DNA from: Myxococcales bacterium
Lineage (GTDB): Bacteria; Myxococcota; Polyangia; Polyangiales; Polyangiaceae
DNA length: 43,240 nucleotides
Reading direction: 5' to 3'
Assembly (NCBI GenBank): GCA_003151595.1
Contig: PLXW01000120.1
Span: 1-43,240 of the forward strand
The translations under genes were made by a program, and so were the position numbers. The first letter of the stretch is position 1, and the number at the start of each line of letters is the position of its first letter. This document shows positions 1 through 43,240 of the stretch, in pieces. A model generated the notes under the pieces. The model was not told the DNA's origin. It saw nothing but the letters and a program-made list of their open reading frames with translations, and did no database searches.

Positions 1-2
1 TG

Positions 3-449
3 GCGCAAGCCGCGCCCGGGGCTCGCCCCGCTCCTCCGCCCGCGCCCGCTGCACCTGCGGCCGGAGCGAAGCTGTCGCAGACCGGCGCGCGCCCGGCGCC
101 CCCGGGACCTCCGCCTCCGCCGCCCGCTCCGCAACGCCCCTACGACGAATCGGAAGACGAAGAAGCGACGATGGTCGCCGCCATCCCCGCCGAGGTCCTC
201 GCCGCGGCGACCGGCGAGCACAAGGCGTCGGAAGACACCGCCGAGTGGCTCAGCGTCTACGAAGATTTCATCCGAACGAAGAAGCAGTGCGGTGAAGCGA
301 CCGACGGCCTCACGTTCGACAAGTTCCAGCACACGCTCAAGAAGAACCGCGACGCGCTCATGGCGCGGCACGGATGCAGGCGCGTTCGCTTCTCGGTCTA
401 TGTGAAAGAAGGGCGCGCCTCACTGAAGGCGACGCCGGTGAAAGAGTAG
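3..449 (+). CDS. C-terminal part of a Pro/Ala-rich protein with an MXAN_5187-type C-terminal domain (5' end outside window)
   Basis: The reading frame is open from the left edge, so the start lies outside the window. The first 55 or so residues are a low-complexity Pro/Ala/Gly linker, followed by an acidic patch (ESEDEEAT) and a compact domain of about 85 residues. That domain contains the motifs KKQCGE, TDGLTFDKF, LKKNRDALMARHGCRRVRF and VYVKEGRASLKA. From memory this matches the small C-terminal domain named after Myxococcus MXAN_5187, which is found at the end of many myxobacterial signalling and Pro-rich proteins; its biochemical role is not known to me. An internal ATG at 171 exists but sits inside the acidic linker, so it is probably not the start. 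The stop is 7 nt before the next gene, which suggests co-transcription with the FadL-type porin. Confidence 0.7.
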   Translation, partial: AQAAPGARPAPPPAPAAPAAGAKLSQTGARPAPPGPPPPPPAPQRPYDESEDEEATMVAAIPAEVLAAATGEHKASEDTAEWLSVYEDFIRTKKQCGEATDGLTFDKFQHTLKKNRDALMARHGCRRVRFSVYVKEGRASLKATPVKE

Positions 450-456
450 AGGAACC

Positions 457-2049
457 ATGCGAAACCCGATCATCGGAGCCCGAGCGAAGCTCGCGCTGGG
501 GCTGGGCGCGGCGGCGGTGTTTTGCGCGGGGAGCGCGCGAGCGACCACGGTCGAAGAGGTCGGCGACAACGGCTCGGAGCAGATGGGCCGCGGTGGCGCG
601 TGGGTCGCGCGCGCGAGCGATCCGCTGGCTGCGTTCTACAACCCGGCCGGTCTCGCCGGTCAGGACACGCGCGTCACGTTGCAGGCGAACGTGAACATCA
701 TGAAGACGTGCTTCACGCGTCTCAAGGCGACGAACGACACGACGCAGGGCGACGGCACCGCGCCCGGCCACAACTACCCGCAGGTCTGCAACGGCGGCAC
801 TCCGTTCCCCGATCCGGCTCTGGCCATGACGTATCGCCTCACGCCGCGCGTCGGCCTGGGCTTCGCGGTCGTCGCGCCGAGCGCCTCGGGGCAATCGACG
901 TGGCCCGACTCGAACTCGGTGACCTCGCCGCAATCGCCCCAGCGCTACCTGCTCACCAGCGCGAACACGGTGCTCCTCACGCCGACGCTGGCCGTGGGCG
1001 CCGAGGTGGTCGATCGCCTGCGCCTGGGCATCGGCCTCATCTGGGGCTTCTCGACGGTCGACTTCTCGAACTACGCCATCGTCGCCAACGAGAACAACCA
1101 GGCGGCCGGTCTCGGCGGCGCCGGCAACGACGTCAAAGCGGAGCTGAAGGCGAAGGACCTCTTCATCCCCGGCGTGGTCGGCGGCGTTCTCTGGAGCCCC
1201 ACCGATCAGATCGACATCGCCGGTTGGTACAAGTTCATCTCCAACATCAAGGCCTCGGGCGACGTCATCACCACGACCGGCAGTGGCAAGGGGCTGCGGG
1301 TCGGTGACACGATGGACAGCGACTGCGGCGTCAAGAACACGAAACCCGGGACGTGCTCGCCCAACAGCGTCTCGGTGACGGTCCCCATCCCGATGGAAGC
1401 GAAGGTCGGCTTCCGCTTCCACCAGCCGCGCGCCGGCGCCGACATGGTCCACCGTCGCGACCCGATGTCGCAGGACATCTTCGACATCGAAGCCGATCTC
1501 ACGTGGGCCCACGACAGCCAGTTCCAGGCGATCAACATCGCCATTCCGAACGGCATTCCCACCCCCGGCATCAACGGCTCGTTCCTTCCGCCGGACGCCA
1601 GCGTCCCGCACAACTACAAGGACGTCGTCGGCGCCCGCTTCGGTGGCGACTACAACATTCTCCCTGATCAGCTCGCCGTCCGCGCCGGCGCGTACTTCGA
1701 GACCGCGGCGCAGTCTTCGCAGTACCAGAACATCGACTTCGCCGGGCAGCAGCGGGTCGGCATCGCCGCCGGCGGGACGTACCGGATCCACTTCGGCGAC
1801 GAGACGCAGAAGAAGGCGCTCGAGTTCTCGCTGGGAATCGGCCACACGTTCATCGCCACGACGAGCAACACGAACGCCAGCGGTCCGGGGCTCAGCGGCC
1901 TCGCCGGAACGCTGTGTCTCACTGGCACGCCGACGAACGGCGTGTGTCCGAACGGAACGCCCACGTACAAGACGGCGTGGCCGGTGAACCTCGGGACGAT
2001 CACGAACGCGTTCACGCAGATCAACGTCGGCGCCACGTACCGTTTTTGA
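457..2049 (+). CDS. OmpP1/FadL-family outer-membrane transporter
   Basis: The 530-residue product has an N-terminal signal peptide (about residues 1-30, ending SARATT). The mature N-terminus carries the FadL-type hatch signature, GSEQMGRGGAWVARASDP followed by AAFYNPAGLAG. The rest is rich in alternating beta strands, and the chain ends in YRF, the terminal-Phe signal for outer-membrane barrel assembly. FadL-type proteins are 14-stranded barrels that let long-chain fatty acids or other hydrophobic compounds through the outer membrane. A GAGG ribosome-binding site lies 5 nt before the ATG. A long-chain acyl-CoA synthetase (8677-10488) lies 6.6 kb away and could use imported fatty acids, but the two are not in one operon. 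The substrate cannot be read from the sequence. Confidence 0.88.
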   Translation: MRNPIIGARAKLALGLGAAAVFCAGSARATTVEEVGDNGSEQMGRGGAWVARASDPLAAFYNPAGLAGQDTRVTLQANVNIMKTCFTRLKATNDTTQGDGTAPGHNYPQVCNGGTPFPDPALAMTYRLTPRVGLGFAVVAPSASGQSTWPDSNSVTSPQSPQRYLLTSANTVLLTPTLAVGAEVVDRLRLGIGLIWGFSTVDFSNYAIVANENNQAAGLGGAGNDVKAELKAKDLFIPGVVGGVLWSPTDQIDIAGWYKFISNIKASGDVITTTGSGKGLRVGDTMDSDCGVKNTKPGTCSPNSVSVTVPIPMEAKVGFRFHQPRAGADMVHRRDPMSQDIFDIEADLTWAHDSQFQAINIAIPNGIPTPGINGSFLPPDASVPHNYKDVVGARFGGDYNILPDQLAVRAGAYFETAAQSSQYQNIDFAGQQRVGIAAGGTYRIHFGDETQKKALEFSLGIGHTFIATTSNTNASGPGLSGLAGTLCLTGTPTNGVCPNGTPTYKTAWPVNLGTITNAFTQINVGATYRF

Positions 2050-2111
2050 AGTAGCAGCGTCTTTGCCGGCGGTTGGACGCGATCGCCGTGCGACGGGCGT
2101 TCTCGCATGGC

Positions 2112-2117
2112 TATACT
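2112..2117 (+). promoter_or_regulatory. Putative -10 element for leaderless trxB
   Basis: TATACT matches the TATAAT consensus at 5 of 6 positions and ends 7 nt before the ATG at 2125, so transcription would start at or next to the start codon. The alternative ATG at 2107 would lie upstream of this -10. No convincing -35 is seen. Confidence 0.5.
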
Positions 2118-2124
2118 TACGGCC

Positions 2125-3081
2125 ATGACGTCTCCCCGTAAGGTCATCATCATCGGCTCCGGCCCCGCAGGTCACACCGCGGGCATCTATGCAGCGCGCG
2201 CCAACCTGAAGCCGCTGCTCTTCGAGGGCATGGTCAAAGGGGGAATCCCCGGCGGCCAGCTCATGATCACCAACGACGTCGAGAACTACCCGGGTTTCCC
2301 GGCGAAGATCACCGGCCCCGATCTGATGGCCGCGTTCCGCGGTCAGTCGGAGCACCAGGGGGTCGAGATCAAGAGCGAGGACGTGAACAGGGTCGACCTG
2401 TCGAAGCGCCCGTTCCACGTCTGGGCCGGCGACGACGACACGCTGCACAAGTCCGAGACGCTCATCATCGCCACCGGCGCGCAGGCGAAGTGGCTCGGGC
2501 TCGAGAGCGAGCACGCGCTGAAGGGGAAGGGCGTCAGCGCCTGCGCGGTGTGCGACGGCGCGTTCTTCCGCAACCAGCACGTCATGGTCATCGGCGGCGG
2601 CGACACGGCGATGGAAGAGTCGATGTACCTCTCGGGCCTCGCCGCCAGCGTCACGCTCGTTCACCGGCGCGAAGAGTTCCGCGCCAGCAAGACGATGCAG
2701 CATCGCGTGCAGAAGAACGCGAAGATCAAGATCCTCTACAGCACGGGCATCGAAGAGGTGCTCGGCATCGAGAAGGGCGAGGTCACGGGCGTGCGCGTCC
2801 GTCACTTGCCGTCGAACGAGCTCAAGGACGTCCCCGTGACCGGCTTCTTCGTGGCCATCGGTCACACGCCGAACACTGACCTCTTCAAGGGGCAGCTCGA
2901 CCTCCACGACAACGGCTACATCAAGACCAAGCACGGCACGACGCAGACCAGCGTGCATGGCTGCTTCGCCGCGGGCGACGTTCAGGACTTCGTCTACCGG
3001 CAAGCGGTGACCGCGGCGGGGACCGGATGCATGGCGGCGTTGGAAGCCGAGCGGTGGTTGGCGGCGCAGGGAGAGCACTAA
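2125..3081 (+). CDS. trxB: Thioredoxin-disulfide reductase
   Basis: The 318-residue FAD/NADPH enzyme reduces thioredoxin in the cytoplasm. Visible features are the FAD-binding GSGPAGHTAG near residue 11, the GGQL motif after the first domain, the redox-active CAVC pair (C140 and C143), the NADPH-binding GGGDTAMEE, and the C-terminal FAD motif FAAGDVQD. Length is normal for the low-molecular-weight class. An in-frame ATG at 2107 would add six residues, but a good -10 (TATACT, 2112-2117) lies between the two ATGs, so the 2125 start is preferred. The gene is followed by a cyclic-nucleotide-binding protein and a multiheme lipoprotein, giving a small redox-themed neighbourhood. Confidence 0.95.
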   Translation: MTSPRKVIIIGSGPAGHTAGIYAARANLKPLLFEGMVKGGIPGGQLMITNDVENYPGFPAKITGPDLMAAFRGQSEHQGVEIKSEDVNRVDLSKRPFHVWAGDDDTLHKSETLIIATGAQAKWLGLESEHALKGKGVSACAVCDGAFFRNQHVMVIGGGDTAMEESMYLSGLAASVTLVHRREEFRASKTMQHRVQKNAKIKILYSTGIEEVLGIEKGEVTGVRVRHLPSNELKDVPVTGFFVAIGHTPNTDLFKGQLDLHDNGYIKTKHGTTQTSVHGCFAAGDVQDFVYRQAVTAAGTGCMAALEAERWLAAQGEH

Positions 3082-3132
3082 CCACGCGCTGGACCATTCG
3101 CGCGATGCGAGCGTAACCTCGCGGTGCATCGA

Positions 3133-3621
3133 ATGAACGCAGCCCACGCCTCCACGGCTTCGGAGCGCGAAGACCAGCTCGCGAAGGTGCCGTTCTTCGA
3201 CGGGCTCACGCGCGAAGCGCTCTCGCTCATCGCGCAGGTCACGACCGAAGAGGCGCACGCGCTCGGCACGCGGATCTTTCAGTACGGAGATCCGGGCGAC
3301 AAGCTGTTCATCATCCTCGAAGGGAAGGTCCGCATCTCGCGCGAGGTGGCGGGCATGGGCGAGGAAGCGCTGGCGGTGCTCGGCGGGGGTCAGGTGTTCG
3401 GCGAGATGGCGCTCCTCGACGAGTCGCCGCGATCGGCCGACGCGCGCGCCCACGAGCGATGCCGCCTGCTCGTCATCACCAAGGATGCGTTCGAAGATCT
3501 CCTCTTCATGCACAAGGACCTGGCGTACGAAGTGTTGTGGGCGTGCGTGCGCATGCTGAGCGCGCGCCTCCGCGAGACCAACGACAAGCTGACGTTCCTC
3601 TCCACCAGCGTGAAATTCTGA
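3133..3621 (+). CDS. Cyclic nucleotide-binding domain protein without a DNA-binding domain
   Basis: The 162-residue product is almost entirely one Crp/PKA-type cyclic nucleotide-binding domain. Residues include VPFFDGLTREALSLIAQ, the beta-barrel KLFIILEGKVRIS, and the phosphate-binding cassette FGEMALLDESPRSADARA, which keeps the Glu and Arg that contact cyclic nucleotides. No helix-turn-helix follows, so it is a ligand sensor or adaptor, not a Crp-type transcription factor. A GTG at 3124 is an alternative start giving three more residues. Its TGA overlaps the ATG of the next gene by 1 nt (TGATG), so it is translationally coupled to a c-type cytochrome lipoprotein. The partner it would control is not evident. 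Confidence 0.85.
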   Translation: MNAAHASTASEREDQLAKVPFFDGLTREALSLIAQVTTEEAHALGTRIFQYGDPGDKLFIILEGKVRISREVAGMGEEALAVLGGGQVFGEMALLDESPRSADARAHERCRLLVITKDAFEDLLFMHKDLAYEVLWACVRMLSARLRETNDKLTFLSTSVKF

Positions 3622-4268
3622 TGCGAACTCTGATCGTTTCTCTCGTGCTCGTCGCCTCGGCCGCGTGCGGCGGCGCGCAGAGCCGGGCTCCCGCGACCCC
3701 GGCGACGCCCGCCGTGAGCGCGCCGGCGCCGCAAGGTCCGCCGAGCGGGAATGGCGCTGCCACCTTCGGCGACGAGAATTTCGCGGGGCCGATGAAGCCG
3801 ATCGCGGCGACGACGATGGAGGGCGATCTGAAGGCGCTCGGCCTCGATCCGGCCGCGCTCCCGGCGCTCGATCAGCTCCCGCCCGAACAGCTCAGAAAGG
3901 TGATGAAAACCTTCACCAAGGCGCTCGGCGCGCGCTGCACCGATTGCCACGTCGAGGGGGACTTCGCCGCAGCGACGCCGCGCAAGGCGATCGCGGTCGG
4001 CATGTGGAACCACTTCGTCCGCGAAGTCTCGATGGCGAACGGTACGCCCGTCTACTGCGACTCCTGTCACCAAGGCCACCTGACGCCCCTGCTCGATCGT
4101 CACGACGACAAGGCGCTCAGCCACTGGATGGAGACGAATTTCGCGAAGGGGCTGAACCTTCGAAGCGGCAAGAAGAACGAGTGCAAAACCTGCCACGGCG
4201 AGCCGTTTGACGGGGTTTTTCTCAAGAGATGGGCGGCCGCCTCCGCTGCCGCGCCCGCCTCGAAGTGA
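3621..4268 (+). CDS. Three-heme c-type cytochrome lipoprotein
   Basis: The 215-residue product has a lipoprotein signal (lipidated Cys at residue 16 in SAACGG), then a Pro/Ala linker of about 30 residues. Three heme c motifs follow: CTDCH (106-110), CDSCH (146-150) and CKTCH (188-192). The region LRKVMKTFTKALGARCTDCH resembles the photosynthetic-reaction-centre cytochrome subunit family (CytoC_RC type), which in non-phototrophs serves as a periplasmic electron carrier. It starts on the stop codon of the cyclic-nucleotide-binding gene. The protein would be membrane-tethered in the periplasm and move electrons between unknown partners. The third motif is separated from the second by about 40 residues, so the hemes are spaced as a chain. 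Confidence 0.85.
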   Translation: MRTLIVSLVLVASAACGGAQSRAPATPATPAVSAPAPQGPPSGNGAATFGDENFAGPMKPIAATTMEGDLKALGLDPAALPALDQLPPEQLRKVMKTFTKALGARCTDCHVEGDFAAATPRKAIAVGMWNHFVREVSMANGTPVYCDSCHQGHLTPLLDRHDDKALSHWMETNFAKGLNLRSGKKNECKTCHGEPFDGVFLKRWAAASAAAPASK

Positions 4269-4298
4269 CTCGCGCATCGCGCGATCACGGCGATTCTT

Positions 4299-4328
4299 TT
4301 GACGGCGTGCGCGTTCGTTCAGTAATGT
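4299..4328 (+). promoter_or_regulatory. lexA promoter with a Myxococcus-type LexA box
   Basis: A -35 TTGACG (4299-4304) and a -10 TAATGT (4323-4328) are separated by 18 nt. Between them, at 4307-4323, is a sequence matching 14 of 17 positions of the LexA-binding consensus I recall for Myxococcus xanthus (CTRHAMRYBYGTTCAGS), including GTTCAG. The box fills the spacer, so LexA binding would block RNA polymerase, giving autoregulation. The ATG lies 9 nt after the -10, so the leader is at most a few nucleotides. The consensus is from memory; the match is counted from the sequence. Confidence 0.65.
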
Positions 4329-4337
4329 ACAGGCGAC

Positions 4338-4994
4338 ATGCAAGGCCTGACTCAACGCCAGCAGATGGTGCTCGACTACATCCGCCAGTCGATCAGCGAC
4401 CGCGGATACCCTCCGACGCTCCGCGAAATCGGCGCGCGCATGGGCATTCGCTCGACCAACGGAGTGAACGATCACCTCCGCGCGCTCGAGCGTAAGGGGT
4501 ACCTCACGCGCGAAGACATGAAGTCGCGCGCGCTCCGTCCGACGGGTCTCGGCGTGATCGGCCAGCCCGACGTGGCGCCGATGGCGCCGGCGAACGATGA
4601 CGATCTGGTCGAGGTGCAGGTGCTCGGGCGCGTCGCCGCCGGGTTGCCGCTCTTCGCCGAAGAGCACGTCATCGACACGGTGCGGATCGATCGCGGCCTG
4701 CTCAAGGGCGGGCGCGAAGTGTTCGGGCTGCGCGTGACGGGCGACTCGATGATCGACGCCGGCATCCTGAGCGGCGACTACATCTTCGTCCGCAAGCAGC
4801 TCACCGCGCAGCGCGGCGAGATCGTGGTCGCGCTCATCGGCGACGAAGCGACGGTGAAGTACTTCTACCCGGAGAAGGACTACGTCCGCTTCCAGCCCGC
4901 GAACAAGACGATGGCGCCCATCCTGGTGCGCGCGATGGACTTCAAGCCGACGATGCTGCTCGGCGTGGTCGTGGGCGTCTTCCGAAGGATCTAG
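4338..4994 (+). CDS. lexA: LexA repressor, SOS response regulator
   Basis: The 218-residue product shows all LexA parts. The N-terminal winged helix-turn-helix includes TQRQQMVLDYI and GYPPTLREIG. The self-cleavage site is Ala101-Gly102 in RVAAGLPLF. The serine-lysine dyad is Ser137 (GDSMIDAGI) and Lys174 (ATVKYF). It represses DNA-damage genes and is inactivated when RecA stimulates autocleavage. The promoter carries a candidate LexA box between -35 and -10, so autoregulation is likely. No SOS partner gene follows directly; a repeat array lies downstream. Length is near the usual 200-230 residues. Confidence 0.96.
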   Translation: MQGLTQRQQMVLDYIRQSISDRGYPPTLREIGARMGIRSTNGVNDHLRALERKGYLTREDMKSRALRPTGLGVIGQPDVAPMAPANDDDLVEVQVLGRVAAGLPLFAEEHVIDTVRIDRGLLKGGREVFGLRVTGDSMIDAGILSGDYIFVRKQLTAQRGEIVVALIGDEATVKYFYPEKDYVRFQPANKTMAPILVRAMDFKPTMLLGVVVGVFRRI

Positions 4995-5029
4995 CGTCCC
5001 GAATCCTAGGGCCTCCCGAGGCGATACCT
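4994..5029. other. Repeat-like degenerate segment before the array
   Basis: Between the lexA stop and the first recognisable 42-bp copy, pieces such as GCGTCCCGA and CCTCCCGAGGCG resemble the repeat unit, suggesting older decayed copies. No terminator with a T tract is present. Confidence 0.35.
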
Positions 5030-5273
5030 CAGCATCCCGAAGCGTGGGATGCGCGGTCCGACGTGTCCCCTCGGCGTCCCGGAGCGCAAGGTGCGCGATC
5101 CAAGGCGTTGGACCGGCTTCCCGAGGCGTCGGGCGCGCGGTCCACGGCGTCGGACCGGCTTCCCGAGGCGTCGGGTGCGCGGTCCACGGCGTCGGACCGG
5201 CTTCCCGAGGCGTCGGGTGCGCGGTCCACGGCGTCGGGCCGGCTTCCCGAGGCGTCGGGTGCGCGTCCCACCG
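5030..5273. repeat. 42-bp tandem repeat array, about six copies
   Basis: Copies begin at 5030, 5072, 5114, 5156, 5198 and 5240, exactly 42 nt apart. The first two are degenerate, the next three nearly identical and the last is partial. Each full unit contains CCCGA-GGCG-TCGGG (for example 5120-5133), a 5-bp stem with a 4-nt loop. It also contains CGGTCC-N8-GGACCG, so the transcript of the array could fold into a row of small hairpins. There are no spacers, so it is not a CRISPR array. The divergence gradient (upstream copies decayed, middle copies uniform) suggests recent expansion by slippage or recombination. Confidence 0.9.
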
Positions 5274-5309
5274 GGCCGACTCGCGCAGGAGACGTCTTCA
5301 CTCGCCGAG

Positions 5310-5334
5310 ACTCCGCGGAGTGTCGCCGACACTC
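5310..5334. promoter_or_regulatory. Overlapping palindromes ACTCCGCGGAGT and GAGTGTCG-C-CGACACTC
   Basis: A perfect 12-bp palindrome (5310-5321) shares its right arm with a perfect 8-bp inverted repeat (5318-5334). The two folds are mutually exclusive in RNA. They lie just after the repeat array and 100 nt before the lipoprotein/OmpA operon. Confidence 0.4.
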
Positions 5335-5402
5335 CCGCTCCGCACGCCGAGCGGCAGCGGCGGTACGAACGTCGGTCCCTCGCGAACTCTCAGTTGACCA
5401 CG

Positions 5403-5418
5403 ATCGTTCGCGAACGAT
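5403..5418. promoter_or_regulatory. Perfect 16-bp palindrome, candidate operator
   Basis: ATCGTTCGCGAACGAT is a perfect 16-bp palindrome. A -10-like TACCGT begins on its last base (5418-5423), 12 nt before the ATG at 5436. A dimeric repressor bound here would overlap the promoter of the lipoprotein/OmpA operon. The binding protein is unknown. Confidence 0.5.
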
Positions 5419-5435
5419 ACCGTCGCCACAGCGTG

Positions 5436-5747
5436 ATGCGGACCCGTCTGATCGCGTCGTCCCTTCTGGTCGCATGCCTCGCATGCGTGACGGGTTGCGG
5501 CGGTGTGCTCTACGCCGCTTCGGTGAACGGCGCGTCGGCGCGCCTCGAAGAAGCGCGCGAGATCGGCGCCGAGCAGCTCGCGCCGTACGAGTACTACTAC
5601 GCGAAGGCGCACCTCGAGCAGGCGCAGGTCGAGGCGAGCCAGGCGAACTACGGCGACGCCACGCACTTCGCAGACACCGCCGACGAGTACGCGGGCAAGG
5701 CGATCGATCTGGCGCAGTCGGCGCACAAGGCGGCGGGACGCGAATGA
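5436..5747 (+). CDS. Small DUF4398-like lipoprotein
   Basis: The 103-residue product has a lipoprotein signal with the lipidated Cys at residue 21 (CVTGCGG). The mature part is helical: ASARLEEAREIGAEQLAPYEYYYAKAHLEQAQVEASQANYGDA has the Ala/Glu/Gln pattern of DUF4398 proteins, which pair with OmpA-type proteins at the cell envelope. It ends in an ATGA overlap with the next gene, so the two are translationally coupled and probably made in a fixed ratio. The second gene also begins with a DUF4398-like segment, suggesting duplication and a shared envelope complex. The start ATG is chosen because it is the first codon giving a signal peptide. Confidence 0.8.
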   Translation: MRTRLIASSLLVACLACVTGCGGVLYAASVNGASARLEEAREIGAEQLAPYEYYYAKAHLEQAQVEASQANYGDATHFADTADEYAGKAIDLAQSAHKAAGRE

Positions 5748-6853
5748 CGTCGTCGTTCGTGCGGGTCGCGTCGCAGATCCTGTCGGCCGCGCTCGTCGCG
5801 CTCGTCCTCGGCGGGTGCTCGCAAGGGCCGGTGCTTCGCGGCCGCGTGAAGGGACTGGAGAGCGTCGTTCTGCAGGCCGAGAAGAACGGCGCGATGAAGT
5901 GCGCGCCGCGTGAGCTCGCGCTCGCCCGCTCGCAGCTCGAGTTCGCGAGCGTCGATCTGAGCCAGGGCGAGATGTCGGCGGCGAGGGCGCACCTCGAGAT
6001 CGCCGAGCCGAACGCGCAGGCCGCGCTCAGCGAGAGCCCGCCCGACAAATGCGCCGAGCGCGGCTTCGTCGAGACGCCGGGCGATCGCGACGGCGACGGC
6101 TACCCCGACACCGAAGACTCGTGCCCCGACCAGCCCGAGACCTGGAACGCCTACGACGACAACGACGGCTGCCCCGACGATCCCGACAGCGACAACGATC
6201 GCATCGCCGACTCGCACGACTCGTGTCTCATCGAGCCCGAAGACCACGACGGCTACCTCGACGACGACGGCTGCCCCGATCTCGACAACGACGCCGACGG
6301 CATCCCCGACGCGCTCGACAAGTGTCCCAACCAGCCCGAAGACATCGACGGCTGGCAGGACGAAGACGGCTGCCCCGACCCGGACAACGACGGCGACACG
6401 GTCCTCGATCTCGACGACCTCTGCCCGAACACCCCCGGCAGCCCCGGCGGCGAGCGCCCCGGGTGCCCGAAGAAGAATCAGCTCGTCGTCGTCACGGCGA
6501 GCGAGATCCGGATCCTCCAGCAGATCCACTTCGCCACCGGCAAGGCGACGATCCTCAAAGATTCGTTCGGCATCCTCGATCAGGTCGCGGGAGTCCTGAA
6601 GGACATGCCGAAGGTCTCGCTCGAAGTGCAGGGGCACACGGACAACGTGGGCGACAACGCCTACAACATGAAGCTCTCGCAAGCGCGCGCCGACGCCGTG
6701 CGGAAGTACCTCGTCGGAAAGAAGATCGAGGCATCGCGTCTCGTGTCGAAGGGCTACGGCCCGACGCAGCCGATCGTGCCGAACAGCAGCGACGCGAACC
6801 GTGCGCTGAACAGGCGCGTGCAGTTCATTCGCACCGAATCGCGCACGCCGTAG
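5744..6853 (+). CDS. OmpA-family lipoprotein with DUF4398-like and thrombospondin type 3 repeat regions
   Basis: The 369-residue product begins with a lipoprotein signal (Cys25 in LGGC). Residues 30-110 are helical and DUF4398-like. Residues 118-242 hold four Asp-rich thrombospondin type 3 repeats, such as DRDGDGYPDTEDSCPDQPE, which bind calcium and form a stiff stalk. Residues 255-365 are an OmpA C-terminal domain with GHTDNVGDNAYNMKLSQARA, including the Asp and Arg that bind peptidoglycan. The protein likely tethers the outer membrane to the cell wall through a calcium-dependent spacer. It overlaps the upstream lipoprotein gene by 4 nt. The reading frame stays open far upstream through the repeat array, but that part has no coding character. 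Confidence 0.92.
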   Translation: MTSSFVRVASQILSAALVALVLGGCSQGPVLRGRVKGLESVVLQAEKNGAMKCAPRELALARSQLEFASVDLSQGEMSAARAHLEIAEPNAQAALSESPPDKCAERGFVETPGDRDGDGYPDTEDSCPDQPETWNAYDDNDGCPDDPDSDNDRIADSHDSCLIEPEDHDGYLDDDGCPDLDNDADGIPDALDKCPNQPEDIDGWQDEDGCPDPDNDGDTVLDLDDLCPNTPGSPGGERPGCPKKNQLVVVTASEIRILQQIHFATGKATILKDSFGILDQVAGVLKDMPKVSLEVQGHTDNVGDNAYNMKLSQARADAVRKYLVGKKIEASRLVSKGYGPTQPIVPNSSDANRALNRRVQFIRTESRTP

Positions 6854-6949
6854 CCGGCAACTGAACACGCTCTCTGCCGAGAGACGCCGTTTGTCGGACA
6901 AATTGCTGCGAAATCGTTGTATGGGCGATGGGCTCGTCACGAGTGCCCC

Positions 6950-6955
6950 AAGGAG
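6950..6955 (+). promoter_or_regulatory. Ribosome-binding site AAGGAG setting a GTG start
   Basis: AAGGAG lies 7 nt before the GTG at 6963. Translation from that GTG begins directly with a signal peptide, whereas the longer frame from 6891 would put 24 charged residues in front of it. This site decides the start. Confidence 0.75.
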
Positions 6956-6962
6956 ATTCCGC

Positions 6963-8648
6963 GTGCCTTTTCGTCCGGTTCTTCGCTCGATCCTCGCGCT
7001 CGCGCTCGCGTTCGCGCTCGTGGTCGTGGTTCTGTTTCGCCCTTCGCTCGCCAGGGCCGACGCCAAGGTGGAAGCCGCCGCCAAGGCGCTCGAGCAGAGG
7101 GCGATGCAGGAGGACTACCTCGCCACCGACTTCGACAAGGCGCTCGAAAAATTGAACCAGGCCGCCGGCAAGTGCGGCACCGAGAAGTGCTCGAGCATCG
7201 TCCGCGCGCAGATCAAGGTGGAAGTCGGCGTCATCCAGGTCGCCGGCAAGCAGAACCGCGACGCGGGCATCGCCTCGTTCGTCGAGGCGCTGAAGATCGA
7301 CTCGAACGTGAAGGTCGACGACGACCTCCGCTCGAAGGAAGTCGACGCCGCGTTCGCCGAAGCGAAGAACAAGGTCGGCTCGTCGGGCGCCCCGTCGGCG
7401 GCTCCCTCGGCCGGCGACTTCGCGGTGCAGCCTGCTCCCGCGCAGATGGTTCGCACGCCGCTGCCGGTCTACGCCGTGTACGCCGGGACCGAGACGCTCA
7501 CGAAGGTCGTCGTGAAGTACAAGGCGTTCGGGATGACCGAGTGGAAGTCGATCGACGCCAAGTCGATGGACAAGGGTTGGGGCGCCGAGATCCCGTGCGT
7601 CGACGTGCAGCAGGGGGACCTCGTCTATTACATGCAGGGGTTCAACGCGAACAACGACCCCGTGGCCACGAGCGGCGATCGGAACAACCCCTTCAAGACC
7701 GTCGTGAAGCGCGACTTCTCAGGCGACGCGCCGCACTTCCCGGGCAAAGACCCGCCGAAGCAGTGCGCCGACGCCGGCGACTGTCCGCCCGACTTCCCCG
7801 GATGCAAGAAGCCCGCGGCCAGCGAAGAGACGCCCGACAGCTCGCTGAAGAGCGAAGGCTCGGAGTGCGAAGAGGACTCGGAGTGCGAGAGCGGCTCGTG
7901 CAAAGACAAGACGTGCGCCGCCGGCGGGCCGAAGAGCAAGCGGTCGAAGTTCTGGGTGGGGATCTCCGGGCAGTGGGACATCGTCCTCCTGCCGAGCGCC
8001 AATCAGGTGTGCTTGCTCGTCCCCGCCGGCCAATCCGGCTCGGCGCTCCCCGTGAACACGAACGGCTACTACTGCACCGACCCGGGCGGCGTGGACTATC
8101 CGTCGCGCACCGACGGCACGGCGAACGGCCTCATCGACCCCAACAAGTCCGATCAGGTTCAGGGCGGGTTCGCGCCGGGCAACATCCGCGTGATGCTCAG
8201 CTTCGATTACGCCGCGACGGCGAACCTCCTCGTCGGCGCGCGCCTCGGCTACGTGCTCAACACGTACACCGGCACGGCGGCGAAGAACGAAGGGAAGACG
8301 TTCGCGCCGATTCACGTCGAAGCGCGCGGCACGTGGGTGTTCGGGCGCGATCCGCTGGCGAACAAAGGGCTCGCGCCGTACGCGATGGTCGCCACCGGGG
8401 TCTCGGAGTGGGACGCGCAGGTCGCGGTGACCGTCGCGCCGCTTCACCCCACCGAGGCGGGGCAGTCGCGGACCGAGCAAGCGTGGAACATCAGCGGGCC
8501 TGGGTTCTTCTCGCTCGGCGGCGGCGTCCGGTACGCCTTCACGCCGCGGTTCGCCGCGATGTTCGGGCCGCGGTTCAACGTGGCGTTCGGGAAGAACGCG
8601 ACCTTGATCTCGCTCAGCCCCGAGCTCGGCGTCCAGTACGGCTTCTGA
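6963..8648 (+). CDS. Modular outer-membrane beta-barrel protein with N-terminal helical and Cys-rich regions
   Basis: The 561-residue product starts at a GTG with a strong AAGGAG site. A signal peptide (about residues 1-33, ending ARADA) is followed by a TPR-like helical segment to about residue 140. Next is an all-beta segment (QPAPAQMVRTPLPVYAVYAG onward) that looks Ig-like. A short Cys-rich linker follows, with CADAGDCPPDFPGC and ECEEDSECESGSC. The last 240 residues or so are beta strands (KFWVGISGQWDIVLL to PELGVQYGF) ending in Phe, as in outer-membrane barrels. This layout recurs in myxobacterial envelope proteins, but I know no defined function. The Cys linker probably forms disulfides in the periplasm. 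The gene stands alone, 109 nt after the OmpA gene. Confidence 0.8.
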   Translation: MPFRPVLRSILALALAFALVVVVLFRPSLARADAKVEAAAKALEQRAMQEDYLATDFDKALEKLNQAAGKCGTEKCSSIVRAQIKVEVGVIQVAGKQNRDAGIASFVEALKIDSNVKVDDDLRSKEVDAAFAEAKNKVGSSGAPSAAPSAGDFAVQPAPAQMVRTPLPVYAVYAGTETLTKVVVKYKAFGMTEWKSIDAKSMDKGWGAEIPCVDVQQGDLVYYMQGFNANNDPVATSGDRNNPFKTVVKRDFSGDAPHFPGKDPPKQCADAGDCPPDFPGCKKPAASEETPDSSLKSEGSECEEDSECESGSCKDKTCAAGGPKSKRSKFWVGISGQWDIVLLPSANQVCLLVPAGQSGSALPVNTNGYYCTDPGGVDYPSRTDGTANGLIDPNKSDQVQGGFAPGNIRVMLSFDYAATANLLVGARLGYVLNTYTGTAAKNEGKTFAPIHVEARGTWVFGRDPLANKGLAPYAMVATGVSEWDAQVAVTVAPLHPTEAGQSRTEQAWNISGPGFFSLGGGVRYAFTPRFAAMFGPRFNVAFGKNATLISLSPELGVQYGF

Positions 8649-8676
8649 GGCGGCGGCTCGCCTTGGAGCTGCGGGC

Positions 8677-10488
<1,812 letters not shown>

Positions 10489-10494
10489 GCGCGT

Positions 10495-10511
10495 GGCCGA
10501 TCAGATCGGCC
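10495..10511. terminator. Inverted repeat at a convergent gene junction
   Basis: GGCCGATC-A-GATCGGCC is a perfect 8-bp inverted repeat at the junction of two converging genes and overlaps the stop codon of the minus-strand gene. As RNA it could form a 6-bp stem with a 5-nt loop. There is no T tract, so a bidirectional terminator role is only a guess. Confidence 0.35.
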
Positions 10512-11118
10512 CTCGCCAGCGCGCGGCGTCGAACGGCCCGGACGGCGCGTTCAGCGAGACGGCGACCATGGCCAGCGTCGCGTCGGGGTGAACGCGGCCG
10601 AGCGTGACCTCGTCGTCTTCGATGCGCGTCGCCATGGGGAGCATGCGGCGATGCGCGACGGCGAAGTAGACGACCAGCAGGAGCAAGAGAGAGCCGAGGA
10701 ACCCGAGCGCGCCGCCGGCCACGAACAGCTCCACGTTCGCGCTCCCGCCCAGGAAGATCAGCCCCAGGCACGCGACCGGCAGCGCGGCCGTCCATCGCAT
10801 CGTCGTGACCGCGCGGCGATAGGCGGCGTCGCACGCTTCGCAGATCGGCAGATCGACCGCGGCGGTCCTCCGCGTCGCGTAGTAGCCGATGAGGCCGAAC
10901 ATCCGGCCGTACCAGGGGACGAAGACGAGCTGCTTCATTCGTCGCTGGATCCTCGTCGGCTCGCGCGCGCCGCACTTCACGCAGATGCTCGGGAGGAAGG
11001 TGTGGCGCGAGAAGCGGATCGTGCTCCCTTCGCCGCGAATGGGACCGGGCGCGTACGCGCCTCCGGCGGTCGTCTGCGGCGGAGCGTACGGATTGAACGC
11101 GGGTCCTTGGCCGGGCAT
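10501..11118 (-). CDS. Small membrane protein with two CxxC pairs, unknown function
   Basis: I do not recognise a family. The 205-residue product has a Pro/Gly/Ala-rich N-terminus (about 30 residues). A possible zinc knuckle is formed by CVKCGA (C46, C49) and PICEACDA (C93, C96), separated by a hydrophobic amphipathic stretch. Two strong membrane helices follow (about residues 106-127 and 129-153). The last 50 residues are a cytoplasmic tail. The two CxxC pairs could hold one zinc ion. It is preceded by a purine-rich site (GAGGGGAGCG) just before the ATG. The neighbouring upstream gene is an aminotransferase on the same strand, 31 nt away, so they may be co-transcribed. Confidence 0.7.
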   Translation of the reverse strand: MPGQGPAFNPYAPPQTTAGGAYAPGPIRGEGSTIRFSRHTFLPSICVKCGAREPTRIQRRMKQLVFVPWYGRMFGLIGYYATRRTAAVDLPICEACDAAYRRAVTTMRWTAALPVACLGLIFLGGSANVELFVAGGALGFLGSLLLLLVVYFAVAHRRMLPMATRIEDDEVTLGRVHPDATLAMVAVSLNAPSGPFDAARWRGPI

Positions 11119-11149
11119 CGCTCCCCTCGCTGTCGAGCGTACAGGCGAG

Positions 11150-12349
11150 TCACTCGCGCGCGAGCGAATCGATCGCCGCGCGCAGGCGAGCGACGCCGTC
11201 GGCGAGGCGCGGGCGCGGGACGGCGGAGAAGCACAGGCGTGCGCTCCGTTCGTAGCCGCGACCGAAGGCGTCGCCCGGCGCGAGGAGGACGCCGTGATCG
11301 ATCGCTCGCTCGAGCGCCACGGACAGCGGGCGCCCGTCGAGCACGGGGGTGAAATCGAGAAAGAGGTACGTCGCCCCTTCGGAGACCCAGAAGCGCAACC
11401 CCGAGCCCACCAGCCCTGCGGCCGTCTCGTCGCGCGCCGCGCAGTAGTCTTCCCGCGCCGCGCGCATCCAGGCGTCGCCCGAGGTCATCGCGGCGATCGC
11501 CGCGCGCTGCATCGCTACCGGAACGTTGAACACGGTGTGAACGCCCACGCGCCGCGCCGCCGCGATCACCGGCTCGGGCGCGATCACCGCGCCGATGCGC
11601 GCGCCGGCGAGCGCGTGGCTCTTCGAGAACGACTGCACGACGATCGTGCGCTCGGCCATCCCCGGGAGTGAAGCGATCGACACGTGGCGCTCGCCGTACG
11701 TCACGTCGGCGTACACCTCGTCGGCGAACACCCAGAGATCGTTCTCGACCGCCACGCGCGCGATCGACTCGAGCTGCGCGCGCCCGAGCACCTTGCCGTC
11801 GGGGTTGTTCGGCGAGATGAAGTAGAGCGCCTTGGTGCGCGGCGTGATCGCTTCGGCGAAGATCGCCCCCGCGTCGAGCGACGGGTCTTCGTACAGGCGC
11901 AACGTGAGCGGCACCTCGACGGGGCGAGCGCTGCAGGCGTGGAAGATCCCGACCGACAGCGGCCAGTACGGCGCGGCCACGAGCACGTCGTCCCCCGCGT
12001 CGAGCACGGCGCGCGCGGCGCAGAAGAGCGCGTGCGTCCCGCCCGAGCCGAGATGAACGTGCGCGGCGCCGGCGACGTTGGGGATGCCGTGGACGTCGCG
12101 GGCGCGCGCGGCGATCGCGTCGCGGAGCTCGGCGAGTCCGGCGGTCGCGCCGTAGCGGTAGAGCGCGTCGTCGGCCTGGCCGGCGACGGCGCGCGCGAAG
12201 TGGGCTTCCGGCGGCGGCGCGAGGTGGGTGTCGCCGATGTGGAGCGGGATCAAGGTCCCCCCCTTCGCCGCGTGCGCGTCGATCCGCGCCTGCAGGTCGG
12301 CGAACACGCCGGTTCGGATTCGCTGCGCCGACTCGCTCAGCGTGGCCAT
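11150..12349 (-). CDS. Class I/II pyridoxal-phosphate aminotransferase
   Basis: The 399-residue product is a fold-type I PLP enzyme. The PLP-binding Lys is K243 in SFSKSHALAGARIG. Other motifs are the Asn of SPNNPDG (N182), DEVYAD with the PLP-contacting Asp210 and Tyr213, and an N-terminal LHIGDTHLAPP substrate loop. It probably transaminates an amino acid with 2-oxoglutarate as partner; the substrate is not predictable. The longer frame to 12403 adds 18 residues without any domain and would meet the divergent peptidase gene, so the ATG at 12349 (GAAGG just upstream) is preferred. It is divergent from the M2 peptidase gene, with 52 nt between the starts. Confidence 0.88.
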   Translation of the reverse strand: MATLSESAQRIRTGVFADLQARIDAHAAKGGTLIPLHIGDTHLAPPPEAHFARAVAGQADDALYRYGATAGLAELRDAIAARARDVHGIPNVAGAAHVHLGSGGTHALFCAARAVLDAGDDVLVAAPYWPLSVGIFHACSARPVEVPLTLRLYEDPSLDAGAIFAEAITPRTKALYFISPNNPDGKVLGRAQLESIARVAVENDLWVFADEVYADVTYGERHVSIASLPGMAERTIVVQSFSKSHALAGARIGAVIAPEPVIAAARRVGVHTVFNVPVAMQRAAIAAMTSGDAWMRAAREDYCAARDETAAGLVGSGLRFWVSEGATYLFLDFTPVLDGRPLSVALERAIDHGVLLAPGDAFGRGYERSARLCFSAVPRPRLADGVARLRAAIDSLARE

Positions 12350-12401
12350 GATGCCTTCGCTTCTATCACCGGGCGCGCCCTGTGCGGTAGAAGGCGCGAC
12401 C

Positions 12402-14324
12402 ATGCACGTACGCGTACGCCTCGCGCTCGCCCTCTCGCTCGCCGCTTCCCCCTTCGCCGCGCTCGCGTGCGGAGGTGCGCAGACGCCGGTTCAACCGCCG
12501 AACGCGAACGCGAACGCGAACGCGAACGCGAACGCGAACGCGAACGCGAACGCGGGGCCGGCGACGGTCGACGAGGCGCGCGCGTTCCTCGCGCAGGTCG
12601 ACGCGGATCTGCACACGCTCTGGCCCGCGCGCGATCGCGCCGCCTGGGTCTCGCTCACGTACATCACCGACGACACCGAAGCGCTCGCCGCCGCGGGCGA
12701 GCAAGCGACCGCCGCCTACGTCACCAAGAAGGTCCAGGAGTCGCAACGCTTCGCCGGCCTCGCGCTCCCCGACGATCTCGCGCGCCAGATGAAGCTCCTT
12801 CGCCTCGCGCAGACCGTCCCCGCGCCGAGCGATCCGAAGAAGGCCGGCGAGCTCGCATCGCTCGGCGCGGCGATGGGCGGCGCGTACGGCAAGGCCACGT
12901 ACTGCCCGCCGGCAACGTCGAAGCTCCGCCCCTTCCTGAAGAAGGGGGAGACGTGCATGCACCTCGAGGATCTCGAGAAGGTCCTCGCCACGAGCCGCGA
13001 TCCCGCCACGCTCGAAGAAGCGTGGAAGGGGTGGCACGACAGCGCACGCCCGCAGCGCGATCGCTACGTGAAGTACGTCGCGCTGGCGAACGAGGGGGCC
13101 AAGGAGCTCGGCTTTGCCGACGTCGGCGCGCTCTGGCGATCCGGCTACGACATGACGCCCGAAGCGTTCGAGGCCGACATCGAGCGCCTTTGGGGCCAGG
13201 TGAAGCCGCTCTACGACGAGCTCCACTGCTACGCGCGATCGAAGCTTCGCGCGAAGTACGGCAAGGACAAGATCCCCGAGCACGGGCTCATCCCGGTTCC
13301 GTACCTCTCGAACATGTGGGCGCAGAGCTGGGAAGACGAGTTCGATCTCCTCGCGCCGTACAAGGGCGAGCCGACGCTCGACATCGCCAAGGCGCTCGCC
13401 GCGAAGAAGATCGACGCCAAGGGGATGGTGAAGATCGGCGAGAACTTCTTCACGTCGCTCGGCCTCGATCCGCTCCCGGCGTCGTTCTGGGAGCGCTCGA
13501 TGTTCACCCGCCCGCGCGATCGCGAGGTCGTCTGTCACGCCAGCGCGTGGGACGTGAACTGGAACGACGACCTTCGCATCAAGATGTGCATCCAGCCGAC
13601 GACCGACGACCTCGTCGTCATCCACCACGAGCTCGGTCACGATTTCTACTACTCGCAGTACTACAAGATGCCGATCCTCTTTCAGACGACCGGCGCCAAC
13701 GACGGCTTCCACGAAGCCATCGGCGACACGATCGCGCTGAGCGTGACGCCGCAGTACCTGAAGGATCGCGGGCTGCTCGCCGAGACTCCGAAAGGGGACA
13801 AGAGCCGCATGGACGCGCTGATGAAGAAGGCGCTCGAGAAGGTCGCGTTCCTGCCGTTCGGGCTCACGATCGACAAGTGGCGCTGGGACGTGTTCGCCGG
13901 CAAGACGCCCCCCGAGAAGTACAACGCCTCGTGGTGGGCGCTGAAGGCGAAGTACCAGGGCGTGGCGCCGGGTGAAGCGCGCACCGAAGAGGACTTCGAT
14001 CCGGCGGCGAAGTACCACGTCGCCAGCTCGACGCCGTACATCCGGTACTTCCTCGCGTTCGTGTACGAGTTCCAGTTCCATCGCGCGCTGTGCAAGGCCG
14101 CGGGGTTCACCGGGCCGCTCGATCAGTGCTCGATCTACGGGAACAAAGCGGCGGGTGAGAAGCTGCGCGCGATGCTGGCAATGGGCGAGAGCAAGCCGTG
14201 GCAAGACGCGATGCAGGCCATCACGGGCGATCGCGCGGCCGACGCGTCGGCCATCCTCGAGTACTTCGCGCCGCTGCGCGGGTGGATGAAGGACCAGATC
14301 AAAGACGAGAAGTGCGGCTGGTGA
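12402..14324 (+). CDS. M2-family (angiotensin-converting-enzyme-like) zinc peptidase, secreted
   Basis: The 640-residue product starts with a signal peptide ending in ALACGG (Cys23), an imperfect lipobox, so it is periplasmic or a lipoprotein. Residues 34-51 are nine Asn-Ala dipeptides. The catalytic site is HELGH (409-413), with the third zinc ligand Glu438 in GFHEAIGD; these match the M2 peptidase layout, with one extra residue between them. M2 enzymes remove C-terminal dipeptides from peptides. The C-terminal half (SSTPYIRYFLAFVYEFQFH) is also characteristic. The start ATG has AAGG 8 nt upstream. It likely helps digest peptides outside the cytoplasm, consistent with a predatory or proteolytic lifestyle. 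Confidence 0.92.
   Translation: MHVRVRLALALSLAASPFAALACGGAQTPVQPPNANANANANANANANANAGPATVDEARAFLAQVDADLHTLWPARDRAAWVSLTYITDDTEALAAAGEQATAAYVTKKVQESQRFAGLALPDDLARQMKLLRLAQTVPAPSDPKKAGELASLGAAMGGAYGKATYCPPATSKLRPFLKKGETCMHLEDLEKVLATSRDPATLEEAWKGWHDSARPQRDRYVKYVALANEGAKELGFADVGALWRSGYDMTPEAFEADIERLWGQVKPLYDELHCYARSKLRAKYGKDKIPEHGLIPVPYLSNMWAQSWEDEFDLLAPYKGEPTLDIAKALAAKKIDAKGMVKIGENFFTSLGLDPLPASFWERSMFTRPRDREVVCHASAWDVNWNDDLRIKMCIQPTTDDLVVIHHELGHDFYYSQYYKMPILFQTTGANDGFHEAIGDTIALSVTPQYLKDRGLLAETPKGDKSRMDALMKKALEKVAFLPFGLTIDKWRWDVFAGKTPPEKYNASWWALKAKYQGVAPGEARTEEDFDPAAKYHVASSTPYIRYFLAFVYEFQFHRALCKAAGFTGPLDQCSIYGNKAAGEKLRAMLAMGESKPWQDAMQAITGDRAADASAILEYFAPLRGWMKDQIKDEKCGW
12501..12554 (+). repeat. 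Hexanucleotide microsatellite (AACGCG) x9 inside the M2 peptidase gene
   Basis: Nine perfect AACGCG units encode nine Asn-Ala pairs between the signal peptide and the catalytic domain. Unit gain or loss keeps the frame and would only change linker length. Confidence 0.95.
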
Positions 14325-14332
14325 TTTCTCCT

Positions 14333-14357
14333 CCCCTCTCCCCTTGCGGGAGAGGGG
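14333..14357. terminator. REP-like hairpin between convergent genes
   Basis: CCCCTCTCCC and GGGAGAGGGG form a perfect 10-bp stem with a 5-nt loop (14343-14347), followed by CCGGGGGTGAGGG. Near-identical elements are common, as I recall, as dispersed repeats in many proteobacterial genomes. Here it sits between two convergent genes, where it could stop transcription from both sides. Confidence 0.65.
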
Positions 14358-14390
14358 CCGGGGGTGAGGGTTCGCGGAGGCCGTCGCCCT

Positions 14391-15959
14391 TCACCAACCG
14401 GTGTCGCCGCTCGCGCGCGTGAACGTCCACGCCGCCGCGGTGCCGTTCGAGAGGCCGCCGCTCGCGGGGCTGGTGACGACGACGTTCGTCGCCGTCGCCG
14501 AGCCGCTCGCGGTCGGCGCGACCTCGATGCCGAACGTGCCGGCGTGCGCGATGCTCACGTCTTCGATGCTCGCGTTCTGGATGGAGTCGTCCGGGCCGAC
14601 GAAGAGGACGCCGGCGTACGTCGCGTCCTCGATGTCGACGTCGTCGATCGCGATCCCGGTGATGGGCGACGCCGACTCGCGACCGCTGATGGTGAGCGCG
14701 CCCCACTCCTGGCCGAACATCGGACCGCCGGCGCGGACGAGCGTGTCGCGCGCGATCGTGGTCGTGCCGCCGAAGGGGTGCGAGTCGAACTCTTGATCGA
14801 CGAAGACGCCGGGGTAGCTCACGGTGTCGGAGCACACGTCGTCTTCGATCGCGTTGCCCGTGCCGCCGTAGATGGCGAAGCAGTTGGCGCGCCACGGCGT
14901 CTGCGCCGTGTCGAAGCGGAAGACGTTGTTCGTGTTCGCGGGGTCGCCTCCGCCGGCGAACGACCACGATGCGAAGCCGTCGTCGCCCGTGTTGCGGGCG
15001 CTCGATTGCTCGATCGTCGAGTTGCTCGTGCCGTTGCAGAAGTTGATGCCGTCGGCGAACGTGTCGCGCACGCGCGCGCCGTGTACGAGCAGGCCGTCGG
15101 TCGGCGCGTTTCCGTTGGTGCCGATCCACGCGCCGGTCGTGAAGTGCTCGATCCAGACGTCGCGGATCTCGGAGCCGGTGCCGAAGACGCCGCCGATGCC
15201 GGCGATGCTGTCGCCGTCGTTCCGGAGCGTGGTGTCGCCTTCGAGCGCGAGGTCGGAGACCTTGCACGCCGACCCGCCGCAGATGAACCGCGCCGACGCG
15301 CCAATGATCGTCGAGCGCCACATCCCCGCGCCGAGCACGGCGACGTTCTTCACGTTGAGCGCGGTCGACGCATCGAGGTACGTGCCGGGCGGAAGCCAGA
15401 CGTTCATTCCTTTCGACTGCGCGTCGTTGATCGCGTTCTGGATCGCTTGTCCGTCGTCGCTCGTTCCGTTGCCCGTGGCGCCGTAGGAAGCGACGGAGAG
15501 CGTGCCGGCCGGTTGCGCGAGCGCCGGGGCGACCTCTTCGAGATCGACGAGATCGATCACGTAGTACGCGGCCGTGTCCGAAGCGTCGCGCTGGAGCGCG
15601 ATCGTCGCTCCGGCCGGGACGTCGGCGGCGAGGAGCAGGCGGGCTTCGTCGTAGAAGTGGTGGGCGTAGCCGTCGCTCGGCGTGTTCGTCGTGGCGTCAG
15701 TCGTCTGCGGGTTGCCGTAGGCCCACGCGTAACGCGACGTGAGCGCGAGGCTCTGAACGCGCGCGCCGTTCACGTACACGCCGAGCGATGCCTGGAGCCC
15801 CGCGCCGTCTTGCGAATCGGGGAGGACGAACCGGACGACGAGCGAGTTGAAGGCGCGCTTCGCGGTGAAGCGAACGTAGTCGCCCGTGTTCACCAGCTTC
15901 ACGGCCTCGCGTCCGGACGACTCGCCCGCGATGTTCGCGAAGACGTCGGCGTCGTTCAC
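14391..15959 (-). CDS. Right-handed parallel beta-helix protein (pectate-lyase-3/GH28-related), main frame of a frameshifted lipoprotein
   Basis: The 522-residue frame from a GTG at 15959 has an N-terminal carbohydrate-binding-like beta-sandwich (IAGESSGREAVKLVNTGDYVRFTA). It is followed by a parallel beta-helix that begins LSVASYGATGNGTSDDGQAIQ, the classic start of pectate_lyase_3 domains. Repeated short strands with Asn ladders run to the end. Such proteins bind or cleave polysaccharides. The same frame continues upstream of the GTG with clear homology-like sequence (LPYVEYEAESGATNATHLGP), so the GTG cuts the sandwich domain in two and is not the true start. The real start is a lipoprotein signal at 16314 in another frame. 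The mutation or error lies near 16165-16180. It is the last gene of a glycan-directed lipoprotein block. Confidence 0.8.
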   Translation of the reverse strand: MNDADVFANIAGESSGREAVKLVNTGDYVRFTAKRAFNSLVVRFVLPDSQDGAGLQASLGVYVNGARVQSLALTSRYAWAYGNPQTTDATTNTPSDGYAHHFYDEARLLLAADVPAGATIALQRDASDTAAYYVIDLVDLEEVAPALAQPAGTLSVASYGATGNGTSDDGQAIQNAINDAQSKGMNVWLPPGTYLDASTALNVKNVAVLGAGMWRSTIIGASARFICGGSACKVSDLALEGDTTLRNDGDSIAGIGGVFGTGSEIRDVWIEHFTTGAWIGTNGNAPTDGLLVHGARVRDTFADGINFCNGTSNSTIEQSSARNTGDDGFASWSFAGGGDPANTNNVFRFDTAQTPWRANCFAIYGGTGNAIEDDVCSDTVSYPGVFVDQEFDSHPFGGTTTIARDTLVRAGGPMFGQEWGALTISGRESASPITGIAIDDVDIEDATYAGVLFVGPDDSIQNASIEDVSIAHAGTFGIEVAPTASGSATATNVVVTSPASGGLSNGTAAAWTFTRASGDTGW

Positions 15960-16137
15960 CGCGCGGCTCGGGCCGAGGTGCGTGGCGTTCGTCGCGCCGC
16001 TCTCCGCTTCGTACTCGACGTACGGGAGCGTCGCGCCGCGCGCCGCGGGGAGCGGAGCGCCGTCGCTCTGAAAGCCGCTGTCGATCGCGGCGGACGCGCC
16101 GTCCGGTGTCGTGACGATCGACCCTCCGTCGCCGCCG

Positions 16138-16314
16138 TCATCGTCGCTCGCTCCTCCTTCGCCGGAGGGACCCGCTCGCGCCGCCGGGGTTCGTCGGGGA
16201 CGAACCGTTCGCTTGCGTCGCCGTGCGTGCGTCAGTCGCCGCGCCTCCTGAGCACGCGACCGACGTTGCCATCCCGAGGAGCGCGCCCATCCACCACGTC
16301 GTCGAACGACTCAT
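16138..16314 (-). pseudogene. 5' fragment encoding the lipoprotein signal of the beta-helix gene, out of frame
   Basis: An ATG at 16314 begins a clear lipoprotein signal (MSRSTTWWMGALLGMATS then VACSGG) followed by a Gly/Ser/Thr linker, and stops at 16138. The frame is off by 1 nt relative to the downstream beta-helix frame. Around 16165-16180 the linker changes from GGASG in this frame to PSGEGGASDDDGG in the downstream frame. Removing one base there would join the two into a normal secreted lipoprotein of about 640 residues. It is therefore a recent frameshift or a sequencing error. Confidence 0.7.
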
Positions 16315-16365
16315 GGTCGCTCTTCAGTGCAAGCGAGGTGCCTGGAGATACCAGCGCGTGGGGCG

Positions 16366-17295
16366 TCACTGCGCCGTGAAGACGACGTTGTCGTACCGGA
16401 TCTCCCAGGCGGGCGAGGGCTCGCTGACGTAGCTCGTTCCGACGCCGATCTGCAGCGACGTCGCCTGCACGGTCGCCGTGAGCGGCACGTCGAGCTTCTT
16501 CGTGCCGTTGACGAAGACCATCGCGTCGATCGTCGTCGCTGCCGGCCAGTCGATCTCGATCACGACGTCGCTCCACGCGCCCATCGCCAGCGGCTCCGTC
16601 GGCGGGAGCGGATGGTTCACGTAGACGGTGCCGCCGTCGGGATATCCGGTCTGCTCGCCGAGCGTGAGGGCCGGGGCGCCGCTCGACACGTTGATGGCGA
16701 GGCCGAGGCTGTAGCGGTCGCCGGTCGCATCGAGAAAGTCGACCGCGCCGAGGACGATCGCCGCCGCGGCCGTGACGTCGATCTGGAGCGGCTCGACGCT
16801 GAACGCGAAGCGCAGCGTCGCCGGCAAGGAGGGGACGCCGAGCGTCGTACGGAGCGCGACGTCGACGACCTGCCCCCCGTCGGTCGGCGTCGTGGTCTCG
16901 TCGAGCGCGTTGGGTTTGGAGAGCGCGCCGGCGTCGGTCTCGGTGAGCGTGCCGCCCGTTTCGCCGAAGCTGTTCCAACTCCCGGGGAGCGCGCGCTCGT
17001 CGAAGTCGTCGCAGAAGAAGAGCCCGCCGTCGGGGGGCGTGAGCGAGGCGCAGAACGGGCCGCCGTCAGGGAGACCCGTCGCATCGGTCGCGTCGAGCGC
17101 AGCGTCGATCGCACCGCCGTCGTCTCCGTTGCCCACGTTCCCATCGGGCGCGTTGCCCGTCGTTCCATCGTTCGCGGCTGCGTCGACTTCCGATTCGCCC
17201 GGCGGTCCGCCGGCCATCGTCGCGTCGAAGTCGAAACAGGCGGCGACGAGCACCACCGCGAGCGTCGCGGCTGTCACCCGCAGGGACGGATGCAT
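16366..17295 (-). CDS. LamG-like (concanavalin-fold) lipoprotein
   Basis: The 309-residue product has a lipoprotein signal (Cys20 in LVAACFDFD) and an Asp/Gly/Ala-rich linker to about residue 80, a style typical of myxobacterial surface lipoproteins. A beta-sandwich follows: FFCDDFDERALPGSWNS, RFAFSVEPL, WSDVVIEIDWP and WEIRYDNVVFTAQ. This pattern fits LamG/concanavalin-type lectin or glucanase folds. The final segment YDNVVFTA is typical for such domains. It may bind or hydrolyse a polysaccharide; no catalytic residues can be assigned. The ATG at 17295 is preferred over 17313 because it begins the signal peptide and has a -10-like TAGCGT 8 nt upstream. Confidence 0.75.
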   Translation of the reverse strand: MHPSLRVTAATLAVVLVAACFDFDATMAGGPPGESEVDAAANDGTTGNAPDGNVGNGDDGGAIDAALDATDATGLPDGGPFCASLTPPDGGLFFCDDFDERALPGSWNSFGETGGTLTETDAGALSKPNALDETTTPTDGGQVVDVALRTTLGVPSLPATLRFAFSVEPLQIDVTAAAAIVLGAVDFLDATGDRYSLGLAINVSSGAPALTLGEQTGYPDGGTVYVNHPLPPTEPLAMGAWSDVVIEIDWPAATTIDAMVFVNGTKKLDVPLTATVQATSLQIGVGTSYVSEPSPAWEIRYDNVVFTAQ

Positions 17296-17303
17296 CGTAC
17301 AGA

Positions 17304-17309
17304 ACGCTA
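17304..17309 (-). promoter_or_regulatory. Putative -10 (TAGCGT) for the LamG-like lipoprotein
   Basis: On the minus strand, TAGCGT ends 8 nt before the ATG at 17295. This spacing places the transcription start at or near the start codon. No clear -35 is seen. Confidence 0.35.
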
Positions 17310-17343
17310 GCACGCGATGGAGGTGATGCTCCTCACGCTCGCC

Positions 17344-19104
17344 TCACGGGCAGAACGTGATCGTGTAGCTCGTGTTCGTGCTGGCCGATCCGCGGCAGGT
17401 GAACGTGCTCGTCAGGTCGTCGTACGGAAAGCTGTACGCCGTGGGGCATGCGTCCTTGAACACCGCCGCGTACTTCCCGGCGCGCGACGGTGCCGTCCAG
17501 CGCGGGTTCGAGCTCTGACAAGTGCCGGCCGGCGACCAGCTCGGGCAGCCGCAGCAGCTCGCGTTGGCGCCCTGGCTGTAGCAAGAGCCGCTCACGCCGC
17601 TCGGTCCCCCTTCGGTGCAGCGATAGAGATCGACCTCGTTGGCGCAGTCGAGCGCGGGGTTCGAGGGATCGACTGCGCACTCCTGGCCCGCGCTGCGGCA
17701 ACCGACGTAGTGACCGGGATCTTGATCTTGAAGCTCGGCGGGGCAGCTCGAGGCGAGGTCCCACGAGCACGCCGGGAGCGCGCCGCAGTTGCCGGTGCAG
17801 CCGGGGCTCGCGCAGTAATAGGGGACGTTCGTGCCGGGGGGCGGCGTCGTGTCGAAGGTGCCCGCGGTGGGCGCGATGGCGAGCGGGACGCTCGCGCCGT
17901 CGACGTTGCTCACGTCGTAGAAGTCGCTGCCGCTCGACGGAGGCATCACTGTGAACTCGGCGAGCGTCGCCGGAGGCGCGCCGCCGACGCCGACGGGGCA
18001 CTCGAGGTTGCCACCGCAGTCACCGGTCGCGCACGTCGTGTGGCCGTTCGCCGTCGTGCACTCGGTGCGCGGCCAGAAGCGACCGCCCCACGACGGCGGG
18101 AGCGTGAGCGCCATCGACTGCCCGTGCGCGAGCTGCCAGTTCGCGCTCGGAATCGAATATGTGCAGAGTTGGTTCGCCGTGTTGCACGCGCTCCCCGAAG
18201 GGCACCCCGCGCTGCACGGCGTGGCGGGCGCGATCGGGTTCCCTTCGCCGCCGACCCACACGTCGTACGAGCATTGATTCACGAACGTGAACGCGCGCTG
18301 TCCGTTCGAGCTCGGCGGAGGCGGCGTGGGAGTCGGCGCAGGCGTGGGCGCCGGCGTAGGCGGCGGAAGGATCGTCGTGCCGCCCATCGTGCACACGCTC
18401 GACGGATCGTTCTTGCACGTCGTGTAGACGATCTGGTCGGCCGACGTGAAGCAGCTCCCGTCGCTCGGACAGCACGAGAAGCCGCTGGGGCAGTTGCACG
18501 CCGAGAGCTCGGCGCCGCTGCACGCATTGCCCGCCGTCGATCCTCCGCCGCCGCCCGCCGCCGCGCCGCCGATGACCGTCGGGTTCCATCGCTGCGCGTT
18601 GGTGCCGTTGCACGAGTACAGCTGCACCACGGTGCCGTCGGCCGGATTGTTCCCGGCGACGTCTATGCACTTGCCGCTGTTCGTGTTCATGAACGAGACG
18701 AAGCCGCCGCCGGCGTCTTGCACGGCGAACGATTGCGCCGCCGTCTGGTTGCAGTCGTAGAGCTGGATGCGCGTCCCATCGGCCGTGCCTGCGCCGGCGA
18801 CGTCGACGCACTTGTTCGCTTCGAGGTTCACGATCGCGAACGCGCCGTTGCCGGCGTCCTTCAGCTCGAACGATTGCGCGCCGCTGCCGTTGCAGTTCCA
18901 TTCCTGGATCTGCGTCCCGTCGGCGGTGGCCGACCCGCGCGCATCCATGCACGACCCCGAGTGCGACAGCGCGCCGAAGTTGAAGACCTGTCCTGCCGAG
19001 ACGGCGGCCGCGCCGCGCTCTACCCGCTCCTCGGGCGACGCGCTGCACGCGAAGGCGACGAGCGCGGTGAGAGCGAGGGCATACGGAGCTGTGTGGGTTC
19101 GCAT
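17344..19104 (-). CDS. Lipoprotein fusing a ricin-B lectin domain to a thaumatin-like domain
   Basis: The 586-residue product has a lipoprotein signal (Cys20 in VAFACSAS). Residues 40-170 are a beta-trefoil ricin-B lectin with three repeats, marked by GAQSFEL, AAQSFAV and NAQRWNP plus KCVDVAG and KCIDVAG. A Cys-rich linker (CNCPSGFSCCPSDGSC) and a Pro/Thr-Ala tract follow. Residues 265-586 are thaumatin-like: FTFVNQCSYDVWVGG, GGRFWPRTECTT, CATGDCGGNLEC and the signature DFYDVSNVDGASVPLAI, with many Cys for disulfides. Thaumatin-like proteins bind or cleave beta-1,3-glucans and are antifungal in plants. A lectin-tethered bacterial version may bind fungal or prey cell walls. It is the first gene of the glycan-directed block. 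Confidence 0.88.
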   Translation of the reverse strand: MRTHTAPYALALTALVAFACSASPEERVERGAAAVSAGQVFNFGALSHSGSCMDARGSATADGTQIQEWNCNGSGAQSFELKDAGNGAFAIVNLEANKCVDVAGAGTADGTRIQLYDCNQTAAQSFAVQDAGGGFVSFMNTNSGKCIDVAGNNPADGTVVQLYSCNGTNAQRWNPTVIGGAAAGGGGGSTAGNACSGAELSACNCPSGFSCCPSDGSCFTSADQIVYTTCKNDPSSVCTMGGTTILPPPTPAPTPAPTPTPPPPSSNGQRAFTFVNQCSYDVWVGGEGNPIAPATPCSAGCPSGSACNTANQLCTYSIPSANWQLAHGQSMALTLPPSWGGRFWPRTECTTANGHTTCATGDCGGNLECPVGVGGAPPATLAEFTVMPPSSGSDFYDVSNVDGASVPLAIAPTAGTFDTTPPPGTNVPYYCASPGCTGNCGALPACSWDLASSCPAELQDQDPGHYVGCRSAGQECAVDPSNPALDCANEVDLYRCTEGGPSGVSGSCYSQGANASCCGCPSWSPAGTCQSSNPRWTAPSRAGKYAAVFKDACPTAYSFPYDDLTSTFTCRGSASTNTSYTITFCP

Positions 19105-19109
19105 GGGAG

Positions 19110-19126
19110 GCGTTGCATCGCAACGC
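19110..19126. promoter_or_regulatory. Inverted repeat just upstream of the ricin-B/thaumatin gene
   Basis: GCGTTGC-ATC-GCAACGC is a perfect 7-bp inverted repeat, 5 nt before the minus-strand ATG at 19104. It overlaps the region where a ribosome or RNA polymerase would sit, so it could be an operator or a translational hairpin. Confidence 0.4.
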
Positions 19127-19301
19127 GAGTGCCAACGCCGACAAGCCTCGAATCCCGCGCGGTGCGTGTGCGCCGTCCGCGCGTCGCCGACGGGGCGCGA
19201 CGCGATCGGTCGCGGGGGTGACCGAATCGGTCCGGGTCGATGGACCAGCCGCGCGGCCTGCCGAACCGCGAGCGTCGGAGGCGCGTGCTAACGTGGGATC
19301 C

Positions 19302-20624
19302 GTGACGCGCGAGGGGCCCCGGGTCGTCGGGCGCTACGCCATCCATGGAGAGATCGCGTCCGGCGGGATGGCTGCCGTGCATTTCGCGCGCCTCACCGGA
19401 ACCGCGGGCGCGCGCACCGTCGCCGTCAAACGCGCGCACCCCCACCTCGCGCGCGAGAAGGAGTTCGCGCTGATGTTCCTCGACGAGGGGCGCACGGCGA
19501 TGCGCGTCCGTCACCCCAACGTCGTCTCCACGCTCGACGTGCTCCGGACGGGCGACGATCTCGTCCTCGTCATGGACTACGTCCACGGCGAGTCGCTGTG
19601 GAACCTGGTGCGCGCGGCGAAGGAGATCGACGAGCGCGTGCCGGTGCCGATCGTCGCGGCGATCTTGATCGACACGCTCCACGGACTCCAGGCCGCGCAC
19701 GAAGCGACCGACGAGCACGGCGCGCCGCTCGGGATCGTGCATCGCGACGTCTCGCCTCAGAACATCCTGGTCGGCGCCGACGGCGTCACGCGGCTCGTCG
19801 ACTTCGGGATCGCGAAGGCTGCGGGCCGACTCCACTCGACGCACGACAGCTCGGTGAAGGGGAAGTACGCGTACATGGCGCCGGAGCAGGTGCGCGGCGA
19901 GCACGTGAGCGCGGTGACCGACACGTACGCGGCGTCGATCGTCCTGTGGGAGCTGCTCACCGGCGAGCGCCTCTTCGTCGGCAAGACCGAGGCGGAGACG
20001 ATCCACAAGTGCCTCGTGGGCCGCGTGCAGGCCCCGAGCCTCGTGGCGCCTTCGCAGGGGACGACGTTCGACGCGCTCTTGAAGAAGGGGCTCTCGCGCG
20101 ATCCGGCGGCGCGCTACGCGACGGCGCGCGCGATGGCGAGCGACCTCGAGGCGTGTGTGGCGGCGGCGGTGCCGGCTGAAGTGGCGGCGTGGGTGACGCG
20201 GATTGCGGGCGATGCGCTCGCGGCGCGCGCGAGAACGATCGCGGAGATCGAACGGAGCGAGTCACGCGTGAGAGGGCGCTCGCGCCGAGGGGCGATCGCG
20301 CTGGCGCTCGTCCTCACGACGATCCCCGCCGCGCTGATCGCGGTGCAGATCGCAAAGCGAAGAGAGCCGACGCTATCTCCCCGCGAGGTCGCGATCGCGA
20401 TCGCGCTCGACGCGGCTCCCCCCACACCGGCCGCGGTGCCATCGGCCCCGGAAGCACCGAGCGCCGCTCCTCCCGACGCCGCCCCCAAAGCGACGTCGCC
20501 GATCACGCGCCCCCCTTCACGCGCGACCCCTCCGCGCTCGCGCCACCCGAAGCGCGCGGCGTGCGATCCGCCGTACTCGATCGACTCCGACGGAAAGCAG
20601 ATCTTCAAGCCCGAGTGCATGTGA
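19302..20624 (+). CDS. Membrane-anchored Ser/Thr protein kinase
   Basis: The 440-residue product has a Hanks-type kinase domain at residues 10-280. The Gly-rich loop is EIASGGMAAVHFA, the ATP-binding Lys is K43, the catalytic loop is HRDVSPQN (147-154), DFG is at 167-169 and APE at 193-195. The loop has Ser in place of the usual Lys of HRDLKPEN, a variant I recall as common in myxobacterial kinases. A membrane helix lies at about 329-351, followed by a short Ala/Pro tail that ends CDPPYSIDSDGKQIFKPEC, a tail seen in related kinases. A GTG at 19293 is an alternative start; 19302 has a TAACGT -10-like hexamer 7 nt upstream. Targets are unknown. The gene is 29 nt before a PEGA-like protein gene and may form an operon with it. 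Confidence 0.9.
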   Translation: MTREGPRVVGRYAIHGEIASGGMAAVHFARLTGTAGARTVAVKRAHPHLAREKEFALMFLDEGRTAMRVRHPNVVSTLDVLRTGDDLVLVMDYVHGESLWNLVRAAKEIDERVPVPIVAAILIDTLHGLQAAHEATDEHGAPLGIVHRDVSPQNILVGADGVTRLVDFGIAKAAGRLHSTHDSSVKGKYAYMAPEQVRGEHVSAVTDTYAASIVLWELLTGERLFVGKTEAETIHKCLVGRVQAPSLVAPSQGTTFDALLKKGLSRDPAARYATARAMASDLEACVAAAVPAEVAAWVTRIAGDALAARARTIAEIERSESRVRGRSRRGAIALALVLTTIPAALIAVQIAKRREPTLSPREVAIAIALDAAPPTPAAVPSAPEAPSAAPPDAAPKATSPITRPPSRATPPRSRHPKRAACDPPYSIDSDGKQIFKPECM

Positions 20625-20653
20625 GGTTCGTTGTTGTAGTGTGAGGAGGCTCG

Positions 20654-21502
20654 ATGAAGGCCGCTCCTCTCGCAGCGTTCGCCGCGCTCGCCACGCTGGT
20701 CTCGTTCGCTCCCGGGGCGCGCGCCGCGGACGACACCGTGCGCGCCTGCATCGCCGCATCGACCGACGGGCAGACGCTCCGCAAGCAGGGGAAGCTCCTC
20801 GCCGCGCGCGAGCAGATGATCGCGTGCGCGCGCGACGCATGCCCGGCGATCGTGCGCTCGCATTGCGCGCGCTGGTTGTCGGAGGTGGAGGCCGCGATCC
20901 CCAGCGTCGTCATTCGCGCCGAGGATGCCTCGGGGCGAGACGTGATCGGCGCACGCCTCTCCATCGACGGACGCGCACAGAAGCTCGACGGCCATCCCGT
21001 GCGACTCGATCCAGGCGCGCACACCGTCACGATCGAGGACGACCACGGCGCGCGCAAACAAGAGACCGTGCTGCTCGCGGAAGGGGAGGCGTCGCGCGTC
21101 GTCACGCTCCGTTTCGCCCGCGTCGCGAGCGCGAGTGAAGAGCCCGCGCCCCCCGCGACGTCGCCCAACCGCGGACGCTACGTCCCCGCCGGCGCGTGGA
21201 TCCTCGGTGGGGTCGGCGTCGTGGGGATCGGCGTGGCGACGTACTTCGGCCTCTCCGCGAACGGCGACCTCTCCACTTTGAAGACGAGCTGCTCGCCGCA
21301 CTGCACCGACGCGCAGACGCAACCCGGTCGCACCGATGCGCTCCTCTTCGGCGCGTTCGCCGCGGGCGGCGCGGCAGCGATCGCGGGCGCGCTCGTGTGG
21401 GGCCTCGCGTTCCCCTCGCATTCCTCGACGACTGCTGGCGCGCGCGTGGACGTTCGCCCGATCGCGAATGGCGCCGTGACCGCGCTCACCGTCACGTATT
21501 GA
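20654..21502 (+). CDS. PEGA-like secreted protein with two C-terminal membrane helices
   Basis: The 282-residue product has a signal peptide (about residues 1-25, ending ARAADD). A Cys-containing helical segment follows (ACIAASTDGQTLRKQGKLLAAREQM to about residue 75). Next is a small beta domain with PSVVIRAEDASGRDVIGARLSIDG and VRLDPGAHTVTIEDD, which resembles PEGA domains. Two hydrophobic helices come near residues 177-198 and 232-254. This layout is very common next to myxobacterial kinases, but the function is not established. Start: ATG with GAGGAG 5 nt upstream. It follows the kinase gene by 29 nt, suggesting that both act in one envelope signalling unit. Confidence 0.8.
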   Translation: MKAAPLAAFAALATLVSFAPGARAADDTVRACIAASTDGQTLRKQGKLLAAREQMIACARDACPAIVRSHCARWLSEVEAAIPSVVIRAEDASGRDVIGARLSIDGRAQKLDGHPVRLDPGAHTVTIEDDHGARKQETVLLAEGEASRVVTLRFARVASASEEPAPPATSPNRGRYVPAGAWILGGVGVVGIGVATYFGLSANGDLSTLKTSCSPHCTDAQTQPGRTDALLFGAFAAGGAAAIAGALVWGLAFPSHSSTTAGARVDVRPIANGAVTALTVTY

Positions 21503-21545
21503 GCCGGCGCGCGCGGCGAACGCCGTGCGTGCTACAGATCGGCAG

Positions 21546-22916
21546 ATGCCGCCGCGCGAACCGCCGGGAGATGGCGAGACACGCCGTCAAGCCGGGAGCG
21601 CCCCTCTCGCACCGACGAGCTTCGAAGTGCGGGTCGTCGAAGGACGCGACATGGGGGCGAGCGTCGCGATCGATGCGACCTCGGGCAAGGCGCTGCTCGG
21701 CACCGGCCCGCTCTGTGAGCTGCGCCTCACCGATCCGATGGTCTCGCGTCGCCACGCCTCGCTCGAGCTCACCGATCTCGGCGTGCTCGTGACCGATCTC
21801 GGCTCGACGAACGGATCGTTTCTGGGCGACGCGCGCGTCGTCGTCTCGTACCTCTCGCCGGGCGTGCGCCTGCGCGTCGGGGCGACGACGATCGACGTGC
21901 GCGCCGTCACGGCAGGGCCGGTGAAGCTGCGTCGCGCCGAGTCGCTCGGGCGCATGGCGTCGAGCAGTCCGCGCATGATGAACGTGCTCTCGCTCTGCGC
22001 GAAGCTCGCCGCCTCGGATGTCCCCGTCGTGCTCGAAGGGGAGACCGGCACCGGCAAAGAGCTCCTCGCCGAGTGCATCCACGAAGCGAGCGCGCGCGCC
22101 GAAGGTCCCTTCGTGGTCCTCGATTGCCGCACGACGCCGCGCGCGCTCGTCGAGGCGCACCTGTTCGGCGAGACACGCAGCGACGGGACGGTGCGCGCCG
22201 GCATCTTCGAGCTGGCGAACGGCGGAACGCTGCTTGTCGACGAGCCGGGCGATCTCGATCTCGACACGCAGGCCAAGCTCCTTCGCGCGCTCGACAAGGG
22301 GGTCATCGTTCGCCTCGGCGACACGAGCTCGATCGCCGTCGATGCGCGCGTGATCGTGGCCACGTCGCACGACCTCGACAAGCTGGTCGAAGAGAAGAAG
22401 TTTCGCGAAGACCTCTACTACCGCCTCGCCGGCGCGCGCATCGAGCTCCCGCCGCTGCGACGGAGGCGCGAGGACATTCCGCTCCTCGCCGGCGACCTGT
22501 GGACCGAGCTCGGAGGCAAAGGGCTCCTCCCCGACGAGTTCCTGGAGCGCTTCGAGGCGTACGAGTGGCCGGGCAACGTGCGCGAGCTGGAGCGCGCGGT
22601 GGAGCGCTTCCTCGCGCTCGGCGACAAGGTCTCGTTGCTCGTCACGCGCACGCATCGCCACGTGGCGCGCCCGCTTCTACCCGCGCTTCTATCCGAGGAC
22701 GACGACGCTCCCGCTGGTCCGAGCGAAGGGCTCCTCGAGCGCGTGCTGAACGCGAACCTCGCGTACTCCGAAGCGCGCCAGCGAATGCTCGAAGAGTTCG
22801 AGCGCGCGTACCTGGAGAAGGCGCTCGCCGACAATCACGGCAACGTCGCCGCCGCGGCCGCGTCGTCCGGGATCGCGCGTCGCCACTTCCAGCGCATTCG
22901 CGCGCGGCAGCGCTAG
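21546..22916 (+). CDS. FHA-AAA+ regulator of the NtrC family lacking the GAFTGA loop
   Basis: The 456-residue product begins with an FHA phosphothreonine-binding domain (residues 45-120, with SRRHASLE and DLGSTNGSFL). An AAA+ domain follows with Walker A GETGTGKE (165-172), Walker B LLVDEP (229-234), FREDLYYRL with an Arg finger, and WPGNVRELERAVE. The C-terminus (NHGNVAAAAASSGIARRHFQR) is a Fis-type helix-turn-helix. The sigma-54 contact loop GAFTGA, expected right after HLFGE near residue 210, is replaced by TRSDGTVRAGIF. Known members lacking this loop do not act on sigma-54, so this protein may use sigma-70 polymerase or repress. The FHA domain could read phosphorylation by the kinase encoded at 19302. 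An upstream GTG at 21525 is a weaker start. Confidence 0.9.
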   Translation: MPPREPPGDGETRRQAGSAPLAPTSFEVRVVEGRDMGASVAIDATSGKALLGTGPLCELRLTDPMVSRRHASLELTDLGVLVTDLGSTNGSFLGDARVVVSYLSPGVRLRVGATTIDVRAVTAGPVKLRRAESLGRMASSSPRMMNVLSLCAKLAASDVPVVLEGETGTGKELLAECIHEASARAEGPFVVLDCRTTPRALVEAHLFGETRSDGTVRAGIFELANGGTLLVDEPGDLDLDTQAKLLRALDKGVIVRLGDTSSIAVDARVIVATSHDLDKLVEEKKFREDLYYRLAGARIELPPLRRRREDIPLLAGDLWTELGGKGLLPDEFLERFEAYEWPGNVRELERAVERFLALGDKVSLLVTRTHRHVARPLLPALLSEDDDAPAGPSEGLLERVLNANLAYSEARQRMLEEFERAYLEKALADNHGNVAAAAASSGIARRHFQRIRARQR

Positions 22917-22998
22917 CGGTTCGAGCTCCGAGGTCCGGAACCTCCCCGAAACATTCCGGCAAACCGACGGGCACGTACCGCGTGCGACGGTTCGGCGC

Positions 22999-23799
22999 AT
23001 GAACGAGCTTCCGCGCTTCGCCTCCGAGCCTCCCGTGTCCGAAGTCGATCCGCTCGGACAGGAGCGCGAGCGTCCCGACGACGAGTTCGTCTTCGCCTTC
23101 CTCCGCTCGATGCCGATGACGTACCGGCGCCTCTTCGACGAGGGCGCGCAGCACGAGCACGCCGCCATCGCCTATCGCCGCGGCGCGAGCGCGTCGCACC
23201 TCGAGATCTGGCGGAAGCTCCCGGAGCGGATCGTCGCCATCACGCTCATCGCCGAAGATCGTCCGGGCCTCCTCTCGCGCGTGAGCGCCGCGCTCGTGGC
23301 GCACGACATGGACGTGGTGGCGGCGCAGGCGTACGGCCGCATGCGCGCCGACGGCGAGCGTGAAGCGGTCGACTTCGTCTGGATCCGGCGCCTCCCCGGC
23401 GACGGGGGAATGGCCCCTTCGATTCGAACGCGCGACGTCGCGCAGATCGGCGAGGCGCTCGACGCGCTCGTGCGCGGCCAGGCGAGCTTCGACGGCGCGG
23501 TGAGCTTCGCGCGCGCGATCCGTTCGGCAGACTCGTCGACGCGCGTTCGATTCGAACGCGACCTGCGCGACGGCGCCAGCGTGCTCCTGGTCGATGCCGT
23601 CGACCGCCCGGGACTCCTGCTCGTCGTGGCGCGCACGCTCTTCGAAGAGCGCGTCCAGATCGTTGGCTCGCACGTAACGACCGAAGAGGGGCACGTGCTC
23701 GACACGTTTCAGGTGACCGAGCTCGACGGATCGCCGCTCACCGGCGCCCGCCAGCTCGCCGTGCAGACCGCGGTGCTGGCGGCGCTCCGCGAAGGGTGA
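22999..23799 (+). CDS. Stand-alone double-ACT protein resembling the GlnD C-terminus
   Basis: The 266-residue product carries two ACT domains, at about residues 76-150 (IVAITLIAEDRPGLLSRVSA) and 196-266 (SVLLVDAVDRPGLLLVVART). Both have the DRPGLL ligand-binding turn. The arrangement, and the final Leu/Ala helices, resemble the C-terminal regulatory part of PII-uridylyltransferase GlnD, where ACT domains sense glutamine. The nucleotidyltransferase and HD domains are absent and no remnant lies upstream, so this is a free sensor module. The first 70 residues (YRRLFDEGAQHEHAAIAYRRG) are helical and of unknown role. It converges on the large kinase gene, 28 nt away. Confidence 0.82.
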   Translation: MNELPRFASEPPVSEVDPLGQERERPDDEFVFAFLRSMPMTYRRLFDEGAQHEHAAIAYRRGASASHLEIWRKLPERIVAITLIAEDRPGLLSRVSAALVAHDMDVVAAQAYGRMRADGEREAVDFVWIRRLPGDGGMAPSIRTRDVAQIGEALDALVRGQASFDGAVSFARAIRSADSSTRVRFERDLRDGASVLLVDAVDRPGLLLVVARTLFEERVQIVGSHVTTEEGHVLDTFQVTELDGSPLTGARQLAVQTAVLAALREG

Positions 23800-23827
23800 C
23801 GCGCGCGCTCGTCCTCCTGCTCGAACC

Positions 23828-26800
23828 CTAAGGCTTCTGCTCCATGGCGTTACCACGGAGGTCGAGCTTCTTCTCGCCGGTCTTCTTGCCGGTGTCGTCG
23901 TACGCGCAGACCGTCTCGTGGATGCCGTGACTGTCGTGCGTGGGCTTGTCGTGCGCGTCGTAGAACGCGGTCTCCTCGACGTTGTTCCGCTCGTCGTACG
24001 TGCTCCGCGTCCGGGCGATGCCGCTCTTGTCCGCGTGGAGCGCGCCGCGCACGTCGTACGTCGCGATCTCCACGGCGTTGCCGCGCGAATCGTACTGCGT
24101 GCGGCGAACGGACCAGCCGTCTGCGGACATCGCCAACGCACCGTCGACGCCGAAGCACTGCTCTTCGATCTTGTGCCCCTGCGGATCGAACGTCTTTCGA
24201 TGCCCGGCACACCCGTCGTTCGCGCCGCGCGGCGCCGCTGACGCATCGACGAAGCGCTCGTCGACCGGGCGCCCCGCGTCGTCGTACTTCACGCGAACGA
24301 CGATCTTCCCTTCGATGGACGCGGTCGGCGTCCCGGCGCCGTCGAGGTAGGTCGTCTCGACCGCGCGACCGTAAGTGTCGCGGGCGTAGCGAACGACGGC
24401 GACTCCGTCGGGTCCCTTCGCCGGCGCCTCGTGCGCGTCGAGGTAGCTCGCTTCGACGAGGCGCTGGCGTGCGTCGAAGCGACTCCTGACCGACGCGTAC
24501 GTCGCGCCCTGCGGCATCACGAGCGCGTGATCGCCATTGAAATAAGCCTCTTCGACGACGTTACCGACGTCGTCGTGGCGCGTTCGCCGTAGCGACCAGC
24601 CGTCGGCGCCCACGGCCGGCTTTCCGTCGGTACCGAAGCGCGCTTCTTCGATCAGCTCGTCACGATCGTTGTACGTCTTCCGGGTCGTCGCGAAGCCGGC
24701 GTTCGTGCGAACGGGCTCTCCGCTCACGCCGCGCGCCGTCTCTTCGATCCTGTTGCCGCGCGCGTCGTACGCTTTGGTCATCGAGGCGTAGCCGTCGGTG
24801 AGCAGCGCGGGTTTCCCCGAGCCGTCGAGCGTGTCGGTGCGCACGAGGAGGCCGCGATCGTCGTAGCTGCGGCGCTCGATCGACCAGCCTTCCGTTCCCG
24901 TGACCGCCGCCCCGCCCTCGTCGAAGAGGGCCGTCTCGACCAGGCGACGATGAACGTCGTACGCCCTCTTCTTCTTCGCGCACCCGCAGTCGCGGTTCGT
25001 GACCGGCTCGTCGCGCTTTCCGAAGTACGACTCGAGGAGCACGTCGCCGTTTCGATCGCGCACGTACTTCACGCCGGCATAGGCGTCGCGTCGCAGGATG
25101 CGCTCTCCGTGCAGATCCAGGTATTCGTCTTCGATGACGAGCCCGCGGTCGTCGTTCGTGATGCGCCGCGTGGCGTACTCGCCTTTGTAGAGGACGGGCG
25201 CGCCGGTCGCGTCGAAGTATGATTCGGCGACGAGGTCGTCGTTCGCGTCGTACGTCCAGCGTTGCATCGCGAAGCCTTCGTCGCTCGCGATCGGCATGCC
25301 GTCCGTACCGAAGGAGGCGCGCTCGATCTCGTTGCGCAGACGGTCGAACTTCGATCGCTCGAGCGAGACGCCGTGCACGTTCGCCGTCGGGTGATCGTCG
25401 GGACCGAAGTACGCGAGGCTCGTCCGCAGGCCGCGCTCGTCGTAGGTCAGTCGCGTGATCGCGCCCTCGTCGCGCGCCGCGATGAGGTGGCCCGACTCGT
25501 CGAAGTTTCGCCGCTCGACGACGTACCCGCGTTCGTCATGCGCCATCGTTTGCTTCGCGTACCCCTCGTTGCAGGCCAAGAGGCCGCCCGCGGTGTCGAG
25601 CCCCTCCTGGGCGACGCGCTGATCGAGGTCGTCGTACGTCCATCGATACGCGGTCACGTTCTGCAGGTGGCGGCGCGCGCGGTTCCCGTTCGGATCGAGA
25701 AATTCTTGAAGCACCATGCGGCCGCGGTCGTCGAGCGTCTCGCGCGCCGACGAGAACGTGTCTCCCGTCCGGAGGCGAGGTCGCCCCTCCGCGTCGCTCC
25801 ACGCGACGGTGCCCACGCGCTTTGCCGGATCCCAATCGAAGCGAATCTCGTGCGAGCCACCCCACTCGCCGAACTGCACGAGCGGCTCGCCGTGCGCGCC
25901 GAAGAATCGAGTGTCGCGCTGGTCGTCTTCGCTCGAGAACGTGACCCGGAGCATGTAAGCGCCCCCCACGCTCATGGGGTGGCCATCGAGATCGATGTAC
26001 CGCGTCTCGTGTCCCGGGGTGTCGTCGTCGCTGACCTCGGTGAGGCTCGATCCGTCCTTGGCGGCCGCGGGGGCGCCGTCGGCCCCGAGCACCGTCGTGC
26101 GGATGGGGCGGCCGAGTCGGCCATTCACGAAGACCCGTCCGTACGCCCCGTCGTCCGCCGCGCGCGGCTTGCCGTTCGCACCGAAGAAGGCGACGCGCGC
26201 GACGAGCCCCCGCGAATCGAACTCGCGATGGACGGTCGTGATCCGCGTGTCGGGATCCTCCTCGCCGAGCTCCGTTGCGTGACGGGGAGTCGCGCCGTCT
26301 TCGTCGACGAAGTCGACCGTGTGGCCTCCGTTGGACCATTTCTGACGTTCGGTGACGTTGCCGCGGGCGTCGTGGCTCACGATCTCGCGCACCGAGCCGT
26401 CGTCGGCGCGCGTGATCTCGCCTCGCATGGAGTGGCGCTCGCCGTGACCGTAGGCGCGCCCCGCGATGCTGACCGTCTCGAGCTTCGTGACGCGACCGCC
26501 GACCGTGGTCACGCGCCACGTCCAGTCGTACAAACGCTTGGCGACGGCGTCCTCGCCGACCTCGCGCACGCAGCGCGGACCGTCGATCGCGTCGACCATG
26601 GTCGCGCAGTACGTCACGCGCGGCACGTGGCTCGCGCGGTACGGGATCGCCCACGCGAGCACCGCCACGCACGCCAACCCCGCGGCGGCCAGGTAGCGGC
26701 GTGATCTCGGCGCGATCGATCGACGCGCGCTCTGCGCCATCGCCGCGCGCGTCGAAGCGCCCGGCGTCCTCGCCTCAATCGGTGCGGCCGCCGTCGGCGC

Positions 26801-27832
26801 GAACGCCGTCCCCGACGAGACCCCACGCGCGCTCGCAAGGGGCCGCCCGCTCGACGCGTCGACCGTCGCGTCGACGCCCGACGGCGTCGAGGTCATCGCC
26901 GGCGGCGTGGCGCTCTTCGGCAGCGTCGCGATCGGCGTGCCGAGCCCCTCGATGCTCGCCTTGTGAAGCGCTTCGCGCATCGCCTGCGCGCTCGGCCAGC
27001 GGTCCTTCTTCTCGAACGCGATCGCGCGATCGATCACGTCGACGATCGGCTTGGGTACGTCGGGCGCGAGACCGGCGAGCGATCGCGAGGGCTTGGTCGC
27101 CACGTTCACGAGGAGCTGCGGCGCGTTCTCTCCCTCGTGCACCAGCTCGCCCGAGAGCAGCGTGAACAGCGTCGCCCCGGTCGACCACACGTCGCTCTGC
27201 GCGTCGACGTCGCCCGCTTTCGCGAGCGCTTGCTCCGGCGACATGAACGCGGGCGTCCCCAGCATTGCGCCGCTCACCGTCGCGCTCGCGCCCGCGTCGT
27301 CGCGCAAGCGTGCGATGCCGAAGTCGAGCACCTTCAGCGCGCCGTCGTTCGTGAGGAACAGGTTCGCCGGCTTGAGATCGCGATGCACGATCCCGTTCGC
27401 GTGCGCCGCCGTCAGCACGTCGAGCAGCGCGTCGCCGATCGAGAGCACGAGCGGCACCGGCATGCGTCGCGCGTAGCGGGTCCACACCTCGTCGACCGCG
27501 GACCCGTCGAGCAGCTCCATGACCAGGAACGCCGCGCCGTCTTCGGCCACGTCGTCGTCGAGCACCGCCACGGCGCCGGGGTGCTTCACCGAGTTCGCGA
27601 CGTACCCCTCGCGAAGAAAGCGCGAACGCACGCTCTCGTGCATCGAGATCTCGGCGTGCAGCATCTTGATCGCGAATTGCTTGTTGTTGCGGTGCGTGGC
27701 CACGTACACCGCGCCCATCCCGCCCACGCCGAGGACGCGATCGAGCCGGTATTTTCCGCGCAGCGTGCTGCCGATGCGATCGCGAGCGACCTCGAGGAGG
27801 TGATCTTCCGGCATGCGAGCGTCGACCGCCAT
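23828..27832 (-). CDS. Giant Ser/Thr kinase with a YD-like repeat ectodomain
   Basis: The 1334-residue product has a complete kinase domain (residues 29-290): GVGGMGAVYVA, Lys56, HRDLKPAN (150-157), DFG (170-172) and SPE (198-200). A Thr/Ala/Ser-rich juxtamembrane linker leads to one membrane helix at about 380-398. The remaining 930 residues or so are predicted outside the membrane. They contain roughly 20-25 repeats of 32-34 residues with the pattern YDxRGxxVExxxFDxxGxPxxxxxGxxxxR. These resemble RHS/YD repeats, which form beta shells, but no toxin or protease core is visible. Starts: ATG 27832 is used; ATG 27814 is possible and a -10-like TACGAT overlaps 27832. The longer frame to 28279 runs through the divergent lipoprotein gene and is rejected. 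The ectodomain probably senses an envelope or extracellular ligand. Confidence 0.87.
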   Translation of the reverse strand: MAVDARMPEDHLLEVARDRIGSTLRGKYRLDRVLGVGGMGAVYVATHRNNKQFAIKMLHAEISMHESVRSRFLREGYVANSVKHPGAVAVLDDDVAEDGAAFLVMELLDGSAVDEVWTRYARRMPVPLVLSIGDALLDVLTAAHANGIVHRDLKPANLFLTNDGALKVLDFGIARLRDDAGASATVSGAMLGTPAFMSPEQALAKAGDVDAQSDVWSTGATLFTLLSGELVHEGENAPQLLVNVATKPSRSLAGLAPDVPKPIVDVIDRAIAFEKKDRWPSAQAMREALHKASIEGLGTPIATLPKSATPPAMTSTPSGVDATVDASSGRPLASARGVSSGTAFAPTAAAPIEARTPGASTRAAMAQSARRSIAPRSRRYLAAAGLACVAVLAWAIPYRASHVPRVTYCATMVDAIDGPRCVREVGEDAVAKRLYDWTWRVTTVGGRVTKLETVSIAGRAYGHGERHSMRGEITRADDGSVREIVSHDARGNVTERQKWSNGGHTVDFVDEDGATPRHATELGEEDPDTRITTVHREFDSRGLVARVAFFGANGKPRAADDGAYGRVFVNGRLGRPIRTTVLGADGAPAAAKDGSSLTEVSDDDTPGHETRYIDLDGHPMSVGGAYMLRVTFSSEDDQRDTRFFGAHGEPLVQFGEWGGSHEIRFDWDPAKRVGTVAWSDAEGRPRLRTGDTFSSARETLDDRGRMVLQEFLDPNGNRARRHLQNVTAYRWTYDDLDQRVAQEGLDTAGGLLACNEGYAKQTMAHDERGYVVERRNFDESGHLIAARDEGAITRLTYDERGLRTSLAYFGPDDHPTANVHGVSLERSKFDRLRNEIERASFGTDGMPIASDEGFAMQRWTYDANDDLVAESYFDATGAPVLYKGEYATRRITNDDRGLVIEDEYLDLHGERILRRDAYAGVKYVRDRNGDVLLESYFGKRDEPVTNRDCGCAKKKRAYDVHRRLVETALFDEGGAAVTGTEGWSIERRSYDDRGLLVRTDTLDGSGKPALLTDGYASMTKAYDARGNRIEETARGVSGEPVRTNAGFATTRKTYNDRDELIEEARFGTDGKPAVGADGWSLRRTRHDDVGNVVEEAYFNGDHALVMPQGATYASVRSRFDARQRLVEASYLDAHEAPAKGPDGVAVVRYARDTYGRAVETTYLDGAGTPTASIEGKIVVRVKYDDAGRPVDERFVDASAAPRGANDGCAGHRKTFDPQGHKIEEQCFGVDGALAMSADGWSVRRTQYDSRGNAVEIATYDVRGALHADKSGIARTRSTYDERNNVEETAFYDAHDKPTHDSHGIHETVCAYDDTGKKTGEKKLDLRGNAMEQKP

Positions 27833-27978
27833 CGTACCCGAGAACGCGCGCCGGGCCGCGACCTCGAAGAATACGGGCACCGCGGACGCTCGAACGCGCT
27901 CTCGGTAACTTTGCCGAAAACCCGCCGCCGGCCGCGCATCGATCCCCTGACGAGACGGGCACCTGCGTCTCCGGACGG

Positions 27979-27984
27979 TATGAC
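27979..27984 (+). promoter_or_regulatory. Putative -10 (TATGAC) for the Cys-rich lipoprotein
   Basis: TATGAC ends 8 nt before the ATG at 27993, the same spacing seen at several other first genes in this window. It lies in the 160-nt divergent region shared with the giant kinase. Confidence 0.35.
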
Positions 27985-27992
27985 GCCCACCC

Positions 27993-28556
27993 ATGAAGCT
28001 CGCCCACGCTCTCTCGGCCGCGATCACGATCGCTTCCGTCACTCTCGTCTTCGCGTGCGGAGGGCAATCGAACAGCCCTGCCACGACGCCGTCGTCCAAC
28101 GACGCGGGGAACAACCCCGTCTCGACGAACGACGCGGGCAATACGAGCGGCGACGACGGCGGAGGCGCGACGTGCACCGTCGCCGGAGGGTGCCCGACGG
28201 CCGGCGACGTCTGCTGTTTCACGGCGTCGACGACGGGCACGTGCGTGCCGAAGGCTTCGTGCGCCGGAGTGACCGTCACTCAGACCTGCACCGCGGGAAG
28301 CTGCGGCAGCCAGGTCTGCTGCGCCTCGTTCGCCGGAACGGCGCTGTCGACGGCGTGCGCGGCTTCGTGCACCGGGCAGTCCGCGCAGCTCTGCAGCGCC
28401 AGCGCGCCGTGCCCGCCGGGCGACACGTGTCAGACGGCCGCCGGCTACGGCATCTGCCTCCCGAGCAACCTCGGTCAGACTGACGGCGGCAACGCGGGTG
28501 ACGACGGCGGGTCGTCGATCGACGATGGCGGCTCGAGCGACGCGACAGGCGAGTGA
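27993..28556 (+). CDS. Cys-rich surface lipoprotein
   Basis: The 187-residue product has a lipoprotein signal (Cys22 in VFACGG). An Asn/Asp/Ser/Gly linker follows, with DAGNNP and DAGNTS repeats. Residues 60-160 hold about 18 Cys in patterns such as CPTAGDVCCF, CGSQVCC and CPPGDTC, likely forming a disulfide-knotted domain. The tail is Asp/Gly/Ser-rich. Such lipoproteins are abundant in Polyangiales and are probably surface-exposed; no function is known to me. It is divergent from the giant kinase and converges on the NDH-2 gene, 28 nt away. Whether it is a ligand for the kinase ectodomain is only speculation. Confidence 0.75.
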   Translation: MKLAHALSAAITIASVTLVFACGGQSNSPATTPSSNDAGNNPVSTNDAGNTSGDDGGGATCTVAGGCPTAGDVCCFTASTTGTCVPKASCAGVTVTQTCTAGSCGSQVCCASFAGTALSTACAASCTGQSAQLCSASAPCPPGDTCQTAAGYGICLPSNLGQTDGGNAGDDGGSSIDDGGSSDATGE

Positions 28557-28584
28557 GCGAGCGAGGGCGCGAGGCTCCAAGCGT

Positions 28585-29877
28585 CTAGCCGCGGCGCTCG
28601 TCGTGCCTCTTCGGCTCGAGCCTCGGCGTGCTCCAGGTGATGAGCCGCGCGCCGCGCTTGTAGGTCACGTACGACCAGAACCACTCGAACATCACGATGA
28701 CCCGATTGCGAAAGCCGATCAGGTACCAGAGGTGAATGAAGAGCCACGCCAGCCAGGCGACGAAGCCGCTCAGCTTGAAGCCGAACGGCTCGGCGATCGC
28801 GCGTGAGCGGCCGATGGTGGCCATGATCCCTTTGTCGACGTAGTGGAACTCGCCGCGCGCGCGCCCGGCGATCGACGCGCGGATCGACTTGGCCGCGAAC
28901 GCTCCGCCCTGCATCGCCACCTGGCTCACGCCGGGGAGAGGCGCGCCGTCTTGATCGAGGCGCATCATGTCGCCGATGACGAACGCTTCGGGGTGATCGG
29001 GGACCGTGAGATCGCGGCCGACGATGACGCGCCCCTGTTTGTCGAGCGGCACGCCGAGAGAGCGCGCGATCGGCGACACGGCGACCCCCGCGCCCCACAC
29101 GACGCTGGCCGACTCGATCCGCTCGTGGGCTCCCTCCGCCGTCGTGAGCGACACGCCGCGCTCGTCGATGCACGTCACGCGCGTCCCCGTGCGCACGACG
29201 ACGCCGAGCTCCTCGAGCTGCGAGACGGCGCTCGCCGACATCGACTCGTGGAACGCCGGCAAGATGCGCGGCCCCGCCTCGAGCAAGATCACGCGCGCCT
29301 CTTCGGGGTGGATCGAGCGGAAGTCCTGGCGCAGCACGAAGCGACGAAGCTCGGCGAACGCGCCCGCGAGCTCGACGCCCGTCGCGCCGCCGCCGATGAC
29401 CACGAACGTGAGCAGTCGCTTTCGTTCCGTCTCCTCGGGGGTCCGCTCGGCGCGCTCGAACGCGAGGAGCGTGCGACGCCGGACTTCGATCGCGTCGTCG
29501 AGCGACTTGAGTCCCGGCGCGTACGCCTCCCAGTCGTCGTGCCCGAAGTAGTTCGTGTGCATCCCGGCGGCGAGGATCACGTAGTCGTACGGCACGGCGC
29601 CGTCGTCGAGCGTCACGCTCTTCTTCGCGAGATCGATCCCGACGACGTTCGCCAGCTGCACGTCGAGGTTCTTCTGCTTCGCCAGGATCGATCGAATCGG
29701 CGACGCGATGTCGGCCGGCGAGAGCCCCGCGCTCGCCACTTGATAGAGAAGCGGCTGAAACAGATGATGGTTCGTGCGATCGATGAGCGTCACGTGCACG
29801 GCGTCACGCTTCAACGCCTTCGCCGCGGTGAGCCCGCCGAAGCCTCCGCCGATGATGACTACGCGCGGGGTCTCCAT
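28585..29877 (-). CDS. ndh: Type II NADH:quinone oxidoreductase (NDH-2)
   Basis: The 430-residue flavoprotein has two dinucleotide folds: an N-terminal FAD site IIGGGFGGLTAAKAL and an NADH site VVIGGGATGVELAGAFAE. Family-typical motifs are NHHLFQPLLYQVASAGLSPADIA, the quinone/flavin-side VIGDMMR near residue 290, and QGGAFAAKSI. A C-terminal amphipathic and hydrophobic region (FVAWLAWLFIHLWYLIGFRNR) docks it to the cytoplasmic membrane. It passes electrons from NADH to quinone without pumping protons. The start ATG has TACGTT 8 nt upstream on the minus strand, a possible leaderless promoter. It stands alone between a convergent lipoprotein gene and a divergent methyltransferase gene. Confidence 0.93.
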   Translation of the reverse strand: METPRVVIIGGGFGGLTAAKALKRDAVHVTLIDRTNHHLFQPLLYQVASAGLSPADIASPIRSILAKQKNLDVQLANVVGIDLAKKSVTLDDGAVPYDYVILAAGMHTNYFGHDDWEAYAPGLKSLDDAIEVRRRTLLAFERAERTPEETERKRLLTFVVIGGGATGVELAGAFAELRRFVLRQDFRSIHPEEARVILLEAGPRILPAFHESMSASAVSQLEELGVVVRTGTRVTCIDERGVSLTTAEGAHERIESASVVWGAGVAVSPIARSLGVPLDKQGRVIVGRDLTVPDHPEAFVIGDMMRLDQDGAPLPGVSQVAMQGGAFAAKSIRASIAGRARGEFHYVDKGIMATIGRSRAIAEPFGFKLSGFVAWLAWLFIHLWYLIGFRNRVIVMFEWFWSYVTYKRGARLITWSTPRLEPKRHDERRG

Positions 29878-29885
29878 CCAGGATG

Positions 29886-29891
29886 AACGTA
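29886..29891 (-). promoter_or_regulatory. Putative -10 (TACGTT) for ndh
   Basis: On the minus strand, TACGTT ends 8 nt before the ATG at 29877, so a leaderless transcript is likely. The -35 region is weak. Confidence 0.35.
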
Positions 29892-29956
29892 GGGCTCCCG
29901 TCGACGAACGACCAGCGCTCGTCGGCTGAGGCGCGACGGCGGCGGCCCAGTTGGAC

Positions 29957-29973
29957 TATAGAGATCGCGGAGG
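29957..29973 (+). promoter_or_regulatory. -10 TATAGA and ribosome-binding site GGAGG of the methyltransferase gene
   Basis: TATAGA (29957-29962) is followed by GGAGG (29969-29973), 8 nt before the ATG at 29982. Unlike several neighbours, this gene has a conventional leader. The site supports the 29982 start over the upstream 29883 one. Confidence 0.5.
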
Positions 29974-29981
29974 ACTCGCCC

Positions 29982-30860
29982 ATGAAACGCACGCTGTCTC
30001 GCCTCGCCCCGTCGTTCGTTCTGGCCGGCTTGACCGTCGCTTGCGGTGCCGAGACGACTCCGCCGCCCGCGACTCCGACGAACGCCGCGAGCGTGAGCGC
30101 CGGCGTATCGATCGACGCCGAGCTCCGGGCGTCGCTCGCCGGCACGCAGCGCACCGAGAAGGAGAAAGCGCGCGACGCGTTTCGCCATCCGAAGGAGACG
30201 CTCGAGCTCTTCGGGCTCAAAGACGACATGACCGTCGTCGAGATCAGCCCCGGCGGCGGTTGGTTCACGGCGGTCATCGCGCCGGTGGTGCGCGATCACG
30301 GCAAGCTCGTCGTCGTCGGCGGCGATCCGAACGGCGATCCGAAATCGGAAGGGACGCAGAACGCGATCGCGCTCCAGGATCGCTTCAAGAAGACGCCGTC
30401 GGCCTTCGACAAGGTGCAGTCGGTCGTGTTGAAGCGCGACGCCGAGCCGGTGTTCGGCCCGCCGGAGTCGGCGGACATGGTCCTCACGTTCCGCAACCTG
30501 CACAACTGGGTCGAAGCGAAGAACGCCGACCACATCCTCGCGGCCGCGTTCAAGGTGCTGAAGCACGGCGGCGTCCTCGGCGTCACCGATCACCGCGCCA
30601 ACGCGGGCGCCTCCACCGATCCGAAAGCGATCGGCGACACCGGCTACATCCCCGAGGACTACGCCATCAAGGTCGTCGAAGCGGCCGGCTTCAAGCTCGC
30701 CGCCAAGTCCGAGGTGAACGCGAACACGAAGGACACGAAGGACTACCCCAAGGGCGTATGGACGCTCCCGCCGACGTACGAGCTCGGCGAGGTGGACCAC
30801 GCGAAGTACGAAGCGATCGGCGAGAGCGACCGCATGACGCTCAAGTTCATCAAGCCGTGA
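29982..30860 (+). CDS. Exported SAM-dependent methyltransferase-like lipoprotein (COG4798 type)
   Basis: The 292-residue product has a lipoprotein-type signal (Cys21 in TVACGAE), a Pro/Thr/Ala linker, and a class I methyltransferase-like domain. Motif I is VVEISPGGGWFT near residue 87, and later elements include FRNLHNWV and VLKHGGVLGVTDHR. It matches my memory of COG4798, predicted methyltransferases that often carry signal peptides. An exported SAM-binding domain is odd because SAM is cytoplasmic, so it may bind another ligand or be held at the inner membrane. Start: ATG with GGAGG 8 nt upstream. Its TGA overlaps the next gene's GTG start by 4 nt. Confidence 0.85.
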   Translation: MKRTLSRLAPSFVLAGLTVACGAETTPPPATPTNAASVSAGVSIDAELRASLAGTQRTEKEKARDAFRHPKETLELFGLKDDMTVVEISPGGGWFTAVIAPVVRDHGKLVVVGGDPNGDPKSEGTQNAIALQDRFKKTPSAFDKVQSVVLKRDAEPVFGPPESADMVLTFRNLHNWVEAKNADHILAAAFKVLKHGGVLGVTDHRANAGASTDPKAIGDTGYIPEDYAIKVVEAAGFKLAAKSEVNANTKDTKDYPKGVWTLPPTYELGEVDHAKYEAIGESDRMTLKFIKP

Positions 30861-31618
30861 GGGCGAGTCGCGCGACGGCGTTCGCGATCGCGGCTCTCGT
30901 GAGCTCGATCGCGGGGCGCGCGCAGGCGCAGACGCGCTGCGAAGCGATCGACGGGGGGCAACCGGCGCTCGCCCAGGCGGACGCCGAGGCGCGGCTCGCG
31001 TTCGTGCACGCCACGATGCGCGATCAGGCGTCGCGCGCGAAGACGTGGACGTGGACGTGGAGCGGGATCGGATTCGGTCTGGCGGCCGCGCAGACGTCGT
31101 TGATGGCCGTGGTGCCGGCGAACAAGCGATTCCAGCAAGGGTTCGAGGGCGCGGCGTCGCTCTTCATCCCCGCATCGATCGCCGTCCTGCCGCTGCGCGT
31201 GCGGGCCGATGACGAGACGCTCGAGCGCTTCCTCGCCGACACCGAAGTGAACGGACACGGCATGGCGCCGTGCGTTCGCCTCGCGAGAGCCGAGGAGCTC
31301 CTGATCTCGTCGGCACACGACGAGTCGCTGCACACGAACTGGTTTCAGTACACGCTCGCGGCCGTGCTCAGCGGTGCTTACGCCGCAGTGCTCGGCGTCG
31401 CGTTCAAGAACACGGCCGACGTGATCGTGAATGGGGGAGGGGCGCTCGTCCTCAGTGAGCTTCAGGTCATGACGACGCCGACGGGTGCCGTGAGCGCGCT
31501 CGAGCGTTACCGGCGTGCAGACCTGGGGGCCGCGACGCCGGCGAGCGCGCCGCATGTCTCGTGGACGTTGGCGCCTCTCGGCACGGCGCCGGGAGTCGCG
31601 CTCGTCGGCCGCTTCTGA
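30857..31618 (+). CDS. Predicted membrane protein, unknown function
   Basis: I do not recognise a family. The 253-residue product starts at a GTG overlapping the methyltransferase stop (GTGA). It has a signal peptide ending GRAQAQT. Hydrophobic segments include SGIGFGLAAAQTSLMAVVP, AASLFIPASIAVLPL, WFQYTLAAVLSGAYAAVLGVAF and a final ALVLSELQVM, giving about four membrane or re-entrant helices. Two Cys (CEAIDG near residue 28 and PCVRLARAEELL) might form a disulfide. Coupling to the exported methyltransferase-like lipoprotein suggests that the two work together at the envelope. It converges on an SDR gene only 13 nt away. Confidence 0.65.
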   Translation: MRASRATAFAIAALVSSIAGRAQAQTRCEAIDGGQPALAQADAEARLAFVHATMRDQASRAKTWTWTWSGIGFGLAAAQTSLMAVVPANKRFQQGFEGAASLFIPASIAVLPLRVRADDETLERFLADTEVNGHGMAPCVRLARAEELLISSAHDESLHTNWFQYTLAAVLSGAYAAVLGVAFKNTADVIVNGGGALVLSELQVMTTPTGAVSALERYRRADLGAATPASAPHVSWTLAPLGTAPGVALVGRF

Positions 31619-31631
31619 CGGGCCATCCGCA

Positions 31632-32294
31632 TCACCACGGGAGTCGTTCGCCGCCGGCGTGCCAGAGCATCCCCGACGTATCGAGAGTGAGCGCGTCGAT
31701 CCGCGCGAGCATGTCGCGCGCCGCGTCTTTCGCGTCGACGTTCCCCTGCCGCCCCGTCATCTCTGTGCGCACGAACCCGGGGTGAATGAGCACCACCGCG
31801 ATCCCGCGCGGCTTCAGATCGCGCGCAAGCGATGCGCCGGCCATGTTCACCGCCGTCTTCGACATGCGGTAGCCGTAGTAACCGCCCGAGGTGTTGTCGC
31901 CGATCGATCCCATGCGGCTCGTGACGATCGCGATCTTCGATCCGCGCGCCATCGTGCCGAGGAGCGCGGCGGTGACGCGAAGCGGGCCGAGCGCGTTGAC
32001 CTCGAACTGGCGACGGATGGCGTCGAAGTCTAGGGCGTCGAGGTGCTCGCGCGACAGGATGCCGGCGTTGTGGACGAGCAGATCGATGGGCGTGCGTGCG
32101 AGACGTTCGGCGAGCGCGTGCACCGCCGTGTCGGACGTGACGTCGACGTTCGCCTCGACACGCACCCCGAGCGCTTTCAGATCGGCCGACGCCTTCCGGC
32201 ACGCAGCCACGACCGAGTCGCCCCGATCGCGTAGCTGCCTCACCAGCTCGAGCCCGATACCGCGGTTGGCCCCCGTGACGAGCGCGGTCCCCAT
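31632..32294 (-). CDS. Short-chain dehydrogenase/reductase
   Basis: The 220-residue Rossmann enzyme has the NAD(P)-binding TGANRGIGLEL, the NAG motif HNAGIL, the catalytic Ser in VTSRMGSI and the YxxxK pair in YYGYRMSKTA. A PGFVRTEMTG segment follows the active site. Length and motifs fit classical SDRs of the carbonyl-reductase-like group with a short C-terminus. Its substrate is unknown. It lies 21 nt downstream of the OPT transporter gene on the same strand and may be read from it, although TACCAT (32303-32308) 8 nt before its ATG could be an internal promoter. Confidence 0.88.
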   Translation of the reverse strand: MGTALVTGANRGIGLELVRQLRDRGDSVVAACRKASADLKALGVRVEANVDVTSDTAVHALAERLARTPIDLLVHNAGILSREHLDALDFDAIRRQFEVNALGPLRVTAALLGTMARGSKIAIVTSRMGSIGDNTSGGYYGYRMSKTAVNMAGASLARDLKPRGIAVVLIHPGFVRTEMTGRQGNVDAKDAARDMLARIDALTLDTSGMLWHAGGERLPW

Positions 32295-32315
32295 GACTCG
32301 TGATGGTAACGCGGA

Positions 32316-34301
32316 TCAGAGAACGAAGTTGTTCAGCGCGGTGACGACCACCCCGAAGATGCTCTCGCCCGCGATCGCGCCCGAGGCGATCGGCACCACG
32401 TAGCGCTCGGCCGTCTCGCGATTGAGGCGTGTCGCCGCGTCCGCGAGTAGTGCCCCGATCAAGAACGACAGCGGCGTGGAGAACGGCAGCATGAGGCCGA
32501 AGCCCACGCCCGTGGCCGACGGCATCCACTTCTTCCACGTCGGCAGCGCGGCTTCCGCCAGCGCGAACACCACCCCCAGCGCAAGCCCCCACGCGATCCC
32601 GTGGCGCGCCATCGGATGGAGGTTCTCCATCCCGAGCCGGAACACGTCGGCCACGGCCTTCCACTGCTGCGCGGCGGGCGCGGGGAACTGCGGGTCGTGT
32701 CCGTCGATGCCGGTGAGGCGTGTCGCGTCGGGCACGAGGATGAAGTAGCCGAGCGTGGTGGCCACCGTTCCGGTCACGACGCCGAAGAGCTGCGCGACGT
32801 ACTGGCGGCGCGGGTTCGCGCCGAGCAGGTAGCCGACCTTCAGATCGTTCAGCAGATCCGCGCACGACCCTGCGCTGCTCGCCGTGATCCCGGCGGTGGC
32901 GAGGTTCGCGACGGCGTTCTGCGGCATGAGGACGCCGTACGTGAGCTGCGTGATCTTTCCGAGCGCGCCGATCGGCGTCACGCTCGTCTCGCCGGTGGCG
33001 CGCGCGGCGACGAGCGTGAGGAAGAACGAGAGCACGATGGCGAGCGTCGCCATCAACGGCGGGATTCCGAAGTACCCCCACGCCAGCGCGATCATCGCCG
33101 CCGCCGAGATACCCCCGCCGACCACGAACCACGAGCTCGGCACCTCGACCGCGCGCGCGACGTCGTCGTCCGCATCGCCCGGGGCCGCGACTCCCGCAGC
33201 GCGCTTGAACGCGCGCGCGATCATCTTCGCCTGCAGCGCGAACGTCATCAGCCCGTACGACATCATCAGCGGCGCGCCGTACCAGATCCCGATCTGCTTC
33301 CAGGCGCCGCCGGGCCTCGTCACGGCGGCGATCAGATCGCCCGCCGGATTCGTCCACGTCGTCTCCATGGCGTGCGGCCCCAGAAAGAACGCGAGCAGCA
33401 CGCCGCCCAACACGAGCGACAGCGACGTGCGGAGTCCGACGATGACGCCGGCGGCGACGACCAGGAACGAGTGATCGAACCGCATCGTCCAGTCGCTCCA
33501 TGCGTACGCCTTCCCGTTGGCGTGGAGCTTCGGGAGCCAATCGAACACGGCCGACGAGTCGGGGAGGAGCGCGCTCTTCGTCACGGCACCTTTCGCATCG
33601 GTGGTGGTCGACACGTTCAGGCCGGTGAGGAGCGGAGCGAAGGCGCCGACGACCGCTGCGGCGTACAGCGCGCGCGCCTTCTTCAGCGCGTCGCGCCCCT
33701 CGCTGAAGAGGCTCTGAAGCGTGACCGCAGCCGCCATCCCTTCGGGGAACTGGAGGCGCTCGCGGTTGATCATGTTCCGCTTCATCGGGATCGCCAGCGT
33801 CACACCCAGCCCGGCGAGGATGAGCGTCCACAAGGCGACGACCCACAGCGGCAGGTTCTTCCCGTGCACGTCGGTGGTCGTCGTCGACAGGAGAAGGAAC
33901 GCGGGGACCGCCGTGTAGATCGTCGAGCCGGTGCCATAGCCGGCGCACGAGGCGCACGACTGCATGCAGTTGTTCTCGAGGATCGACATCGGCGTCTTGG
34001 CGATGCCGAGGCGCAGCAGCGTGGTCCAGATCGAGAACGAGAGGATCACTGCGGTGATGGCGACGCCGAGGTAGAGGCCGGTCTTGAGCCCGATGTAGAG
34101 GTTCGTGAACGCCAGGAAGAAGCCGAGCAGGCACCCCATGGCCACGGCGCGCACGGTGAGCTGCGGAGCCGCGTCGCCGCGGTAGACGCGCGCGTACCAC
34201 TCCTTCTCTTCCATGTTCGCCACGCGCTCGGGGCCGATGTCGAGCGGCCGACTCGCGTCGACCTCCTCGGGCGTGCGCGCGGGGGCTTGGAAAAGCGGCA
34301 T
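32316..34301 (-). CDS. OPT-family oligopeptide transporter
   Basis: The 661-residue membrane protein belongs to the oligopeptide transporter family. It begins with a cytoplasmic Pro/Asp segment (PEEVDASRPLDIGPERV) and then LTVRAVAMGCLLGFFLAFTNLYIGLKTG, the family-typical first helix. Later family-like segments include NNCMQSCASCAGYGTG and TGITASSAGSCADLLNDLKVGYLLGA. About 14-16 helices are visible. OPT members import small peptides or metal chelates using the proton gradient. The peptidase at 12402-14324 could supply peptides, but there is no direct link. Start: ATG 34301 with TAGAAT 8 nt upstream. The longer frame to 35018 overlaps a real gene and is rejected. Confidence 0.9.
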   Translation of the reverse strand: MPLFQAPARTPEEVDASRPLDIGPERVANMEEKEWYARVYRGDAAPQLTVRAVAMGCLLGFFLAFTNLYIGLKTGLYLGVAITAVILSFSIWTTLLRLGIAKTPMSILENNCMQSCASCAGYGTGSTIYTAVPAFLLLSTTTTDVHGKNLPLWVVALWTLILAGLGVTLAIPMKRNMINRERLQFPEGMAAAVTLQSLFSEGRDALKKARALYAAAVVGAFAPLLTGLNVSTTTDAKGAVTKSALLPDSSAVFDWLPKLHANGKAYAWSDWTMRFDHSFLVVAAGVIVGLRTSLSLVLGGVLLAFFLGPHAMETTWTNPAGDLIAAVTRPGGAWKQIGIWYGAPLMMSYGLMTFALQAKMIARAFKRAAGVAAPGDADDDVARAVEVPSSWFVVGGGISAAAMIALAWGYFGIPPLMATLAIVLSFFLTLVAARATGETSVTPIGALGKITQLTYGVLMPQNAVANLATAGITASSAGSCADLLNDLKVGYLLGANPRRQYVAQLFGVVTGTVATTLGYFILVPDATRLTGIDGHDPQFPAPAAQQWKAVADVFRLGMENLHPMARHGIAWGLALGVVFALAEAALPTWKKWMPSATGVGFGLMLPFSTPLSFLIGALLADAATRLNRETAERYVVPIASGAIAGESIFGVVVTALNNFVL

Positions 34302-34309
34302 GCGTTCGG

Positions 34310-34339
34310 ATTCTACGGAGCTGCGGCGCTCGGTGTCCC
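34310..34339 (-). promoter_or_regulatory. Putative promoter GGGACA-18-TAGAAT for the OPT transporter
   Basis: On the minus strand, GGGACA (34334-34339) and TAGAAT (34310-34315) are separated by 18 nt. The -10 ends 8 nt before the ATG at 34301, so the mRNA is probably leaderless. The element lies inside the 3' end of the upstream gene. Confidence 0.45.
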
Positions 34340-35002
34340 GAGGACCCAGAGGTCGCGCCCTTCGAGCGTGGCGCCGTCGCGCGGATCGTGGAGCACGCGC
34401 AGGATGGCGTCGCACAGCACGTTGATCGGGATCGGTCGCACGTCGTCGGCGAATGGACCGAGGCCCGGCAGGCGTCGCAGCGCGCCGAACACCGCGCCCG
34501 ATCCGGGGGGCGCGCTGCGCGTTCCGTGCGTCCCTTCGGGGGCGTCTTCCGGGCTCACGAGTGCGGACGGGCGGAGGATGGTCCAGCGGACGCCGCTCTT
34601 CTTCACGATGTCTTCGCACTCGCCCTTCATCTGCAAGTACGCGCCGACCGAGCCTGCGCCGAACGAGCTGAGAAGAATGAAGCGCGGCACCTTGGCGGCG
34701 AGCGCTCCCATGACGAGCTCGCGCGTGGAGGCGATGTCGCTCGACTCGTACGTGTCGCCCGCCTTGAACCGACTGCGCATCGTCCCCACGAACGAGACGA
34801 CGACGTCGCACTTGGCGAGCGCGTCTTCGAGCGCCGCAGCGCTCGCCAGATCGAAGACGCGCGCCCGCGGGTCCTTCGCCAGCGGCGACTTGTCCGCCGA
34901 CTGCGGGCGAACGTGCAGCAAGAGGTCGTGCCCTGCCGCGGTCGCCATCGGCGCGAACACGCGCCCGGTCGCCCCCGTTGCCCCAGCGACGAAGATTCGC
35001 AT
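34313..35002 (-). CDS. NmrA-like NAD(P)-binding protein
   Basis: The 229-residue product has an N-terminal Rossmann fold with FVAGATGATGRVFAP. Other segments are CDVVVSFVGTMRS, the atypical-SDR FILLSSFGAGSV and WTILRPSAL. The usual YxxxK pair is replaced by YLQMKGECEDI, which resembles NmrA and complex I assembly-factor-like SDRs. These are often redox sensors or chaperone-like proteins, not enzymes. Downstream, the OPT transporter gene begins 11 nt later on the same strand, so an operon is possible. TATCGT lies 6 nt before the ATG on the minus strand. It is divergent from the reductase/MerR/diiron operon. Confidence 0.8.
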   Translation of the reverse strand: MRIFVAGATGATGRVFAPMATAAGHDLLLHVRPQSADKSPLAKDPRARVFDLASAAALEDALAKCDVVVSFVGTMRSRFKAGDTYESSDIASTRELVMGALAAKVPRFILLSSFGAGSVGAYLQMKGECEDIVKKSGVRWTILRPSALVSPEDAPEGTHGTRSAPPGSGAVFGALRRLPGLGPFADDVRPIPINVLCDAILRVLHDPRDGATLEGRDLWVLGTPSAAAP

Positions 35003-35053
35003 GCGCGAACGATACCACCGGGTCGCACCTGCACGATCCGATCGAAGCGGAGC

Positions 35054-35123
35054 CGGGTCGGGCCCCGGCGACCCGCGGGACCAGGAGCTCGGCGGAGCCG
35101 AGTGTATAGTGTTACTTGACACT
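35054..35123. promoter_or_regulatory. Cluster of inverted repeats in a divergent promoter region
   Basis: Three inverted repeats lie in the 148-nt divergent region: CGGGTCG-N8-CGACCCG (35054-35075), CTCGGC-GGA-GCCGAG (35088-35102) and AGTGT-N6-ACACT (35108-35123). The last overlaps the -35 TTGACA of the plus-strand operon and is a good operator candidate, perhaps for the MerR regulator encoded in that operon. Confidence 0.5.
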
Positions 35124-35143
35124 CATCGACCACGCGGTAGGGT
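35116..35143 (+). promoter_or_regulatory. Promoter TTGACA-16-TAGGGT of the reductase-MerR-diiron operon
   Basis: A consensus -35 TTGACA (35116-35121) and a -10-like TAGGGT (35138-35143) are 16 nt apart. The GTG at 35151 starts 7 nt after the -10, so the transcript is probably leaderless. Confidence 0.5.
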
Positions 35144-35150
35144 GAACGGT

Positions 35151-36407
35151 GTGAGGTTCATTCCGCGCGGCGTCGTTCGTTCGTTGGACCAGCTCCGTCG
35201 CGACGCGGAGATGATCGCGGGGCGCTTCTCGGGGAAGCGATCGCCTCCGTTCACGTCGCGCAAGATGGCGGTCCACGATTGCCCCGACGACACCGCCGAG
35301 CGACTCACAGCGCTCCTCTCGCCGCGCACCGTTCGCGTGGCGCGCTTGGTTCGTGAGACGGCCGATGCGGTCACGCTCGTGCTCGAAGACGTGACGGGCG
35401 CGGCGTTTCAGTTCGCGCCCGGACAGTTCTTCACGCTCATCGTTCCGGTCGGCGGCGAGGTCCTTCGCCGCGCGTACTCGGCGTGCACCGACGCGCGCGA
35501 GACCGAGCGGGTGGCGATCACGATCAAGCGCGTCGCCAGCGGCGTCGTCTCGAACCACGTGAACGATCACGTGCGCGAAGGGGATCTCCTCCAGGTGCTC
35601 GGCCCCTCGGGCAGCTTCGTCGCCGAGCCGCGCGCCGCCTCGGAGCGTCACCTGGTCCTCCTCGCCGGCGGCAGCGGCATCACGCCGATGATGGCCATCG
35701 CGCGCACCGTCCTCGGAGAAGACCCGCGCGCGCGCGTCACGCTCGTCTACGGAAACCGCGGCCACGCCGACGTCATCTTCAACGACGCGATCGACGAGCT
35801 CGCGCGCACCCACGGACCGCGCTTCGTCGTGCGCCACGTGCTGAGCCACCCGCCCGCCGAATGGACGGGGGGCGTCGGCATGCTCGAAGAGCACGTCGTC
35901 CGCGCCGAGCTCGATGCGTGCGATCTCGACGAGCGCGCGTCGTTCTACCTGTGCGGCCCCGAGCCGATGATGCGCGCGTCGCGCGCGGCGCTGGTGGCGC
36001 GTGGCGTCGCCGGCGATCGGATCCTGGAAGAGCGCTTCACGATGCCGCACCTCCGCACGCGCGCGGCGAACGCGCCCGCGATGGGGCCCCAGCTCCTCAC
36101 CATCCGCGCGAACGGCGCCGGCGTACGCGAGGTCTATGTCGCCCCCGAGCAGACGATGCTCGAGGCCGGCCTCACCGCAGGCGTGAAGATGGCCTACTCG
36201 TGCACGATGGGCGGATGCGCCGCGTGCAAGGTCCGCTTGTGCGACGGCGAGGTCGAGATGGAGGAGCCGAACTGCCTCTCCACCGCCGAGCGCAAACAGG
36301 GGTACGTCCTGGCCTGCGTCGCGCGCGTCCGATCGCCGGCGACGATCGCGCTCGAAGGCGACCCGGCGTTCGCCCCCGCGCGCGTCGACGAGGGAGGCGC
36401 GTCGTGA
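35151..36407 (+). CDS. Ferredoxin-type FAD/2Fe-2S oxidoreductase (electron-donor component)
   Basis: The 418-residue product has an unusual N-terminal extension of about 60 residues. An FAD-binding barrel follows (QFAPGQFFTLIV and RRAYSA), then an NAD(P)H domain with LAGGSGITPMMAIA and FYLCGPEPMM. A C-terminal plant-type ferredoxin domain contains CTMGGCAACK and a later Cys in VLACVARV, ligands for a 2Fe-2S cluster. This PaaE/Hmp-like layout passes electrons from NAD(P)H to an oxygenase or desaturase. The diiron protein encoded two genes downstream is the obvious acceptor. A GTG at 35142 is an alternative start. The gene ends in a GTGA overlap with the MerR regulator. The very long upstream frame is an artefact of high GC. 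Confidence 0.9.
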   Translation: MRFIPRGVVRSLDQLRRDAEMIAGRFSGKRSPPFTSRKMAVHDCPDDTAERLTALLSPRTVRVARLVRETADAVTLVLEDVTGAAFQFAPGQFFTLIVPVGGEVLRRAYSACTDARETERVAITIKRVASGVVSNHVNDHVREGDLLQVLGPSGSFVAEPRAASERHLVLLAGGSGITPMMAIARTVLGEDPRARVTLVYGNRGHADVIFNDAIDELARTHGPRFVVRHVLSHPPAEWTGGVGMLEEHVVRAELDACDLDERASFYLCGPEPMMRASRAALVARGVAGDRILEERFTMPHLRTRAANAPAMGPQLLTIRANGAGVREVYVAPEQTMLEAGLTAGVKMAYSCTMGGCAACKVRLCDGEVEMEEPNCLSTAERKQGYVLACVARVRSPATIALEGDPAFAPARVDEGGAS

Positions 36408-37150
36408 CCGCCGTCGCCAGAGCGCGCGAGATCGATCGCACCGAGTACCCGTACCGCATGAAAGACCTGTGCGACCGCACGGGCCTCTCGCGCCAGGTCA
36501 TCCACTTCTACATCGAGCAGGGGCTCTTGCCGGAGGGGCGCAAGACGGGGCGCAACATGGCGTACTACGCCGAGAGCCACGTCGAACGCATCAAGCTGAT
36601 TCGCCAGCTTCAGCACGAGCGCTTCCTGCCGCTCCGCGCGATCCGCGCCGTGCTCGATGAAGAAGACGACGGCCTCAGCAAGGAGCAGCGCCGGTTGCTC
36701 ATCGACGTGAAGCATCGCCTCGGGCGCCTCGGATCGTCGGCCACCGACGAGAGCTCGCTCGTCCCGCTTCAACCGGTGCTCCTCCGCGCCGGCGTGAACC
36801 GCGAAGACGCCGACGGGCTCGCGCGTATCGGCGTCATCGCCATCCGCAAGAAGAAGGGGCGCCCGCACATCGCCAAGGACGACGTGTGGATGATCGAACT
36901 GTGGGGCGAGATCCGCGCCGCCGGCTTCTCGCGCGCGCTCGGCTTCCTGGCGTCGGACGTGGGCGTCTTCGCCGAAGAGGTCGAGTCGACGTTCGCCAAG
37001 GAGACCGCGCTCCTCAAGCACCGCCTCTCGCACCTTTCACCCGACGCGGTCGCGCGCATGGTCGAAGCCGCCGTGCCGCTCATCAATCAGTTCCTGGCTC
37101 GCTATCATGAGAGCCTCGTCCGCAAGTTCTTCGCTTCGATTCAGGCCTGA
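36404..37150 (+). CDS. MerR-family regulator with a long C-terminal domain
   Basis: The 248-residue product has a MerR winged helix (YRMKDLCDRTGLSRQVIHFYIEQGLLP then GRNMAYYAESHVERI). The remaining 150 residues form helices, unlike the short C-termini of metal-sensing members. No conserved Cys pair is present, so a metal role is unlikely; an organic effector such as a fatty acid derivative is more plausible. GTG start with GGGAGG 6 nt upstream, overlapping the reductase stop by 4 nt. Embedded between reductase and diiron genes, it probably controls this operon through the AGTGT-N6-ACACT repeat at 35108-35123. Repression or activation cannot be decided from sequence. Confidence 0.85.
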   Translation: MTAVARAREIDRTEYPYRMKDLCDRTGLSRQVIHFYIEQGLLPEGRKTGRNMAYYAESHVERIKLIRQLQHERFLPLRAIRAVLDEEDDGLSKEQRRLLIDVKHRLGRLGSSATDESSLVPLQPVLLRAGVNREDADGLARIGVIAIRKKKGRPHIAKDDVWMIELWGEIRAAGFSRALGFLASDVGVFAEEVESTFAKETALLKHRLSHLSPDAVARMVEAAVPLINQFLARYHESLVRKFFASIQA

Positions 37151-37184
37151 GCCGACCGGCAACCAACGAGAAGGAAACAGTCCC

Positions 37185-38368
<1,184 letters not shown>

Positions 38369-38372
<4 letters not shown>

Positions 38373-38947
38373 AGCGGGTCTGCGTTTTCAGCGGGTCGCG
38401 GCCCGGCTTTCGTCCGGCGTACGCCAGGGCCGCGCGCGATCTCGGCGAGGCGATCGCGCGCGCCGGGATGGGGCTCGTGTACGGCGGGGCGAGCGTCGGG
38501 TTGATGAACGACGTCGCCGAAGCCGCGATGGCGAATGGAGCCGAGGTGATCGGAGTCATTCCGCAGTCGCTCATGGACCGCGAGGTCGCGCATCACGGGC
38601 TCACCGAGCTTCGCGTCGTGCCGACGATGCACGAGCGCAAGGCGCTCATGTACGAGCTGTCAGACGGGTTCGTCGTACTCCCCGGCGGCTTCGGCACGCT
38701 CGACGAGCTCTTCGAAATCCTCACGTGGGCGCAGCTCGGCCTTCATGCGAAGCCGATCACGCTCTTCAACGTCGAAGGATTCTGGGAGCCGCTCACATCG
38801 CTCCTCTCGCATTTCGTGCGCGAGGGATTCGTGCCGGACGATCAGCTCGCGCTCGTGAGCACGGACATCGATGCGCGCGCCATCGTGACCAAGATGCAGA
38901 CGTGGAAGAAGCCCGCGCTGGGGCCGAAGTGGATCGACAAGGCGTGA
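38369..38947 (+). CDS. LOG-family protein (nucleotide 5'-monophosphate phosphoribohydrolase-like)
   Basis: The 192-residue product has both LOG signatures, MHERK (87-91) and PGGFGTLDE (105-113), with the catalytic Glu and Arg. LOG proteins cleave the N-glycosidic bond of nucleoside monophosphates, including cytokinin ribotides. The fold begins VCVFSGSRPG and VYGGASVGLMNDVAEAA. The GTG start overlaps the diiron gene's stop by 4 nt. Placement behind a diiron oxygenase is suggestive of a nucleotide or modified-base pathway, but LOG genes also occur in many contexts. It converges on the gst gene 28 nt away. Confidence 0.92.
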
Positions 38948-38975
38948 GCGCGCTCGCGCCAGCACGCTCTCGCTA

Positions 38976-39641
38976 CTACTTGCCGACTTTTTCGTACGCT
39001 TCGATCGCCCACGTCTCGCGCTTCCCCTCGGCGATCCATTTGCGCATCGAGGGCATCTCGTAGATGGCGTCGACGTACGCGCGCGACACGTCGTCGAGCG
39101 GCACGCCGTAGGTGCGGAAGCGGGTGGCGACCGGCGCGTACATCGCGTCGGCGATCGAGAAGCGGCCGAAGAGGAACGGGCCACCGGCGCCGAAGCGCTT
39201 TCGACAGTCGGCCCACACGGCGACGATGCGGGCGATCTCCTCTTTCACCTCCGGCGTCGGCGCGAGCACGATCGGATCGCGGCGCACGTTCATCGTCATG
39301 AGGTTACGCAGCGCGGGGAAGCCCGAGTGCATCTCGGCGCTCACGCATCGCGCGATGGCGCGCGCCGCTTGGTCGTCCGGCCAGAGCTTCGCGCTCGGAT
39401 TCAGCTCGGCGAGGTACTCGCAGATGGCGAGCGAGTCCCACACCACGAGATCTCCGTGCTGGAGCGCGGGGACCTTCCCCGACGGCGAGTGCGACGCGAT
39501 CGCGGGGGTGCGCGTGCCGGGCCCTTGAAGCGGGATGACGACTTCCTTGTACGGCACGCCCACGTGCTCGAGCGCGAGCCACGCGCGCAACGACCACGAC
39601 GAGTACGCCTTGTTTCCGACGAAGAGGGTCACATCGTTCAC
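38976..39641 (-). CDS. Glutathione S-transferase family protein
   Basis: The 221-residue product has a thioredoxin-fold N-terminus (VTLFVGNKAYSSWSLRAWLAL) with a likely catalytic Ser in YSSWS. The SGKVPALQHGDLVVWDSLAICEYL segment has the cis-Pro and the glutathione-binding Ser. The C-terminal half is the helical GST domain (FLFGRFSIADAMYAPVATRF). Such enzymes conjugate glutathione to electrophiles or reduce peroxides. It starts with GTG, overlapping the end of pxpC by 4 nt (GTGA), so it is translationally coupled to the 5-oxoprolinase genes. That links it to glutathione turnover. Confidence 0.92.
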   Translation of the reverse strand: MNDVTLFVGNKAYSSWSLRAWLALEHVGVPYKEVVIPLQGPGTRTPAIASHSPSGKVPALQHGDLVVWDSLAICEYLAELNPSAKLWPDDQAARAIARCVSAEMHSGFPALRNLMTMNVRRDPIVLAPTPEVKEEIARIVAVWADCRKRFGAGGPFLFGRFSIADAMYAPVATRFRTYGVPLDDVSRAYVDAIYEMPSMRKWIAEGKRETWAIEAYEKVGK

Positions 39642-40462
39642 GGGTCACCTCCGATGAACCGCACGGGTACACCGATCGGGCGCGCGTGGAAACGTCCGAG
39701 GTCGGCGCGCACGACGACGGCAAGGATGGGGTAGCCGCCGGTCGTGGGGTGATCGGGGCCGAGGACGATCGCGTCGCCCGAGGCAGTGACCTCGATCGCG
39801 CCGGCGATCATCGGGCCGGAGCGCGCGTCGTCGGTGTCCAGGCGCGCGAGGCGCGGGCCGGTGAGGCGAGAGCCGGTGCGATCGCTCGACGGGGAGAGGA
39901 CGAACTGTTCGTGCGTGAGGACATGCACAGCGTCGGGCGTGAAGCGCGCGCGATCGGGGCCGAGGACGACGCGGATGGGGGTGGCGAGATCGATTGCGAA
40001 CGGGGGCACGCGAAGGGAAGAGGCGTGGAACGCATCGCCGACGGCCACGCGATCGCTACGGCGCAGCGCGCGCCCTTCGTGTCCGCCGAGCGACGCGACG
40101 ACGAGCGTGCCGCGCCCCCCGAGCACGCGCGGGACGTCGATGCCGCCGCGAACGGCGACGTAGCGGATGCGGAGATCGCGAGGGGCGTCGATCGACAGGG
40201 TGGCGCCGTCGTCGATCGCGTGAAGCGCGCCGTCGTCGGTGGCGATCGTGACGCCGGCCCCGCGCGCGGTGATCGCGATTGATCCGGTGAGCTCGATCGC
40301 AGCCTCGCCGCTCACGTTCCCCGCGGCCTCGTTGGCGCGCGCGTACAGCTCGGGGACGAGCGCGCCGCCCGCGGGAATCCCTTCGTGCATGCGGCCAGGG
40401 CGACCCGCGTCTTGAATCGTGGCCACCCCCGCGATGCGCGCGATCTCGAGGGCGCCGCTCAT
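39638..40462 (-). CDS. pxpC: 5-oxoprolinase subunit C (biotin-dependent carboxyltransferase family)
   Basis: The 274-residue product has the PxpC/KipA signature ATIQDAGRPGRMHEGIPAGG at the N-terminus, and GGIDVPRVLGGRGT and HPTTGGYPILAVV later. PxpABC hydrolyses 5-oxoproline to glutamate with ATP. PxpC pairs with PxpB to phosphorylate or transfer the intermediate. The stop codon overlaps the gst start and the start overlaps the pxpB stop, both by 4 nt, so the subunits and gst are made in series. The C-terminus is slightly short of the 300 or so residues usual for PxpC. Confidence 0.93.
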   Translation of the reverse strand: MSGALEIARIAGVATIQDAGRPGRMHEGIPAGGALVPELYARANEAAGNVSGEAAIELTGSIAITARGAGVTIATDDGALHAIDDGATLSIDAPRDLRIRYVAVRGGIDVPRVLGGRGTLVVASLGGHEGRALRRSDRVAVGDAFHASSLRVPPFAIDLATPIRVVLGPDRARFTPDAVHVLTHEQFVLSPSSDRTGSRLTGPRLARLDTDDARSGPMIAGAIEVTASGDAIVLGPDHPTTGGYPILAVVVRADLGRFHARPIGVPVRFIGGDP

Positions 40463-41076
40463 CGCACCACCTCGAAGCGGACGCGATCGCCGATCGCGAT
40501 GCGCGCCCCTTCTTCGCGATCGAACGGTGCGAAGTCGATCGCGCGCGCGATCAGGTGCCATCCCCCGGGCGACGCGAACGGATAGACCGCGGTGTAGCCG
40601 GCGGCGATCCCGATCGAGAGCGGCGGGACGCGCGTTCGCGGGACGGCTCGGCGTGGAAGCGGGAGCGGAGGGTCGGTCGCCGCGAGGTACGCGAACCCAG
40701 GCAAGAAACCGATCATTCGCGCGACGTAGAGGCGCGACGAGTGCGCGTGAACGACGTGCTCCCGCGAGACCTCGAGCCGCGAGGCGACCTCGTCGAGATC
40801 GGGGCCGTCGTACCGCGCGCGGATCACGTGCTCGCGCGGCGCCGCGGCGTTCGTTCGCGGGAGGCTCGCTTCGATCGACCACGGCGCGTCCGGCGGATGG
40901 GCAGGGTCGAACGTCACGCAGGCGTGCACCTCGGTGACGACCGCGTCGATCACGCCGGCGTGTGCGCGAAGCGCGTCGAGCAGCGTGCGAGGATCGCTCG
41001 CCGGATCGCGTCGCCAGCGGATCGCGGTGTCGCCGAGCGGTTCGACGTCGGCGCGTGTCTTCGCGCTCGCGGTCAT
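40459..41076 (-). CDS. pxpB: 5-oxoprolinase subunit B
   Basis: The 205-residue product fits PxpB (KipI type). VEPLGDTAIRW is the N-terminal motif, and YVARMIGFLPGFAYLAATDPPLPLPRR with RVPPLSIGIAAGYTAVYPFASPGGWHLI is the carboxyltransferase-fold signature. It acts with PxpA and PxpC to open 5-oxoproline to glutamate. The ATG at 41076 overlaps the pxpA stop (ATGA). The longer frame to 41142 would add 22 Arg-rich residues and is rejected. Confidence 0.93.
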   Translation of the reverse strand: MTASAKTRADVEPLGDTAIRWRRDPASDPRTLLDALRAHAGVIDAVVTEVHACVTFDPAHPPDAPWSIEASLPRTNAAAPREHVIRARYDGPDLDEVASRLEVSREHVVHAHSSRLYVARMIGFLPGFAYLAATDPPLPLPRRAVPRTRVPPLSIGIAAGYTAVYPFASPGGWHLIARAIDFAPFDREEGARIAIGDRVRFEVVR

Positions 41077-41762
41077 TCGTCCAGGACCTCGCGCACGGCG
41101 CGCGCGATCGCGAGCGCGCCGGGCGAGTCTCCGTGAACGCACAGCGTGTCGTATACGCCGCTCTTCACGAGCGCGCGTGTCTGCGCGCGCACCGCGTCGA
41201 GATCCGTGATCACCGCGCCCTGCTCTCCACGCGGCACGAGCGATCCGTCCGCGCGCATCGCTCGATCAGCGAACCCTTCGCGCACGAACGCGAGCCCCGC
41301 ATCCTCCGCGGCGCGTTGCAGCTCGCCGCTCGCAGGCCCCACCACGGCCACGTCGCCGATCGCTTCGCGCGCCCCCACGACCACCGCGCGCGCGATCGCC
41401 GGATCGCGATTCGCTGCGTGGTAGAGCGCGCCATGCGCCTTCACGTGCGCGACGTTCGCGCCGCACGTCTCCGCGATCCGCGCCAGCCGCGCGCACTGCT
41501 CGCGCACGCTCTCCAGGATAGTCCGTGCATCGACCTCGAGCTCCCGTCGCCCGAACCCTTCGCGATCCTCGTACGACGGATGCGCGCCAGCGCGCGTTCC
41601 GTGCGCTTTGCACGCCCTCAGCACCCGCTCCATGGACCGCTCGTCCCCCGCATGCCCACCGCACGCGATGCTCACGGCCTGCGCGACGCCGTAGAGCTCG
41701 TCCGGTTCGTCCTCGTGCTCACCCGCGTCGATGTTCAGAAACGGCAGCACGGCCGAAAGCAT
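41073..41762 (-). CDS. pxpA: 5-oxoprolinase subunit A (LamB/YcsF family)
   Basis: The 229-residue product is the PxpA subunit, recognised by FLNIDAGEHEDE near the start, SIACGGHAGDERSM, GAHPSYEDREGFGRRE, HVKAHGALYHAA and the C-terminal CVHGDSPGALAIA. The family usually begins with DLN and has about 250 residues; here the motif is NID and the chain is slightly shorter. It heads a four-gene operon with pxpB, pxpC and gst, all overlapping by 4 nt. It is divergent from the LemA gene with 52 nt between the starts, so the promoters must be closely packed. Confidence 0.94.
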   Translation of the reverse strand: MLSAVLPFLNIDAGEHEDEPDELYGVAQAVSIACGGHAGDERSMERVLRACKAHGTRAGAHPSYEDREGFGRRELEVDARTILESVREQCARLARIAETCGANVAHVKAHGALYHAANRDPAIARAVVVGAREAIGDVAVVGPASGELQRAAEDAGLAFVREGFADRAMRADGSLVPRGEQGAVITDLDAVRAQTRALVKSGVYDTLCVHGDSPGALAIARAVREVLDE

Positions 41763-41814
41763 GCCACGTTCGCCTATTGCCTGGATGCCGTCTCATGCTT
41801 ACGAATCCCTTTCG

Positions 41815-42435
41815 ATGAACCGACGATCCTTCACCCACGTCCTCTTCGCGTTTCTCACGCTCACCGTGCTCGCCTTTGCTCCCGGCTGTCAGGGCTATGA
41901 CCAGCTCGTCGCCAAGGATCAGACCGTGCAGCAGAAGTTCGCCGATCTCCAGGCGCAGCTGCAGCGCCGCTCCGATCTCGTGCCGAACATCGTGGCCGTC
42001 GTGAAAGGGGCCGCGAAGCACGAGCAAGGCACGCTCGAAGTCGTCACCGAAGCGCGCGCCGCCGCGACCGGGATCACGATTCAGCCGGGCGATCTCGACG
42101 ATGCGCAGAAGATGGCCGCGTTCAACCAGGCGCAGAGCAAGTTGGGCGGCGCGATCTCGCGGCTGCTCGTGGCCAACGAGGCGTACCCGGATCTGCGAGG
42201 GCTGCAGGCGTTCCACGATCTCCAGGTGGAGCTCGAAGGGACCGAGAACCGCATCCTGCGATCGCGTGAGGAGTACAACGCGGCCGTCGCCGATTTCAAC
42301 ACGGAGCTCGGCAAGGTGAAGGGGCAGGCCATCAACAAGGCGACGGGCAAGCCGTTCGCGCCGCGCTCGTACTTCGCGGCCACGGCCGACAACCCCGACC
42401 AGGACATCCAGCGCGCCCCGAAAGTGCAGCTCTGA
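41815..42435 (+). CDS. lemA: LemA-family lipoprotein
   Basis: The 206-residue product has a lipoprotein-type signal (Cys25 in FAPGCQG) and then a LemA helical bundle. KFADLQAQLQRRSDLVPNIVAVVKG is the family hallmark, followed by an Ala-rich coil (TEARAAATG), LLVANEAYPDLRG and FNTELGKVKGQAINKATGKPFAPRSYFAA. LemA proteins are membrane-associated and usually precede TPM-domain proteins, as here. Function is unclear; related pairs are implicated in envelope stress. The upstream frame from 41731 is longer but lacks a signal. Its TGA shares a base with the next ATG (TGATG). Confidence 0.93.
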   Translation: MNRRSFTHVLFAFLTLTVLAFAPGCQGYDQLVAKDQTVQQKFADLQAQLQRRSDLVPNIVAVVKGAAKHEQGTLEVVTEARAAATGITIQPGDLDDAQKMAAFNQAQSKLGGAISRLLVANEAYPDLRGLQAFHDLQVELEGTENRILRSREEYNAAVADFNTELGKVKGQAINKATGKPFAPRSYFAATADNPDQDIQRAPKVQL

Positions 42436-43181
42436 TGCGCGCCACGGCACGCGCGATCGTCGCGTGCCTCGCCGTGATCGCGTTCGCGCTGATCACGAAG
42501 AGCGCGCTCGCGAAGGTCGTTCCGCCGCCGCTGGTCGACGGGCACGTGGTCGATACAGCCGGGGTTCTCGCGCCGAGTGACATCGACGCCTTGAACCAGC
42601 AGATGGAAGCTGTCCGCGTTCAGAGCGGGTACACGATCGACGCCTTCGTCGTGAAGTCGCTCGAAGGCGAATCGATCGACGACCTCGCGTTCGACACGTT
42701 CCAGACGTGGAAGCCGGGGCAAGCCGGGAAGGACAACGGCGTCCTCATCGTGGTCGCGCCGAACGATCGCGTCGATCGCATCGAGGTCGGAAAGGGGATC
42801 GAAGGGGCGCTCACCGATCTGCAGACCGACGACATTCGTCGCCAGCTGATCGAGCCTCGCCTCAAGGCCGGGGACATTCGCGGAGGAATCGCGGCGGGGA
42901 CGGCGGCGATCGGGCGCGTGCTCGTAGGCGATGATCCCGGAACACGGCAACCGTCGCACGGGCAGGATGCGCGTCAGTCCGACCAGCTCTCGCAGGTGGC
43001 CTTCTTCGCCGTCGTGATCGTCGTCGTGATCATTCTGATGATGCGCGGGCGCGGCGGACGCGGAGGGCCGGGTGGCTTCTTCTGGTTCGGCGGCGGAGGC
43101 GGTGGTTTTGGGGGCGGCGGCGGAGGGGGCTTCGGCGGCGGTGGGGGCTTCGGCGGTCGGACCTTCCCCGGCGGTGGGTGA
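42435..43181 (+). CDS. TPM-domain (YgcG-type) membrane protein with a Gly-rich tail
   Basis: The 248-residue product has a signal peptide ending SALAK. A TPM domain follows (residues 33-150, with VVDTAGVLAPSDIDALNQQM and KDNGVLIVVAPNDRVDRIEVGKG). One membrane helix (AFFAVVIVVVIILMM) and a C-terminus of almost pure Gly/Phe runs (FGGGGGGGFGG) complete it. TPM proteins pair with LemA proteins; some members have phosphatase activity or act in photosystem or envelope maintenance. The Gly tail is typical. The 1-nt overlap with lemA shows coupling. Confidence 0.92.
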   Translation: MRATARAIVACLAVIAFALITKSALAKVVPPPLVDGHVVDTAGVLAPSDIDALNQQMEAVRVQSGYTIDAFVVKSLEGESIDDLAFDTFQTWKPGQAGKDNGVLIVVAPNDRVDRIEVGKGIEGALTDLQTDDIRRQLIEPRLKAGDIRGGIAAGTAAIGRVLVGDDPGTRQPSHGQDARQSDQLSQVAFFAVVIVVVIILMMRGRGGRGGPGGFFWFGGGGGGFGGGGGGGFGGGGGFGGRTFPGGG

Positions 43182-43185
43182 CCTC

Positions 43186-43240
43186 GTGAGCCAGTTCTCG
43201 GTTCCCGGCGCCGCAGCCGTCAATGAGCCGACCTTCCCCC
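43186..43240 (+). CDS. Possible start of a further gene (cut by window end)
   Basis: A GTG at 43186, 4 nt after the TPM gene stop, opens a frame (VSQFSVPGAAAVNEPTFP) with no stop to the window end. Only 18 codons are visible and no domain can be assigned. A third gene commonly follows lemA/TPM pairs, which makes this plausible. Confidence 0.3.
   Translation, partial: MSQFSVPGAAAVNEPTFP

What the first reader, a model, noticed from the sequence alone, without database searches (positions are those of the whole stretch)
23828..27832. Giant receptor kinase with an ectodomain of about 20-25 YD-like repeats
An intact Hanks kinase is joined by one membrane helix to some 930 residues of repeats of 32-34 residues (YDxRGxxVExxxFDxxGxP). 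RHS/YD repeats normally encase toxins or mediate contact; here they form the sensor end of a kinase, with no toxin or protease core visible. This is the strongest candidate in the window for an undescribed receptor system, perhaps for cell-cell contact, kin or prey recognition.
Basis: partly seen in the sequence, partly recalled or inferred. Interest (0 to 1): 0.7.

Follow-up and report, generated by a model that had tools for sequence, protein, structure and literature searches.

The report
Bacterial receptor kinase with YD-repeat ectodomain
This gene encodes a membrane-spanning protein kinase whose outer part is a large array of beta-hairpins of the kind seen in bacterial toxin shells and animal teneurins, and it appears to belong to a wide bacterial receptor family in which the same kind of outer part is joined to different inner signalling modules.

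Summary
ORF 23828-27832 (-) encodes 1334 aa: a Hanks kinase with intact motifs, one membrane helix at 380-398, then 936 residues of beta-hairpins: an irregular cap region and 25 units of about 32 residues. AlphaFold2 pLDDT is 92; the 40 best Foldseek rows are Rhs/Tc/teneurin-type shells. No Rhs core, toxin or NHL model matched. Invariant cysteine pairs and lipoprotein relatives argue that the array is exported, probably periplasmic. It is no singleton: 63 relatives share the architecture, and aligned units keep their register. A homologous cap plus YD repeats recurs, usually behind a membrane helix, in 152 of 158 more distant proteins whose N-terminal part is another kinase, TIR or nSTAND1. 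My paper searches listed no account of this receptor family. Best reading: a single-pass periplasmic sensor kinase, one branch of a receptor superfamily with interchangeable outputs. The ligand is unknown; an envelope or invader cue seems likelier than kin recognition, by inference only.

The parts
23828..27832 (-). whole receptor-kinase gene, 1334 aa (a database copy is 16 residues longer at the N-terminus)
26975..27751 (-). Hanks-type Ser/Thr kinase domain, residues 28-286
   Evidence: E 5.7e-36; HRDxKPxN in 62 of 64 clade rows (window protein and 63 relatives)
26696..26974 (-). juxtamembrane linker, residues 287-379, rich in Pro/Ser/Thr/Ala; T361 is T in 25 of 27 aligned rows (possible autophosphorylation site, inferred; alignment of low-complexity sequence)
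26639..26695 (-). transmembrane helix, residues 380-398
   Evidence: hydropathy >= 1.6 in 54 of 64 and >= 1.4 in 61 of 64 clade rows (P0002 and 63 relatives)
26441..26638 (-). membrane-proximal cap, residues 399-464, with invariant C409 and C421; profile-level match to the cap of TIR-, nSTAND1- and other kinase-type receptors
26237..26440 (-). irregular hairpins between the cap and the regular repeats, residues 465-532
23831..26236 (-). 25 YD-type beta-hairpin units of about 32 residues, residues 533-1334; invariant C1208 and C1226 in units 25 and 26

Best explanation
A single-pass (N-in) inner-membrane receptor Ser/Thr kinase. SHOWN by computation: intact kinase motifs; one membrane helix; a confidently modelled YD/RHS-type hairpin array; two invariant Cys pairs; relatives with the same kind of module as lipoproteins; conserved unit register; membership, through cap and repeats, in a large family whose N-terminal part is a kinase, TIR or nSTAND1. 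INFERRED: the array lies in the periplasm and is held by two disulphides; ligand binding to it changes receptor association; the kinase then autophosphorylates (perhaps at T360/T361 of the linker) and passes the signal to cytoplasmic substrates. GUESSED: the ligand is an envelope-state or invader cue (mislocalised or cleaved envelope protein, cell-wall fragment, phage or toxin component), because sister receptors carry HtrA/RseP-like PDZ domains and TIR or nSTAND1 outputs of the kind found in conflict systems.
For: Kinase. TM. Fold: pLDDT 92.1, pTM 0.85; the first 40 Foldseek rows are all Rhs, Tc-BC, teneurin, TLP or SGS1 shells, best E 1.7e-35. Export: of the ectodomain columns only 4 exceed 20% Cys, all at 100% in 45 rows; 4 of 21 repeat-bearing ORFs from unnamed related genomes have an N-terminal lipobox, 3 of them with an FC...C cap. 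Register: 622 of 704; same-number units 51% identical, others 28%. Superfamily: of 158 listed non-clade proteins 48 are kinase, 45 TIR, 42 nSTAND1, 6 TIR+nSTAND1, 4 other, 13 none called; 152 have the cap at E < 0.01; 129 of those 152 have a helix (hydropathy >= 1.6) in the 70 residues around the cap start, against 0.6% of 70-residue control stretches of the same proteins; 127 of the 129 are more positive on the N side. Clade cap against the others' cap, profile to profile: prob 97.9, score 61.7 (63.5 without context counts); best of 160 column shuffles 15.1. PDZ parts of P0084 and P0102 match DegP/HhoA/RseP models weakly, far below cut-offs.
Confidence: 0.66

Rival explanations
1. Contact, kin or prey receptor exposed at the cell surface: the array reaches other cells and the kinase reports contact, as teneurins do between animal cells.
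For: Same fold type as teneurins, which are type II single-pass receptors. 4 of the 63 relatives are named Polyangiaceae, a family with social and predatory members (recalled).
Against: One inner-membrane helix leaves the array in the periplasm unless it crosses the outer membrane (inference). No NHL match, and the model has hairpins throughout, with no propeller. Units are in fixed register and individually conserved.
Confidence: 0.12
2. Immune-type receptor: the array senses phage or toxin attack on the envelope and the kinase drives a defence or suicide response, as the TIR and nSTAND1 sisters may.
For: 51 of 158 non-clade members carry TIR and 48 carry nSTAND1, 6 of them both. TIR parts of P0099 and P0102 are weakly similar to defence TIR models, below cut-offs.
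Against: PADLOC hits of the window kinase look generic: the window's other kinase hits the same PD-T4-6 models. The clade is conserved rather than diversifying. Ten neighbouring ORFs given to Pfam show no defence domain; no fuller defence scan was made.
Confidence: 0.18
3. Toxin-like or delivery protein: the YD array encloses cargo and the kinase is payload or regulator.
For: YD arrays enclose toxins in Tc complexes and are postulated to in other proteins.
Against: No Rhs-associated core, autoprotease, toxin or secretion-marker domain matched. The kinase is N-terminal, followed by a TM, and the protein ends with the last hairpin.
Confidence: 0.03
4. The helix is not used and the array is a cytoplasmic scaffold of the kinase.
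For: Hydropathy is moderate in some relatives: 3 of 64 clade rows are below 1.4 and 23 of 152 wider members below 1.6.
Against: Invariant Cys pairs and lipoprotein relatives; a helix at the cap start in 129 of 152 members, 127 of them with a more positive N side.
Confidence: 0.05

Closest known systems
Teneurins and bacterial teneurin-like proteins (TLPs)
   Same: YD hairpin array; teneurins are also single-pass, N-in, with the array outside. TLPs occur in over 20% of Myxococcota species by PMC13018210 (passage)
   Different: No NHL match and hairpins throughout the model, so no propeller; no Rhs-associated core or toxin matched; the cytoplasmic part is a protein kinase
Rhs polymorphic toxins and Tc BC shells
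   Same: Best structural matches (7q97, 8qja; also 4o9x); YD motif
   Different: No core, autoprotease, toxin or secretion marker matched; 32-residue period in fixed register; joined to a TM and kinase
PknB/Stk1 PASTA receptor kinases
   Same: N-terminal Hanks kinase, linker, one TM, exported C-terminal part (recalled for PASTA kinases); the kinase part matches NF033483 positions 2-272 of 563
   Different: No PASTA match; 220 bits against a cut-off of 450
Bacterial TIR and nSTAND1 conflict proteins
   Same: Sister receptors of the wider family carry these domains in place of the kinase
   Different: The window protein has neither. The two conflict-system papers I searched by term hold neither 'RHS' nor 'YD repeat'

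Membership tests
Transmembrane Hanks-type receptor kinase | intact catalytic motifs | tested here: met
Transmembrane Hanks-type receptor kinase | single TM between the kinase and an exported domain | tested here: met
   one helix by hydropathy; export argued from Cys pairs and lipoprotein relatives, not measured
Transmembrane Hanks-type receptor kinase | kinase activity responding to a ligand | not testable with these tools
   no bench data
PASTA kinases (PknB/Stk1) | PASTA repeats; NCBIfam cut-off 450 bits | tested here: not met
   220 bits, no PASTA match
YD/RHS repeat fold | array of beta-hairpins with YD motif | tested here: met
   Pfam RHS_repeat itself stays below its cut-off
Rhs/Tc polymorphic toxins | Rhs-associated core with autocleavage and C-terminal toxin | tested here: not met
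   no core or toxin match in Pfam or NCBIfam; the protein ends in a regular hairpin
Rhs/Tc polymorphic toxins | closed shell | tested here: inconclusive
   TM-scores 0.15-0.47 to the 40 shell rows; no coordinates available to me
[quoted passage not shown]
   no NHL match and no propeller in the model; whether the library has an FN-plug model I do not know; definition from passages of PMC5851990 and PMC13018210
Cap + YD receptor superfamily described here | TM, homologous cap, YD repeats of about 32 residues | tested here: met
   cap link at profile level only

The most novel reading that the evidence does not exclude
The cap+YD module is a general bacterial receptor ectodomain, a counterpart in design of animal Toll-like receptors and plant receptor kinases: one extracytoplasmic recognition domain joined across the membrane to TIR, nSTAND1 or Ser/Thr kinase outputs in several bacterial phyla. 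The window kinase is a conserved branch of it in Polyangiaceae and relatives. YD arrays would then serve as bacterial receptors independently of toxins.
Probability: 0.4. Interest if true: 0.85.

Novelty: new variant of a known kind. Interest (0 to 1): 0.66.

Why it matters
YD/RHS shells are known as toxin cases and as the core of teneurins. A broad family in which such arrays are the exported part of single-pass receptors, with TIR, nSTAND1 or kinase outputs, would give bacteria a transmembrane receptor design like that of innate immune receptors. It would also offer another bacterial setting for receptor use of the teneurin-type fold, and it can be tested with expressed domains.

Tried and rejected
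(1) Repeat-number variation as an identity code: not supported for this clade. (2) PADLOC hits as evidence of defence: rejected, because the window's other kinase (19113-20624) hits the same models. (3) Conserved operon partner: none seen. Two orthologue loci (L115, L116) share no neighbour with the window at tblastn E 1e-8, and the Cys-rich lipoprotein divergent from the window gene is not among the ORFs listed upstream of either (ORFs of 80 aa or more passing a GC filter). Both orthologue genes are cut by a contig end, so their 3' side is untested. The genomes of 8 of these 80 loci were then searched with the ectodomain: 2 of 8 matched, weakly. L001 holds a 49% identical kinase cut by the contig end. 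(5) Independent swapping of output domains: on a cap tree of 162 rows and 85 columns the labels need 13 changes (least possible 3; shuffled mean 73), but starred branches force only one per label, so repeated swapping is not shown. (6) A column-shuffle control on the gapped cap alignment gave a maximum of prob 99.8 and score 133 in 50 shuffles, above the real 58.2; I did not find out why. Repeated with columns filled in at least half of the rows, 160 shuffles reached at most 15.1 against 61.7-63.5. In one search the cap profile also scored 17.8-28.1 against repeat stretches of the clade, so the cap may be a very diverged hairpin pair. (7) Plasmids: no match. (8) The cap HMM against reversed sequences: best E 0.055. 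(9) Solved structures by sequence: none for residues 545-1334.

Ten paper searches listed no paper that, by title and abstract start, describes this receptor family; some returned far more papers than were listed. 'YD repeat' with 'TIR domain' gave 0 papers. Only open-licence PMC papers are held. I saw passages, by term search, of PMC6425310, PMC2887360, PMC11032199, PMC8195603, PMC7159879, PMC5851990 and PMC13018210, and no whole paper. PF27244 and PF27537 stand in the precomputed Pfam columns; P0028, listed with PF27244, showed no such match when scanned with the local Pfam copy. They may already name part of this module.
Full report
Observation. ORF 23828-27832 (-) translates to 1334 aa. 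Residues 28-286 are a Hanks kinase (Pfam E 5.7e-36) with HRDLKPAN, DFG and SPE motifs. A hydrophobic helix at 380-398 follows an Arg-rich stretch. The rest is repetitive: the BLOSUM62 autocorrelation at lag 32 is +0.31, against at most -0.62 in 200 shuffles. No DNA-level tandem array is reported there, so the units are diverged. GC3 is 0.88.

Clade. A search with the ectodomain returned 106 proteins (the 7995 candidates sharing most words were scored): the window's own copy (P0002), 63 kinase-YD proteins (60 of 1274-1421 aa, 3 of 1115-1168 aa; 40-52% identity, 4 of them named Polyangiaceae), and 42 more distant proteins. In 45 aligned rows 16 units of exactly 32 residues keep their register: the best match of a unit is the same-numbered unit in 622 of 704 cases (chance 1 in 16), same-number identity is 51% against 28%, and the mean gap fraction is at most 0.07 in each of units 5-29. 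By HMM 62 of 64 rows (P0002 and 63 relatives) show 22-26 units; the other two (18 and 19) are short entries. So the array looks like a fixed structure and not an expanding repeat tract. HRDxKPxN is present in 62 of 64 rows.

Topology. Four ectodomain columns hold Cys in more than 20% of rows, all at 100%: 409, 421, 1208, 1226, which suggests two disulphides and thus export. Among 21 repeat-bearing ORFs from related genomes, 10 have a kinase match. A lipobox pattern before the array occurs in 7 of 21; I dismissed 3 by eye (L120, L122, L131: not in an N-terminal signal stretch) and accepted 4 (L123, L124, L127, L132). Three of the 4 have an FC...C cap. L122, L126 and L128 look like further lipoproteins by eye at other places but do not fit the pattern. 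The positive-inside rule is weak in the clade (45 of 64) and strong in the wider family (127 of 129).

Superfamily. The 42 distant hits and the new ones among 120 listed of 637 hits to a TIR-type ectodomain (7991 candidates scored) give 158 distinct non-clade proteins. Labels come from the precomputed Pfam column, copied by hand: 48 kinase, 45 TIR, 42 nSTAND1, 6 TIR+nSTAND1, 4 other (AAA_35, trypsin, DUF262), 13 none called. 46 of 158 carry a PDZ domain, C-terminal in the three whose position I saw (P0066; P0084 and P0102); in the last two it resembles DegP/HhoA/RseP PDZ parts, far below cut-offs. An HMM of the membrane-proximal cap built from 21 of them finds a match in 131 of the 137 others at E < 0.01. 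Of the 152 with a cap, 129 have a helix of hydropathy >= 1.6 in the stretch from 50 residues before to 20 after the cap start, against 0.6% of control stretches. The clade's cap aligns to theirs profile to profile: prob 97.2, E 4.4e-11; with sparse columns removed prob 97.9, score 61.7, 63 columns, while 160 column shuffles reach at most 15.1. A first shuffle control on the gapped alignment misbehaved (score 133). Singly only 2 of 65 clade rows reach E < 0.01. A model of the TIR-type P0095 (pLDDT 84.9, pTM 0.54) shows an alpha/beta N-domain, a low-confidence helix at 211-225, the same strand-strand-helix-strand-strand order in the cap, and the same hairpins. Its best Foldseek rows are again Rhs shells and teneurins. 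Source names include Polyangiaceae, Gemmataceae, Thermoguttaceae, Rhodomicrobium, Caulobacterales, Luteolibacter, Microvirga and Gammaproteobacteria.

Distribution. With the window ectodomain as query, 21 of 183 genomes match in the order of G002 (the genome of a Polyangiaceae MAG locus, L022), 20 of 108 in the family of G131, and 20 of 377 drawn across the phylum. Only G131 and G129 hold orthologues. At most 4, 8 and 2 first-look candidates per genome were scored, so these are lower bounds. Plasmids: none.

Neighbourhood. Downstream and convergent lie an ACT-domain protein like the C-terminal part of GlnD (22999-23799), an FHA-sigma54 activator (21525-22916) and a second Ser/Thr kinase (19113-20624). 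Upstream are a divergent Cys-rich putative lipoprotein (27993-28556) and an NDH2-like oxidoreductase (28585-29877). None is seen at the two orthologue loci on the side that is present. The FHA-sigma54 protein is a plausible kinase target by type, but nothing here links the two.

Mechanism. Shown: architecture, fold type, conservation, family. Inferred: periplasmic array, disulphides, ligand-driven kinase activation, autophosphorylation at T360/T361 (T361 is T in 25 of 27 rows). Guessed: an envelope-state or invader ligand, from the PDZ, TIR and nSTAND1 sisters.

Comparison and novelty. It works like a PASTA-type receptor kinase with a different sensor, and its ectodomain is built from the hairpins of teneurin and Rhs shells without their diagnostic domains. 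My ten searches of the open paper library listed no account of this receptor family. 'New variant of a known kind' is the cautious grade; the superfamily reading would deserve more if the shared ectodomain proves to be a common recognition module.

Noticed in passing
27993-28556 (+): Divergent gene for a Cys-rich putative lipoprotein (187 aa); 160 or 112 bases separate its start from the two possible kinase starts. No Pfam match; not seen upstream of two orthologues.
   Followed up: partly
21525-22916 (+) and 19113-20624 (+): FHA-sigma54 activator next to a second Ser/Thr kinase with a hydrophobic stretch behind the kinase domain (sequence, by eye); a possible phospho-signalling pair.
   Followed up: no
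6121-6397: 99-base tandem array whose consensus unit looks able to encode Asp-rich repeats like calcium-binding thrombospondin type 3 repeats (by eye, recalled).
   Followed up: no
5035-5265 and 12499-12554: A 42-base tandem array (95% matches at 5090-5265) and a perfect CGAACG hexamer array of 9.3 copies.
   Followed up: no
L123, L124, L127, L132: Putative lipoproteins with the same YD repeats in related genomes, three with an FC...C cap: possible free partners or decoys of the receptors.
   Followed up: partly
L001:9953-12096: Two kinase genes in tandem; the second (49% identical over residues 18-286) is cut by the contig end and may be another orthologue, though its genome gave no ectodomain match.
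   Followed up: partly
P0107, P0153, P0162 (database proteins): YD-repeat proteins with a weak cyclase-like, a trypsin-like or a DUF262 domain: possible further outputs.
   Followed up: no
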